Below, piece after piece: positions 1-57,245 of a DNA stretch of 57,245 nucleotides. The DNA comes from an uncultured bacterium. Lineage in GTDB: Bacteria > Verrucomicrobiota > Kiritimatiellia > CAIVKH01. The translations under genes were made by a program, and so were the position numbers. How positions within the stretch are numbered: position 1 is the stretch's first letter; each line of letters begins with the position of its first letter. Below the pieces are notes generated by a model, which made no database searches, was not told the origin of the DNA, and saw only the letters and a program-made list of their open reading frames with translations. The DNA lies in the NCBI GenBank assembly GCA_937958885.1, contig CALGMT010000030.1:1-57245 (forward strand), given 5' to 3'.

Positions 1-1
1 G

Positions 2-214
2 GCGGGCATCCGGCAGGAGCTCGACACGTGCGACGTGCCGAAGTCGCTGCGCGGCCCCGCCATCACGCTGATCACCGCGGGCATCCTCGCGCTGGCGTTC
101 ATGGGGTTCACGGGCGTGGACCGCAATCTGGTGAAGCTCGGCGAGGGCGGCGTATCGGCGGTGCTGCCGAAGGGACAAAGCGCGACGGCGGCGCCGCGGG
201 CGGGTGTGGAGTAG
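2..214 (+). CDS. rnfA: Electron transport complex subunit RnfA (3' end only)
   Basis: The open frame runs in from the window edge and stops at 212-214, so only the last 70 residues are seen. It begins AGIRQELDTCDVPKSLRGPA and continues into a membrane helix (ITLITAGILALAFMGFTG). This matches what I know of the RnfA C-terminus, where AGIRE... leads into a final helix ending LAFMGF(S/T)G. RnfA is a polytopic membrane subunit of the Rnf ferredoxin:NAD+ oxidoreductase, which couples electron transfer to Na+ or H+ transport. A 25-residue Gly/Ala-rich tail follows the last helix. rnfB starts 4 bases downstream, so the rest of the rnf operon should lie just outside the window. Confidence 0.85.
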   Translation, partial: AGIRQELDTCDVPKSLRGPAITLITAGILALAFMGFTGVDRNLVKLGEGGVSAVLPKGQSATAAPRAGVE

Positions 215-218
215 GAGA

Positions 219-1130
219 ATGGACGTTGCGACCATAGCGCTGGCGGGCGGGACGATGCTCGGGCTCGGCGTCACGGCGGGCTGGCTGCTCGGCCTGGCGA
301 ACCGCGTGTTCCACGTCGAGATCGACCCGCGCGTCGAGGCGGTGAACGCGGTGCTGCCCGGCGCGAATTGCGGCGGGTGCGGCTGCACCGGCTGCATGCT
401 GTATGCGGAGGCGGTGGTGGCGGGCACGATCGCGCCGAACAAGTGCACGGTCGGCGGGCCGAGCTGCGCGGAGGCGATCGCGCGGGTGCTCGGCGTCGAG
501 GTGCAGGAAACGTGGCCGTATCGGCCGATCGTGCACTGTCGCGCGCACGACGGCGACAAGCTGCTCATCGGAAACTACCAGGGCGAGCGCACCTGCGCGG
601 CGGCGAATCTCGTCAACGGCGTGCAGGGCTGCACCTACGGCTGCCTGGCGTTCGGCGACTGCGTCGCCGCATGCGAATACGATGCGATCCACATCATCCG
701 CGGCCTCGCGACGGTGGATTATGACGCCTGCACCGGCTGCGGCGCCTGCGCGCGCGCGTGTCCGCGCAACATCATCACAATGGTGCCGTTCAAGCGGGAG
801 CGCATGCTCGCGGTGGCCTGTTCGAACAAGGACTTCGGCAAGGACGTGCGCGCGGTGTGCAAGGTCGGATGCCTCGGGTGCAAGGCGTGCTCGAAAGTCA
901 GCGGGCTGTTCACGGTGACCGACAACCTCGCGCATGTGGACTACGACAAATACGACCCGGATCATTTCGCCGGCGTCGATGTCGCGATCGAAAAGTGTCC
1001 CGCGCAGGGGATCATCTTCTTCGGCAAGCCGGCTGCAAAGGACCTGGCTAAACTGGAGGAGGTCGAAGCGCCGAAACTTGTCGAGGCGGATTTCAAAACG
1101 ACGGTGGACAAAACGGAGTGGCAAGGATGA
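219..1130 (+). CDS. rnfB: Electron transport complex subunit RnfB
   Basis: This is a 303-residue iron-sulfur subunit of the Rnf complex. It has one N-terminal membrane helix (residues 4-27), then the diagnostic RnfB cluster motif NCGGCGCTGC (C51, C54, C59). Further cysteine groups follow: CTYGCLAFGDCVAAC, CTGCGACARACP and CKVGCLGCKAC with a late KCP, enough for about four [4Fe-4S] clusters in total. RnfB accepts electrons from ferredoxin and passes them into the membrane part. The ATG at 219 was chosen over one at 204 because it follows GGAG (214-217) and puts the helix at the extreme N-terminus. The stop overlaps the next coding region, which suggests one transcript with the hydrogenase genes. 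Confidence 0.93.
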   Translation: MDVATIALAGGTMLGLGVTAGWLLGLANRVFHVEIDPRVEAVNAVLPGANCGGCGCTGCMLYAEAVVAGTIAPNKCTVGGPSCAEAIARVLGVEVQETWPYRPIVHCRAHDGDKLLIGNYQGERTCAAANLVNGVQGCTYGCLAFGDCVAACEYDAIHIIRGLATVDYDACTGCGACARACPRNIITMVPFKRERMLAVACSNKDFGKDVRAVCKVGCLGCKACSKVSGLFTVTDNLAHVDYDKYDPDHFAGVDVAIEKCPAQGIIFFGKPAAKDLAKLEEVEAPKLVEADFKTTVDKTEWQG

Positions 1131-1156
1131 TCGAACCGCAACCGGAGGAACGGAAC

Positions 1157-1606
1157 ATGCATATCCGCGATTTCATCAAGGCGCACCCGCTGTTCAAGGA
1201 TCTCGACGCGGGCGCCCTCGATTGGCTCGTCACCTGCGCCTCGGCGAAGGAATTCGACGCGGGCGATTTCATCTTGCGCGCGGGGAAGTCGGCCAACCAC
1301 TTGTTTCTGCTTGTGCGCGGACGCATCGCGATCGAGGCGCCGTCCGTCGGCGACAAGGGCGCGATCATTATTCAGACGTTGTCGGACGGCGACACGGTCG
1401 GATGGTCGTGGATGTTGCCGCCGTACACGTGGAACCTCGACGCGCGCGCGCTCGAAAAGACCGTCGCGATCGCGATCGACGCCGCGAAATTGCGCGGGCG
1501 GCTGGACACCGATGTCGCGATGGCCGCCAAGCTGTATCGGCGATTCTCCGAGGTTATGCTTCAGCGCATCCACGGGATGCGCAAGCAGCTCCATCAGGAA
1601 GAGTGA
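1157..1606 (+). CDS. Small cyclic-nucleotide-binding-domain protein, no HTH
   Basis: This 149-residue protein is a single CRP-like beta-roll. HPLFKDLDAGALDWLV opens it, FDAGDFILRAGKSANHLFLL and VRGRIAIEA form the barrel, and LSDGDTVGWSWML is the expected Gly-rich turn. It ends about where a CRP protein would begin its helix-turn-helix, so it lacks a DNA-binding domain. The start at 1157 has GGAGGA (1144-1149) at ideal spacing; an ATG at 1127 overlapping the rnfB stop is also possible. Its place between rnfB and the hydrogenase genes suggests a sensor or allosteric partner of the redox enzymes. The ligand cannot be read from the sequence. Confidence 0.75.
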   Translation: MHIRDFIKAHPLFKDLDAGALDWLVTCASAKEFDAGDFILRAGKSANHLFLLVRGRIAIEAPSVGDKGAIIIQTLSDGDTVGWSWMLPPYTWNLDARALEKTVAIAIDAAKLRGRLDTDVAMAAKLYRRFSEVMLQRIHGMRKQLHQEE

Positions 1607-1613
1607 GGACTCC

Positions 1614-2114
1614 ATGCCGCCAATCCCGAAAAAAGTCGATCCGCCCAGCGCCGACAAACGATGGCGCATGGTGGATAACACCATGCGGAAGCACGGCTAT
1701 CGTCCCGACGCGCTGATCGAGTCGCTGCACACGATGCAGGAGTGCTTCGGCTATCTCGAGGAACCCGGCCTTCGCTACGTGGCGCAGGCGTTGCGGTTGC
1801 CGCTCAGCAAGGTGTACGGCGTCGCAACGTTCTATCACTTCTTCACGCTCAAGCCGAAGGGGCGTCACACGTGCGTCGTGTGCATGGGCACCGCCTGCTA
1901 CATCAAGGGCGCGCAGAACATCCTCGACGAGATCGAACATAAATACGGCGTGAAGCCGGGCGAGACGACGAAGGACGACGCGCTCTCCGTGCTCACCGCG
2001 CGCTGCATCGGATCGTGCGGGTTGGCGGCGGCGGTGGTGGTGGACGGCGCTATTGCGGGCAAAGTCTCTGCGAAACAGACGCTCGACCTGATCGAAAAGG
2101 CGGTGGCCTCATGA
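1614..2114 (+). CDS. hoxE: NuoE/HoxE-type [2Fe-2S] subunit of hydrogenase diaphorase
   Basis: This 166-residue protein has the thioredoxin-like [2Fe-2S] fold of complex I NuoE. The helical N-terminal half contains [14 protein letters not shown], a NuoE hallmark. The four cluster cysteines lie in CMGTAC and CIGSCG. In HoxEFU-type enzymes and electron-bifurcating hydrogenases this subunit sits beside the FMN subunit. The gene starts 7 bases after the preceding stop and overlaps hoxF by ATGA, so translation is probably coupled. A diverged paralogue lies at 6996. Confidence 0.88.
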
Positions 2115-3757
2115 CGCCCGAAGAACTCAGAGAACTCGCCGCACGGCGGCGCGAGGAGTTGCAGGAGTTTAAGTATCGTCTGAACGTGTGCCTCGCGGCG
2201 GGTTGCCAGTCCTGCCACGGCGACAGCGTGTACAAGGCGCTCAAGGCGGAGGTCGAATCGCGGAAACTCGAAGGCGTGCAAGTCCGCGGCGTCGGCTGCT
2301 TGAGCCTGTGCGCCGAGGGCCCGCTGGTGCAAGTCGAGCCGGACAATCTGCTCTACCAGCGTGTGCGGGCGGAGGATGCGCCGGAGCTGATCGAGTCGAT
2401 GTATGGCAAACCGCTGAAGCGGCTGGCGTGCCCCACCGATGCGCCGTTCTTTGCGGCGCAGAAACAAATCGTATTGGAAAACTCCGGCCGGATCGATCCG
2501 GAGAGCCTCGAAGACTACCTCGCCGCGGACGGCTACGAGGGGTTGATGCGCGCGCTGACGGAAATGACGCCGGCAGAGGTCATCGCGGAGATGACGACCA
2601 GCGGGTTGCGCGGGCGCGGCGGCGGCGGGTTCCCGACCGGCCTCAAGTGGAGCACCGTCGCGAAGTCGAAGGGCGCGAAGAAATTTGTGATCTGCAACGG
2701 GGACGAGGGCGACCCCGGCGCGTTCATGGACCGCAGCGTGCTCGAGAGCGACCCGCATCGCGTGATTGAAGGCATGATCATCGCGGGCTACGCCGTCGGC
2801 GCGAGCCACGGTTACGCCTATATCCGCGCGGAATATCCGCTCGCCGTGAAACGTATTCAAAACGCGATCAAGCAGGCCACGAAGGTCGGACTCCTCGGCG
2901 AGGGCATTTGCGGGACCGGGTTCGGCTTCACGATCGAAGTGCGCCTCGGCGCAGGCGCCTTCGTGTGCGGCGAGGAGACCGCGCTCATCGCGTCGATCGA
3001 AGGCAAGCGCGGTCAACCGCGCCCGCGTCCCCCGTTTCCCGCGGAATCCGGCCTGTGGGGATATCCGACGCTGATCAACAATGTCGAAACGTTCGCCAAT
3101 GTTCCGCCGATCCTCCGCAACGGCGGCGCGTGGTTCGCGGGCATGGGCACCGAAAAGAGCAAGGGCACCAAGGTCTTCGCGCTCGCGGGCCGCGTAAAGA
3201 ATACCGGCCTCATCGAGGTGCCGATGGGGATCACGCTGCGAAAAATCATCTTCGACATCGGCGGCGGAATCCCCGACGGCAAGAAATTCAAGGCGGTGCA
3301 AACCGGCGGCCCGTCCGGCGGCTGCATTCCCGAAGAGCACCTCGATATGCCGGTGGATTACGACTCGCTTGCGAAGGTCGGATCGATCATGGGGTCCGGC
3401 GGCATGATCGTGATGGACGAGACCTCCTGCATGGTGGACGTGGCGAAGTATTTCATGGAGTTCTGCAAATCCGAGTCGTGCGGCAAGTGTGTGCCGTGCC
3501 GCGCGGGCACCGACCAAATGCACGGGCTGCTGTCGAAAATCTGCGCCGGCGAGGCGACGATGGACGATCTCGCGTTGCTCGAGCATCTGTGCGAGGTGGT
3601 GAAAAACACCAGCTTGTGCGGGCTGGGACAGACCGCGCCGAATCCGGTGCTCTCCACGCTTCGCTATTTCCGGCACGAATATCTCGCGCACATTCAGGAG
3701 AAACGCTGTCCGGCGGGCGTGTGCAAAATCAAGGCAGCGGCGGAGGTCCACGCATGA
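2111..3757 (+). CDS. hoxF: NuoF/HoxF-type NAD(H)-dehydrogenase subunit of hydrogenase
   Basis: This 548-residue FMN/NAD(H) subunit has an N-terminal thioredoxin-like [2Fe-2S] domain (CLAAGCQSC and [12 protein letters not shown]). The FMN/NAD core contains [11 protein letters not shown] near residue 166, [14 protein letters not shown] and [19 protein letters not shown]. The [4Fe-4S] domain has [11 protein letters not shown] near 455 and [13 protein letters not shown]. The C-terminus is EKRCPAGVC plus about ten residues. Electron-bifurcating HydB subunits carry a two-cluster ferredoxin domain after this motif, and it is absent here. The enzyme should exchange electrons with NAD(H); whether it also bifurcates to ferredoxin is open. 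Confidence 0.88.
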
Positions 3758-4473
3758 GCGACGCCCCCCATATTCTCACGCTCAAGATCGACGACCAGGA
3801 CGTCAGCGCGGTCGAAGGACAGACGATCCTCGCGGTCGCGCGCGAAAACGGCATTGCCGTTCCGACGCTCTGCTTTCTCAAGGGGCTATCGCCGGTCGGC
3901 GCATGCCGGCTTTGTCTCGTTGAGATCAAAGGCGTGCCGAAGCTGCTGCCCGCGTGTGTCACCCGCGCGGCCGAGGGCATGGAGGTCACGACCGATTCGC
4001 CCCGTCTGCGGGAGTATCGCCGCACGATTCTCGAACTCCTGTTCGCCGAGCGGAACCATGTGTGCTCCATTTGCGTGAGCAACAACAACTGCGAACTGCA
4101 GTCGCTGGCTCGCGCGCAGGGGCTCACGCACGTCCGTGTGCCGTATCGCCACCCGCGCCTGGGCGTGGACGCGACGCACTCGCGGTTCAGCGCCGATCAT
4201 AATCGCTGCATCCTCTGCGCGCGGTGCGTTCGCGTGTGCGACGAAATCGAAGGCGCGCACACGTGGGACATCATGGGGCGCGGCATCGACTGCCGCGTCA
4301 TTACCGATATGAACCAGCCGTGGGGCCAGTCCGACACCTGCACGTCCTGCGGAAAATGCGTGCATGTGTGTCCGACCGGCACGTTGACCGAAAAAGGAGT
4401 CGCCGCGGCGGAAATGAAGAAGCGCCAGCAGTTTTTGCCCTATCTCACAGCGATGCGGGAGGAACGCGAATGA
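3754..4473 (+). CDS. hoxU: HoxU / NuoG-N-type iron-sulfur subunit
   Basis: This 239-residue protein matches the N-terminal part of NuoG and the whole of HoxU. A plant-type [2Fe-2S] domain (GACRLCLVE plus PAC) comes first. The His-Cys [4Fe-4S] motif [16 protein letters not shown] follows, then two ferredoxin-like clusters, [13 protein letters not shown] and [14 protein letters not shown]. It should carry electrons between the FMN subunit and the hydrogenase small subunit. It overlaps hoxF and hoxY by ATGA on both sides. A paralogue at 10687 has nearly the same cysteine layout and differs mainly in linker residues. Confidence 0.9.
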
Positions 4474-5003
4474 GCGCGAAGATACGACTGGCCACGGTCT
4501 GGCTCGACGGATGCTCGGGCTGCCACATGTCGCTGCTCGATATCGACGAGCGGCTGCTCGATATCGCCGACCGGATCGAACTCGTCAGCAGTCCGATCAT
4601 GGATGTGAAGGGATTTCCGGAGAACATCGATCTGACGATCGTCGAGGGCGCCATTACGAACGAGGAAGACCTGCACAAGGTGCTCGCCTTCCGGAAGAAC
4701 ACCAAACTGCTGATGGCGCTCGGCGACTGCGCGATCACCGGCAACGTGCCGGCGATGCGCAACACCTTTGCGATCGACGACCTCTACAACCGGGCGTATG
4801 TCGAGAACGCCGACGCCGAAAAGCAGGTGCCCGGCGCCGTTGTCCCCCGGCTGCTCGACCGCACGCGTCCGATCCACGAAGTTGTCCCGGTGGATGTGTA
4901 TGTGCCCGGATGCCCGCCGCACGCCGACGTCATTTTCTACGCTATTGCGGAATTGCTCGAGGGCCGAATGCCCGACCCGATGAAGATGGGAAAATTCGGA
5001 TGA
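4470..5003 (+). CDS. hoxY: [NiFe]-hydrogenase small subunit HoxY
   Basis: This 177-residue cytoplasmic small subunit belongs to the group 3 type and has no Tat signal. The four ligands of the proximal [4Fe-4S] cluster are visible: [12 protein letters not shown] (C15, C18), GDCAITGN and VPGCPPHAD. The short length means that medial and distal clusters are lacking, as in HoxY of NAD-linked hydrogenases. It passes electrons from the NiFe site in HoxH to HoxU. It is the last gene of the ATGA-overlapped run; an 86-bp gap with a hairpin separates it from hoxH. Confidence 0.92.
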
Positions 5004-5035
5004 GCAACGAGATCGTGAGACCATTGGAGGTGGGC

Positions 5036-5065
5036 GTGGGGAGCGCGGCGTCTTCCGGCTCCCAC
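5036..5065 (+). other. Imperfect hairpin in the hoxY-hoxH spacer
   Basis: GTGGGGAGC (5036-5044) pairs with GCTCCCAC (5058-5065) with one bulged G. An inner CGG/CCG pair (5046-5048 with 5055-5057) leaves a short loop. It sits in the only non-overlapping gap inside the structural hydrogenase genes. No T-run follows, so it is not a normal terminator. It could set mRNA processing or HoxH:HoxY dosage. A 25-codon frame (5000-5077) also spans the gap but resembles nothing known. Confidence 0.35.
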
Positions 5066-5089
5066 CCGCCCGATTGAAGGGAGCGCACC

Positions 5090-6517
5090 ATGGCCAAAAC
5101 AGTTGTCATTGATCCGATCACCCGCATCGAGGGTCACTCGAAAATCACGGTGTACCTGGACGACCAGGACCAGGTTGCGGACGCGCATTTCCATGTGACG
5201 CAGTTCCGCGGCTTCGAGAAATTCACCGAGGGCCGGCCGTTCCAGGAAATGCCTGCGATCACCGCGCGCATCTGCGGCATCTGTCCGGTCAGCCACCTGA
5301 TGGCGTCGTCGAAGGCGTGCGACGATTTGATGGCGGTGAAGATCCCGCCGACCGCGGTGAAGCTGCGCCGGCTGATGAACCTCGCGCAGCTCACGCAATC
5401 GCACGCGCTGAGCTTCTTTCACCTCAGTTCGCCGGATTTCCTGCTCGGATTCGACTCCGATCCTGCGCAGCGCCACGTGCTCGGCGTCGCGGCGAAGTAT
5501 CCGGAGATCGCAAAAGACGGCATCTGGCTCCGCAAATACGGCCAGCAGGTGATCGAGTGGCTCGGCGGCAAGCGGATTCATCCCGCGTGGACCGTGCCGG
5601 GCGGCGTGAATGCGCCGTTGTCCGAGGAGGTGCGGCAGAAGATCCTCGAGGGTATTCCGCATGGAATCGAGATCGTCCGCCGGACCCTGGATTTCTGGAA
5701 AAACACGCAGGGCCGGTTCGCGGATGAGATCGAACACTTCGCGAATTTTCCCTCGCTGTTCCTCGGCCTGGTCACGCCGGAAGGACATCTTGAACATTAT
5801 GACGGCTTTATCCGCGTGGTGGACGCCGATCGCAAAATCATCGCGGACAAACTGGAGCCGACCGCCTACCAGCACCACATCGGCGAGGCGAGCCTCGGCG
5901 ACAGCTATTTAAAGGCGCCGTACTTCAAGCCGTTCGGATACCCGGACGGCATGTATCGCGTCGGCCCGCTCGCGCGCCTGAACTGCTGCGACGCGTGCGG
6001 CACGCCGCTGGCGGACAAGGAGCTGCTCGAGTTCCGCGCGCTGCGAAAGGACGGCGCGGTGTTGAGTTCATTCTACTACCACCACGCGCGGCTGATCGAA
6101 ATCCTCTTCGCGCTGGAGCGGATGCAGGAGCTGTGCAACACCGCGAACATCATGAACACGCATGTGCGCGCGGTCGCGAATCCGAACAAGTTCGAGGGCG
6201 TCGGCGTGTCGGAAGCGCCGCGCGGCACGCTGTTCCACCATTACAAGATCAACGAGCAGGGCCTCATCACGTGGGCGAACCTGATTGTTGCGACGGGGAA
6301 CAACAACCTCGCGATGAACAAAGGCATCGCGCAGGCGGCGAAATTTTTTGTGAACGGCAAGGACGTGAAAGAGGGCGCGCTTAACCGCGTCGAAGCGGTC
6401 ATCCGCTGCTACGACCCCTGCCTGAGCTGCTCCACGCACGCGCTGGGGCAAATGCCGATCAAGCTGTCGATCGTGAACGCGCGGGGCGAAACGATACGGG
6501 AACTGACGCGATACTAG
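5090..6517 (+). CDS. hoxH: [NiFe]-hydrogenase large subunit HoxH
   Basis: This 475-residue catalytic subunit carries both NiFe ligand motifs. [10 protein letters not shown] supplies C62 and C65, and DPCLSCSTH supplies C444, C447 and H450. The N-terminus [10 protein letters not shown], with Glu14, is also canonical. The 25 residues after H450 (ALGQMPIK...) are the C-terminal extension that a hydrogenase protease removes once nickel is inserted, and that protease is the next gene. The layout fits group 3 (cytoplasmic, NAD(P)-linked or bifurcating) [NiFe] hydrogenases. AGGGAG lies about 8 bases before the ATG. The Hyp maturation genes are not in the window. Confidence 0.94.
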
Positions 6518-6526
6518 GAAAAGCCG

Positions 6527-7024
6527 ATGAACCGCACGGTCATCCTCGCATGGGGCAATGACTTTCACCGCGACGACGGGGCGGGCCGCCGGGCGGCGGC
6601 GACGCTACGCGCGATGGAGCTGCCCGGCGTGGAGGTGCACGACTTCAACCAGCTCGTTCCGGAGCACTGCGAGCTGCTTGTCGGCGCGGATCGCGTCATT
6701 TTTCTCGATGCCTATCCCGCCGCGCCCGGCCAGGGCGCGATGTTGCTGCCGCTACACGGACAGCAGGCGATTGCGCTGCCCCGCTCGTGCTTTGGGCATG
6801 CGATGCAGCCGCATGAAATCGCCCGAATGGCCGCCGACCTCTACGGAGCGGAAACCGACGCGTGGCTCGCGGCGATTCCGGGTTTCGAATTCGATCTTGG
6901 CGAAGAGCTTTCAGCGGGCGCGCGGCGCGGCCTTGCGGACATTCTCGAACAGATCATGACGTTGATTCACCAACACCCCCAACCCGGAGTGAATCATGCA
7001 TGCGCCTGCGGAGCCGATACTTGA
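6527..7024 (+). CDS. hoxW: Hydrogenase maturation protease (HoxW/HyaD family)
   Basis: This 165-residue endopeptidase of the HyaD/HybD family has the signature GNDFHRDDG (residues 10-18), FLDAYPA near residue 60 and a His-containing CFGHAMQPHE segment. These correspond to the nickel-sensing acidic and histidine residues of the family. It should cut HoxH after H450. Its last 29 bases overlap the start of the next gene in another frame, and the C-terminal tail after about residue 150 looks unconserved. Confidence 0.88.
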   Translation: MNRTVILAWGNDFHRDDGAGRRAAATLRAMELPGVEVHDFNQLVPEHCELLVGADRVIFLDAYPAAPGQGAMLLPLHGQQAIALPRSCFGHAMQPHEIARMAADLYGAETDAWLAAIPGFEFDLGEELSAGARRGLADILEQIMTLIHQHPQPGVNHACACGADT

Positions 7025-7514
7025 TGAAGCGATCGTCGATGAGGTAATCGCGCGGTACCCCGACGCGACCGGCGATGTATTGAGCATGTTGGAGGAGCTG
7101 CAGCACCGGCACCCGCACCGGTACCTGCCGCGCCCGACGCTGGAGCAGGTCGCGCGCAAGACCGGCTTGTCGCGCTCGCAGATTTACAGCGTCGTCACGT
7201 TCTACTCCTTCTTCAACCTCAAGCCGCAGGGGCGCCACACGATCGCGGTGTGCCGCGGCACCGCGTGCCACACGCGCGGCTCGCGCGGCCTGTTGGAGTC
7301 GCTCGCGAACCGGCTCGGCATCCCGCCGGCGGAGCGCGAGCAGGCGACGTTCACCAGCCCCGGCCGCGAAGTGACCATCCGCACGGTGGCCTGCTTCGGA
7401 CAGTGCGCTCTCGCGCCGGTTGTTGCGGCAGATGAGGAGATTCACGGGCATATGACCGATCTCAAGCTGCGCGCGCTGGCGGACCACGTGCTGACGGCGG
7501 AGGCGCGACCATGA
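6996..7514 (+). CDS. Second NuoE-like [2Fe-2S] subunit (Stn-like transhydrogenase)
   Basis: This 172-residue paralogue of the gene at 1614 shares the helical SQIYSVVTFYSFFNLKPQGRHT segment and the four-cysteine [2Fe-2S] pattern (CRGTAC and CFGQC). It is not simply a copy: the N-terminus and cluster-flanking residues differ. GGAG upstream supports the ATG at 6996, inside the end of hoxW. It overlaps the fused NuoF-GltD gene by ATGA. With that gene and the one at 10687 it forms a three-gene unit with NuoE, NuoF-GltD and NuoG-N parts. Confidence 0.82.
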   Translation: MHAPAEPILDEAIVDEVIARYPDATGDVLSMLEELQHRHPHRYLPRPTLEQVARKTGLSRSQIYSVVTFYSFFNLKPQGRHTIAVCRGTACHTRGSRGLLESLANRLGIPPAEREQATFTSPGREVTIRTVACFGQCALAPVVAADEEIHGHMTDLKLRALADHVLTAEARP

Positions 7515-10500
7515 AACTGCTGGATCTCGATTCGTTGAGCGACATCCGCAAGATCGGAATGGGCAAGCTGCTGCCCGGCAAGCCGCGCATCGGCGTCGGA
7601 CTCGGCACGTGTGGAATCGGTAACGGAGCGCAGGCGGTCTTCGCGGCGTTGGAGCGCGCGATCGGTGCCGCGGGGCTCGACGCGATGCTCGTGCCGGTGG
7701 GCTGTTTCGGCTTCTGCGCCGCGGAGCCGCTGGTCAGTGTGCATCTGCCCGGCCGACCGCTGGTCCTGCTGGACCGCGTGCGGCCGGAGGAGGCGCCGGA
7801 CATCGTCGCTGCGATCGCCGCACATACGATTCCGGAGTCGCGCGCACTGTGCCGGATCGAGGATTGGGATCACTTTACCTCGCAGACGCATTTCGGGCGC
7901 GGGTTTCCGCAAATCCCGCTCTGGCGCGACATCCCGTTCTTCCACGGACAAAAAAAGATCGTGCTCCGGAACTGCGGGCTGATCAATCCGTCGGACATCG
8001 AGGAATACATCGCGATCGGCGGCTACCACGCGTTCTACCACGCGCTGCAAAAACCGAATCCGCTCGAAATCATCGAGGAGGTCAAACGCTCGAAGCTGCG
8101 CGGGCGCGGCGGCGCGGGCTATCCGACCGGCACGAAGTGGGCGCTGCTGCAGAAGGCGGAGGCGGACATCAAATATGTGATCTGCAACGCGGACGAGGGC
8201 GATCCCGGCGCGTACATGAACCGCAACGAGATCGAAAGCGACCCGCACATGTTGCTTGAAGGGATGCTCATCGGCGCCTTCGCGACGGGTGCGACCGAGG
8301 GCATCGTGTATCTGCGCGCGGAGTATCCGCTGGCGGTCGAGCGGTTGCGACGCGCGGTGGACGAGGCGCGCGCGCTGGGCCTGATCGGCGCGAATATTCT
8401 CGGCACGCGGTTCTGCTTCGAGATGAAACTCGTCGAAGGCGCCGGCGCGTTTGTGTGCGGCGAGGAGACGGCGATGATCGCGTCGCTTGAGGGGCGCGCG
8501 GGACGCCCGCGCCCGCGTCCGCCGTTCCCGGCGCAACGGGGGCTGTGGGGCAAGCCGACGAACATCAATAACGTCGAAACGTGGTGCAATATCCCGGTCA
8601 TCATCGCGCGCGGGGGCGCGTGGTTTGCGGAGATCGGGACCAGCAACAGCTCCGGCACCAAGGTGTTCTCGCTGGTGGGCAAAATCAAGAACACCGGCCT
8701 GGTTGAAATGCCGCTCGGCTCGCCGCTGAAGCGAATTGTGTACGACATCGGCGGAGGCGCGCCTTCGGGCAAGCGCGTGAAGGCCGTGCAGACCGGCGGT
8801 CCGTCGGGCGGATGTATTCCCGCATCGCTGTTCGACACGCCGGTGGACTACGAGGCCCTCGCGGGCATCGGCGCCATCATGGGGTCCGGCGGCATGGTCG
8901 TGATGGACGAGGACAACTGCATGGTCGATGTCGCGCGCTACTTCGTCGAGTTCACGCATGCCGAGTCGTGCGGCAAATGCATTCCGTGCCGCGTCGACCT
9001 CGATCAGGCGCTTCGCATGCTCAACCGCATCACCGCCGGACAGGCGACCGATCAGGACCTCGTTGACCTCGAGGAACTCTCGCAGATGATCAAAGAGTGC
9101 TCGCTGTGCGGGCTCGGCCAGACGGCGCCGAATCCGGTGCTGACCACGCTCCGGCATTTTCGGCACGAGTATGAGGAGCACCTGCGCGCGAAACGATGCC
9201 GCGCGGGCATCTGCGAGCAGATGTTTTTGTCGCCGTGCGAAAACAGTTGTCCGCTCCACATGCGGATTCCGTGGTTCCTGCAGTTGCTCAAAGAGGGGCG
9301 CCTGGAGGATGCCGCGGAGTTGGTCTGGCTCGATAATCCGCTGCCGGCATCGACGGGCCGCATTTGCCAGCACCCGTGCGAAAATCAGTGCCGCCGCGCG
9401 GGTGTGGATGACGCGGTCAACATGCGCGAGGTGCATCGTTATATTTCGGACGTCGTACTGGAGGGCGACATGCTCGACGGCGTCCTCGCGCGCCTGCTCG
9501 CGCGCAAGCTGCCCGCAACCGGGCGGCGCGTCGCTGTCGTCGGCGCCGGTCCGTCGGGTCTCGCCGCGGCGTTCTACCTTGCGTTGTTCGGGCACGCGGT
9601 CACCGTGTACGAATCGCGCGAGGAGGCGGGCGGCATGCTGCGCTATGCCTTGCCGGAGTACCGCCTGCCGAAGGCAATGCTCGCGAAGGAGATCCGCGCG
9701 ATCGAGCGGCTCGGAGTCGCCTTTGAATTCAACCGGACGCTCGGCAGCAACCTGTCGCTCGACGCGCTGGCGGCGGACGTCGACGCCGTATTTCTCGCGA
9801 TCGGCACATGGAAAGGCCATGCGGCGGGCATCACCGGCGAGGACGCGCCCGGCGTCTGGCATGCGATCGGATTTCTCGAACAGGTCGTGCGCGCCAAGCC
9901 GCCCGAGATGGGCCGCGCGGTGGTCGTGGTGGGCGGCGGCAATGCCGCGATCGATTCGGCGCGCACCTGCCTGCGGCTCGGCTGCGAGGTCACGATTGTC
10001 TATCGCCGCGACCGCCGCGATATGCCCGCGATTTCAGCGGAGGTGGACGACGCGCTCCGCGAGGGCGCGCGGCTGGAGTTGTTCTACACGCCGCTGCGCG
10101 TCGTGCGCGAGGCCGACGGGCGCGTCGCTGGTCTGGAGTGTCTGCGCACGAAGCCGGGCGACTACGACGCTTCGGGCCGACGCACGCCGGTCTCGACGAA
10201 CGAGAAGGTCATCTTCCCGTGCAACAGCATCATCATGGCCGTAGGCGAACGGCCCGACGCGGCGCCGTTGCGCCAGTCGGCGATTCAGGTGCGCGAAAAC
10301 GATACCGCCGCCGCCGATTACGTCACCTATCAGACCAATCGCCCGAAGGTGTATGCCGGCGGCGACCTCGTCACCGGCGCTTCGAATGTGTCGTCCACGA
10401 TGGCGACCGGCAAGGCGGCGGCCGCCGCGATCGATCGGCAGTTGATGCATCAGGACCGGATGTCCGCGCTGCTGGGGACGTTTGAGATCGCGCCGGAACT

Positions 10501-10690
10501 CAGCGTGGACCCGCCGGGCGGGCCGCGCAACGAGTCCGCGCACCTGCCGGCGGACGCGCGCCGAGGCTCGTTTGCGGAGGTGGCCGCGGGCTTTACGCCC
10601 GACCAAGCGATCGCCGAGTGCGTCCGATGCCTCCGGTGCGACGTGAAAGAAACATGCGCCGCGCACGCGGCGGGAGGGCATCGCGCATGA
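7511..10690 (+). CDS. NuoF-GltD/NfnB fusion: bifurcating-transhydrogenase-like flavoprotein
   Basis: This 1059-residue protein is a fusion. Residues 1-110 form a thioredoxin-like domain. Residues 110-560 are a NuoF core ([62 protein letters not shown]). KRCRAGIC near 562 leads into a GltD/NfnB half with N-terminal iron-sulfur cysteines (CENSCPLHM, CQHPCENQC). That half has an FAD fold (VAVVGAGPSGLAA near 672), a nucleotide fold (VVVVGGGNAAIDSA near 803) and a C-terminal Cys motif (CVRCLRC). One NAD(H) site plus one NADP(H)-type site is the design of the Stn electron-bifurcating transhydrogenase (NADPH with NAD+ and ferredoxin). That function is inferred here. Both halves appear intact with no frameshift. 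Confidence 0.85.
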   Translation: MKLLDLDSLSDIRKIGMGKLLPGKPRIGVGLGTCGIGNGAQAVFAALERAIGAAGLDAMLVPVGCFGFCAAEPLVSVHLPGRPLVLLDRVRPEEAPDIVAAIAAHTIPESRALCRIEDWDHFTSQTHFGRGFPQIPLWRDIPFFHGQKKIVLRNCGLINPSDIEEYIAIGGYHAFYHALQKPNPLEIIEEVKRSKLRGRGGAGYPTGTKWALLQKAEADIKYVICNADEGDPGAYMNRNEIESDPHMLLEGMLIGAFATGATEGIVYLRAEYPLAVERLRRAVDEARALGLIGANILGTRFCFEMKLVEGAGAFVCGEETAMIASLEGRAGRPRPRPPFPAQRGLWGKPTNINNVETWCNIPVIIARGGAWFAEIGTSNSSGTKVFSLVGKIKNTGLVEMPLGSPLKRIVYDIGGGAPSGKRVKAVQTGGPSGGCIPASLFDTPVDYEALAGIGAIMGSGGMVVMDEDNCMVDVARYFVEFTHAESCGKCIPCRVDLDQALRMLNRITAGQATDQDLVDLEELSQMIKECSLCGLGQTAPNPVLTTLRHFRHEYEEHLRAKRCRAGICEQMFLSPCENSCPLHMRIPWFLQLLKEGRLEDAAELVWLDNPLPASTGRICQHPCENQCRRAGVDDAVNMREVHRYISDVVLEGDMLDGVLARLLARKLPATGRRVAVVGAGPSGLAAAFYLALFGHAVTVYESREEAGGMLRYALPEYRLPKAMLAKEIRAIERLGVAFEFNRTLGSNLSLDALAADVDAVFLAIGTWKGHAAGITGEDAPGVWHAIGFLEQVVRAKPPEMGRAVVVVGGGNAAIDSARTCLRLGCEVTIVYRRDRRDMPAISAEVDDALREGARLELFYTPLRVVREADGRVAGLECLRTKPGDYDASGRRTPVSTNEKVIFPCNSIIMAVGERPDAAPLRQSAIQVRENDTAAADYVTYQTNRPKVYAGGDLVTGASNVSSTMATGKAAAAAIDRQLMHQDRMSALLGTFEIAPELSVDPPGGPRNESAHLPADARRGSFAEVAAGFTPDQAIAECVRCLRCDVKETCAAHAAGGHRA

Positions 10691-11397
10691 AAAAGCCGGT
10701 CGCGCTCAAATTCGACGGCAAGCAGGTTCAGGCGGATGAGAACGACTCCGTCCTCGCCGCCGCGCGGGCGAACGGCATCTTCATTCCGTCGCTCTGCTAC
10801 TACACGGGCCTCTCCACCGTCGGCGCATGCCGGCTCTGTCTCGTGGAAATCAAGGGCGTGCCGCGCTTGCTTTCCGCCTGTGTCACCAAAGTTGCGCAGG
10901 ACATGGAGGTCGCAACCGCCACGCCGAAAGTGGTCCGCTACCGGCGCATGATGTTGGAGCTGCTGTTCGCCGAGCGAAACCACGTCTGTTCCTTCTGCGT
11001 GGCGAACGGACAGTGCGAGCTGCAGGCCCTCGCCCAGCGGCTGGGCGTCGTGCACACGCGCTACGCGTACCGCTATCCCCGCTATCAGCTCGACGCGTCG
11101 CACCCGAAGTTCCTGCACGATTCGAACCGCTGCATCCTCTGCACGCGCTGCGCGCGGGTGTGCGAAGAGGTCGAGGGCGCGCGCACGTGGAATGTGATGG
11201 GGCGCGGGATTCACTCCGACATGATGACCGACCTCAACCAGCCGTGGGGCGAATCGCCCACCTGCACCACCTGCGGCAAATGTGTGCAAGTATGCCCCAC
11301 CGGGGCGTTGGCCGAGCGCGGCGTGTCGGCGGGCGAGATCCGCAAGCGGGAAAATATACTCCCCTACATCGAATCCATGCGCGCCAGCGGACGTTGA
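10687..11397 (+). CDS. Second HoxU / NuoG-N-like iron-sulfur subunit
   Basis: This 236-residue paralogue of hoxU keeps every cluster: [2Fe-2S] GACRLCLVE plus SAC, His-Cys NHVCSFCVANGQCELQ, and CILCTRCARVC and CTTCGKCVQVCPTG. It overlaps the fusion gene by ATGA, so it belongs with that complex rather than the hydrogenase. It would be the site where ferredoxin electrons enter or leave the Stn-like complex. It is the last gene of the redox locus and faces a convergent gene 21 bases away. Confidence 0.87.
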   Translation: MKKPVALKFDGKQVQADENDSVLAAARANGIFIPSLCYYTGLSTVGACRLCLVEIKGVPRLLSACVTKVAQDMEVATATPKVVRYRRMMLELLFAERNHVCSFCVANGQCELQALAQRLGVVHTRYAYRYPRYQLDASHPKFLHDSNRCILCTRCARVCEEVEGARTWNVMGRGIHSDMMTDLNQPWGESPTCTTCGKCVQVCPTGALAERGVSAGEIRKRENILPYIESMRASGR

Positions 11398-11398
11398 T

Positions 11399-11412
11399 CG
11401 AGCCTCCGCTCG
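11399..11412 (+). terminator. Weak hairpin at the end of the redox locus
   Basis: CGAGC and GCTCG (11399-11403, 11408-11412) flank a 4-base loop, with a short T-containing stretch (ttatttt) about ten bases later. It lies exactly between convergent genes, but the stem is only 5 bp. Confidence 0.3.
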
Positions 11413-11418
11413 ACCGGC

Positions 11419-12000
11419 TTATTTTCCGAGCGCGGCGAGCTTTTTCAGGTCCAGCGCGTCGAGGGCGGCGCGGAGATCGGCGGGCGCGCCGTCGCGGACC
11501 TCGATCTCCACCATGAATCGATTGGCCACGAGAAGCTGCAGGTCGCCGTACTTTGCGTCCGCGTCATAGCGCTCCACGCCGCGGTGGCCGTCTTTCTGAA
11601 ATGTGCGCTCGAACCCGGAGTCGGACTCGCGGTCGATTTCGCCGACGGCCCACGCGGCGGACAGCATCGAGGCCATGCCCATCGCGCCGTAATCCGCGAG
11701 TTTGATCTGAAGCAGGGCGGCGCTGTTCTCGTATCGGCCCTCCGCTTGGGAAATGGCCATGCCCATGGCGCCGCTCTTTTCGCCGCTCGATTTCGTGCGC
11801 TTGTAGGCGCCGATCGATTCTGGGAACAGCGCGCGCAGTTCTCGGAAATCGACCACCGTGACGGTCGGCTGGTTCGTGCGCGCGTTCATCATCGCGTTCA
11901 ACGCGCCCATAAGATTGGAGAGATCGGGTTCCTGCGCACGCGCGGGAAAGACGCCGGCTGATGTGAGCATTAACAGGGCTGTAGCAAAGGATCGCTTCAT
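11419..12000 (-). CDS. Small secreted protein of unknown function
   Basis: I do not recognise this 193-residue protein. The N-terminus MKRSFATALLMLTSAGVFPARAQ is a typical signal peptide with an ARA-Q cleavage site, so it should be exported. The mature part has two Met/Ala/Gly-rich stretches (SGAMGMAISQAEGRY, YGAMGMASMLSAAW) and a DGHRGVERYDADAKYGDLQLLVANRF segment that looks like a beta-rich ligand or lipoprotein-type fold. It has no cysteine in the mature part. No clear Shine-Dalgarno sequence precedes the start. It is convergent with the redox locus and divergent from the predicted DNA-binding gene at 12121. Confidence 0.7.
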   Translation of the reverse strand: MKRSFATALLMLTSAGVFPARAQEPDLSNLMGALNAMMNARTNQPTVTVVDFRELRALFPESIGAYKRTKSSGEKSGAMGMAISQAEGRYENSAALLQIKLADYGAMGMASMLSAAWAVGEIDRESDSGFERTFQKDGHRGVERYDADAKYGDLQLLVANRFMVEIEVRDGAPADLRAALDALDLKKLAALGK

Positions 12001-12061
12001 GTGTCTTGTCTATCCGAAGTCGCGTGCATGCCGCAATCTTCAAAATCGATTTTATGTCAGC

Positions 12062-12090
12062 TTGCCAATTGTTCCGTCGCGGGGTACAGT
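12062..12090 (+). promoter_or_regulatory. Sigma-70-like promoter for the HTH-hpf pair
   Basis: TTGCCA (12062-12067) and TACAGT (12085-12090) are separated by 17 bp, with 5/6 and 4/6 matches to the -35 and -10 consensus. GGGAGG (12105-12110) and the ATG at 12121 follow at workable distances, which also supports that start. Confidence 0.5.
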
Positions 12091-12120
12091 GAACTTTGTC
12101 AAGCGGGAGGTTATCTCGGC

Positions 12121-12459
12121 ATGTCAGTCCTTTTGCGCTCCGCGGATGCGCAGCGCCCGGAATCGAATCCGGGCTCGCCGGAAGCCCTGAACACTATTCC
12201 GCGCCCGCTGTCCAATACGGTGATGGACGTCGGACTCCAGCCGCTCGATGCGTTCATGCTGCGCAACGGCCTTACCAATCACGAGTTGGTTGCGCACGCG
12301 ACGGGAACAGGTCTCACCCACAAACAGGTCGCCAAGGCGCGCCGCGGTCGGCGGCTCACGATGAATATCCAAGAAAAGATACTTCGCGCGCTGAACGCCA
12401 TGCCGGGCGTGAAGTCGCCGCTTCGGCACGAGGATTGCTTCAACTACAGGGGGCGATAA
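12121..12459 (+). CDS. Predicted small DNA-binding (HTH-like) protein upstream of hpf
   Basis: This 112-residue protein has a conserved-looking C-terminal half beginning MDVGLQPLDAFMLRNGLTNH (from 12223). GLTNHELVAHATGTGLTHKQVAKARRGRRLT resembles a helix-turn-helix with a basic recognition helix, and the protein ends in SPLRHEDCFNYRGR. The first about 34 residues are less ordered. If they are not translated, the start would be 12223 (78 residues); the promoter and GGGAGG position favour 12121. The gap to hpf is 70 bp with no terminator, so the two are probably co-transcribed. A role as regulator of hpf is possible but unproven. Confidence 0.6.
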   Translation: MSVLLRSADAQRPESNPGSPEALNTIPRPLSNTVMDVGLQPLDAFMLRNGLTNHELVAHATGTGLTHKQVAKARRGRRLTMNIQEKILRALNAMPGVKSPLRHEDCFNYRGR

Positions 12460-12529
12460 GGGGATCGGGCGCTGGGCGCGAGGACCGATTGGGAGTGCAA
12501 CGAGTACGAAACAAAGAAAGGGAGCAGGC

Positions 12530-12877
12530 ATGAGCATGGACATCCTGGTACACGCGGAAGGGTTCCGGTTGACGGATGACCTCAAGGAAAAGACGACCGA
12601 CAAAGTGGCACGGCTCGAGCAATTTGCGGGCCGCGCGTTGCGCGCGCGCGTGACGTTGCGCCGCGTCAGCGCCCACCCGTCGCCGCGCCAGTTTGAGGCC
12701 CACGTGCTGATGGAAGTGCCGGGCAACGATGTGAACGCCGTGCAAAAGGCGTCTCAACCGCTGGAGGCGGTCGATCTGCTGGTGGAGAAGGTGGAACAGC
12801 GGTTGCGCAAGCGGAAAACCGCCAAGATCGCGCGCCGTGTGCGGCTGCCGGATTGGCGCCTCGCGCCGGCCGTTTAA
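12530..12877 (+). CDS. hpf: Ribosome hibernation promoting factor, short HPF/YfiA type
   Basis: This 115-residue protein has the S30AE/HPF beta-alpha-beta pattern. It opens MDILVHAEGFRLTDDLKEKTTDKVARLEQF, continues through ARVTLRRVSAHPSPRQFEAHVLMEVPGND and ends with a helix of VDLLVEKVEQRLRKRKTAK type, rich in Lys and Arg. It binds the 30S decoding region and inactivates ribosomes in stationary phase. The length fits the short class, which lacks the C-terminal dimerisation domain of long HPF. GGGAGC lies about 6 bases upstream. A second ATG two codons in is equally possible. Confidence 0.82.
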   Translation: MSMDILVHAEGFRLTDDLKEKTTDKVARLEQFAGRALRARVTLRRVSAHPSPRQFEAHVLMEVPGNDVNAVQKASQPLEAVDLLVEKVEQRLRKRKTAKIARRVRLPDWRLAPAV

Positions 12878-12900
12878 GGCATAGACACGAATCGATTGGC

Positions 12901-12926
12901 CGGGCCGGGCGATTTTGCCCGGCCCG
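12901..12926. terminator. Strong GC hairpin between hpf and the amylase gene
   Basis: A perfect 10-bp stem, CGGGCCGGGC with GCCCGGCCCG, encloses the loop GATTTT. It lies between the convergent stops of hpf (12877) and the GH13 gene (12954), so it can serve both strands. A short T-containing run (cttctt) follows on the + strand. Confidence 0.75.
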
Positions 12927-12953
12927 CGCTTCTTAATGGGCGACTCGTCGCGA

Positions 12954-15900
12954 TCAGGGAATACGGATCAGGATGCGATAGACGCCTTGCGGCGGGGCGT
13001 TGGTGTCGATGATCGGCAGCAACGCCCCGGTCCCGGGTTGGTCAGCCGCGACGGTAATCCAATCGCTTGTGGCGATGGGATCGGGCTTCCACTGCAGATC
13101 ATACCGGCGATTCGGCGATGACGGGACGAACGCGCGCGGCAGCGGGTCGAGGACAAAATCGCGTATGTGGGGATGGTCGTCGGGATCGAGCGGCGAGGTC
13201 TGCGCGATGAACTCCTCCAGATTTGTGAACCCGTCGCCGTCGGCGTCCTGGTGCGCGAGGGATTGGTCGAACTCCTGGCCGGTCGGATGATCGAACCAGG
13301 CGAGCATCCACCAATTCGGAATGCCGTCGTGGTCGGTGTCCACCTCGCCGATGCGGCGCACGCCGATGCCGGATACGCGGGCGTTGTCCGCCCACGGGAT
13401 GAAATGCAGGTCGAGCCGCGCGTCGTCCACGTCAACCTCGAACGTCTGGACGAGCGGCAGGTTCATGCCGCCGCTGACGGCGAAGATGTCGAAATTCGTC
13501 AGCGTGCGGACGCCTTCAATATATAGATCGAACACGCGCTGGTTTACCCCGGTGACCCACGTCTCCGTCTGGAGCAGCGTGATTTCGTAGCGGCCCTCGG
13601 GCAGGTCGAAGCGGTAGTCGAGTGTCGAAGCGGTGGTGCTGTAGCGTTCGCGCTGGAAGAGCGGCTGGGCGGCGGCGCACAAATTGGAGATGGTGCTGCC
13701 GATGAATCCATTGGTGCCGCTGAGCCAGCCGAAGGAACCGGGCCGCCAGGGCTGGTCCGGCGTCCACACGAGGGCATCGCAATTCGTTGCGGCGGTGAAA
13801 TTGCCCGCGGCGAGGCGGGCTTCATAAGGACCGGGGATGTTCACGAACCGCACGTCCAGCAGGGCGGGGGCCGAAAGATTGCCCGACGAATCGCGCGCGC
13901 GCGCGGCGATTTGGCGCGTGCCGTTGAGGAAGTGGCGCGTATCGATCGTGTAGGTCCACGCGTAGGCGCCTGTTGCGGCGGCCCAGTCGCCTCCATCGAT
14001 TTGAACCTCGACCGCGGCGATGGCGACGTTGTCGGTCGCAACGCCGGCGATGGCCAGCACATTGCTGACGACGCTGCCGTGCGCGGGCGAGTGAACCCAG
14101 ATCGCGGGCGGCACGCTATCGGTGTAGGAAGCCGGCGCGGTGTGGAACAACGTCTCGAAGGCGGCGTGGAACCGATTGCCCGACTCGGCATCGATCGCGT
14201 TGGTGTTCACGCGCACGACGATCGCGGTGTTTCCGGCGAAGCCGGGCGACGGCGTGAAGGTCATCACCGTGCGGGCCGCGTTCCATGTGAACGAGCCTCC
14301 GACGGGCGGAGAAACCGTGAACGCGGCCTGCGCGGCGCTCGTGTTCATGGACTTGCTGAAGGTCAGCGCGAGGGGCGCGGTTGCGACGACGTTGGTGCTG
14401 TAGTGCGCGGGCGTTTGCGCGATGACGACCGGATCGAGCGGAAGGATGCGATCCGCGGCGATAAACATCTTGAACCCGCCGCCAGGAACGTTCACCGGCG
14501 GAATGCCGTCCGTCGCGCCGGTCACCGTCAGCGTCTCGTTGGTGTTGAAGAGATTCACAAGGACCGTGCCCGCGGGATAGCTCGTCGGCCGCGCGGGCAG
14601 CGTCTGCGTGCCGCCCGCGGTGTTGAACACGACGAAGACCTCCTCGCTGCCCAGCCGCCGCGCATAGGCGAAGAGCCCGGGGCCGGACGAATTGTTCCAG
14701 AGATTGACATGCGTGCCGCGCCGCAGGCTGGGATACAGGCGGCGCAGGTTGTTAAGAAACGCCACCCGCAGGAACGAACCCTGGGTCATGTTGAAGTTGT
14801 CGCCGAGCGACGGGCCCTGCTCGTATTGGCCGTCGAACATATCCTCGCGATTGGCCGGGTCGTTGTTGCCGTTGAAGTTCTGCTCGGTGCCGTAATACAG
14901 GCACGGAATCCCCCGCGCGGAGTAGAGCCACGACAGCGCGAGCGCCAGGCGATTGGTGTTATTCGCGGCGGCGCTCATGAAGCGGGGGCGATCGTGGTTG
15001 TCGATGAAGGTGACGAGCCGGTAGTGGGCGTAGGGGTCGTAGTTCGATGCGATCGCGTTGTAGCGATCCTCGATCTGCTTCGTATTGCCCGCTGCGCTTG
15101 CAAAGACATCGTTCACGCGGAAGTAGAGCGGGAAATCGACGACGCTATCGTTGGCGAACGCGCCGCCCGCGCGCGTGCCCGTGTAATAGCCGCACTTCGC
15201 GTCGCTGCCGTCGTAGACCTCGCCAAACTGAAAGAAGTTGGTCTTGCCGATCGCGCTTGCGAACGAGCGGATCTCCGAGTTGAAGAACTGCCAGACGCCG
15301 ACATCCGCGTGCTTGACCGTGTCGAGGCGGAACCCGTCGAAATCGGCGGCGGAGATCCAGTGCTTGTAGATGTTCACCAGGTTGGTGCGCACATGCAGCG
15401 TCTCGGTGCGCAAGTCGTCCAGTCCGCTCAATTCGCCGAGGACCTGATCCGGATCGACGTAATTCTGGATATGCCCGTTGTTGTGGAAGTTCGTGAGCTG
15501 GTTGAAGGGCGGGGGGTAGGGAGTGCCGGTCGTCCACCGCGGCGGATAGCCCGCCAGATTGAAGCTCGTGCTCCAGCCGGGATTCGCGCTGTCGATCCGG
15601 TTGCCCTGGTGATTCAGCACGATGTCGAGACAGATATACATGCCGCGCGCGTGCACCGCCTCGACGAGCTCGATCAGGTCGTTCGTCGAGCCCCAGTTCG
15701 GCTGCAGCGCATAAAAGTTGTACGCGCCGTAGCCGTGATAGCCGGAATTGCCGACATTCTGCGGGATCGGCGTGATCCAGAGCGCCGTCGCGCCGAGCGC
15801 CTGGATGTAATCGAGCTTCTTGAGGATGCCCTTGAAGTCGCCGCCGTGGATGCGCCGGCTGTTCGAGGGGTTATAGGCGGACTGCGGGTTCGCGGTGTTG

Positions 15901-16982
15901 TTCGACGGATCGCCGTCGAAAAAGCGGTCGGTGAAGATGAAGTAGAAATTCTGATCCCGCCAATCATCCGGCGAGGGATGTCCCGCGCGCGTCGGCGCGA
16001 GCACGCGATAGACGAACGGATTCGCGCGCGCGTAGGTTTCATCTTCGACCGCCGTCGAACTCGTCCCCGTCCGGCACAGAAACGTGGTGAGGAAGTCGCT
16101 GTACGGGACGCGAATGTAGTACTCGACCGTATCGCCGGCGGCGAACGAGCCGGCGGGAATCGTGCCGCTGTAGTAGATGTTGTTCGTGCTCGTGCTGTGG
16201 AACAGCATCGGCGCGCTGTTCCACACCGTGCCGGTCGCGTGTTTGTAGAAGACGGCGCTGCCGGTCTGGAGTTGATTGCCCGCCTCCCCGCCGCCTTGAA
16301 ATTGATTGCCGCTAAAAATCGTCACGGCGGTGTTCGAATAGATTTCGAAAATTGGCGCGCGCATGAACCCCACGCCCGGTTCGTGGTTATGCGGAATGTG
16401 CCAGGCATTGCCCTTGCGCGGACGGAAGGACGCATTGCGGGTGAGGACCACCCGATCGATTCGAATCCCGTCTTCGCGCATCCACACATTGAATGTGTGC
16501 ATGCCGGGGGAAGGGACCTGAATCGCTGCCGCGCCGCCCGACAAGTTGGCATTCGTCCAGCCCCAGGTTCCGTAAGCCGACCACACGATGGGTCCGCCTG
16601 CATTCGTCTGGCCATTCAGGCCGACGTGCACCGAATCGTCGTTGCCGTCCGTGGGGCGCGCGCGCAGCCATACGTAGTACGTGCCGGAGGTCGTGAAATT
16701 CGCCGTGTAATCGATCTGCGGGCTGGTCGAGGTCCATGCCGCGATCACATTCGAACCGATGTCCGGCAGCGCGCGCACGAAGGCGGACCCGTGGAAGCCC
16801 GCCAAATCATTTGTGGCGACCCACGCATGCGCCCCGCGCGGCGTAGTGCTGGAGAAACCTTCCGCCTCGAATTGGATTACACCGCCGGACTCGGGATACG
16901 GCGGCTGTGCGCGCGTCGTGCTTAAACACGCGCACCCGCAGACCAGCCGGACGGCGGTCCCGATCAAAGCACCCCGGTTCAC
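12954..16982 (-). CDS. Large secreted GH13 alpha-amylase-like enzyme
   Basis: This 1342-residue protein starts at GTG and has a signal peptide ending near STTRA-Q. Residues 33-185 form a beta-sandwich like a CBM (FEAEGF... VWLRARP). The GH13 barrel spans about 345-760. It contains LDIVLNHQG, DGFRLDTVKHADV with the nucleophile Asp, FGEVYDG with the acid/base Glu, and FIDNHDRPRF. After it come an SbsA-like Ig domain (about 860-945), a second Ig domain (955-1040), a malectin-like domain (1049-1200) and Asp-rich TSP3-type repeats (DTDHDGIPNWW, DADGDGFTNLEEF) from 1215. It should degrade alpha-glucans outside the cytoplasm. The C-terminal region is shared in outline with both secreted proteases at 50885 and 54760. 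Confidence 0.88.
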   Translation of the reverse strand: MNRGALIGTAVRLVCGCACLSTTRAQPPYPESGGVIQFEAEGFSSTTPRGAHAWVATNDLAGFHGSAFVRALPDIGSNVIAAWTSTSPQIDYTANFTTSGTYYVWLRARPTDGNDDSVHVGLNGQTNAGGPIVWSAYGTWGWTNANLSGGAAAIQVPSPGMHTFNVWMREDGIRIDRVVLTRNASFRPRKGNAWHIPHNHEPGVGFMRAPIFEIYSNTAVTIFSGNQFQGGGEAGNQLQTGSAVFYKHATGTVWNSAPMLFHSTSTNNIYYSGTIPAGSFAAGDTVEYYIRVPYSDFLTTFLCRTGTSSTAVEDETYARANPFVYRVLAPTRAGHPSPDDWRDQNFYFIFTDRFFDGDPSNNTANPQSAYNPSNSRRIHGGDFKGILKKLDYIQALGATALWITPIPQNVGNSGYHGYGAYNFYALQPNWGSTNDLIELVEAVHARGMYICLDIVLNHQGNRIDSANPGWSTSFNLAGYPPRWTTGTPYPPPFNQLTNFHNNGHIQNYVDPDQVLGELSGLDDLRTETLHVRTNLVNIYKHWISAADFDGFRLDTVKHADVGVWQFFNSEIRSFASAIGKTNFFQFGEVYDGSDAKCGYYTGTRAGGAFANDSVVDFPLYFRVNDVFASAAGNTKQIEDRYNAIASNYDPYAHYRLVTFIDNHDRPRFMSAAANNTNRLALALSWLYSARGIPCLYYGTEQNFNGNNDPANREDMFDGQYEQGPSLGDNFNMTQGSFLRVAFLNNLRRLYPSLRRGTHVNLWNNSSGPGLFAYARRLGSEEVFVVFNTAGGTQTLPARPTSYPAGTVLVNLFNTNETLTVTGATDGIPPVNVPGGGFKMFIAADRILPLDPVVIAQTPAHYSTNVVATAPLALTFSKSMNTSAAQAAFTVSPPVGGSFTWNAARTVMTFTPSPGFAGNTAIVVRVNTNAIDAESGNRFHAAFETLFHTAPASYTDSVPPAIWVHSPAHGSVVSNVLAIAGVATDNVAIAAVEVQIDGGDWAAATGAYAWTYTIDTRHFLNGTRQIAARARDSSGNLSAPALLDVRFVNIPGPYEARLAAGNFTAATNCDALVWTPDQPWRPGSFGWLSGTNGFIGSTISNLCAAAQPLFQRERYSTTASTLDYRFDLPEGRYEITLLQTETWVTGVNQRVFDLYIEGVRTLTNFDIFAVSGGMNLPLVQTFEVDVDDARLDLHFIPWADNARVSGIGVRRIGEVDTDHDGIPNWWMLAWFDHPTGQEFDQSLAHQDADGDGFTNLEEFIAQTSPLDPDDHPHIRDFVLDPLPRAFVPSSPNRRYDLQWKPDPIATSDWITVAADQPGTGALLPIIDTNAPPQGVYRILIRIP

Positions 16983-17541
16983 CCGTACAACCTAACGCAA
17001 TTGCACGTGCGGGTTAAGGGTTTTAGTCAATAAATTTATGGTTTGGGTTTTGGCTTGTTGATCTCTGTATTCTTGTTTCGGGCTGCATCGGGGGCGGACC
17101 ACAGTCGGTCTGTGATGCTGGCGAGGCATGAGAGAAAATGGTGGGTTTAGAGTCTTTGGCGGCCCTCGGTGTGGCCAAAAATTGGCGTGCAGGCTTCGAG
17201 TGGGCGCGAGATTCATGAGGCTTTGTCGCGGGCCGACGAGTGCTGCTCGTGGTTCGACCTTGGATGCGAAACGGAAGTGCACTTTGACCGGACAGATGCG
17301 ATACGTCACAACAATCAAGAACGATGCGGGCGCGTTCACGCCACGAATCTAAGACCGCCCTCTTTCCCCTTGCCTCGTCTGCGAATCTCCACCCCCCATT
17401 AATTACCTGGCTCCTCCCCAACGATGTTAATATTCATCGTTTGACCCTTTTGACACAACGATGTTAACATTCATCGTTTGACCCCTTTTGGGAATCCTTT
17501 AGGGAATCCGCTGTTTCCTGAACAACTCAATTGAACGTGTG
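16983..17541. other. 559-bp spacer without a convincing gene
   Basis: Both flanking genes are on the - strand. The part next to the amylase start is AT-richer than its surroundings (aataaatttatgg near 17030) and probably holds that gene's promoter. Read on the - strand, TTGACT occurs about 45 bases upstream of the GTG, but no good -10 is placed with it. Short overlapping frames in 17023-17421 look random. The distal part carries the tandem repeat at 17421-17489. Confidence 0.5.
17421..17489. repeat. Tandem 37-bp repeat with an AAAAGGGGTCA word
   Basis: Two copies of ACGATGTTAAYATTCATCGT followed by TTGACCC(C)TTTTG start at 17421 and 17458. Each contains a small palindrome (ACGATG...CATCGT). 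On the - strand the unit reads AAAAGGGGTCAAACGATGAA. A third copy, lacking the first two bases, ends the element at 44981-45010. The same AAAAGGGGTCA word, in other contexts, occurs at 44728 and near 57107. Confidence 0.8.
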
Positions 17542-18594
17542 TCAACAACCCGTTGGGGCAGCAGCCCCTAAAGGACCGAACCTTTTTTCGGCGAAGGGCG
17601 CGACGAGGGTGACGGCAGGGAAGGCGGCTAGCACGTCTTTTTCATTATCGGCGGCGAAGAGCAGCTTTACGTTGGGACCTGCGTCCATTGTGAAATAAAG
17701 CGGTAATCCGGCGTCGCGCAGGGCCCAAATGTCGTGCATGACAGCAACGGATTGCGGATACCAAAAAAGCACCGGCGGCCACGCCGCGAGCCCGGTGGCG
17801 TGCATCGCAAGCGCGTTGGACTCCGCTGTGCGGCCGAGCAGCTCGAAGTCGCGCGCGTCGATCGCGCTCTTGATCAGTTCAAGGTCGTGCGCCACTTTCA
17901 CGGGCCAGGCTTCGTAAAAGGACGACGTGCGCCGCGTGCGCTTCATCGCCTCGCGCGAGCTGATGGGCTTCTGGTCCTCAGAAATGGTCAACACCCCGAT
18001 ACGCAGTTCCGGCCAGACGCCGGGAACGGGAACAGCGTAACTGTCCATGCCGTCTTCGTCGGCCCCGGCTTCCCATTCGACGAAGCCCTCATAAACCGAG
18101 CGGCACGCGCTGCCGCTGCCAAGCCGGGCGAGGATCGATTGGTGCCGCTTCGAGAGTCCCCATCCGAACAGATCGTCCAGCGCGAAAACAAGCGCGGCGA
18201 AACCCGATGCCGACGAGGCCATCCCCGCCGCGGTGGGGACGGTGTTCCGTGTCTCGATGCGAAAGAAAACCGTCGGCGACGGGCGGAACAGGTTCAAATA
18301 GGTCGATAGCGCTTTAGTGAATTTTGACCGTACGGGAACTGGCTGGTCATTCAGAATCACTTCATCACGCGCGACGGTGGAGAGGCATACCTTCGTGGTC
18401 GTGCCGAGCGCGCCGAGCGACACGGACAGCGAGGCGGTGATCGGCAGGTTCAATTCCTCGTTGCGTTTGCCCCAGTATTTGCAGAGCGCGATATTTGCCG
18501 GCGCGTATGCCGTCGAACAGAATTTGACGGGCATGCGCCCGAATCGCTCGCCGAGGATCAGGCGGACTACATCGCGTTTTTTGATGGAAGCCAT
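17542..18594 (-). CDS. mvaD: Diphosphomevalonate decarboxylase
   Basis: This 350-residue GHMP-superfamily enzyme decarboxylates mevalonate diphosphate to isopentenyl diphosphate using ATP. The family motifs are APANIALCKYWGKRN near residue 31, the ATP-binding loop AAGMASSASGFAAL, GSGSACRSVYEGFVEW, and the MDAGPNVKLL segment near the C-terminus. The start at 18594 gives an about 25-residue leader before the core; an internal ATG at residue 21 is possible. No other mevalonate-pathway gene is adjacent, so it stands alone here. Confidence 0.88.
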   Translation of the reverse strand: MASIKKRDVVRLILGERFGRMPVKFCSTAYAPANIALCKYWGKRNEELNLPITASLSVSLGALGTTTKVCLSTVARDEVILNDQPVPVRSKFTKALSTYLNLFRPSPTVFFRIETRNTVPTAAGMASSASGFAALVFALDDLFGWGLSKRHQSILARLGSGSACRSVYEGFVEWEAGADEDGMDSYAVPVPGVWPELRIGVLTISEDQKPISSREAMKRTRRTSSFYEAWPVKVAHDLELIKSAIDARDFELLGRTAESNALAMHATGLAAWPPVLFWYPQSVAVMHDIWALRDAGLPLYFTMDAGPNVKLLFAADNEKDVLAAFPAVTLVAPFAEKRFGPLGAAAPTGC

Positions 18595-18780
18595 CGGGCG
18601 CCCTTATCCCAAACGCCCGCCCCGCAATCAAGCGCGCCGGCGAACCGGCGAAATTCGCCGATTGCCCTTCAGACCAGATGCACACAAGATTTTTGCTTGT
18701 CAAGCGGCAGCCTTGTGGTGGTCGCACGGAGGGCGCAATTTGCCTAACATTTTCTTTATCAGGTTTTCCCCTATTTTGTG

Positions 18781-18810
18781 TTGACCGGCGCGCGGGCGCG
18801 CGAGCATACT
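18781..18810 (+). promoter_or_regulatory. Candidate promoter with GC palindrome for the transporter operon
   Basis: TTGACC (18781-18786) and CATACT (18805-18810) are 18 bp apart; TACTAT at 18807 is an alternative -10. The spacer contains GCGCGC GG GCGCGC, a near-perfect palindrome that could be an operator. The rest of the 348-bp divergent spacer 18595-18942 shows nothing else beyond the small frame at 18824. Confidence 0.4.
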
Positions 18811-18823
18811 ATTTTTTGAGTCT

Positions 18824-18940
18824 ATGAACCGCATCGGACATCGTTCTTGTGCCGCTGCGCTGACCCGATACGTTGCGGGCCAACGGGGGGATTGGTTTAG
18901 GAGCGTGGCAGCCCGCGCCATGCTGGGGAGGCCGTTCTGA
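18824..18940 (+). CDS. Possible 38-residue leader peptide ahead of the NCS1 gene
   Basis: An ATG just downstream of the candidate promoter opens a frame that ends 2 bases before the transporter ATG. The product begins MNRIGHRSCAAALTRY and is basic. The ribosome site is weak (TGAG). The tight junction (TGA-cc-ATG) would allow translational coupling, but codon use is uninformative and it may be chance. Confidence 0.3.
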   Translation: MNRIGHRSCAAALTRYVAGQRGDWFRSVAARAMLGRPF

Positions 18941-18942
18941 CC

Positions 18943-20463
18943 ATGTCCGAATCGTTGCGGTCCGATTTGTCGCCCGATGAATTGGCGCGTCTGCGGCACA
19001 GTCCGCTGTTCAACGACGATCTCGCGCCTGTGCGGTCCCGAGACCGGCGGTGGGGCCTGGTCGATATCGCGCACCTGTGGGTCGGTATGTCGGTGTGCAT
19101 TCCGACCTACATGCTGGCGAGCAGCCTGATTGAAGGCGGGATGAACTGGTGGCAGGCGGTGCTGACGGTCGCGCTCGGCAACCTGATCGTGCTCATCCCG
19201 ATGATCCTGAACGGGCACGCGGGCACGAAGTACGGCATCACGTTTCCGGTCTTTGCGCGGGCGGCGTTCGGGACGGCCGGCACGCACATTGCGTCTGTCC
19301 TGCGTGCGATCGTCGCGTGCGGGTGGTTCGGCATTCAAACATGGATTGGCGGGTTTGCGATTTACAAGCTGCTGCTGCTCCAGTGGCCCGGATTGGCGGA
19401 CACCGCGACGATCGCGATCTTCAGCTCGGAGCATGCCCCGGTCAACACGGCGCAGTTCGCGTGCTTCCTCTTTTTCTGGTGGATCAATGTCGCGATTTTC
19501 TGGCGCGGCATGGAAAGCATCCGCAAGGTGGAAAACTGGGGCGCGCCGCTGTTGATCGCGCTTGGGCTGGCGCTGCTGGCGTGGGCGTACATCAAAGCGG
19601 ACGGATTCGGCCCCATGCTGTCGCAGCCCGCGCGGTTCGCGTCGTCCCGCGAGTTCTGGAGTTTTTTCTTTCCTAGTCTGACGGCGATGGTGGGGTTCTG
19701 GGCGACGCTGTCGCTGAACATTCCCGACTTCACGCGCGAGGCGAAAAGCCAGCGCGCGCAGATGTGGGGCCAGTTCCTCGGCCTGAACACGACGATGCCG
19801 TTCTACGCCTTCATCGGCGTCGCGGTGACGAGTGCGACTGTGGTGATCTTTGGGGAGGCGATCTGGAATCCTGTCGAGTTGCTCGCGCGCTTCGACAGCG
19901 TGGGGTTGATGATCGTCTCGATGTTCGCGTTGACGCTGGCGACGCTGACGACGAACCTCGCCGCGAACACGGTGGCGCCGGCGACGGCCTTCTCGAATTT
20001 TCTGCCGCGCGCGATTAGCCTGCGCGTCGGCGGTATGATCACGGGCATCATCGGCATCGCGATGATGCCGTGGAAACTGATCGCCGACCCGACCGGCTAC
20101 ATCTTCACCTGGTTGATCGGCTATTCCGCGCTGCTCGGTCCGATCGGCGGCATCCTGGTCTGCGACTATTTCGTGATTCGCCGCCGCGAGCTGAACCTCG
20201 CTGCGCTGTATGACCCGCGCGGGGAATACCGCTATCAAGGCGGTTACAACCTGCGCGCGCTGATCGCGCTCGCGCTGGCGATCGCGCCGAATGCGCCGGG
20301 GTTCCTGATCAAAATCGGGAAAATGGCGCCAAACGAGTTGTGGACCGGCATATACCACTACGCGTGGTTCATCGGATTCCTGATTGCGTTCGTGCTGTAC
20401 TATCTGCTGATGGCGTCCTATCGTCCGAATCATGCGCCCGAGGCGCAGGGGGAGACATCATGA
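18943..20463 (+). CDS. NCS1-family nucleobase:cation symporter
   Basis: This 506-residue membrane protein has about twelve hydrophobic helices. The N-terminal cytoplasmic segment contains [11 protein letters not shown] and [46 protein letters not shown] and [12 protein letters not shown] follow, and these are characteristic of NCS1 uracil/hydantoin/allantoin transporters. It likely imports a pyrimidine or hydantoin. The context of PreT/PreA downstream favours uracil, thymine or dihydropyrimidines. GGGGAGG (18925-18931) supports the start, and the stop overlaps the aminotransferase by ATGA. Confidence 0.85.
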
Positions 20464-21806
20464 GTGGGTATGCGCCAGTTCTGCCGCCGTTCGAGTACGC
20501 GCCGAAGCCCTATAGCGGCCCGTCGTATGACGAAACCCTCGCGCTGCGGAAGCAGTTCCTCTCGCCGGGGTTGTTCCTCTACTACTCCAAGCCGCTGATG
20601 ATCGTCGAAGGAAAGATGCAATATGTCTTCGACGAAAGCGGGCGACGCTATCTCGATGCGTTCGGCGGCATCGTCACCGTCAGCGTCGGCCACTGCCATC
20701 CGCATGTGACGCAGGCGGCGGTGAACCAGCTCAACACCATCGCGCATACGACGACGATCTACCTCAACAATGTCATCTGCGAATACGCGGAGAAGCTTGC
20801 GTCGAAAATGCCCGGTAACCTCAAGTGCATCTATTTTGTAAACTCCGGCTCCGAGGCCAACGACCTCGCGATGCTCATGGCGCGCGCTTACACCGGGAAC
20901 TACGACCTGATCGCGCTGCGCAACTGCTACCACGGCGGCGTCGCGTCCACGATGGGCCTCACCGCGCACAGCACGTGGAAATTCAATGTGCCCCACTCGT
21001 TCGGCGTCCACCACGCGATGACCGCCGACCCGTATCGCGGCCCGTGGGGCCGCAACGATCCCGAGGCGGGCAAAAAATACGCCGCCGACGTCAAGGACCT
21101 CATCATGAACGCGACGCCGGGCAAGGTCGCGGGCTTCTTCGCCGAATCGATCCAGGGCGTCGGCGGCGTGGTCGTCTTCCCCGACGGCTACTTGAAGGAG
21201 GCCTATCGCATCGTTCGCGAGCACGGCGGCGTCTGCATCGCGGACGAGGTCCAGGCCGGCTTCGGGCGGACCGGCACGCACTACTGGGGCTTCGAGCGGC
21301 AAGGCGTCATTCCCGACATCGTCACGATGGCCAAAAGCATCGGAAACGGCGCGCCGCTCGCCGCGGTTGTCACCACCCCGGAGATCGCCAAGACCCTGTC
21401 GCAGCGCATCCACTTCAACACCTTCGGCGGAAACCCCGTCTCCTGCGCGATCGGCAAGGCCGTGTTGGAGGTGATCGACCGCGAGGGTCTGCAGGAGCGC
21501 TGCCGCGTGCTCGGCGGACGTCTGCTCGACGGGTTCCGCAAGTTGCATCTCAAATACCCCGTCATCGGCGACGTGCGGGGCGCGGGTCTGATGGCGGCGA
21601 TGGAATTCGTGGCCGACCGCGAATCGAAGGAGCCGAACAAGGCCGCGTGCGTCCACGTCTTCGAGCGCGCCCGCGAGCTCGGCGCGCTGGTCGGCAAGGG
21701 CGGACTCTATGGCAACATCATTCGCATCACCCCGCCGATGTGCGTGACGGAGGCGGACATCGATTTCCTGCTCGAGGTGTTGGATACGGCGTTGGCGGAG
21801 ATCTGA
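20460..21806 (+). CDS. Class III aminotransferase, AGXT2 / beta-alanine:pyruvate-like
   Basis: This 448-residue PLP enzyme resembles alanine-glyoxylate aminotransferase 2. Visible motifs are [24 protein letters not shown], the cofactor-binding [13 protein letters not shown], and the PLP lysine in [14 protein letters not shown] (K292). [10 protein letters not shown] and a C-terminal [10 protein letters not shown] segment follow. AGXT2 relatives transaminate beta-alanine or 3-aminoisobutyrate with pyruvate or glyoxylate. That would turn the end products of pyrimidine reduction into malonate or methylmalonate semialdehyde. ATGA overlap with the transporter and the downstream dehydrogenase at 26122 fit this role. 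Confidence 0.82.
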
Positions 21807-21857
21807 ACGGAAAACGGAAAACGGAAGACGAAAGGTCATCCTGGTAGGGCGGGGCCT

Positions 21858-21903
21858 CCGGACCCGCCGGTGAAAAAGACAGCGGCGCGTCGAGACGCCG
21901 CGC
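21858..21903. repeat. Palindromic repeat mosaic before ald
   Basis: The spacer 21807-21920 holds repeated ACGGAAA words and then two palindromic units: GGCGGG...CCCGCC (21849-21868) and GCGGCG...CGCCGC (21882-21901). The words CCGGACCCGCCG (21858) and GCGGCGCGT-GAGA-GCCGCGC (21882-21903) recur at 25978 and 26056 with small changes, in the same order. Confidence 0.65.
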
Positions 21904-21920
21904 TGCCGAAAAAAGGCAAC

Positions 21921-23021
21921 ATGAAGATCGGCATACCGAAGGAAATCAAGGTCAAGGAAAACCGCGTCGCCGGCACGCCCGCCAGTGTGCGGATGCTCGT
22001 GAGCGCGGGCCACGAAGTCCTCGTTCAGCAGGGCGCGGGTGTCGGCAGCGGCTACACGGACGAGCAATATGCCGAAGCGGGCGCGAAGATCGTGCCTGCG
22101 CCTGCCGACGCCTGGTCGGCGGACTTGGTGCTCAAGGTCAAGGAGCCCATCGAATCGGAATACGGATTTCTGCGGCCGGGCCTTCTGCTCTTCACCTATC
22201 TGCATCTCGCCGCCGACCGAAAATTAACCGAAGCGCTTGTGCGCTCCCGCGCGACCGCCATCGCCTACGAGACCGTGCAAGTCGGGCGCCGCCTCCCGCT
22301 GCTCGAACCGATGAGCGAAATCGCCGGTCGCATGAGCGCGATTGTCGGCGCGTACTATTTGAGCAAGGCGCAGGGCGGCGAGGGCGTCCTGCTCGGCGGC
22401 GTGCCCGGCGTGCTGCCGGGCAACGTGCTGATCATCGGCGGCGGCACCGCCGGCATCAACGCGGGCCGCGTCGCCGCCGGCATGGGCGCGGAGGTCACGA
22501 TTCTCGAAGTGGACCTTCAGCAAATGCGCTTCCTCGACATCAGCCTGCGCGGCACCGCGCACACGCTCTTTTCGAACGAGCAAAATCTGATGGACATGCT
22601 CCCGCAGGTGGACTTGCTCATCGGCGCGGTGCTCGTGCCGGGCGCGAAGGCCCCGAAGCTGATCCGCCGCGACATGCTTCGGGCGATGAAGAAAAACACC
22701 GTCTTCGTGGACATCGCGATCGATCAGGGCGGCTGCGCCGAGACCTCGCGCGCGACCACGCACGAAAATCCGATCTACGTCGAGGAAGACACCCTCCACT
22801 ACTGCGTCGCCAACATGCCCGGCGCCTATTGCCGCACCGCGACGCAAGCGCTGACCAACGCGACCATCCCCTACGCGGTGAAACTCGCAAACCTCGGCTT
22901 CGAGGAGGCGCTGGCGCAAGTGCCGGAGCTGGTGCCGGGTCTGAACACGCACGCCGGCCACGTCACGTACAAGGCGGTTGCGGAAGCGCACGGCATGCCG
23001 TGGAAGGAATTTGTGCCGTGA
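21921..23021 (+). CDS. ald: Alanine dehydrogenase
   Basis: This 366-residue NAD+-dependent enzyme interconverts L-alanine and pyruvate plus ammonia. It starts [20 protein letters not shown], the classic Ald opening. It continues with [25 protein letters not shown]-type [19 protein letters not shown], and the NAD+ fold [24 protein letters not shown]. The catalytic-domain end is [20 protein letters not shown]. An upstream in-frame ATG-less extension lies in the repeat, so 21921 is preferred despite a weak ribosome site. In this cluster it would recycle the alanine formed when the aminotransferase uses pyruvate. Confidence 0.92.
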
Positions 23022-23076
23022 AAGGACAAACAGGATCCGCCGGATCAGTCGGATCCGCATTACCACTCACACCACC

Positions 23077-24528
23077 ATGAAACTCAAACCGATCCTCAGC
23101 GCGAAGCAAGCCGCCGCGAACATGGCGGAGATCGAACCCAGGTACTCGCCGCAGGAGGCGCTCGTCGAGGCCGAGCGCTGCCTCTACTGCTTCGACGCTC
23201 CGTGCATCATGGCGTGTCCGACCGGGATCGATATACCGGCCTTCATCAAGAAAATCGCGCATGGCAACCTCACCGGCGCCGCGCGGACAATTTTGCAGGC
23301 GAACCCGCTGGGCGCTTCCTGCGCGCGTGTGTGTCCGACATCCGCGCTGTGCGAGGGCGCGTGCGTGATGCTCGACCGCGACGAGAAGCCAATCAAGATC
23401 GGACGTCTCCAGCGCTACGCGACCGACCACGTGTTCGAGAACAACATCGCGGTGTTGAAACCCGCCGCGCAGAAGATCGGCAAATCCGTCGCGGTAATCG
23501 GCGGCGGGCCGGCGGGCCTCGGCTGCGCGGCGGAACTCGCGCAGCTCGGCTATGACGTGACCATTTTCGAGAAGGAACAGCAGGCGGGCGGGTTGAACAC
23601 GTACGGAATCGCGTACTACAAGCTCCGGCCCGAGGACAGCCTCGCGGAGGTCGAGCTGGTCAAGAGCCTCGGCGTGAAGATTCGGACCGGCGCCGAAGTC
23701 GGGCGGCGCATCAAGGTCGCGGACCTCGAAAAGAAATTTGACGCGATTTTCGTCGGCGTGGGTCTGGGCCGCACGTATCGGCTCAATATTCCGGGCGAGG
23801 ATCTGCCGGAGGTGTTCGAGGCGCTCGACTTCATCCGTCTGATCCACACGCTGCCGTTGCACAAAGTGCCTGTTGGCCGGCGCGTCGCCGTGATCGGCTG
23901 CGGCAACACCGCGATCGACGCCGTCACGCAGGCCAAGCGGCTCGGCGCGGAGGAGGCGGTTATTGTTTATCGGCGCGGCGAGAAGGACATGCCGGCGTAT
24001 CCATACGAGTATGAAATCGCGAAGGCGGACGGATGCGGGTTTATGTTTCACACCGCGCCGGTCGAAGTGCTGGCGGAGAAGGGACGCGTGACCGGGTTGA
24101 AGTTGGCGCGCACGCGGTTCAATGCGCAAGGGAAGCTGGAGACCGTCAAAGGGTCCGAATTCATCGAGCCGTTCGACATGGTGATCAAGGCGCTCGGCCA
24201 AGAACCGCAGACGGCGATGCTCAAGAAATTGTTTCCGAAACTGAAGCTCGCAAAGGACGGGACTGTTGTGCGCGATCCGGCCTCCGGTCAGACGAGTCTC
24301 AAGCACGTGTTTGTCGGCGGCGATTGCGCCAACGGCGGGCGCGAGGTGGTGAATGCGGTGGGCGAGGGCAAAAAGGCCGCGCGCGGGATTCATCGGTGGT
24401 TGACCGGTGAGCGCGTCGCCGGCCCGATCCAGACCACGCGGCTGGGCGTTGCCGGTCCCCCGTTCGGTTCGGGTCTCGACCACCCGGTGCGCGTGCCGGA
24501 GTTGGAGGCGGAGTATTACAAACGATAA
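23077..24528 (+). CDS. preT: NAD-dependent dihydropyrimidine dehydrogenase, flavin subunit PreT
   Basis: This 483-residue GltD-like protein has N-terminal iron-sulfur cysteines (ERCLYCFDAPCIMACPTGID, CARVCP, CEGAC). The FAD-binding VAVIGGGPAGLGCAAELAQLG lies near residue 138, and the nucleotide-binding VAVIGCGNTAIDAVTQAKRLG near 271. A C-terminal FVGGDCANGGREVVNAVGEGKKAA completes the flavin fold. PreT with PreA reduces uracil and thymine to dihydro forms with NADH, or runs in reverse. The order preT-preA and their spacing support the pair. A short G/A-rich ribosome site is not obvious; the start follows accacc. Confidence 0.88.
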   Translation: MKLKPILSAKQAAANMAEIEPRYSPQEALVEAERCLYCFDAPCIMACPTGIDIPAFIKKIAHGNLTGAARTILQANPLGASCARVCPTSALCEGACVMLDRDEKPIKIGRLQRYATDHVFENNIAVLKPAAQKIGKSVAVIGGGPAGLGCAAELAQLGYDVTIFEKEQQAGGLNTYGIAYYKLRPEDSLAEVELVKSLGVKIRTGAEVGRRIKVADLEKKFDAIFVGVGLGRTYRLNIPGEDLPEVFEALDFIRLIHTLPLHKVPVGRRVAVIGCGNTAIDAVTQAKRLGAEEAVIVYRRGEKDMPAYPYEYEIAKADGCGFMFHTAPVEVLAEKGRVTGLKLARTRFNAQGKLETVKGSEFIEPFDMVIKALGQEPQTAMLKKLFPKLKLAKDGTVVRDPASGQTSLKHVFVGGDCANGGREVVNAVGEGKKAARGIHRWLTGERVAGPIQTTRLGVAGPPFGSGLDHPVRVPELEAEYYKR

Positions 24529-24564
24529 TCGGTCTCGGCCTCGGTCTCGGTTTCGGTCTCGGTT
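24529..24564. repeat. Hexamer array (TCGGTY)6
   Basis: Six consecutive hexamers TCGGTC/TCGGCC/TCGGTT begin immediately after the preT stop. On the - strand they read as CGANNC units, the same degenerate word as the array at 27699. A purine-rich tract (G/A, 24572-24640) follows and supplies a ribosome site for preA. Confidence 0.85.
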
Positions 24565-24644
24565 CGAGGCGGAAAGGGAGGTGGAGGGGGAGAGGGAGAA
24601 GAGGGGGAGAGGGAGGCCGAGGCGGAGGGCGAAAAGGAGAAGAA

Positions 24645-25955
24645 ATGGCAGACCTATCGATCAATTTAGCGGGTATCAAATCGCCGAATCCGTTCTGGGT
24701 CGCGAGCGCGCCGCCGTCGAACACCGCCTACCAGTGTCATCGCGCGTTTGAGGCCGGGTGGGGAGGGGTGGTCTGGAAAACCATCGGCGATCCGATCGTG
24801 AATGTCAGCTCGCGCTACTCCGCTCACAACGTGGGCGGGATCCGAATGGTCGGGTTCAACAACATCGAGCTGATCAGCGACCGATCGGTCGAGACCAATT
24901 TTAAGGAAATCGCCGAGTGCAAGAAGCGGTGGCCCGACCGCGCGGTCGTCGCGTCGCTGATGACGGACACGCGCGAGCACTGGCACGACATGATGAAGCG
25001 TTCGCGCGACGCCGGCGCGGACGGCGTGGAGCTCAATTTCGGGTGTCCGCACGGGATGTGCGAGCGCGGGATGGGGTCGGCGGTCGGGCAGAATCCGGAT
25101 GTCATCGAGACGATTGTCGGCTGGGTGATGGAGGCGGCGGAGATTCCGGTGATCGTGAAACTCACGCCGAATATCACCAGCGTCGCGCACGCCGCGCGCG
25201 CGGCGAAGAAGGGCGGCGCGAATGCGATCTCGCTCATCAACACGATCAACAGCATCACGCAGGTGAACCTCGACACGATGTGCCCCGAACCCTACGTCGC
25301 CGGCAGGAGTACGCACGGCGGCTATTGCGGCCCCGCGGTGAAGCCGATCGCGCTGAACATGGTGCACGAGGTGGCGAACGATCCGGAGATCGGCCTGCCG
25401 ATTTCGGGGATCGGCGGGATTTCGACCTGGAAGGATGCCGCCGAATTCATCGCGCTTGGCGCGACCGGCGTGCAGGTCTGTACCGCGATCATGCATTACG
25501 GATTTCGGATTGTGGAGGACATGCTGGAAGGGCTGAACGATTTCCTCGATGCGAAGGGCTTGGCGAGCGTGCGGGACTTGCAGGGCCGCGCGGTGCGCAG
25601 CGTGGACAAATGGGAAACGCTGGACCTGAACTACAAGCGGATCGCGTCGATCGACTACGACAAATGTATCGGGTGCAACCTCTGCTACATCGCGTGCGAG
25701 GACGGCGCGCATCAAGCGATCGCGCTCGTCAAACCGAATGGCCGCGGGCTGGGCCCCGGGCGGTTGCCGGGCAAGCCGATCCCGGAGATCAAGGAGGATC
25801 ACTGCGTCGGGTGCAATCTCTGCTCGATCGTTTGTCCGGTGGATGATTGCATCAAGATGGTCGATGTGAAAACAGGCAAGAAGCCGATGAGTTGGAGGGA
25901 TTACCAGGCTGCGCTGGCGGCGGGAACGATGGAGCCTATTCCCCCGCATCCCTGA
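24645..25955 (+). CDS. preA: NAD-dependent dihydropyrimidine dehydrogenase, catalytic subunit PreA
   Basis: This 436-residue FMN TIM-barrel enzyme carries two C-terminal [4Fe-4S] motifs. The barrel begins with LAGIKSPNPFWVASAPPSNT, contains ELNFGCPHGMCERGMG and GRSTHGGYCGPAVKP, and has FMN phosphate-site segments GIGGISTWKDAAEF and LGATGVQVCTAI. The clusters are CIGCNLCYIACEDGA and CVGCNLCSIVCP, as in the C-terminal half of mammalian dihydropyrimidine dehydrogenase. It catalyses the first step of reductive uracil/thymine degradation together with PreT. Confidence 0.92.
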   Translation: MADLSINLAGIKSPNPFWVASAPPSNTAYQCHRAFEAGWGGVVWKTIGDPIVNVSSRYSAHNVGGIRMVGFNNIELISDRSVETNFKEIAECKKRWPDRAVVASLMTDTREHWHDMMKRSRDAGADGVELNFGCPHGMCERGMGSAVGQNPDVIETIVGWVMEAAEIPVIVKLTPNITSVAHAARAAKKGGANAISLINTINSITQVNLDTMCPEPYVAGRSTHGGYCGPAVKPIALNMVHEVANDPEIGLPISGIGGISTWKDAAEFIALGATGVQVCTAIMHYGFRIVEDMLEGLNDFLDAKGLASVRDLQGRAVRSVDKWETLDLNYKRIASIDYDKCIGCNLCYIACEDGAHQAIALVKPNGRGLGPGRLPGKPIPEIKEDHCVGCNLCSIVCPVDDCIKMVDVKTGKKPMSWRDYQAALAAGTMEPIPPHP

Positions 25956-25977
25956 GGAGTCATCACAAGAATTGAAG

Positions 25978-26077
25978 CCGGACCCGCCGAGGGAAAAGAC
26001 CGACGCAGTCAACTCCCTCTCCCACCCCGTGGGAGAGGGCTTGGGTGAGGGCAGCGCGGCGCGTTGAGATGCCGCGC
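25978..26077. repeat. REP-like palindrome inside a repeat mosaic
   Basis: The spacer 25956-26121 contains CCGGACCCGCCG (25978), an 11-bp stem CCCTCTCCCAC / GTGGGAGAGGG with a 3-base loop (26015-26039), and a CTTGGGTGAGGGC tail. GCGGCGCGT-GAGA-GCCGCGC (26056-26077) comes last. The stem-loop recurs twice, in opposite orientation, at 46652-46676 and 46886-46910. The outer words match the spacer before ald. Confidence 0.8.
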
Positions 26078-26121
26078 CCTAACGGGCTGTGCAAGGCGAA
26101 GGGAAAAAGGGAGACAAGATT

Positions 26122-27621
26122 ATGAATGCGAAAACAGCCGGAGTTCCTGTTTTTATCAATGGCGAATGGTTTGTTCCTCAAACGGATTCGCACACCCCCG
26201 TCTGCGATCCGTCTCTCGGCGAGGTGATCGCGCAGACGCCGATGTGCGGGCCGGACATCGTTGACCAGGCCGTCGCGGCGTGCGATGCGGCCGCGTTGGA
26301 TTGGGCGGAAACGCCGCCCGTCGAACGTGCGCGCATTCTCTTTCGCTACAAAATGCTGCTGGAGGATCACTTTGAGGAGCTGGCGCAGAGCGTCACTCGC
26401 GAACATGGCAAAACGCTGACCGAAGCGCGCGGCGATGTCAGGCGCGGGGTCGAGGTCGTCGAATACGCGTGCGGAGCGCCGGAGCTGCTGAAGGGCGAGT
26501 CGCTCGAAAATATCGCGCGCGGGATCGACTGCGATGTCATCAAACAGCCGGTCGGGATCTGCGCCGGTATCTGTCCCTACAACTTTCCCGCGCTGGTGCC
26601 GATGTGGATGTATCCGCTCGCGCTCGCGTGCGGAAACACCTTCATCCTCAAGCCGAGCGAGAAGGTGCCGTTGACCGGCGTACGCTTGATCGAGCTGCTG
26701 CAGGAGGCGGGATTGCCGAAGGGCGTGCTCAACATCGTGCACGGCGGCAAGGCGTGCGTGGACGCGCTGCTCACGCACCCCAAAATCCGCGCGATCTCGT
26801 TCGTGGGCTCGTCGCCGGTGGCGAAGTATATTTTTGAAACGGGCACGCAGCACGGCAAGCGCGTGCAGGCGGCGGGCGGCGCAAAGAACTATGTGTTCGT
26901 GATGCCGGACGCGGATTTCAAGCACTCCGTGACGGGCCTCGTGGACGCGGCGTTCGGCTGCGCGGGCCAGCGCTGCATGGCCGGCTCCACCGCGGTCACG
27001 ATCGGGCCCGCAGCGGACAAGCTGCTGCCGCCGCTTGCGGAGGCGGTGCGCGCGATCAAGGTCGGCCCGACCTCGTGCGACCCGACGGCGAATATGGGGC
27101 CGGTCATCAGCGCGCAGCATCGGGAAAAAGTTGCGGGCCTGATTACATCCGGCGAGAAAGAAGGCGCCCACGTTGTGGTGGACGGCCGCCATCTCAAGAT
27201 GCCGGACTATCCGAAAGGTTTCTACCTCGGTCCCACGATCGTCGACAAGGTGCGGGCGGATATGACGATTGCAAAGGAGGAAGTGTTCGGTCCCGTGCTG
27301 AATGTGATGCGTTTTGAGGATCTTGAATCCGCTATCGAGATGGCGAACCGGACGATCTTCGGGAACGGGGCCTGCATCTACACGCAATCCGGCAAGGCCG
27401 CGCGCGAGTTCCGGCATCGGATCAAGTCCGGCATGGTCGGCATTAACGTCGGCGTGCCCGCGCCGCTGGCGTATTTTCCGTTCAGCGGGTGGGATCATTC
27501 CTTCTTCGGCGATCTGCATTTGCAGGGCCGCGAGGGCATCATGTTCTACACGCGCCAGAAGGTGACGACCTGGCGCTGGTTCAGGCAGGGCGAAGGCGAC
27601 ATCTGGCACAAAGAAAAATAA
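26122..27621 (+). CDS. mmsA: CoA-acylating methylmalonate-semialdehyde dehydrogenase
   Basis: This 499-residue aldehyde dehydrogenase belongs to the MmsA/IolA subfamily. ICPYNFPALVPMWMYPLALACGNTFILKPSEKVP is the subfamily cofactor region (CPYNFPALVPMW), FVGSSPVAKYIFE follows, and the catalytic cysteine is in GCAGQRCMA (C285). The C-terminal FPFSGWDHSFFGDLHLQG is typical of MMSDH. It oxidises malonate or methylmalonate semialdehyde to acetyl- or propionyl-CoA with NAD+ and CoA. It would complete the beta-alanine branch of the pyrimidine pathway. AGGGAG upstream of 26122 supports the start. Confidence 0.92.
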   Translation: MNAKTAGVPVFINGEWFVPQTDSHTPVCDPSLGEVIAQTPMCGPDIVDQAVAACDAAALDWAETPPVERARILFRYKMLLEDHFEELAQSVTREHGKTLTEARGDVRRGVEVVEYACGAPELLKGESLENIARGIDCDVIKQPVGICAGICPYNFPALVPMWMYPLALACGNTFILKPSEKVPLTGVRLIELLQEAGLPKGVLNIVHGGKACVDALLTHPKIRAISFVGSSPVAKYIFETGTQHGKRVQAAGGAKNYVFVMPDADFKHSVTGLVDAAFGCAGQRCMAGSTAVTIGPAADKLLPPLAEAVRAIKVGPTSCDPTANMGPVISAQHREKVAGLITSGEKEGAHVVVDGRHLKMPDYPKGFYLGPTIVDKVRADMTIAKEEVFGPVLNVMRFEDLESAIEMANRTIFGNGACIYTQSGKAAREFRHRIKSGMVGINVGVPAPLAYFPFSGWDHSFFGDLHLQGREGIMFYTRQKVTTWRWFRQGEGDIWHKEK

Positions 27622-27698
27622 ACGCTCCGGATTCACAGTCGGAATCGGTGCCGCAATCGCATTTAGTCGAACCAACCCTTCGGAGGGTGGCGATAATT

Positions 27699-27770
27699 CG
27701 ATACCGATCCCGATCCCGATACCGATACCGATATCGATCCCGATCCCGATCCCGATCCCGCTATCTATCC
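27699..27770. repeat. Hexamer array (CGATMC)10 plus two degenerate units
   Basis: Ten uninterrupted units of CGATAC, CGATCC or CGATAT (27699-27758) are followed by CGCTAT and CTATCC. The array fills the spacer between mmsA and the convergent transglutaminase gene. Long frames on the opposite strand translate it as an artificial Ile-Gly/Asp-Gly run and are not genes. Confidence 0.9.
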
Positions 27771-27799
27771 CGCAGCCGATTGCGATTTGCGAGGTGGGG

Positions 27800-28693
27800 C
27801 TAGATGGCGGGGTCGGGATCGGGTAAGGGTTCAACATCGACACCGACGGTGATCGTTTGCGCGCCGCCGCCGAGGATCACACCTTTGACGGGGGTGACGT
27901 CGGCGTAGTCGCGGCCCCACGCGATGGTGATGTGCTGATCGGTCACAAGGCAGCCGTTTGTGGGATCGACATCGATCCAGCCCCAGCCGGGGGAATACAC
28001 CGAGACCCAGCAATGGGACGCATCCGCGCCGACGAGGCGGGGCTTGCCGGGCGGCGGGATGGTGCGCAGGTAGCCGCTGACGTAGCGCGCGGCGAGGCCG
28101 AGGGAGCGGAGTGCGGCGATGGATAGCTGAGTGAAGTCTTGGCACACGCCGCGGCGGGAATGGAGCACGGCGTCAATCGCGGTGTTGAGATTCGTTGCGC
28201 CGGTGTCGTAGGTGAACTCTCGTTTGAAGCGCGCGGCGAAAGCCGCGAGCGCGACAGGCAACGGCGTTCCGGGCGCAAAATCCGGCTCCGCGAGCGCGCG
28301 AAACTCCGGTGCGCGGCGAATGTAGGGAGAGTCGAAAACGAATTGCAGCGCGTCGAGGGTCTCGGCTTCTGCGTGGTTGCGTACGGCGCGGACGGCGTCT
28401 TCCCATGCGGGGGCTTGTTTGGCGGGCGGACGAACAGGTGCCACCACATCCACGACGCTCGTTGCATCAACGAGCATCGTCGCATGCGGTTCGCTGAAGC
28501 AGCACTGATGCTGGCGGTTTCCGAAACTGTCGGTCCAGGCCATTTGCGAATGGGGGGGCGGGTGAAACTCGACGCGATGTTCGAGCACGCGCTGGTAGGC
28601 GGTATCGCGCGGGGTCAGGCAGGCCTGATTCAGCGAGACGAGAACCGGCTCGGCGTACTGGTATTCGGTGCGATGGCGGACGCGATAGCGCAT
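27800..28693 (-). CDS. Transglutaminase-like cysteine protease family protein
   Basis: This 297-residue protein has a bacterial transglutaminase N-terminal domain (MRYRVRHRTEYQYAEPVLVS) and a transglutaminase-like core. The triad is Cys in RRGVCQDFTQL, His in DASHCWVSV and Asp in WIDVDPTNG. No signal peptide is seen, so it is probably cytoplasmic. The stop of the ATP-grasp/alpha-E gene is 7 bases upstream, and the three genes to 34541 are a recurrent bacterial cluster. Members are predicted to cleave or ligate an unknown peptide. Confidence 0.85.
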   Translation of the reverse strand: MRYRVRHRTEYQYAEPVLVSLNQACLTPRDTAYQRVLEHRVEFHPPPHSQMAWTDSFGNRQHQCCFSEPHATMLVDATSVVDVVAPVRPPAKQAPAWEDAVRAVRNHAEAETLDALQFVFDSPYIRRAPEFRALAEPDFAPGTPLPVALAAFAARFKREFTYDTGATNLNTAIDAVLHSRRGVCQDFTQLSIAALRSLGLAARYVSGYLRTIPPPGKPRLVGADASHCWVSVYSPGWGWIDVDPTNGCLVTDQHITIAWGRDYADVTPVKGVILGGGAQTITVGVDVEPLPDPDPAI

Positions 28694-28700
28694 GGTCGCC

Positions 28701-31199
28701 TTACAAGGGCCCGGCGCCGCCGAGCCGGACGGTGTCGAGCTGGCGGGCGGGGTGCGCGTGGCTCAAATAATGACGGGTCAGCGCATCGGACAGCAGGGGC
28801 ACGAGGTCGATGATCTCCTGCAGAACCGCTGCCAATTCCATGCGTTCGCCGGAGGGTGAAAGGTCCGCGATCCGCGTGATGTCGATCAGTCGCGTGCGCG
28901 TGAGCGCGCGCACGATCAGGCGTTGCTCCTCGGAGAGGCCCACTGCGCCGGCGTCGCGCGGGAGGTGGTCAAGGTGGTCGGCAAGGGCTTCTAGCTGGAA
29001 GAGCAGCGAGCGCGGATTGGTTTCGTCGGTCAAGAGCAAGTCGAGGACCGGCGCGGCGTGCAGGCTGCTCAGGTAGCGGCGGCGATAGGTGATTGAGCAG
29101 TCGGCGATCTGGAGGACGTCGTCGAGCGCGGCGAGTTCGTGATCTGTCGGAGGCCGGATCAGACTCTTTTGCAGAAGTGTCAGGATTTGAACGGCGCGCT
29201 CGAGGCGGCGCCCGGCATCGAGGAAGCGCCATCCATGTCCGCGCGTCATGCTTTCGAGGCTGGTACCGGCGAAGGCGGCGAGCCGGATGAGCATGCGGTC
29301 GAGCATATCCACGACATCGCCCGCTACAAAGCGGCGCGAGCGGCTCATTTCTTCGAGGTTCAGTTCCATTCGATTGAGCATGCGCCACGTTTCCGCCGAG
29401 AGGCGGTCGCGCGCGATGCCGGCCACGCGGCGCACGGAGTCCACCGTCTGGCGCAAGCCGCCGGGCACCTGGTCGTCGAAGAGGAACGCCATCGTGGCGG
29501 CTTCGAGGGCCTGGTAGTCTTCCTCGTCGTTGAGCGAGGTCGGCGGCGCCTCGCGGAGCGCGGCGGCGTATGAGGCCAGATGGGGCATGGCGGCGCCTTC
29601 GGGGCGCTCGTAGAGGCGGATGAGGAGCAGGCGCGCGATGCGGATCATTGCGTCGGTCCGTTCGGCGTACCGGCCGAGCCAGAAAAGGTTATCTGCCGCG
29701 CGGCTGGGCAGATCGCCGCCGCCTCGGCTCAATTCGATCGCGCCGCCGCGCGAGGGCAGGAGGCTGAACTCGCTGACCGGCGCGTCGGACACGACCCAGG
29801 TGTCTTTGCTCACGCCGCCCGACGCGACGGCCTCGTGCGCGCCGGAGTGGCTCTCCACCGCGCGCGCAAGGCCGCCGGGCATAACGGCGTAGCCGTCCGG
29901 CGTGAGCGTGAGAAAGGTGCGCAGAAAGAGGCGGCGCGCGGCGATACGCTCGCCGTCGAGCGATGGCACGGTCGAGAAGCGCAGGCGCTCCTGCGCGATG
30001 AAGCGGTGCGGGGCCTCGGCGATCGCTGCGGCGAGTTGGCTGCGCGCGGCAGCCGGCAGAACGCCATTGCCCCCGAACGCGGGAAGCACGCTCAATTCGT
30101 CGAGGTGGTCCAGCACGTACTCGCGCTGCGCGGGATCGCCGCACCACCAGGTTCCGACGGAGGGCACGCGCAGATCCTCGGAAAGAAAGTGGCGGCAGAG
30201 TCCCGGCAGGAACGGCAGAATGGCTTCAGACTCGACCAGTCCGGCGCCAACGGCGTTCACGACCGCGACATGGCCGGAGCGGATGACCTGCAACAGGCCG
30301 GGCAATCCGCGCGCGGCCGGCCCGCCGAGTTCCAGCGGATCACAGGCCGCGTCCTCTATGCGACGGACAATGACATCCACCGGCTGCAGGCCGCCGAGCA
30401 TCTTGAGCCAGACGGTTTGTTCGCGGACGGCAAGGTCTTCGCCCTCGACGAGGGTTTGGCCGAGGTAGCGCGCGAGGAACGCGTGTTCGAAATAGGTCAC
30501 GTCCTGCGGGCCGTTCGAGAGTTTAACGAGGCGCGGCGCGTCCGTGCGGCGCGGACTCAAGCGCGCGAGATGCTCGCGGAACTGTTGGAAGAAATGCGCG
30601 AGCCGATGGACGTGGCTGTCGCGGAAGAGATCGGCGAGCAACCGGGAGAGAACCAGCCGGTTTTCGAGCACATAGCCCGCGCCGGCGGGAATTTGCGGCA
30701 GATCGCCTAGGACGCGCCACCCGCCGTCGGGTCCCCGCGCGATGTCCACGCCGTAAAAATGAAGATGGCGTCCGCCCGGTGCGGGCAGGTTGTGGCAGGG
30801 GCGCAAATAGGCGGGGTTGTCGAACACGATTTCCGGGGGCAACAGTCCCTCGCGCAGGACCGTTTGCGGCCCGTAGAGATCCGCGAGCAGCAGGTCGAGC
30901 AGGCGCGCGCGCTGCGCAAGGCCAGCGGCGAGTGTGTTCCATTCGGATTCGTGGACGATGAAGGGGATAATGTCGAGTTCCCACGGGTGGTCGCCGCCGA
31001 ACGCGTCGCCGTGCACGTTGTAGGTCGCGCCGTTTTCCTGGAGCTGCCGCAGCGCGGCCTGTTCGCGTCGCTGCAGCTCCGCGCCGCCGAGCGCGGCGAG
31101 GTGTTCGCCGAGGCGCTGCCACGCCGCGCGCACGGGGCCGTCAGCGCGCGCCTCGTCGAAGCAATCGGGCGCGGATGGGTAATCGGAAAAAATGTCCAC
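28701..31199 (-). CDS. Circularly permuted ATP-grasp ligase fused to alpha-E domain
   Basis: This 832-residue protein joins a circularly permuted ATP-grasp domain to an all-helical alpha-E domain. The ATP-grasp part spans about residues 1-500 (FGGDHPWELDIIPFIV, LLADLYGPQTVLREGLLPPEIV, VLGDLPQIPAGAGYVLENR, VKLSNGPQDVTYFEHAFLARYLG). The alpha-E part follows from about 510 (LPSRAADNLFWLGRYAERTDAMIRIARLL). The two halves are separate genes in many bacteria and fused here. ATP-grasp enzymes form amide bonds through acyl-phosphates, and comparative genomics has proposed that this cluster makes peptide tags. No substrate is known to me. Confidence 0.85.
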   Translation of the reverse strand: MDIFSDYPSAPDCFDEARADGPVRAAWQRLGEHLAALGGAELQRREQAALRQLQENGATYNVHGDAFGGDHPWELDIIPFIVHESEWNTLAAGLAQRARLLDLLLADLYGPQTVLREGLLPPEIVFDNPAYLRPCHNLPAPGGRHLHFYGVDIARGPDGGWRVLGDLPQIPAGAGYVLENRLVLSRLLADLFRDSHVHRLAHFFQQFREHLARLSPRRTDAPRLVKLSNGPQDVTYFEHAFLARYLGQTLVEGEDLAVREQTVWLKMLGGLQPVDVIVRRIEDAACDPLELGGPAARGLPGLLQVIRSGHVAVVNAVGAGLVESEAILPFLPGLCRHFLSEDLRVPSVGTWWCGDPAQREYVLDHLDELSVLPAFGGNGVLPAAARSQLAAAIAEAPHRFIAQERLRFSTVPSLDGERIAARRLFLRTFLTLTPDGYAVMPGGLARAVESHSGAHEAVASGGVSKDTWVVSDAPVSEFSLLPSRGGAIELSRGGGDLPSRAADNLFWLGRYAERTDAMIRIARLLLIRLYERPEGAAMPHLASYAAALREAPPTSLNDEEDYQALEAATMAFLFDDQVPGGLRQTVDSVRRVAGIARDRLSAETWRMLNRMELNLEEMSRSRRFVAGDVVDMLDRMLIRLAAFAGTSLESMTRGHGWRFLDAGRRLERAVQILTLLQKSLIRPPTDHELAALDDVLQIADCSITYRRRYLSSLHAAPVLDLLLTDETNPRSLLFQLEALADHLDHLPRDAGAVGLSEEQRLIVRALTRTRLIDITRIADLSPSGERMELAAVLQEIIDLVPLLSDALTRHYLSHAHPARQLDTVRLGGAGPL

Positions 31200-31256
31200 G
31201 GCGTCGTATTTCGGTGTTCGGCCTTCGCGCGCTTGGCTCTCGACCCTTCGTCTCTT

Positions 31257-34200
31257 CTATCCGGCGCAACGTCTCAAGTCGAGCGTCATGGGGAACTCGG
31301 GCGACCGCGCGGGGGGTGTGATCTGCAAGGGTCCGGGCGTATGACCGAACGGCATGAACCGCGCGGCGCGCCGGCTTTCGGCTTCAAGCGCATTGACGGG
31401 GAACGTGGTGTAGTTGCGGCCTCCGGGATGCGCGACGTGATAGGTGCAGCCGCCCACCGCGCGCTGGTTCCACGTGTCGTACACATCGAACACCAGCGGC
31501 GTGTGCACGCCGATCGTCGGGTGCAGGCAGGATGGCGGCTGCCATGCGCGATAGCGCACGCCCGCGACATATTCGCCGGCGATGCCGCTCGGGAACAGCG
31601 GGACCTCGATGCCGTTGCACGCGATGCGGTAGCGCACGGCGTCGAGGTTGGACGCCTTGATCTGGACGCGCTCAATGGAGGAATCCACATAGCGCGCCGC
31701 GCCGCCGGCGGCCGGCTCTTCGCCCAGTACGGGCCACGGTTCGAGCGCCTGACGAATCTCGAGCCGTGCGCCGCCGGCGACGGTTTCGCCGAAACGCGGA
31801 AAGCGGAACTCGAAATGCGGCGCGAACCACTCGGGCTGAAACGCGAACCCCGCGCGGTTCAGGTCGAACAGCACGTCCTCGAAGTCGCGCCAGACGAAAT
31901 GCGGCAGCATGAATTTATCGTGCGTCTCCGTGCCCCACCGCGCGAGTTTCGCGCGATACGGATCTTTCCAGAAAGCGGCGACCAGCGCGCGCACGAGCAA
32001 TTGCTGCGCGAGGCTCATCCGCGCGTGCGGCGGCATCTCGAACGCGCGCAGCTCCAGCAGACCTTGGCGGCCGGAAGCGCTTTCCGGCGCGTAGAGCTTG
32101 TCGATGCAGAACTCCGCGCGGTGCGTGTTGCCGGCGACGTCCACGAAGAGATTCCGGTAGATTCGGTCCACGAGCCATGGCGGGACCGCATGATGGGCGG
32201 GCGTCTGGCTGAGTGCGATTTCCAGCTCGAAGAGCGCATCGTTTCGCGCTTCATCCACGCGCGGCGCCTGGCTCGTCGGCCCGATGAACAGGCAGGAAAA
32301 CAGGTAGGAGAGCGACGGATGATTGTGCCAGTAGCTCGCCAGCGAGCCGAGCAGATCGGGGCGGCGGAGCAACGGACTGTCCGCGGGGGTTGGTCCGCCG
32401 AGGACGATATGGTTGCCGCCGCCGGTGCCGGTATGGCGGCCGTCGAGCATGAATTTCTCCGTGCCGAGCCGGCAGAGGCGCGCCTGTTCGTAGAGCGTGT
32501 CGGTGATGTGCGCGAGCTCGCGCCAAGACTCGGCGGGATGCGTGTTGACCTCGATCACGCCGGGGTCCGGCGTGATTTTGATGGCTTCGAGGCGGTGATC
32601 GCGCGGCGGGGGATACCCCTCAATGAAGATCGTGCATTTCAGTTCCGCGGCGGTTTCTTCGACCGCGGCCACCAGTTCGAGGTAGTCTTCCAGCGCATGG
32701 ACGGGCGGCATGAAAATGTGGAGGTGGCCCCCCCGCGGCTCGGCTACCAGCGCCGTGCGCACGAGGGTGTCCGGGGGTTCGGCAGGCCGCGCGGTGGCTG
32801 TGGAATCGGGCGCGCGCGGCACTGAGGCGAGTTGCGCCAGAATTCGCGCGCGCGCGGGCAGTTCGCCTCTCTGCGCAAGCGGATCGCGCGGGAGGATATG
32901 CGGATAATCGCCCTCTGCGATCCACGGCAGCGAGTCGAGGGGCAGGCGGAATCCCATCGGCGAATCACCGGGGAACAGATACATTCGCACCGGTCGCAGG
33001 AACCATGGCCCGCTCGTCCACCCTGCGCCGGTCCACGCGCGGCGCAGCGGGAGCGCATAGCCCACCACGCGGTCCAACCCCTGCTCGAAAATGCGCGCGA
33101 GCCGCGCCCGCTCCTCCGGGTCGTTCAACTTCGAGTTTAAGGGATCGATATTGACCGGCAGGCGGCGCTCTTTCCACAAATAGTACCATGTGTCCTCGTA
33201 GCCGGCCTGGATGTGTCCCGATTCAACGCCCAGCCGCTGCGCGAGGCGATGGACGAATTGATGCGCGTGTTCCGCGGTCGCGCCGGACGGGCGCCTTTCA
33301 TCCGCGAACAAGTCGGGCCGCGTCCACACCGGCTCGCCGTCCTGCCGCCAGTAGCAAGCGAACGCCCAGCGCGGCAGCGACTCGCCGGGATACCATTTGC
33401 CTTGTCCGTGAAACAGCAGGCCGCCGCGCGCAAAGACATGGTGCAACCGGCGCAACAACTGGTCGCCGAGCGTGCGTTTGCGCGGCCCGAGCGCAGCGGT
33501 GTTCCATTCTGCGCCGTCCATATCGTCGATCGAGACGAACGTTGGCTCGCCGCCCATCGTCAGGCGAACATCCTGCTGTTGCAGCGCTTCGTCCACCTGC
33601 TGTCCGAGCGCATCGACAGCGGCCCATTGCTCCTCCGTGTAGGGCTTCGTCACGCGCGGCGTCTCGCGGATGCGCCGGACGGACATGTGGAAATGAAATT
33701 GCGTTTCCGCCTTGTCGACCGCGCCCGTGATCGGCGCGGCGGAAGACGGCTCCGGCGTCGCCGCAAGCGGGATGTGGCCCTCGCCCGCGAAGAGGCCGGA
33801 CGTGGGATCGAGTCCGATCCATCCGGCGCCGGGCAGATAGACCTCGGTCCACGCATGCAGGTCGGTAAAGTCCGCCTCCGGTCCCGTCGGACCGTCGAGC
33901 GGTTTTTCGTCGGGCGCGAGTTGAATCAGATAACCCGAAACGAACCGCGCGGCGAGACCGAGTCGGCGCAACACCTGCACGAGCAGCCACGCGGAGTCGC
34001 GACACGAGCCGCTCGCCTTGGTCAGCGTTTCCTCCGGCGTCTGCACGCCGGGTTCCATGCGGATCACGTAACGCACATCGTGCTGGATGCGCCGGTTCAA
34101 CGAGACGAGGTAGTTCACCGTGCCGACACCGCGGTCTCGCACCTGCTCGATCAGCGACTCCAGCCGCGGTCCGGCCTCGGTGATCGTGAGATAGGGCGCG

Positions 34201-34541
34201 AGATCGTGCGCGACATCCGGCGCATAGACAAACGGATAGAGTTCAATTTCCGGTTCGAGGAAGAAATCGAACGGGTTGATCGTCACCATTTCCGCAACGA
34301 GATCCACCTCGACCAGCAGCTCGCTCGCCTTCTCGGGAAACACAAGGCGCGCGAGGTAATTCCCGAACGGGTCCTGCTGCCAGTTCACGAAATGACCACC
34401 CGGCTCGACCCGCATCGAATAGCTGCGAATCGGTGTGCGGCAATGCGGCGCCGGCCTCAACCGCACCACGTGTGGAGAAAGCCCCACCGCCCGGTCGTAA
34501 CGATAGTGCGTCCGGTGATACAAACCGACCTGAATGGACAT
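31257..34541 (-). CDS. Transglutaminase-DUF2126 fusion, putative amidoligase
   Basis: This 1094-residue protein begins MSIQVGLYHRTHYRYDRAVG and carries an N-terminal transglutaminase domain. Its triad appears as Cys in ASGSCRDSAWLLVQ, His in LHAWTEVYLPG and Asp in GLDPTSG. The large DUF2126 region follows (LTMGGEPTFVSIDDMDGAEWN, TRRGTGGGNHIVLGGPT-like DGRHTGTGGGNHIVLGG, RPDLLGSLASYWHNHPSLSYLFS). DUF2126 is regarded as a putative amidoligase. The start at 34541 is set by GAGGAGG just upstream; an upstream ATG at 34607 lacks this. It heads the three-gene cluster. Confidence 0.87.
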   Translation of the reverse strand: MSIQVGLYHRTHYRYDRAVGLSPHVVRLRPAPHCRTPIRSYSMRVEPGGHFVNWQQDPFGNYLARLVFPEKASELLVEVDLVAEMVTINPFDFFLEPEIELYPFVYAPDVAHDLAPYLTITEAGPRLESLIEQVRDRGVGTVNYLVSLNRRIQHDVRYVIRMEPGVQTPEETLTKASGSCRDSAWLLVQVLRRLGLAARFVSGYLIQLAPDEKPLDGPTGPEADFTDLHAWTEVYLPGAGWIGLDPTSGLFAGEGHIPLAATPEPSSAAPITGAVDKAETQFHFHMSVRRIRETPRVTKPYTEEQWAAVDALGQQVDEALQQQDVRLTMGGEPTFVSIDDMDGAEWNTAALGPRKRTLGDQLLRRLHHVFARGGLLFHGQGKWYPGESLPRWAFACYWRQDGEPVWTRPDLFADERRPSGATAEHAHQFVHRLAQRLGVESGHIQAGYEDTWYYLWKERRLPVNIDPLNSKLNDPEERARLARIFEQGLDRVVGYALPLRRAWTGAGWTSGPWFLRPVRMYLFPGDSPMGFRLPLDSLPWIAEGDYPHILPRDPLAQRGELPARARILAQLASVPRAPDSTATARPAEPPDTLVRTALVAEPRGGHLHIFMPPVHALEDYLELVAAVEETAAELKCTIFIEGYPPPRDHRLEAIKITPDPGVIEVNTHPAESWRELAHITDTLYEQARLCRLGTEKFMLDGRHTGTGGGNHIVLGGPTPADSPLLRRPDLLGSLASYWHNHPSLSYLFSCLFIGPTSQAPRVDEARNDALFELEIALSQTPAHHAVPPWLVDRIYRNLFVDVAGNTHRAEFCIDKLYAPESASGRQGLLELRAFEMPPHARMSLAQQLLVRALVAAFWKDPYRAKLARWGTETHDKFMLPHFVWRDFEDVLFDLNRAGFAFQPEWFAPHFEFRFPRFGETVAGGARLEIRQALEPWPVLGEEPAAGGAARYVDSSIERVQIKASNLDAVRYRIACNGIEVPLFPSGIAGEYVAGVRYRAWQPPSCLHPTIGVHTPLVFDVYDTWNQRAVGGCTYHVAHPGGRNYTTFPVNALEAESRRAARFMPFGHTPGPLQITPPARSPEFPMTLDLRRCAG

Positions 34542-34625
34542 GCGGCCTCCTCGTTGTGCTCCACAGACAACTGCAGGGCGCATGCCAGGATGAACGAAAA
34601 GTTGCAAGCGGTTGATCAGAAGTCA

Positions 34626-34705
34626 AATAGGACCTATTCAAACAACAGAATACCTTTTGTTATTAAACATTATTGTTTCCAATTATTACAATTATGACAA
34701 TAATG
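34626..34705. promoter_or_regulatory. AT-rich divergent spacer with two inverted repeats
   Basis: AATAGG-A-CCTATT (34626-34638) is a perfect 13-bp palindrome. CATTATTG (34668-34675) and CAATAATG (34698-34705) form a perfect 8-bp inverted repeat 22 bp apart. Both lie in a markedly AT-rich island between the transglutaminase operon and rplM, a position where operator or promoter elements are expected. Confidence 0.4.
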
Positions 34706-34760
34706 TAGCTTCAATGTTTGCTGCGATGACAAATGGAGCGGAAAATAATCGCATCGGCAG

Positions 34761-34790
34761 TTGACACCAGCGCGGACGCTTCGCTAATCT
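34761..34790 (+). promoter_or_regulatory. Sigma-70-type promoter for rplM-rpsI
   Basis: A consensus -35, TTGACA (34761-34766), and TAATCT (34785-34790) are spaced by 18 bp. This is about 30 bases before the rplM start at 34820 and rules out the longer frame that begins at 34733. Confidence 0.75.
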
Positions 34791-34819
34791 CCGCGCCTTT
34801 GTTTGCGAAAAGGACGCGC

Positions 34820-35248
34820 ATGAAATCGACTGCAGTGCATCCCGACGACGTGAGTCGGAAGTGGTATATCGTGGACGCGGCGGAGAAACCCGCCGGTCGT
34901 CTGGCTGTTCGGATTGCCGAGGTGTTGCGCGGCAAGGACCTTCCGACCTACACGCCGTATGTAGACATGGGCAGCTTCGTGGTCGTGGTCAACGCCGACA
35001 AGATCAAGCTGTCGGGCAGCAAGGACGAACAGAAAATTTACAAGGACTTCACCGGGTATCCGGGCGGCCTCAAGCTGCGTCCCGCCAAGGCGGTTCGCAA
35101 GACCCATCCGGAACGCATCATCACGCAGGCCGTCAAGGGCATGCTGCCGAAGAACAAGCTCGCGCGCACGCACCTGACCCGCTTGAAGGTGTATGCGGGC
35201 GAGCAGCATCCGCATGCCGCGCAGAAACCCGAAACGCTGGCCGTTTGA
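34820..35248 (+). CDS. rplM: 50S ribosomal protein L13
   Basis: This 142-residue L13 contains [66 protein letters not shown] and a C-terminal [15 protein letters not shown]. It is an early assembly protein of the large subunit. AAGGA (34809-34813) and the promoter at 34761 fix the start at 34820. rpsI follows after 13 bases, the usual L13-S9 operon. Confidence 0.96.
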
Positions 35249-35261
35249 AAGGGAACGCATC

Positions 35262-35660
35262 GTGGCTACCAAGACGCTTGAATATTCCGCGACGGGACGT
35301 CGCAAAACCTCCGTGGCGCGCGTGCGCCTATCCACAGGCGAAGGCAAGATGACGGTGAACGGCCGCGCCCTCGATCAGTTCTTCCCGCTCGAATCGCTCC
35401 GCAGTCTCGTCGGCCAGCCCTTCAAGGTCACGAGCACCGAACAGAAGTACGACGTGGCCGCCTCCGTCAACGGCGGCGGCCCGACCGGTCAGGCCGGCGC
35501 GATCCGGCACGGCATCGCGCGCGCACTATCGATGGCGGACGCCAATCTACGCCCCGCGCTGAAGCAGGCCGGACTGCTCACGCGCGATCCCCGCATGAAG
35601 GAGCGCAAGAAGTCCGGCCAGCCCGGCGCCCGCAAGCGCTTCCAGTTCTCGAAGCGCTAG
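35262..35660 (+). CDS. rpsI: 30S ribosomal protein S9
   Basis: This 132-residue S9 starts at GTG ([20 protein letters not shown]), preceded by AAGGGA. Core motifs are [33 protein letters not shown] and the terminal [24 protein letters not shown], whose basic tail reaches the decoding centre. It ends with the expected lysine-arginine and is followed by a strong terminator. Confidence 0.96.
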
Positions 35661-35679
35661 GCGAACATCAATGGACGCG

Positions 35680-35712
35680 AAAAACCGGCGGCCTTCGGGA
35701 CGCCGGTTTTTT
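35680..35712 (+). terminator. Rho-independent terminator after rpsI
   Basis: AAAAACCGGCG (35680-35690) and CGCCGGTTTTT (35701-35711) form an 11-bp stem with a 10-base loop and a run of six T at the 3' side. It closes the ribosomal protein operon. Confidence 0.9.
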
Positions 35713-35780
35713 CATGTTTGAAGGACGCGGTTCTAAAGCCGTACTAATTCCTGCCGTTGCCGAATCGAATGGAGACGCCA

Positions 35781-37010
35781 ATGAAGATCGCTATGCGCGA
35801 AGGTGTGACCCTGCCTCAGGGATTCCTTGCGGCGGGAATCGCCGCGGGGTTGAAGCGCAGCGGGAAAAAAGACCTCATGCTGGTCGTGTCGGATCGCCCC
35901 GCCGCGTGCGCGGGTGTCTTCACAACAAATCAAGTGCAGGCCGCGCCAGTGAAGCTTGACCGCGAAGTGGTTCGGCGCGGCGTCGCGCGCGCGATCATCA
36001 CCAACAGCGGCAACGCAAATGCCTGCACCGGCGCGAAAGGAATGCGCGACGCCAAGGCGATGGCCGCGCTCACCGCCAACCTGCTGAAGGTGAAGCCCGC
36101 AGAGGTGCTGGTCTGCTCCACCGGCGCGATCGGGAAGCCGATGCCGATGAACACGATTGCCGCCGGCATTCACGCCATTGTGCCCGTGATCGCCGCCGCC
36201 GGCGGCGACGATGCGGCGGACGCGATTATGACCACGGACACGCGGAAGAAAACCGCGACGGTTGCGCTCGCCATCGACGGAAAGCCCGTCACGCTCACGG
36301 CCTTCGCGAAGGGCGCCGGCATGATCGAGCCGAACATGGCGACGATGCTCGGTTTTTTCTTCACTGACGCGGCCGTTGAGCCGCGCGCGCTTCAACGCGC
36401 CTTGAAGCAGGCGGTGGACCTCAGTTTCAACCGAATCTCCGTCGACGGCGACATGTCCACCAACGACACCTGCCTTTTCCTTGCCAACGGCGCGGCCGGC
36501 AATCGCCCGCTGCACCCGAACCACAAGGACTGGGGCGCGTTCACCGCCGCGCTGTCCGCGATGGCGCTCAACCTCGCGAAGAAAATTGCGCGCGACGGCG
36601 AAGGCGCCACCAAGCTTGTCACGGTGCGCGTCGAAGGCGCCCGGACCGACGCCGAAGCCGACGCCGCCGCGCGCGCGGTCGCCAATTCGATGCTCGTGAA
36701 GACCTGCTGGAACGGCGATTACCCGAACTGGGGCCGGATCATGGACGCCATCGGCTACTCCCCCGCGAAGGTGGACGAATCCAAAGTGGATATTTTTTAT
36801 GACGACCTTGTTGCCGTGCGAAAAGGGGTCGCCGCGAAAACACCGATCGAGGCGCTCAGTAAAATCCAGCAGCAGGAACAATTTACCGTCGCGATTCGGC
36901 TGCACCTCGGCAAGGGGCAGGCCGAGGTGTATACCTGCGACTGTTCTGAAGAATACGTCCGCATCAACGTGGACTATATCAAAATGCCTGACGGCCGCGA
37001 GCCGACGTAG
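35781..37010 (+). CDS. argJ: Bifunctional glutamate N-acetyltransferase/ornithine acetyltransferase
   Basis: This 409-residue enzyme transfers acetyl between acetylornithine and glutamate in the cyclic arginine pathway. The precursor cleaves itself before the nucleophile threonine in NMATMLGFFFTDA (T188). Other motifs are TNSGNANACTGAKG, CSTGAIGKPMPM, SFNRISVDGDMSTNDT and, at the C-terminus, NGDYPNWGRIMDAIGYS and EEYVRINVDY. GGAG precedes the ATG at 35781 by 6 bases; in-frame TTG and ATG codons at 35757 and 35769 are less likely. argB starts 20 bases after the stop. Confidence 0.93.
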   Translation: MKIAMREGVTLPQGFLAAGIAAGLKRSGKKDLMLVVSDRPAACAGVFTTNQVQAAPVKLDREVVRRGVARAIITNSGNANACTGAKGMRDAKAMAALTANLLKVKPAEVLVCSTGAIGKPMPMNTIAAGIHAIVPVIAAAGGDDAADAIMTTDTRKKTATVALAIDGKPVTLTAFAKGAGMIEPNMATMLGFFFTDAAVEPRALQRALKQAVDLSFNRISVDGDMSTNDTCLFLANGAAGNRPLHPNHKDWGAFTAALSAMALNLAKKIARDGEGATKLVTVRVEGARTDAEADAAARAVANSMLVKTCWNGDYPNWGRIMDAIGYSPAKVDESKVDIFYDDLVAVRKGVAAKTPIEALSKIQQQEQFTVAIRLHLGKGQAEVYTCDCSEEYVRINVDYIKMPDGREPT

Positions 37011-37030
37011 AGAAAAGGATACCCTTCGCC

Positions 37031-37906
37031 ATGCAACAGATGATTGAAAAGGCCAATGTCCTCATCGAGGCGCTGCCGTACATCCAGAAATTTCGGGGCG
37101 AGATTGTGGTCGTCAAAGTCGGCGGTTCGACGATGGAGGAAAAGGCCGGTGTCGCGCGCGTGTTGACGGACATTGCCTTCATGGCGTGCGTCGGCCTGCG
37201 CCCCGTCGTCGTGCACGGCGGCGGCAAGGCGATCTCGCGCGCGATGAAGGAAAAAGGGCTGCCCGCAAAATTCGTCAAAGGGTTGCGCGTCACGGACGCG
37301 CCCGCCGCAGAGATCGTTGAACAGGTGCTCAACCGCGAGGTGAATCCGGAACTCGTGCAGACACTGGAGAAACTCGGCTGCACCGCGCGCGGCATTCACG
37401 GCGAGGACATTCTCGACGTCGTGAAACACACGGAGATCGACCCGCAGACCGGCGAGACCTTGGACTGGGGCTATGTCGGCGACGTGGTCGAGGTGGACGA
37501 CGATCCGATTCTCGCGTACCTCCACTCGCACATCGTTCCCGTCATCACGCCGCTCGGCTGGGGCCCGGATGAAAAAGTGTACAACATCAACGCGGACGAC
37601 GCGGCGTCCGCGATCGCGCAGGCCTTGAAAGCGCGCAAATTGGTGTATCTTTCCGATGTGCCCGGCCTGTTGCGGAATCCGGAGGATAAATCCACATTGA
37701 TCTCCACGCTAAAATTCGCGGACGTCGAAAAGCTGATCGCGCAGGGCGTGATTTCCGGCGGAATGATTCCGAAGGTGCAGGGCGCGGTGAAGGCCATCAA
37801 GGCCGGCGTGCGGAAGGTTCACTTCGTCGACGCCGCGCTGCCGCATTCGCTCCTGCTCGAATTGTTCACCGACACCGGCGTGGGAACAGAAATTGTAAAA
37901 AAATAG
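37031..37906 (+). CDS. argB: Acetylglutamate kinase
   Basis: This 291-residue amino-acid-kinase-family enzyme phosphorylates N-acetylglutamate. Motifs are EIVVVKVGGSTME (lysine-glycine-glycine near residue 29), PVVVHGGGKAISRAMKEKGL, NINADDAASAIAQALKARKLVYLSDVPGLL and the C-terminal VISGGMIPKVQGAVKAI with ELFTDTGVGTEIVKK. It sits between argJ and argD in pathway order. Confidence 0.95.
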   Translation: MQQMIEKANVLIEALPYIQKFRGEIVVVKVGGSTMEEKAGVARVLTDIAFMACVGLRPVVVHGGGKAISRAMKEKGLPAKFVKGLRVTDAPAAEIVEQVLNREVNPELVQTLEKLGCTARGIHGEDILDVVKHTEIDPQTGETLDWGYVGDVVEVDDDPILAYLHSHIVPVITPLGWGPDEKVYNINADDAASAIAQALKARKLVYLSDVPGLLRNPEDKSTLISTLKFADVEKLIAQGVISGGMIPKVQGAVKAIKAGVRKVHFVDAALPHSLLLELFTDTGVGTEIVKK

Positions 37907-37964
37907 AGGCTGCTGCATTTCTCCCGAACCCGCGCGGGATTCGACAGCCCAACCCGAGACGCCC

Positions 37965-39143
37965 ATGGATACCGTCACGCTCCACAAGCAATATATGGTC
38001 AACACCTACGCGCCGAATCTCGTGCTCACGCGCGGCAAGGGCTGCCGTGTGTGGGATGCGGAAGGGCGCTCGTATTTGGACTTTCTCGGCGGCATTGCTG
38101 TGATTCAGGTCGGGCATTGCCACCCGAAGCTCGTCGCCGCGATTCAGAAACAGGCGGCGACGCTGATGCACGTGTCGAACCTCTACTTCAACGAAAAGGC
38201 GCCGAGGCTGGCGGCGAAGCTCGTCGAGAAATTCGGCGTGCCGGGCCGCGTGTTTTTCTGCAACTCGGGCGCGGAGGCGAATGAGGGGCTCATCAAGCTG
38301 GCGCGCTTGTGGGGAAATGCGACCGGCCGCTACGAAATCATCACGATGCGGAACTCGTTCCATGGTCGAACCCTCGCGGCGATTACCGCCACAGGGCAGA
38401 CAAAGTACCAGAAGGGGTTCGATCCGTTGCCGGCGGGATTCGTTCACGCGGATTACAACAACCTCGAATCCGTGCGCGCCGCCGTAACAGAGAAGACAGC
38501 GGCCATTTTAGTCGAGGCGGTGCAAGGGGAAGGCGGTGTCGTTCCGGCAACGCCGGAGTTCCTCAAGGGCCTCCGCGCGCTCTGCGACGAGAAGAATCTG
38601 CTGCTGTTCTGCGACGAGGTGCAATGCGGGATGGGCCGAACAGGGACATGGTTCGGTTTTCAAACCTACGGCATTCAGCCCGACGGCTGTTCGCTCGCAA
38701 AGGGGCTCGGGGGCGGGATTCCGATCGGCGCGTTCATCGTCGGCCCGAAGGTTTCGGAGGTTTTTCAGCCCGGTCATCACGCGAGCACGTTCGGCGGCAA
38801 TCCGGTCGCGTGCGCAGCGGCGCTCGCGGTGATCGACATCATTGAAAAAGAACGGTTGCTCGACAACGTCGCGCGGGTCAGCGAGCTGATGATGAATGAA
38901 CTTCGGGCGCTGGCTTCCGCCTTCCCGTGGATCACGGAGGTGCGCGGGAAAGGGTTGATGATCGGGCTTGTTCTCAATCATCCCGCGAAGGCGTTCGAAA
39001 AGGCGCTGCTGGCGAAAGGCTTGATCGCGATTGCGACGGCGGACAACGTGATCCGCATGTTGCCCCCGCTCAATATCACGCAAGGCGATGCGCGCGACGC
39101 CCTCCGTATCATCGGGGAGGCGGCGGAGCAGTACCGACCCTGA
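37965..39143 (+). CDS. argD: Acetylornithine aminotransferase
   Basis: This 392-residue class III PLP aminotransferase contains VWDAEGRSYLDFLGGIAV, FFCNSGAEANEGLIKLAR, NSFHGRTLAAITATGQ, LFCDEVQCGMGRTG and the PLP lysine in SLAKGLGGGIPIG (around K245). It makes acetylornithine from acetylglutamate semialdehyde. Its last 35 bases overlap the convergent DUF3431 gene. argC is not in the window. Confidence 0.92.
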   Translation: MDTVTLHKQYMVNTYAPNLVLTRGKGCRVWDAEGRSYLDFLGGIAVIQVGHCHPKLVAAIQKQAATLMHVSNLYFNEKAPRLAAKLVEKFGVPGRVFFCNSGAEANEGLIKLARLWGNATGRYEIITMRNSFHGRTLAAITATGQTKYQKGFDPLPAGFVHADYNNLESVRAAVTEKTAAILVEAVQGEGGVVPATPEFLKGLRALCDEKNLLLFCDEVQCGMGRTGTWFGFQTYGIQPDGCSLAKGLGGGIPIGAFIVGPKVSEVFQPGHHASTFGGNPVACAAALAVIDIIEKERLLDNVARVSELMMNELRALASAFPWITEVRGKGLMIGLVLNHPAKAFEKALLAKGLIAIATADNVIRMLPPLNITQGDARDALRIIGEAAEQYRP

Positions 39144-39825
39144 CCGCGCGCTGCGCGCCGCTCGGCATCAGGCGGCGGATCGGCTTGAGATGGATCGGCA
39201 GTTCCACGCCGCGGAGCGGCTCGGGAATGCCGCTCGCGCCGAAAACGCGGTCCCACGTTCGTTCGAAGCAATGCGCTGCATCCGGAAATGTCGAGGCGAC
39301 GTCCAGCGCGCGTTTGTAAAACGCGCGCGGCTGCGCCCGGACGATCTCGCGGCGTACGGCGAATTGCGCGCCGCCGAAAAATATGAAGGTGTCCGGCACG
39401 GGTTCGCCGCCGAAGACGGCGCGCCAGAAGCCCGTCATGTCCAGCGGGCGTCGTTCGGGATTCTTGCTCCATGACTGAAAGAGCCGCGCCCCGGTCGCGT
39501 CGTCGGCGTCGATCAGAAATCCGAACCAGCGGAAGTCTTCCACCGTTTCGCTGCCCTCGGCGAGCGCGCGCAACCGTTTGTGCAGGTCCGGCGCATGATC
39601 GAAGGGTTTTCCCTGCGCGCAGATCGTCAGATCGGCGAGCGCGTCGTACTGCGCGGTGAAGTGGTGGAGATAGGTGTGCGCCTCGCGCCCGATGTTGGGA
39701 AGCGCGACGGCGCGCGGCGCGGGATCGCCGGACTTGTCATAGACGTGTATGCGGATCGCGCGCGGCACGCGCCGCAGCCACGCGAGATCTTCCTGATAGC
39801 GCGCGACGACGAGGTCAATCGTCAT
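39109..39825 (-). CDS. DUF3431-type protein, function unknown
   Basis: This 238-residue protein resembles the DUF3431 family. It starts MTIDLVVARYQEDLAWLRRVP, followed by IHVYDKSG, LPNIGREAHTYLHHF, a pattern reminiscent of glycosyltransferase-like or capsule-associated proteins. Later FFGGAQFAVRREIVRAQPRAFYKR fits the same family. The ATG at 39825 overlaps the hslO stop (ATGA), so it is read with hslO, and a longer frame to 39864 is unlikely. It has no signal peptide. The reaction is unknown. Confidence 0.75.
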   Translation of the reverse strand: MTIDLVVARYQEDLAWLRRVPRAIRIHVYDKSGDPAPRAVALPNIGREAHTYLHHFTAQYDALADLTICAQGKPFDHAPDLHKRLRALAEGSETVEDFRWFGFLIDADDATGARLFQSWSKNPERRPLDMTGFWRAVFGGEPVPDTFIFFGGAQFAVRREIVRAQPRAFYKRALDVASTFPDAAHCFERTWDRVFGASGIPEPLRGVELPIHLKPIRRLMPSGAQRAVRVGTAPPPPR

Positions 39826-40721
39826 GGCGTTTCGGGCGCTTTTTCGTTCCATGCGCGGATGCATGCGTCGATGGACATCTCGTAGCGCTGTCCGCAGAAA
39901 CGGCAGCTCACCGTCACCGGCTCATTTTTGCGCACGATATCCATCCGATCCGCGTAGGGAAGCGCGCGCAGGACCGCGCCCATTTTGTCGGGTCGGCACG
40001 TGCACCGGAAAAAAGGCGCGAGCGCGGAATCGAGCCGAATGCGCGGCGTCGGCGTTTCGCCGTCGATGATCGCGCGCAGCAGGTTTTCCACGGAGCTGTC
40101 GGATTCGTCGCCGCGCGCGAGCAGCGCGCGCGCGGGCGGCGCATACAATCGATCGCGCAAGCGCTGAAACCGAGGCAAGTCGCAACCCGGCATCGCCTGC
40201 AGCATCAGACCTCGGCAGATGCGCACGGGGCGCGCGGGATCCGTCGAAAACGCCACCGTCACGGCAATCGCCGATTCCACTTGATCGCTGATGCAAAGAA
40301 AATGATTCAAATCTTCGACCACATCCAGCAAATCGGCGCGTGTGGTGCCGTGCGATACCACGGCGCCTTTTCGGGATCGGATCACCTGCACGGTACCGGT
40401 TGCCCCATACAACGCGCCTTCGTCGTCCGCATCGGACAAATGCGGCGGTGTGATGAAACCGCGTGTCGCGCCGTCGGGCCCGCTGTCCACCACGATCGTG
40501 CGGAGCAGTCCTTCGTACGCCCAGCGCAGGTTCAGGCGCTGGCCCGCGTTCATGGCGGACGAGGCGAGCACGCCCGCGGTGAGCCCGCGCGCCAGCAGGT
40601 GGGCCGCCGCGGGATCGCAGTCGTGGCGACGAATCGCCTCCGAAACTGTATCCGCGGTCAGCGCATACGCGACGGCCACGTCGATTCCGGCCAGTTGTCC
40701 TGTTAGCAATTGATCCGCCAT
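39822..40721 (-). CDS. hslO: Redox-regulated chaperone Hsp33
   Basis: This 299-residue holdase chaperone is activated by oxidation. The zinc-binding switch is intact: CTC at residues 240-242 (FFRCTCRPDKM) and CRFC at 273-276 (VTVSCRFCGQRYEM). The N-terminal domain contains ARGLTAGVLASSAMNAGQRLNLRWAYEG and the central GLMLQAMPGCD. It protects proteins under oxidative stress, which suits a locus with a photolyase-like gene. A 23-base gap separates it from the gene upstream. Confidence 0.93.
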   Translation of the reverse strand: MADQLLTGQLAGIDVAVAYALTADTVSEAIRRHDCDPAAAHLLARGLTAGVLASSAMNAGQRLNLRWAYEGLLRTIVVDSGPDGATRGFITPPHLSDADDEGALYGATGTVQVIRSRKGAVVSHGTTRADLLDVVEDLNHFLCISDQVESAIAVTVAFSTDPARPVRICRGLMLQAMPGCDLPRFQRLRDRLYAPPARALLARGDESDSSVENLLRAIIDGETPTPRIRLDSALAPFFRCTCRPDKMGAVLRALPYADRMDIVRKNEPVTVSCRFCGQRYEMSIDACIRAWNEKAPETP

Positions 40722-40744
40722 GAGATGATTCTAGAGATGCGGGT

Positions 40745-41851
40745 TCAAGTGGGCGCGGACAAATCGGCGCCGGCTTCTGCGATCGCGCTGATGAGGCGCT
40801 CGTAACGGCCGGCTTCCTTGAGGCCCTCCCGCCATTGCTCCGGCCATCCGAATTCGCCGTTGGCCGCACCCAGCAAGGCGCCGAGCGGCGCGCCGCGGTG
40901 ACAGTTGTCGCCCCCGAGCATCGTGTTGGAGATCAACCCTGCCTCGGGGTCTTCCACATACTTCGTCGCCAGGTAGAGCGTTGCGGGCCATGCCTCCTCG
41001 ATGTAGCAGGCGGGGCTGAATATGCGGCCGACGACCTGGTCGTCTTCTTCTTTGAGCAGCGCGCGCCCATCCTCCGCCCACGCGCGCGCCAGGGCCGTCC
41101 ACGCCCCTTCATACAGGTGCTGAGCGGGTACGCCGCTCAACACCGACACCAACAGCCGCGTCAACTGCTCCGCCGCGTCGATGACCGCAGGCGTGCGATG
41201 CGTCAATGCGACATGCTCGCGCACGGCCGCCAGCGCGCGCGCCTCGTCCTTGCGATATCGCACCGCGAGAATCGGCACGGCGGCGAGACCGCCAATGTGA
41301 ATATCCGCAACTCCGCAGTCGTGCGGCGCAAGCCCTTTGGCGAGATTGAAGAAAAAACCGCGATGACATTCCTCGATATAGGTGTCGGCGTGGCGGCCGG
41401 GCGTGCGCAGGAAATCGATGTAGCGCACGAGGAAATCCTCGGCGTCATATCCGCCCCGCGCGAGCAGCGATTCCATCAGCAGCGCGGCCAGTTTGAGGTT
41501 GAGCGTATTTTCGCCAGGGTGCAGGAATTGATGATAATGTATTCCCCGCTGTCCCCAGAAGCGCGCCTGGTCATGCAGAATATCGGCATCCGGGGCGGGA
41601 GGGGTGTATGACGAGCGCCACAGGATGCTGTCCGGATGCGGGTTTTTCGGCGCGACATACGACCGGATCTCGCCGTAGTCGCGACGCAGCGCCGCCCGGT
41701 CATAATACCAATGCGCCGGCATCGCGAGCGCGTCACCGATGAAAAGACCCCAAAGCGCGCCGCGCGCGCGCTCCGTATCCGCATCCTGCACGTGTGTCCA
41801 TTCGGCTTCCGATCGAGTCGATCTGTTGCTCATAGTCGTTCCATCTTTCAT
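40745..41851 (-). CDS. ADP-ribosylglycohydrolase family protein
   Basis: This 368-residue protein belongs to the DraG/ARH fold family. It has an N-terminal ARGALWGLFIGDALAMPAHWYYD and a C-terminal NTMLGGDNCHRGAPLGALLGAANGEFGWPEQW, which hold the paired acidic residues of the di-metal site. It would remove ADP-ribose from a protein or nucleic acid. No ADP-ribosyltransferase is nearby. The ATG at 41851 overlaps the stop of the photolyase-like gene by one base (TGATG), which favours it over the ATG at 41833. Confidence 0.85.
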   Translation of the reverse strand: MKDGTTMSNRSTRSEAEWTHVQDADTERARGALWGLFIGDALAMPAHWYYDRAALRRDYGEIRSYVAPKNPHPDSILWRSSYTPPAPDADILHDQARFWGQRGIHYHQFLHPGENTLNLKLAALLMESLLARGGYDAEDFLVRYIDFLRTPGRHADTYIEECHRGFFFNLAKGLAPHDCGVADIHIGGLAAVPILAVRYRKDEARALAAVREHVALTHRTPAVIDAAEQLTRLLVSVLSGVPAQHLYEGAWTALARAWAEDGRALLKEEDDQVVGRIFSPACYIEEAWPATLYLATKYVEDPEAGLISNTMLGGDNCHRGAPLGALLGAANGEFGWPEQWREGLKEAGRYERLISAIAEAGADLSAPT

Positions 41852-43353
41852 CACTTCAGCCCATTCAAGAATCGAGAGGCGCGCTCCTGCAGGAGCTTTC
41901 GTTTCGCCGCATCGAATGTATCCCATGTTTTGGCCATCATCGAGAGGCGATATTGCGCGGCGAAATAGTCGCGGTGCGCACCGATGAAATTCCAGAACAG
42001 CGCGTCCCAGGTCTCGCACCATGGGCCGCGCGGGAAATCGCTCATCCGCCGGATGTAGGCCGATCCCGAGAGATACGGCTTGGTGGCGAACACGCCACCA
42101 TCGGCGAAGAGGCCCATGTCGTACACATTCGGCACCATCACCCAATCGTAGGCATCGACGAACAGTTCCATAAACCAGCGATACGCGTCATCCGGGCGGA
42201 TGCCGCACAGCAGCATCGCGTTCGACACGATCATCAGCCGCTCGATGTGGTGGCACCAGCCGCGCGCGTTCACGCGGCGGATCACCGCGTCGAGCGGGTC
42301 GAGGCCGGTCGCGCCGTCGTAGAACGATTGCGGGATCGGCCGTGAGTGGCCCCAGAAATTCGACGTGCGCATCCGGACGCCCTCCAGCGCGTACAGCGCG
42401 CGGATGAACTCGCGCCACCCGATGAGCTGGCGGACAAAGCCCTCCAGCGAATTGAGCGGCACGCGCATCTCGCGCGCGAAGGCCAGCGCGCGATCCAGCA
42501 CCTCGCGCGGCGTGAGCAACCCGATGTTGAGCGCAGGCGTCAACACCGAGTGGAATAAAACCGGATGCTGCGCGGAGATTGCGTCCTCGTAGTCGCCGAA
42601 TTTCGCGAATCGGTGTTCCAAAAAGTCGTCGAGCGCGCGGCGCGCCGCGTCGGCGGTGACGGGAAACCAGAAATCGCGCGCGCGGCCGGGATGGGCGGGG
42701 AACTCGCGTTCGATCTCCTCCGCGAGCGGCGCATAGGCCGCAGGCAGCGCAGGTTCGGGAAACCGGGGCGGCGCGAGTCCGCGCGGCAATGGTTTGCGAT
42801 TCTCCCCGTCGAAACTCCATGCGCCGCCCGCGGGGCGGTCGCCCTCCATTAACACATTCAACCGCCGGCGCTGCGCCTGATAGAAATCCGCCATCAGATA
42901 GCGGCGCTTGCGCGCAAACACCTCCACCGCCCAATCCAAATCGGTCAGAAACATCGGCGTTGGGGCCGTATGCAACGCGACGCCGTGCCGCACCGCGCTT
43001 TCGCGCAAACGTTTTTCCAGCAGGAAATCGACCGGGTCGGCAAGGTGCGCCGCGCGAATCCCGACGCGCGCGAGATCGGCGATCAGGTCGCGCGCGGTTT
43101 CGTCCGGACGATACCGCCGAACCTCCACGCGAAAGCCCCGGCGTTCGAGCTGACGCGCGTAGGCCGCCATCGACGCGCGGTGCAGCAGCAATTTCTGTTT
43201 GTGAAACCGCGCGGGCGCATGGCGGTCGCCGAAGAACAGCGAATCCTCGACAAGCAACACCCGGCGCCCTTTTTCAAGCGATGGATGCCGTTCGAAGAGC
43301 TGATGCGGAAAGATGAGCGTGATCGCGTCCACACGAAATATTCGTGCCGACAC
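41851..43353 (-). CDS. Photolyase/cryptochrome-like protein (PhrB group) lacking Fe-S cysteines
   Basis: This 500-residue protein is related to bacterial (6-4) photolyases of the PhrB type. The N-terminal alpha/beta part starts TLIFPHQLFERHPSLEKG, and the FAD domain contains LNSLEGFVRQLIGWREFIRALY, NFWGHSRPIPQSFYDG, LMIVSNAMLLCGIRPDDAYRWFMELFVDAYDWVMVPNVYDMG and TKPYLSGSAYIRRMSDF. After that last segment the usual CxxC...C stretch that ligates the [4Fe-4S] cluster is replaced by PRGPWCETWDALFWNF, about ten residues shorter. The cluster is probably absent. The start is GTG, 9 bases after rhlE, with no clear ribosome site. Confidence 0.8.
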   Translation of the reverse strand: MSARIFRVDAITLIFPHQLFERHPSLEKGRRVLLVEDSLFFGDRHAPARFHKQKLLLHRASMAAYARQLERRGFRVEVRRYRPDETARDLIADLARVGIRAAHLADPVDFLLEKRLRESAVRHGVALHTAPTPMFLTDLDWAVEVFARKRRYLMADFYQAQRRRLNVLMEGDRPAGGAWSFDGENRKPLPRGLAPPRFPEPALPAAYAPLAEEIEREFPAHPGRARDFWFPVTADAARRALDDFLEHRFAKFGDYEDAISAQHPVLFHSVLTPALNIGLLTPREVLDRALAFAREMRVPLNSLEGFVRQLIGWREFIRALYALEGVRMRTSNFWGHSRPIPQSFYDGATGLDPLDAVIRRVNARGWCHHIERLMIVSNAMLLCGIRPDDAYRWFMELFVDAYDWVMVPNVYDMGLFADGGVFATKPYLSGSAYIRRMSDFPRGPWCETWDALFWNFIGAHRDYFAAQYRLSMMAKTWDTFDAAKRKLLQERASRFLNGLK

Positions 43354-43362
43354 AGGCGATCA

Positions 43363-44661
43363 TTACCGATCCCGTTTGCGTTTTCGGAAATGGAAGCCGA
43401 CGCGGGCGGCCTGTTTTGCGGGCGACGGCTTGAATCCGCGACCGTGCGCGCCAGGCGGCGGCCGGCGGGCGGCCGCGCCCTTCGCGTGTTGCGCGCTCGC
43501 ATCGTGGTGGGCGTGCTCGGTATCCACCGGGATCGGACGCCCAAGCAACCTTTCGATCGCGCGCAAGTCGTCGCGCTCCTCTGCGCTGCAGAACGAGATC
43601 GCGTCTCCGTCCTCGCCCGCGCGCGCAGTGCGGCCGATGCGGTGCACGTACGTTTCCGGCTCGTTCGGCAAATCGTAGTTGATCACATGCGTGATGCGGT
43701 CCACGTCCAGCCCGCGCGCGGCGATATCCGTTGCGACCAGCACGCGGATGCGCCCGTCGCGGAAGCCGGCCAGCGCGGCAGTCCGCGCGCCCTGGCCCTT
43801 GTTGCCGTGGATCGCGGCGACGGAGATGCCGGCCTGTTCCAGCTTGCGCGCGACCTTGTCTGCGCCGTGCTTGGTGCGGGTGAACACGACCACCTTGTCG
43901 AGCTGTTCCCGCGCGAGCAGGTCGGCGAGCAACGCGGGCTTGTTCGCCTTGTCCACGAACAGCACCTTCTGCACGATGCGCTCAACCGCGGGTTCGCCCG
44001 GCGCAATCGCGATCGTGACGGGGTCGTGCACGAGCGAATGGGCGAGCTCGCGCACTTCCGGCGGCATCGTCGCGGAAAACAGCAGCGCCTGCCGCTGGGG
44101 CGGGATGCGGCTGACGATCCGTCGCACATCGGGCAGGAACCCCATGTCGAGCATCCGGTCCGCCTCGTCGAGGATAACCACCTCGATTTCTTTCAAGTTC
44201 ACATGGCCCTGGTTCATCAGGTCGAGCAAGCGTCCGGGCGTGGCCACGAGGATGTCGAGCCCGCGCCGTGCGGCCTGGACCTGCGGATGCTGGCCGACCC
44301 CGCCGAATATCACCCAATGGTGCAGCCGCAGCCCGCGCCCGTAGGTGCGAATGCTGTCCCCGATCTGCGCCGCCAGCTCGCGTGTCGGCGCGAGGATCAG
44401 CGCGCGGGGATGGCCCGGAGTTGGCCGGCGGCGGCGTTCGACGAGACGCTGCAGAAGCGGCAGCGTGAATGCGGCGGTCTTGCCGGTACCCGTCTGTGCG
44501 CACCCGATCAGGTCGCGCCCTTGCAGCAAATACGGGATCGCCTCCGCCTGAATCGGGGTCGGCGTGTGATAGCCCTCCTGCGCGAGCGTCCGCTGCAATT
44601 CGGGCAGCAGCAGATCGAAAGGAGGTCTGGCGGTCGGCTCGGGGGCGGTCGATGAATGCAT
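43363..44661 (-). CDS. rhlE: DEAD-box RNA helicase (RhlE-like)
   Basis: This 432-residue helicase has all core motifs: Q-motif [56 protein letters not shown] in [25 protein letters not shown] and [13 protein letters not shown]. The C-terminal tail is basic and Gly/Pro-rich ([22 protein letters not shown]). It likely remodels structured RNA in the cytoplasm. AAGGA upstream fixes the start at 44661; a longer frame to 44850 crosses the adjacent repeat and is rejected. It heads an apparent five-gene operon down to 39109. Confidence 0.92.
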
Positions 44662-44727
44662 GAGAATCCTTGAAAAATGGCGCACCATGCGGGCGCCCGC
44701 CCCGGAAGTCAAGACTGCCGCACCATG

Positions 44728-45010
44728 AAAAGGGGTCAGTCCTTTATTCATGACGACAAGGGGCCACTCCTTTGCTCGCGCTGCGATTCGCGACCAACCG
44801 TCGGCTTTCGTGTCCGAAGGAGAGAGGGGCCACTCCGCACATTGGAACATTCTTGCACGAAAGCGGCGGCGAGTCGCGGTACGCGCCTGTTGAAAGACCT
44901 GAACGGCGCGACTGATAGTGACTCAATCGTCCATCTACTGGTGCTTTGGCTTGTACTTCGTCGATATCCCCATTACCTTTGATGTTAACATTCATCGTTT
45001 GACCCCTTTT
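44728..45010. mobile_element. MITE-like spacer bounded by an 11-bp inverted repeat
   Basis: AAAAGGGGTCA (44728-44738) and TGACCCCTTTT (45000-45010) are perfect 11-bp terminal inverted repeats of a 283-bp segment that fills most of the 391-bp spacer 44662-45052. Related words recur inside it (AAGGGGCCACTCC at 44758 and GAGGGGCCACTCC at 44825). The right end is the same unit as the tandem repeat at 17421. No intact transposase is present. Confidence 0.55.
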
Positions 45011-45052
45011 TGTTTACTCGTCACTCGTCCGTAAATGGGTTAAGCTGTTTGC

Positions 45053-45343
45053 ATGAAGACCATCGTTCACGTTCATGTACGGGTGAACCCTGAGGGCGTC
45101 GAGGCGTTCAAGGCCGCGACGCTCGCGAATGCGCGGGCGAGCCGGCAGGAGCCCGGCGTCGCGCGATTCGATGTCTATCAGCAACAGGACGATCCCACAC
45201 GATTCCTGCTCATCGAGGAATACCACACCGGCGATGCGCCCGCCGCGCACAAGGCCACCGCACACTACGCCGCGTGGCGCGACGCGGTCGCCCCGCTGAT
45301 GGCGGAAGAGCGGCGCAGCGTGAAGTACACGGAAGTCGAATGA
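45053..45343 (+). CDS. Antibiotic biosynthesis monooxygenase (ABM) domain protein
   Basis: This 96-residue protein has a dimeric alpha/beta ferredoxin-like fold of the ABM family. It shows [68 protein letters not shown] and a final strand. Members are small quinone or aldehyde-handling enzymes such as YgiN or LsrG. The exact reaction cannot be read. It overlaps the alcohol dehydrogenase by ATGA, so the two probably act on one substrate. Confidence 0.8.
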
Positions 45344-46476
45344 TTCCGTTTGAGTTCGCTACCGCGCAACGAATTCTCTTCGGCCGCGGCCGCGCTGCCG
45401 AACTGCCGGCGCTAGCCGCGTCGTTCGGCTCGCGCGTCGCGCTCGTCACCGGCGCCTCGCGCCGCCACGCCGACCGCGTGGCGGCGGCCTGCGTACTGCC
45501 CGTCGCGGGCGAGCCGACGTTCGATGCTGTGCGCGCGATGACCGATGCCGCGCGCTCGGCTCGTGCGGACGTTGTTGTTGCCATCGGCGGCGGCCGCGCG
45601 ATCGACGCGGGCAAAGCGCTCGCGATGCTGCTGACCAACGGCGGAGATCCGCTCGACTACGCGGAGGTCATCGGCGCGGGGAAACCGATCGCGGTGCCGC
45701 CCGCGCCGTTCGTCGCCGTACCGACCACCGCGGGCGCCGGATCCGAAGCGACGCGCAACGCGGTGCTGCGCGAACCCGCGCAGCGCATGAAAGTCAGCTT
45801 GCGCAGTCCGCTAATGCTGCCGCGCGTCGCGCTGATCGATCCAGAACTCGCGTTCGACCTGCCGCCCGGTCCGACCGCTGCTTGCGGAATGGATGCGCTC
45901 TCGCAACTGATCGAGCCGTTCCTGTCCTGCCGCGCCAATCCGCTGGCGGACGCGCTCTGCCGCGACGGCATTCCGCGCATCGCTCGCGCGCTGCCTCGCG
46001 CAGTGGAAAATGGGCGCGACGCGGAAGCGCGCGAGGAGCTTGCGCTCGCCGCGCTATACGGCGGAATCGCGCTGGCAAACGCGGGATTGGGCGCCGTGCA
46101 CGGACTCGCCGCGCCGATCGGGGGCGAATTCGACGCCCCGCACGGCGCGGTCTGCGCGGTGATGTTGCCCGGCGTGTTCGAAACAAATTTTTTACAGAGC
46201 ATGGAAGTTTCAAAAAAAGTTTTTACAGAGCATGGAAAATTCGGCGAGATCGCGCGCTTGCTGACCGGACGCGCGGACGCAACGCCGCGCGACGCTGCGG
46301 CGTGGTTGCGCGCATTGCGCGAGCGGTTGGGCATTCCGGGATTGTCCGCATACGGCGTACGCGCAGAGCACGCGCGCGCCCTCGCGGAAAAGGCGCAGCG
46401 GGCCAGTAGCATGAAGGGAAATCCGGTACCGCTGTCGGATGAGGCGTTGGAGCGGATCGTGGTGGACGCGTTGTGA
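45340..46476 (+). CDS. Iron-containing alcohol dehydrogenase family protein
   Basis: This 378-residue NAD(P)-dependent enzyme has [21 protein letters not shown] (nucleotide site) and [17 protein letters not shown]. Two of the usual metal-ligand regions are visible as [12 protein letters not shown] and [19 protein letters not shown]. The substrate is unknown. Around residues 282-300 the coding sequence becomes AT-rich and contains an 18-bp direct repeat, but the frame is intact and length is normal. It is translationally coupled to the ABM gene. Confidence 0.85.
46189..46237. repeat. 18-bp direct repeat inside the alcohol dehydrogenase gene
   Basis: TTTTTACAGAGCATGGAA occurs at 46189-46206 and 46220-46237, offset by 31 bp, so the two copies are read in different frames (FLQSME and VFTEHG). 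The intervening sequence is A-rich. The segment codes for a loop before the helix GEIARLLTG. Confidence 0.85.
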
Positions 46477-46516
46477 GTGAGCGCACTCACCACTCGTCGA
46501 GCGCTGTAGTTTCACT

Positions 46517-46914
46517 GCTCAGCCGGGGAAGGTGTGAAATCAAAAATCTTCGGCGACGGAGCGCCGAAGCTACGGCATTCGAATAGCCAAAGAAAATGGA
46601 AGGGCGTGATCGCCGAGGCCGCTGAACTGATGAAAGTCGCCCTCACCCCAACCCTCTCCCACGCGGTGGGAGAGGGGGAAGCTGAAGACGCGGGCGCTGA
46701 CCGCGTCGATCATCGATCCGGCAAGGTCTTACTTGAGCTGCTGTTCCGCCGCTCAGCCGGCAGAAGTGTGAAATCAAAAATCTCCGGCGACGGAGCGCCG
46801 GAGCTACAGCATTTGAATAGCCAAAGAAAATGGAAGGGCGTGATCGCCGAGGCCGCTGAACTGATGAAAGTCGCCCTCACCCCAACCCTCTCCCACGCGG
46901 TGGGAGAGGGGGGC
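46517..46914. repeat. Direct 164-bp duplication with hairpins and REP palindromes
   Basis: The spacer 46477-46964 contains no credible gene. Copies 46517-46680 and 46751-46914 share over 90% of bases by eye. Each has a stem-loop (46548-46569; 46782-46803) and a REP-like palindrome (46652-46676; 46886-46910). A 144-codon frame across both copies is an artefact of the repetition. Confidence 0.88.
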
Positions 46915-46964
46915 GAAGATGCACTCGGCGGGCGCGTCAGGATGGTGAAGCGCCCGCGTCCGCG

Positions 46965-48197
46965 CTAAATGCGCTTAAGCGCGGCAGCCGCGCGCGCGAG
47001 GATGCGGCGAGCACATTCGGTCTTGTTCAATGTGCCCCATTCTTCGGATTCCGCATCCGGCGAAATCCAAGTGTAGGAACCCGACTCGCCACCGAGCGCA
47101 TCCAACGCGTTGAGCACAATGCCGTCGAATTTCTTCTTCTTCATCTTCGCAGCGGCTTTCGCCGGGCCGTCGTGCGTTTGCAGCGCAAATCCAATCGCGA
47201 CTTGGCCGGACCGTTTGTGCGTGTTCAAGGTCGCGGCGACGTCGGGCGTGGGTTCAAGTTGAATGGTCAGCGGAGCGTCGGTTTTGGGTAATTTCTCGCC
47301 GACGGCAGCAGCGGGACGATAGTCGGCGACGGCGGCGGCGTAGATGACGATGTCCGCGCGATCGAACCGCGCATGCGCGGCGGCGAGCAATTCGTCCGCG
47401 CTGACGATCCGCGTGATTTCGATGCGCGGGCCGCGCGGGAGGTTTTCGTCCGCGACGGGGCCGGTGACGAAGTCCACGTCCGCGCCGGCTTCGGCGGCGG
47501 CCAGCGCGAGCGCGCGGCCCATCTTGCCGCTGCTCGGGTTTCCAATGTAGCGGACGGGGTCGAAGTGCTCGCGCGTGGGACCGGAGAGGATCAGGACGCG
47601 GCGTCCGGCCAGCGGGCGCGGGGCGCGCAGCCGCGCGAGTGCGCGCTCGGCGATGTCGGCCGGTTCGGTCATACGGCCTTCACCTTCCATGCCGCACGCC
47701 AGCGCGCCGGACTCGGGGCCGATCCGTATCCATCCGCGCGCTTCGAGCGCGCGCACGTTTTCCTGCACAACCGGGTTGCGCCACATCTCGACGTTCATCG
47801 CGGGGCAGCACACGCGCAGACAATCGGCGGGCAGGGAGAGCGCGCACGCGGAGACGAGATCCGGCGCGAGGCCGCGCGCGATTTTGGCGATACTGTTCGC
47901 GGTGGCGGGCAGGAGGATGAAGGCATCCGCGCGGGTGGCGGGATAGAGGTGCGGATACGCGGCGTCGCCCGCGGCCGATCCGTCCGGGATCAGGCGGTCG
48001 AGGACGGGCCGTCCGGTAACGGCGGCAAAGGTGAGCGGCGCGACGAATGCGCGCGCGGCGTCGGTCAGGGCAACGTGAACTTCACAGCCGGCCTTGCGCA
48101 GCCGGCTGGCGACCTCGACGGCTTTATAGGCGGCAATACCGCCGCAGATGCCGAGGAGGATGAGCGGCGCGCGTTCGGAGGGGGGCTCGCTATTCAT
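46965..48197 (-). CDS. coaBC: Phosphopantothenoylcysteine decarboxylase/synthetase CoaBC
   Basis: This 410-residue bifunctional enzyme of coenzyme A synthesis has both parts. The CoaC flavin domain has GICGGIAAYKAVEVASRLRK, LLPATANSIAKIARGLAPDL and CPAMNVEMW, and the substrate flap ALACGMEGEGRM. The CoaB domain has SGPTREHFDPVRYIGNPSSGKMG, YAAAVADYRPAA and IGFALQTHDG. It makes 4'-phosphopantetheine from phosphopantothenate and cysteine. No rpoZ or dfp-linked dut gene is adjacent. Confidence 0.95.
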   Translation of the reverse strand: MNSEPPSERAPLILLGICGGIAAYKAVEVASRLRKAGCEVHVALTDAARAFVAPLTFAAVTGRPVLDRLIPDGSAAGDAAYPHLYPATRADAFILLPATANSIAKIARGLAPDLVSACALSLPADCLRVCCPAMNVEMWRNPVVQENVRALEARGWIRIGPESGALACGMEGEGRMTEPADIAERALARLRAPRPLAGRRVLILSGPTREHFDPVRYIGNPSSGKMGRALALAAAEAGADVDFVTGPVADENLPRGPRIEITRIVSADELLAAAHARFDRADIVIYAAAVADYRPAAAVGEKLPKTDAPLTIQLEPTPDVAATLNTHKRSGQVAIGFALQTHDGPAKAAAKMKKKKFDGIVLNALDALGGESGSYTWISPDAESEEWGTLNKTECARRILARAAAALKRI

Positions 48198-48261
48198 TTG
48201 ATGATATGATGCCCGTGCGCACGGCGCGGCTCAAGGATGGAGATGGGGGGCGCGGGCGGAG

Positions 48262-49701
48262 TCACAGGTAGGGCCAAAACAGGCGCGCGATGCCGTCGCG
48301 GAGGCGAATGGGAAGCGGTCGGGCGTCAAGTTCGGCAAGGGTGGTTTGGCGGGCGCCCGCGATTTTTTCGTCGAGCCGGGCGTTGAGGTCGGCGGCGAGT
48401 TGCGGGCTGTAGCATTCGAGATTGAACTCGAAGTTCAGGCGCAGCGAGCGCGCGTCCCAGTTGCCGGAGCCGATGAGCGACCACGCATCGTCCACGACGA
48501 ATATTTTGGTATGGTCGAACGGGGGCGGTGTGCGCCAAACGCGGCAGCCGCGTTCGACGACTTGCCAGAGCTGGGCCTGGCAGGCCCAGCCGACAGTGCG
48601 CAGGTTGTTGCGGAGCGGGATCACGATATCGACCTCGACGCCGCGCGCGACGCAGGTGTTCAGCGCGCTGACGAGGCTGGCGTCGGGCAGGAAATACGGG
48701 GTCGCGATGCGGACGCGCGAGCGCGCGCAGGCGAGGGCGGCCAACAGAACGGAGCGCAACTTGTCGCGATCCTCGTCGGGTCCGTCGGTGATCCCGCGGA
48801 CGAGGATGTTGCCGCGCGCGGGGGGCTCGGCGAACCACGGCGCGCCGGCGAGGCGTTCACCGGTGGTGAAGGCCCAGTCTTCGGCGAACGCTTGCTGAAG
48901 CTGTGTGACGATGGGGCCTTCGACGCGGAAGTGCAGGTCCTGCACCGCATCGCGCCCGCCGTCGGCGAGCACGTTGTTGTGTCGGATGTTCATGCCGCCG
49001 GTGAAGCCGATTACGCCGTCGATCACGAGGAGTTTCCGGTGATTGCGCAGGTTGATGTAGGGCATGCGCCAGTGGAAGAAGGTCGGCATGAAGGCGGCTG
49101 CGCGCACGCCGCGTTTTTGGAGCGCGCCGTAAATCGTGGGGAAGGAGTAGCGCGCGCCGACATCGTCGATGAGCACGCGGACTTCCACGCCGCGCGCGAC
49201 GGCGGCGCCCAGCGCGTCGGCGAACCGAAGGCCGGACCGGTCGTGCGCGAAAATGTACGTGGAGAGCGTGATGCTGCCGGCGGCCCGCTCGATGGCTTCC
49301 AGCATCGCGGGATACGCCTCGTCGCCGTTGCGGAGCGGGTGTATCGAGTTTCCGTCGAGCAGCGGGTTGCCGGTGATGCGCTGGACGGCGAGCGCGAGGG
49401 GTCGTAGATCCTCCAGACCGGTGCCGAGCCGCGGCGCTACTATGCTTGCATCGGGCGTGGTATGCGCAGCGAGGCCAGCGCGGTGTCGCAGCAGAATAGC
49501 GCGGCGTTGGATACGGTTGATGCCGAGGAAAAAGTAGAGTGCCGCGCCGGCGATCGGGAACAGCAGGATCAATCCGATCCACGTGGTCGCGGACCGTGGG
49601 TCGCGTTTGTAGAGAACTGCATGACCGGCCGCCCAGATGTCGATGCCGAGCACCAAAGCGGCGGTGAGATGCGGCCAAGCATTCTGCAGCCACTCGATCA
49701 T
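48262..49701 (-). CDS. cls: Cardiolipin synthase
   Basis: This 479-residue phospholipase-D-family enzyme has two N-terminal membrane helices (LTAALVLGIDIWAAGHAVL and TTWIGLILLFPIAGAALYFF). Two HKD motifs follow, HRKLLVIDG and HTKIFVVDDAWSLIGSGNWD. It condenses phosphatidylglycerol molecules to cardiolipin at the inner membrane. The ATG at 49701 starts directly before the first helix; the frame extends to 49848 but that part reads as spacer. Confidence 0.9.
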   Translation of the reverse strand: MIEWLQNAWPHLTAALVLGIDIWAAGHAVLYKRDPRSATTWIGLILLFPIAGAALYFFLGINRIQRRAILLRHRAGLAAHTTPDASIVAPRLGTGLEDLRPLALAVQRITGNPLLDGNSIHPLRNGDEAYPAMLEAIERAAGSITLSTYIFAHDRSGLRFADALGAAVARGVEVRVLIDDVGARYSFPTIYGALQKRGVRAAAFMPTFFHWRMPYINLRNHRKLLVIDGVIGFTGGMNIRHNNVLADGGRDAVQDLHFRVEGPIVTQLQQAFAEDWAFTTGERLAGAPWFAEPPARGNILVRGITDGPDEDRDKLRSVLLAALACARSRVRIATPYFLPDASLVSALNTCVARGVEVDIVIPLRNNLRTVGWACQAQLWQVVERGCRVWRTPPPFDHTKIFVVDDAWSLIGSGNWDARSLRLNFEFNLECYSPQLAADLNARLDEKIAGARQTTLAELDARPLPIRLRDGIARLFWPYL

Positions 49702-49799
49702 GCGCGGATCATAGCACACAACCGGCACGTCGAGCGAAGGGTTGCGCCTTGCGGCGGGCGGGTGGATCGGAGTCTCAATTGAGTTATCGAGTAAAACAC

Positions 49800-50762
49800 A
49801 TGGCACAAGGCGGGCAACCAGAGGGGGAGGTCCCCCGCTATTTGGCAAACTACAATCGCACCGCGCTGGCGCTATCGGCTGCGTATTTGCTGATTTGTTC
49901 CATCTATATCGTCCTGTCGGATCGCTGGGTGGGATATCTTACGCGTTCGACCGAAGAGCAAGTACTATTCCAGACCTACAAGGGAATCGCGTTCGTCGCG
50001 TTTTCCGCGGCGCTGATTTTTGCGATGGCCCGCAAGTTGTTGCAACGAATGGCTGCCGACCAACGTCGATTGCGCGAACAACAGCAATCGCTGATAGAAG
50101 CCGAGCGGCGCGCGACTGCCGGGCTCATGGCCCATGCGATTGCGCATGATATGAACAATGTGCTGACGGTCGGGATGGCAAACGTCGAACTTTTACGTTC
50201 CGCAGCAAAGCTCGATAACGAGGCTGGCGAGATGCTAAACGACATTGGTTTTTCATTTGAGCGGCTGCACGATATGACACGCCGCATGTCGCGCATTGGG
50301 CATGCAGCGGATCAACAACCTGCCGAGAAAGCGGATCTGATGGACATCGCGAGGCGGGTGGTCCAATTGGCAAAGCGCCATCGGTTGGCTGATCGCTGTG
50401 CAATCGCTGTGAGCGGCCCAGATCAGTTGCCGTGTTTGCTGCACGTCTCCCAGATGCAGGATATCCTGCAGAACCTGTTGTTCAACGCAATCGAGGCGGT
50501 CAACGGCGAGGGGCGCGTGGAAATCCGCGTGACGGCGGGTCCGCGCGAGCACACGATCGAAGTGCACGACAGCGGACCCGGCGTTCCGCCGGAGCGGCGC
50601 GCGCAGATTTTCGAGGCGATGTACTCCACAAAGCCCAGCGGCATGGGTCTCGGTTTGATGTCCGTGAAGGCCGCCGTGAAGACGCACCGGGGACGCGTCG
50701 AGGTGGCCGAGTCGCCGCTCGGCGGCGCCTGTTTCCGCGTTGCGGTGCCGGCGCATTTATAA
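49800..50762 (+). CDS. Orphan membrane sensor histidine kinase
   Basis: This 320-residue kinase has two membrane helices (about 23-43 and 60-80). The phosphorylation box is LMAHAIAHDMNNVLTVG with the histidine in AHDMNN. The ATPase domain has LLFNAIEAVNG (N box), VHDSGPGVPPERR (G1) and KPSGMGLGLMSVKAAV (G2). The sensor part is minimal, essentially just the two helices with a short loop between. No response regulator is adjacent on either side. The start at 49800 is chosen because the part upstream in the frame reads as spacer. Confidence 0.85.
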   Translation: MAQGGQPEGEVPRYLANYNRTALALSAAYLLICSIYIVLSDRWVGYLTRSTEEQVLFQTYKGIAFVAFSAALIFAMARKLLQRMAADQRRLREQQQSLIEAERRATAGLMAHAIAHDMNNVLTVGMANVELLRSAAKLDNEAGEMLNDIGFSFERLHDMTRRMSRIGHAADQQPAEKADLMDIARRVVQLAKRHRLADRCAIAVSGPDQLPCLLHVSQMQDILQNLLFNAIEAVNGEGRVEIRVTAGPREHTIEVHDSGPGVPPERRAQIFEAMYSTKPSGMGLGLMSVKAAVKTHRGRVEVAESPLGGACFRVAVPAHL

Positions 50763-50884
50763 GACAATCGTCGACTGCTGTGGGCGGCATCATGCTAGAA
50801 ATTTATGAGATTGGATGGCGTCCCTTGCAGAGGGGGCAACCTGTGTAGTAATGGTTAAAGAGTATTTATAAGCTGATTATTATT

Positions 50885-53800
50885 ATGAATGTGAATCGAC
50901 TCTCTCTGATAGCCGCCGCCCTTGGGGCGGCTTTTTTGATAGGTCCTCGCGCCGCCCGCGCGCAGGATCGCTTCGAGATTCACGACGCGGGACAGCCGCG
51001 CGTGTTCGAGCTGGCGCTCGACGAAGTCGGCGTGACCACGCCGGAAGCACATCGCGCGCTAACCAAAATCCCGAAGGCCTCAGATTTCAACGAGATCAAG
51101 ACTCGTATCCGCGCCATGACGCGGATGACCGGGCATGAGACGGAACTCGTGCTCTACGAAATCGTGGACGGCTCGAGGCGCGGGGCGCCTCGCTTCGTCT
51201 CATCGGAGGTGCTTGTGGAGGTCGAACCGGGCGCGGATGCGAAGGCGCTTCTCAAAGCGGCGGGCGCGGTTGCGGCGAATCCGGCCGGTCCGGGTTTGTC
51301 ACACCATTGGATCGCGCGGGCCGCTGATTCGGCGGCAGCGATGGAGTTGGCCGCCGCGTTGCGGCAGATGTCCGGCGTGGTGTCCGCGGAGCCGCTGCTT
51401 GGGCGGCGTCCGGCCAAGCGCTTTGTTCCAAACGACCCTTTTTTTACGAACCAGTGGCACCTCCGAAACACCGGCCAGTTCAGCGGAACGGCGGGAATGG
51501 ATGTGCGTGTAACCAATGTGTGGGACACGTATCGCGGGTCGAATGTTTACATCGCGATCATCGATGACGGGCTCCAGCTCAATCACCCCGACCTTGTGTC
51601 GAATGTGGACACAAATCTCGATTGGGATTTCAACGGCAACGACAGCAATCCCTCGCCCGGGACCGGCGATGACCACGGGACGGCCTGTGCAGGCGTGGCG
51701 GCGGCGCGCGGCAACAACGGGATCGGTGTCAGCGGTGCGGCGCCGGAGGCGCGACTGGTCGGCTATCGCCTCATTTCCGGTTCGCCCACCGACGCTCAAG
51801 AAGCGGCAGCCCTGCTCACCAACAATGCGATCATTCAGATCAAGAGCAACAGTTGGGGACCGAACGACGACGGGCAGACGCTCGAGGGGCCCGGCACGCT
51901 TGCGCGAAATGCGCTCTCGAACGCTTGTTTCAGCGGCCGAGGCGGCCGCGGTACGCTGATCTTCTGGGCGGGCGGCAACGGTTTGGACTCCAACGACGAC
52001 TCGAACAAAGACGGCTACGCCAACTCGATTTACACCATCGCGATTGGCGCGGTCGCCAACACGGGCATTCAATCGTGGTATAGCGAGCCGGGCGCAAACC
52101 TCGTCGTCGTCGCGCCGTCCAGCGGCGACAACAACCTGAGCGCCGACGTCGGCATTTGGACCACGGATCGCTCCGGGAGCGTGGGCTACAACAGCGGCAG
52201 CACACCGGGCGAACCGTCGAATGCCGACTACACCGCCACATTTGGCGGCACCTCGTCGGCGTGCCCGCTGGCGGCAGGCGTCGGCGCGTTGATTCTGCAG
52301 GCGAATCCGCTGCTCGGGTGGCGTGATGTCCAGGAAATCTTGATCCGCAGCGCGACCCGCAACCATCCATCCGATTCGGGTTGGCGCACAAACGCGGCGG
52401 GGATCGCGTTCAACCACAAATACGGCGCGGGCTTGATCAACGCCAGCGGCGCCGTCGCGCGCGCGCTGACGTGGACGAATCTCGGCCCCCAGCTCATCGT
52501 GACATCCAACAACACAACGTCTTCCTCAATTCCGGACAACAACGCGGCAGGCGTGACGCGGACGTTCAACCTGACAGATATGCTGCGGGTCGAGCATGCG
52601 GTGGTCACGATCAGCGCGACGCACACGTATCGAGGCGATCTGCGCATCGAGTTGATTTCGCCCTCGGCGATGACCAGCGTTCTCGCGCGGGTGCACGGCG
52701 ATCCGGGCGACAACTACGCGAGCTGGCCGTTCATGAGTGTTCAGCACTGGGGCGAGAACGCGGCGGGCGCATGGACCGTCCGCGTCGCGGACCGCGCGGC
52801 GGGCGACGTCGGCACGTTGACGTCCGTTCGTCTGACGCTGTACGGGACGGGGGCCGCCGTTTCGAACCAGCCGCCGACGCTGTCGCCGATCGGCGATCGC
52901 ACCGTGATCGTCAGCAACACATTGGCCTTCAACGTCACGGCGGTGGACTTGGTGGACAGCGATCCCATCACGCTGACCGCCGCACCGCTTCCGCCCGGCG
53001 CGCTTTTCGGCGCGACCAACGGCGCAGGCGCGCTCCTCTGGACCAACGCCGGCCCTACCGGCGTGTACGCCGTCACCTTTTTCGCCGCCGACAAAGACGG
53101 CACGAACAGCGAGACCATTGCCGTCACAGTGCTTCCGCCCGGCGCCGGCGGCGTCACGAACTACATTGTGGATTTCGAGGGCGCTTCCGAGACGAAGACT
53201 GGGTACGCCTCCGGCAACGTGATCTTGAGCGGATTGACCTGGAATCTGTCGGATGCGTTGATCGGCACAGATACCAACGACAGGAAGAACGGCGCTCGCG
53301 CCGCGCGAATTCGCACGAACGGCGTGATGACGATGCAGGCCAATATCACGGGCGGCGTGCTAACGGTGTCATTTCTACATGCCAAATACGGAACCGATTC
53401 CGATGCGAACCTGGCGCTCGATTACAGCGTGAATGCGGGCGCAACGTGGGTGAACGCGGCAACCGTTGCGGTCACGGCCACCACGCTTACGCCCTTTTCG
53501 ACGAATATCGCGCAATCGGGTGGTGTGCGGCTGCGCTTCCGCCACGCGGGCCCGCCCGGCAGCACGCGCCGCATTAATGTGGACGATATTGCGACGACCT
53601 CTTCTGGGGGAGGCGGACCGTCTAAATCGCCGCCGGTGCTCTATCCGATCGGCGCAAAGTTTGTCGCGGTCAGCAACGCGTTGTCATTTGTTGTCACAGC
53701 CGACCCGACGGATGGCGATCCGGTGACGCTGAGCGCAAGCAATCTGCCGCCCGGCGCACTGTTCGGCGCGACGAATGAGACGGGCGCGTTTTCGTGGCCG

Positions 53801-54700
53801 ACTGCTGCGCCGGTTGGGGTGTACACGACGACCTTTTATGCCGCCGACGTTGACGGTGTCGTGAGCGAGGCGGTGGTCATTAGCGTTAGCGCAGGCGGTG
53901 CGGCGGTCGAAACGTTCACCTTGCTGAACGCGCCCGCCGGCAGCTACGGGTCCGGCGTCTACACCGGTGATGAGGGCCGCGTGTGGTACTATGACGGCGC
54001 GCGCATCACGAATAACGCAATTGATGGGCGCGCGATTCTCTTCGGGACAACCGGCGATCGGCGCGTGTATTCGCAGCCCATTTCAGGCGGAGTGGGTTCG
54101 CTTTCGCTAAAATACAAGCGGGGATTCACCTCGTCCGGCACGAGAAGCCTCGATGTCTACGTGAATTCGACGCTGGTCGGCCAGGTGACGAATGCGAACA
54201 ACGTCGACGCGGAAACCGCGTCTTTTACCGGCATCGATATTTCCGGCGTGGTGACGATCCGCGTGGAAAGCGTCGGGACTCGGCAAGTGATTGTGGATAC
54301 GCTTGCGTGGACCTCGTACGGCGCGGCGCCGGCCGATTCCGATGGGGACGGCATTGATGACGCGTGGGAGCTGAACTTTTTCGCGAGCCTCACGAACGTC
54401 AATGCGTCGAGCGACTGGGATGGCGACGGATTCTCGGACCTCGACGAGTTCCGCGCGAACACGATTCCGACGAATGCGGCGTCGCTGTTGCGCTTCGAGT
54501 CAACCTCGACCATGGGCGGAACGAACGTGGTGATCCGATGGCAAAGTGCGAGCAACCGATTCTATGACGTCACGCGGAGCACGAATCTATTGTCGGGATT
54601 CTTGCCTCTCGCGACCAACCTGCCGTCGACGCCGCCGGAGAACGTCTTCACCGACTCCGCGCCCCCTGCCGCCGGCGCGCTGTATCGAGTCGAATTGTGA
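50885..54700 (+). CDS. Large secreted subtilisin-family (S8) protease with P domain
   Basis: This 1271-residue protein has a signal peptide (LIAAALGAAFLIGPRAARAQ). The S8 triad is D227 (AIIDDGLQLNHPDL), H264 (DDHGTACAGVAA) and S457 (GGTSSACPLAAG). A proprotein-convertase P domain covers about 528-655. Two Ig-like repeats opening PTLSPIGDRTVIVSNTLAFNV and PVLYPIGAKFVAVSNALSFVV alternate with two beta-sandwich domains. From residue 1151 the TSP3-like DSDGDGIDDAWE / DWDGDGFSDLDEF leads to a tail ending YRVEL. The 122-bp upstream spacer is AT-rich with no ribosome site, so the start is less certain. Confidence 0.87.
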   Translation: MNVNRLSLIAAALGAAFLIGPRAARAQDRFEIHDAGQPRVFELALDEVGVTTPEAHRALTKIPKASDFNEIKTRIRAMTRMTGHETELVLYEIVDGSRRGAPRFVSSEVLVEVEPGADAKALLKAAGAVAANPAGPGLSHHWIARAADSAAAMELAAALRQMSGVVSAEPLLGRRPAKRFVPNDPFFTNQWHLRNTGQFSGTAGMDVRVTNVWDTYRGSNVYIAIIDDGLQLNHPDLVSNVDTNLDWDFNGNDSNPSPGTGDDHGTACAGVAAARGNNGIGVSGAAPEARLVGYRLISGSPTDAQEAAALLTNNAIIQIKSNSWGPNDDGQTLEGPGTLARNALSNACFSGRGGRGTLIFWAGGNGLDSNDDSNKDGYANSIYTIAIGAVANTGIQSWYSEPGANLVVVAPSSGDNNLSADVGIWTTDRSGSVGYNSGSTPGEPSNADYTATFGGTSSACPLAAGVGALILQANPLLGWRDVQEILIRSATRNHPSDSGWRTNAAGIAFNHKYGAGLINASGAVARALTWTNLGPQLIVTSNNTTSSSIPDNNAAGVTRTFNLTDMLRVEHAVVTISATHTYRGDLRIELISPSAMTSVLARVHGDPGDNYASWPFMSVQHWGENAAGAWTVRVADRAAGDVGTLTSVRLTLYGTGAAVSNQPPTLSPIGDRTVIVSNTLAFNVTAVDLVDSDPITLTAAPLPPGALFGATNGAGALLWTNAGPTGVYAVTFFAADKDGTNSETIAVTVLPPGAGGVTNYIVDFEGASETKTGYASGNVILSGLTWNLSDALIGTDTNDRKNGARAARIRTNGVMTMQANITGGVLTVSFLHAKYGTDSDANLALDYSVNAGATWVNAATVAVTATTLTPFSTNIAQSGGVRLRFRHAGPPGSTRRINVDDIATTSSGGGGPSKSPPVLYPIGAKFVAVSNALSFVVTADPTDGDPVTLSASNLPPGALFGATNETGAFSWPTAAPVGVYTTTFYAADVDGVVSEAVVISVSAGGAAVETFTLLNAPAGSYGSGVYTGDEGRVWYYDGARITNNAIDGRAILFGTTGDRRVYSQPISGGVGSLSLKYKRGFTSSGTRSLDVYVNSTLVGQVTNANNVDAETASFTGIDISGVVTIRVESVGTRQVIVDTLAWTSYGAAPADSDGDGIDDAWELNFFASLTNVNASSDWDGDGFSDLDEFRANTIPTNAASLLRFESTSTMGGTNVVIRWQSASNRFYDVTRSTNLLSGFLPLATNLPSTPPENVFTDSAPPAAGALYRVEL

Positions 54701-54759
54701 CGGCCCAGTGCAGAGCGACACGCTTCGCCGAAGCGTGTATCGTTATGAGCGGTGGAACG

Positions 54760-57096
54760 ATGAAAAATGCGATGATGAGATTGTTGCTGAGTGCGGTGGT
54801 GTTCGTGACGCCCCTTATCGCGCGGGCACGCGTGTCTTCAGACGGCGCGTGGGTTTCGCTTGATGAGATGCCGTCGGCGACGGCAGCCGCGGAACCCTAC
54901 ATCCGCCCGAACCGGTTTCATGCTGTTCAACTCAATCCGGCGGCGCTGACGAACGCGCTGGCGCGCGCGCCGCGCGAGACCGCCGTGCGGGCGGGGGCTC
55001 CGCCCGCTGTCCTGGAATTGCCGCTGCCCGATGGCGGCTATGCGCGCTTCCATATCGCCGAGTCGCCAGTCATGGCCCCTGGGTTGGCAAAAAAATTTCC
55101 GGAGATTCGCACGTACATTGGGACCGGCATCGACGATCCGGCCGCAACCGCGCGGCTCGATTGGACGCCCGCGGGATTTCACGCGCAGGTGCGCTCGCCG
55201 AAGGGCGGCTTCTTCATTGATCCGTTCACGAAAGGCGATATTGCGCATTACGCCAGCTATCGACGGGCTGATCTCACGCCGCCCGAAGGCGCGTTCGAGT
55301 GCCTGTTCACCGGCGAAACGGAGGTGAAGGACGGCGGAACGCCCTCCGTCGGCATTCTCTCGTCCGGAGACACGCTGCGGACGTATCGGCTCGCCGTCGC
55401 GGCATCGGGCGAGTACTCGGCCTACCATGGCGGCACAGTCGCTTCGGCTCTCGCGGCAATCGTCACGGCGGTGAACCGCGTCACCGGCGTGTACGAAACC
55501 GAGCTGGGCATCCGGTTTGAGCTCGTCACGAAGAATACCAGCATCATTTATCTCAACCGGTTCACGGATCCGTACACGCCGGCATTTCCCGGACTGATGT
55601 TGAGCCAGAACCAAAGTACGCTTGATTCTCGGATCGGCAACGCGAACTACGACATCGGCCATGTGTTTAGCACCGGCGGCGGCGGTCTCGCGACGCTGGC
55701 CTGCGTGTGCAAGACCGGACTGAAAGCGCAGGGGTTAACTGGGAGCGCGAACCCGGTCGGCGACCCGTTTTGGATCGATTTTGTCGCGCACGAAATCGGG
55801 CACCAATTCGGCGCGAACCACACCTTCAACGGCACCGGCGGGAGCTGCTCCGGTGCGAACCGGAATGCGCCCACCGCGTACGAGCCCGGCAGCGGCTCTA
55901 CAATCATGGCCTACGCGGGCATTTGCGGGGCAAGCGACAACCTGCAACCTGCCAGCGATCCCTATTTTCATTTCATCAGCTATCAGGAGATTTTCGGCTT
56001 CATCAACTCCGTCACGGGCGGAGGGTGCGCGGTCGTCACGCCGATCACCAACCTTGCGCCGACCGTATCCGCGGGGCCCGCCTACACCATCCCGCGCCTC
56101 ACGCCCTTCATGCTTGCCGCTAGCGGAAGCGATCCGGACGGCGACCCGCTGACATATTGCTGGGAACAGCGCGATCTCGGCCCTGCCCAGGCCGGCACGG
56201 CCGCCGACAATGGAAGCAGCCCGCTGATCCGCTCGTTCAATCCCACGAGCAGTCCGAACCGAATCGTGCCGCGGGTGCCGTCTCTCGTGGCGAATACGAA
56301 TGTGATCGGCGAAAAACTGCCGTCGCTCCCGCGCGCGATGAAGTTTCGCGTCACTGCGCGCGACAATAGGATCGGCGCGGGAGTCGCCGTGGACGACGTC
56401 ACCATCACCGTCGTGACCTCCGCCGGGCCGTTTCTCGTCACCGCGCCCAACAGCGCCGTGATCTGGTCCGGCTTGTCAACGGCCGCATGGGACCGTGCGA
56501 ACACGCACCTCGCGCCGGTCAATTGCGCGAGCGTGAATATCTGGTTGTCGACCAACGGAGGCTTCGACTTCACGATTCCCCTTGCGCTCAACGTGTCGAA
56601 CAGCGGGTCGCGGCTGGTTTGGCTTCCGGCGATTGCGATCACCAATGCGCGGCTCAAGGTTGAGGCGGCGGACAACATTTTCTTTGACATCTCGAACACG
56701 AATTTCACCATCGCGGCGGGCGTCGCCGACAGCGACGGCGACGGCATCGCGGATGCGTGGGAGTATTTTTATTTTACGAACCTGACCACCGCCGAGTCGG
56801 CCACCGATTTTGACGGCGACGGCGCATCGGATCGCGACGAGTCGTTGGCCGGCACGGATCCGAAGGATCCCGCGTCATATTTGCGTGTAGTGGACGCCGC
56901 GGTCGCGGCGTCCGGGTCCGGCTATCGGATTCAATGGACGAGCGAGAGCAATCGGCTCTACACGCTCTCGCGCAGCACGAACCTGCTTGAGGGCTTTGCG
57001 GCGCTCGCGACCAACCTGCCTGCAACACCGCCCGTTAACATCTTCACCGATCCCGCCCCCCCCTCCGCCATCGGCCATTACCGCATCGATTTATAG
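54760..57096 (+). CDS. Secreted metzincin-type metalloprotease
   Basis: This 778-residue protein has a signal peptide (MMRLLLSAVVFVTPLIARA). The zinc motif HEIGHQFGANH supplies H344, H348 and H354 with catalytic E345, and a Met-turn follows in STIMAYAGICG, as in reprolysin-like metzincins. The propeptide region (residues 45-200) has PDGGYARFHIAESPVMAPGL and PEIRTYIGTGID, typical of such enzymes. After the catalytic domain come Ig-like parts and, from 56728, the TSP3-like tail (DSDGDGIADAWE, DFDGDGASDRDES) ending YRIDL. The start at 54760 has GGTGGA just upstream. Only 59 bases separate it from the S8 protease. Confidence 0.87.
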   Translation: MKNAMMRLLLSAVVFVTPLIARARVSSDGAWVSLDEMPSATAAAEPYIRPNRFHAVQLNPAALTNALARAPRETAVRAGAPPAVLELPLPDGGYARFHIAESPVMAPGLAKKFPEIRTYIGTGIDDPAATARLDWTPAGFHAQVRSPKGGFFIDPFTKGDIAHYASYRRADLTPPEGAFECLFTGETEVKDGGTPSVGILSSGDTLRTYRLAVAASGEYSAYHGGTVASALAAIVTAVNRVTGVYETELGIRFELVTKNTSIIYLNRFTDPYTPAFPGLMLSQNQSTLDSRIGNANYDIGHVFSTGGGGLATLACVCKTGLKAQGLTGSANPVGDPFWIDFVAHEIGHQFGANHTFNGTGGSCSGANRNAPTAYEPGSGSTIMAYAGICGASDNLQPASDPYFHFISYQEIFGFINSVTGGGCAVVTPITNLAPTVSAGPAYTIPRLTPFMLAASGSDPDGDPLTYCWEQRDLGPAQAGTAADNGSSPLIRSFNPTSSPNRIVPRVPSLVANTNVIGEKLPSLPRAMKFRVTARDNRIGAGVAVDDVTITVVTSAGPFLVTAPNSAVIWSGLSTAAWDRANTHLAPVNCASVNIWLSTNGGFDFTIPLALNVSNSGSRLVWLPAIAITNARLKVEAADNIFFDISNTNFTIAAGVADSDGDGIADAWEYFYFTNLTTAESATDFDGDGASDRDESLAGTDPKDPASYLRVVDAAVAASGSGYRIQWTSESNRLYTLSRSTNLLEGFAALATNLPATPPVNIFTDPAPPSAIGHYRIDL

Positions 57097-57222
57097 CCCC
57101 CCCCAAAAAAGGGGTCAGATAGCATGAAAGGCGGTTAGAGCTCCGCAGATGCGGCATAATGCCCATCATATGTTGAAGGCGCGGCCATGGGGGCCCGCCA
57201 CAGAAACACGGAGGTAACCGCC
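57097..57222 (+). ncRNA. Possible IS110 left end / bridge-RNA region
   Basis: The 126 bases between the metalloprotease stop and the transposase ATG begin with CCCC-AAAAAA-GGGGTCAG, then contain CCGC-AGAT-GCGG (57143-57154) and several GC-rich inverted words. IS110-group elements encode a bridge RNA in the non-coding sequence upstream of the transposase gene. The boundary of the element cannot be placed from this window, so this is tentative. Confidence 0.3.
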
Positions 57223-57245
57223 ATGAACTACATCGGTATTGACTA
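57223..57245 (+). CDS. IS110-family transposase, first codons only
   Basis: The window ends after MNYIGID and part of one more codon. This matches the opening of many IS110-family transposases, where the RuvC-like DEDD nuclease begins with (I/V)GID. GGAGG lies 8 bases before the ATG at 57223. Only the first seven residues are visible, so the call rests on this motif and the ribosome site. Confidence 0.55.

Follow-up and report, generated by a model that had tools for sequence, protein, structure and literature searches.

A probable tandem-duplicated REPIN with GTAG-type tags beside a triplex-motif hairpin in a Kiritimatiellia genome, and a matched base-pair change at about chance level

GTAG REPs, as presented by Di Nocera 2013 (PMC3733652), form head-to-head dimers that are reiterated in tandem together with flanking DNA. 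They are described there as enriched in the verrucomicrobial Opitutus terrae, for which the families GTAG-17, -19, and -20 are named. Bertels and Rainey 2011 (PMC3116915) describe REPINs and their tandem arrays, with compensatory changes being common. The TIRYT, a variant of the RAYT (TnpA-REP) flanked by terminal inverted repeats, is distinguished in PMC3733652 and PMC8266576, and repeats with an intrastrand triplex motif have been published by Holder 2015 (PMC4666352). Features of this kind, and observations like the one considered here, are thus already in the literature.

We analyzed a stretch of 57,245 nucleotides from an uncultured bacterium (the window), in which a hairpin within a 164-bp duplication had been predicted to carry a compensatory base-pair change. 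The hairpin stands as originally drawn: the stems are CTTCGGCG/CGCCGAAG at 46548–46555/46562–46569 in copy 1 and CTCCGGCG/CGCCGGAG at 46782–46789/46796–46803 in copy 2, the loop ACGGAG is unchanged between the copies, and one pair is T-A in copy 1 and C-G in copy 2. The 23-nt hairpin core occurs twice in the window, where 0.01 occurrences are expected by chance. This hairpin is a REP palindrome with the consensus GTAGCTCCGGCGCTCCGYCGCCGGAG, here called the GTAGCTCCGGCG-type REP, and reads GTAG-CTYCGGCG-CTCCGT-CGCCGRAG on the minus strand. A second palindrome, with the consensus GTAG-TTCCGCCG-CTCCGC-CGGCGGAA, lies 16 nt away in the opposite orientation. In each copy, the two inverted REPs are joined head to head, GTAG tags outward, into a dimer of about 70 bp, a REPIN (Table 1); REPINs are a common type of mobile palindrome pair in bacteria. 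We consider it very likely that each copy is a head-to-head REPIN with GTAG-type tags plus a triplex-motif hairpin, and that this unit has been duplicated in tandem between two convergent genes.

Table 1. Coordinates in the window of the duplicated unit, its palindromes, and the flanking genes.
Feature	Position	Strand	Description
Tandem copy 1	46503..46678	.	REPIN, spacer, and triplex-motif hairpin; from repeat search
Tandem copy 2	46737..46912	.	93% identical to copy 1, 234 bp downstream; from repeat search
REPIN 1	46504..46575	.	Head-to-head REP dimer, GTAG ends outward
REPIN 2	46738..46809	.	Head-to-head REP dimer
REP 1L	46548..46573	-	GTAGCTTCGGCGCTCCGTCGCCGAAG; originally predicted hairpin plus GTAG tag; genome model match E 1.2e-4
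REP 1R	46506..46531	+	GTAGTTTCACTGCTCAGCCGGGGAAG; inverted partner, degenerate, one broken pair; weak model match E 0.98
REP 2L	46782..46807	-	GTAGCTCCGGCGCTCCGTCGCCGGAG; near the genome consensus; model match E 4.6e-6
REP 2R	46740..46765	+	Inverted partner with one broken pair; GCTG in place of the tag; model match 46743-46764 E 0.0034
Hairpin B, copy 1	46639..46677	-	Putative intrastrand-triplex-type motif CCCTCTCCCACCGCGTGGGAGAGGGTTGGGGTGAGGG
Hairpin B, copy 2	46873..46911	-	Identical to copy 1
Iron-containing alcohol dehydrogenase (upstream neighbor)	45340..46476	+	Pfam PF00465 and PF25137 on 45343-46473; 3' end toward the repeat
CoaBC-like flavoprotein, DFP (downstream neighbor)	46965..48197	-	Pfam PF04127 and PF02441; 3' end toward the repeat

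The tag consensus, the stem, and the inverted pairing were observed directly in the genome from which the window derives. An 8-bp stem with a 6-nt loop is common to 39 aligned REPs of this genome, mostly arranged as inverted pairs, and a pattern search for the hairpin core with up to three mismatches found 22 copies (one with the reversed pattern as a control), of which 19 have an inverted partner when up to 9 substitutions in 26 positions are allowed, hence some partners are degenerate. A sequence-only model built from the 39 REPs gave at least 75 matches at E<=1 and at least 47 at E<=0.01, counts that are lower bounds with 150 candidates scored. The high copy number and the short stem are those of GTAG REPs, most families of which have stems of 6–13 bp. 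GTAG is the column consensus of the tag among the 39 REPs, but the exact tag is present in only 19 of them and in 28 of the 63 REPs of a wider set; the inexact tags make for weaker support for the GTAG REP identity of these copies taken alone. Two inverted REPs with outward tags and the possibility of a longer hairpin, the arrangement expected for REPINs, are found as well. On folding, a well-kept copy elsewhere (L020) forms one long hairpin of -27.1 kcal/mol; for both window copies, two separate hairpins are the best fold.

The duplication also exists in the window, at a length of 176 nt rather than the 164 originally given. A repeat search aligned 163 of 176 nt as identical at a stride of 234 bp. 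All 13 differences, 11 of which are transitions, lie in 46507–46580, within the two palindromes or just past them; the following 98 nt are without a difference. The boundary at 46580 is abrupt, with 46507–46580 diverged and 46581–46678 identical. Such a sharp border between diverged and identical parts of a duplicated unit suggests that gene conversion acted locally or that the assembly produced it. We judge it unlikely that the collapsing of repeats during short-read assembly contributed to this mosaic, in which a 74-nt part with 13 differences adjoins 98 identical nt; such an artifact would in any case be compatible with the REPIN reading. The sharp split in identity at 46580 is what such an artifact could leave, and copies reach or approach the contig end on C15, C11, C3, C6, and C21, so that the repeat may break the assembly, but comparable tandem arrays with diverged units are present on C1 and C13, and the window contig runs on through the array.

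These tandem arrays, like the copy number, are direct observations. The dimer, spacer, and hairpin B recur jointly elsewhere in the genome, as two tandem units with a period of about 234 bp on C1 and as three dimers (one partial) on C13, where the array has a period of 240 bp and 2.5 copies; C56, C86, C11, C3, C55, C64, and C70 carry single or partial units. A tandem-repeat finder at its threshold reported neither the window array nor the C1 array, and both are recovered by the repeat search and BLAST. The genes on either side of the window copies are convergent, and Pfam supports both. In four relatives, the alcohol dehydrogenase gene was absent up to about 1.5 kb from the flavoprotein gene, and the neighborhood is thus not conserved there. 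As a separate observation, the alcohol dehydrogenase gene itself contains, at 46176–46237, two tandem copies of a 31-bp repeat with the core TTTTTTACAGAGCATGGAA. This repeat has 143 matches in the genome at up to two mismatches (reversed control 0), many of those listed being spaced 31 bp apart; the protein with the in-frame repeats can still be aligned across them to a methanol dehydrogenase of known structure, a gap of three residues lying close by.

The locus shares with the GTAG families, as PMC3733652 portrays them, the tag, the stem length, inverted dimers, heterodimers with different stems, tandem reiteration, and an occurrence in Verrucomicrobia, but its inter-REP gap is 13–16 nt in the dimers measured here, compared with the 20–100 bp given there for most dimers. 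With the Pseudomonas REPINs characterized in PMC3116915 it has in common hairpin-forming REP doublets and ordered tandem arrays of two REP types. Those REPINs are located near specific RAYT genes, whereas none was found here for this REP.

Hairpin B lies about 65 nt from the hairpin originally predicted and follows the plan CCCTCTCCC...GGGAGAGGG...GGGGTGAGGG. By eye, a purine arm is followed by a mirror-like purine third strand, so that an intrastrand triplex may be predicted. On the minus strand, it resembles the E. coli motifs of table 1 in PMC4666352, with CCCTCTCCC, a loop, GGGAGAGGG, and GGGGTGAGGG as the third strand; unlike the motifs in that table, it recurs beside REPINs within a shared unit of about 234 bp. 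The genome contains 61 matches to it at up to three mismatches (reversed control 2). A lone third copy in the window is found on the minus strand at 26015–26052, with two mismatches in the first 21 bases.

Among 20 genomes searched as relatives, the window's own included, seven have a REP match at E<=0.01: besides the window's own genome, G011 has 152, G017 two, and G007, G008, G013, and G016 one each, and two genomes of the same genus have none at that threshold. Further genomes with matches are G020 (120), G022 (65), G023 (9), and G021 (6). An exact scan of a genome-contig collection, which may omit the window's own genome, returned 94 stretches, all from five assemblies, one of them labelled Verrucomicrobia. 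Some other genomes are directly seen to carry many copies of the REP with little variation among them: in the fetched G011 loci, 145 of 152 REPs have the exact GTAG tag, and 128 of the 152 are accounted for by four sequences. The exact tag, carried by under half of the REPs in the window's genome and near-universal in G011, fits an eroded population in the former and a fresh one in the latter. Besides REPs, the G011 loci L110 and L112–L115 contain many short repeats GGGGACAGGCAC / GTGCCTGTCCCC. Searching seven proteins of the window's genome by tblastn against the REP loci L104–L119, L152–L251, L252–L265, and L284–L297 revealed no relative; the hits were confined to L120–L131, loci that had been chosen for their transposase.

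Ten Y1_Tnp matches were found in the window's genome. Seven of the eight Y1 proteins scanned match NF047646 (REP_Tyr_transpos, NCBIfam) with 40–70 bits, below the curated 80-bit cut-off, and the eighth has an IS200/IS605 match slightly under the cut-off. At nine transposase loci of this genome, no gene is flanked by the REP, the nearest REP being 2.7 kb away (L060). Elsewhere, the Y1_Tnp search gave 39 matches (12 loci) in G001, G002, G003, G005, G011, and G017 and 18 matches (18 loci) in G020–G023, with none in G011, G021, or G023. The 30 loci thus come from part of the 57 matches, and the 29 that remain without L124, in six other genomes, have no REP at E<=0.05 in flanks of up to about 1.5 kb. 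Hence, the loci examined, from incomplete assemblies, include no REPtron, that is, no RAYT flanked by its own REP. Six REP-type genes with both flanks available have, by eye, inverted GGGGTC-type ends and not the GTAGCTCCGGCG-type REP (L060–L065, with GGGTC upstream of L065); in L062 and L064, the 3' copy of the end overlaps the gene end. These ends fit the TIRYT type with GGGGWSAS ends as set out in PMC3733652. The seven matching proteins resemble the RAYT (TnpA-REP) of PMC3733652 and PMC8266576 in the NF047646 matches and differ in the sub-cut-off scores and, for the six genes, in the GGGGTC-type ends. Within the window, a palindromic unit AACGATGTTAAYATTCATCGTTTGACCC(C)TTTT occurs twice at 17419–17490 and resembles the terminal repeat of L061, the Y1 transposase gene of contig C18; this is probably a small element of the TIR type. 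The near-uniformity of the copies, their number (over 100 matches in two genomes), and the lack of a Y1_Tnp match in G011, the assembly of which is rated 98% complete with its 152 REP matches, would be in line with a REPIN family that spreads without a dedicated REP-flanked transposase and is moved in trans by a TIR-type Y1 or another enzyme, a possibility we hold to be unlikely.

The matched base-pair change had been taken to indicate selection on, or templated copying of, a folded form. In the 39 REPs of the window's genome, 90.4% of stem cells are paired, compared with 82.8% after shuffling, and cells with a double change number 29, compared with 14.3, dropping to 2–4 when the partner is slid by 1–3 columns; the pairs with any double change (3) and the pair types (10) are not above shuffles. 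This covariation is almost entirely between two REP subtypes, pairs 5/26 and 10/21 accounting for 27 of the 29 cells, and it implies that the fold is real. We separated the subtypes in the wider set, for which 31 of 94 candidates below 20 bits had been excluded to leave 63 REPs, of which two without a subtype were dropped; assignment was from four stem positions, which suppresses doubles at 5/26 and 10/21 and leaves pair 7/24, the pair originally singled out, unaffected. Within subtypes, the 61 REPs have 74 one-sided stem cells and five two-sided ones. Only two of the latter are paired, against 2.3 by shuffling (69% of 2000 shuffles reach 2), and both belong to copy 1 of the window. The preponderance of one-sided changes speaks for decay of these copies. 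What holds of the earlier reading is that the hairpin belongs to the REPs, a class that published systems recognize as a folded single strand, and that the subtypes covary; the compensatory change does not serve as evidence for selection or templated copying.

Pair 7/24 is C-G in 28, T-G in four, T-A in two, and unpaired in five of the 39 REPs, and in the 63 it is C-G in 45, T-G in eight, C-A in four, and C-C, G-G, and T-A in two each, without an association of T7 with A24 (Fisher one-sided p = 0.24). The change from T-A to C-G in the original prediction therefore runs the other way, with copy 1 derived. Unpaired changes at this pair in other copies, named beforehand as evidence against the prediction, do occur: the pair is one-sided in 16 of the 63 REPs, eight of them T-G with a wobble possible. 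When 13 differences were simulated in 80 nt, 9% of runs produced a pairing-preserving double change in this hairpin and 18% produced one in either hairpin (2% and 4% with the differences even over 176 nt), and with clustered differences a single matched change is thus weak evidence. Among the many decaying copies of this genome, a matched change of this kind is roughly what chance would produce. Recounts in two other genomes used all their stretches from the 94-stretch scan. The 152 REPs of the fetched G011 loci have 22 one-sided changes and one double, which is unpaired; 69 subtyped REPs of the fetched G020 loci have four one-sided changes and four paired doubles; in each of these doubles, a left-type stem has the right-type T-A at 5/26. 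We read these as subtype mixtures, though they may represent fresh compensation at 5/26.

A double change made in one step, through repair templated by the hairpin (quasi-palindrome correction, or a template switch inside the REPIN), appears very improbable. Both REPs of copy 1 are T-A at the same pair and are the sole two such among the 63 REPs (two further T-A pairs among the 94 candidates are both in 10-bit matches), and with the two loop positions left aside, the left and right REPs of 18 dimers share 3 stem-and-tag states against 1.8 (P 0.25), as such repair might produce. Over all positions, however, the dimers show no excess, sharing 4 derived states against 5.1 when re-paired; both one-step intermediates, T-G (8) and C-A (4), are present in the genome, and in copy 1 one pair of the right REP is broken. 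The T-A in both REPs of copy 1 is a coincidence noticed post hoc, to which the 18-dimer test gives no generality. Purifying selection on a transcribed hairpin, as a small RNA, a terminator, or an mRNA stabilizer 3' of the minus-strand flavoprotein gene, is likewise improbable. Both convergent genes have the repeat on their 3' side, and two minus-strand terminator-like sites, one per hairpin, compare with 0.5 expected, but the T-run after the stem belongs to the dimer spacer and is missing there in several copies, for example L020, the Rfam search of the window had no match at gathering thresholds, and there is no covariation within subtypes.

For the favored REPIN interpretation, published work on related systems would suggest that the REPs move in the form of single-stranded hairpins; an HUH/Y1 transposase (RAYT) would recognize tag, loop, and stem and carry out the cutting and joining. 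Stems kept while the population is active and decaying later might be expected under the published mechanism, and the REP population of the window's genome would then be old and decaying. Slippage or ordinary recombination could account for the tandem copies, and two separate transitions for the T-A of copy 1.

In summary, one matched base-pair change in a repeat pair is easily mistaken for selected covariation; once the subtypes are separated, one-sided changes greatly exceed matched ones in this genome. The repeat represents a further REP family, not linked to any transposase so far, and a genome labelled Verrucomicrobia is among its carriers.
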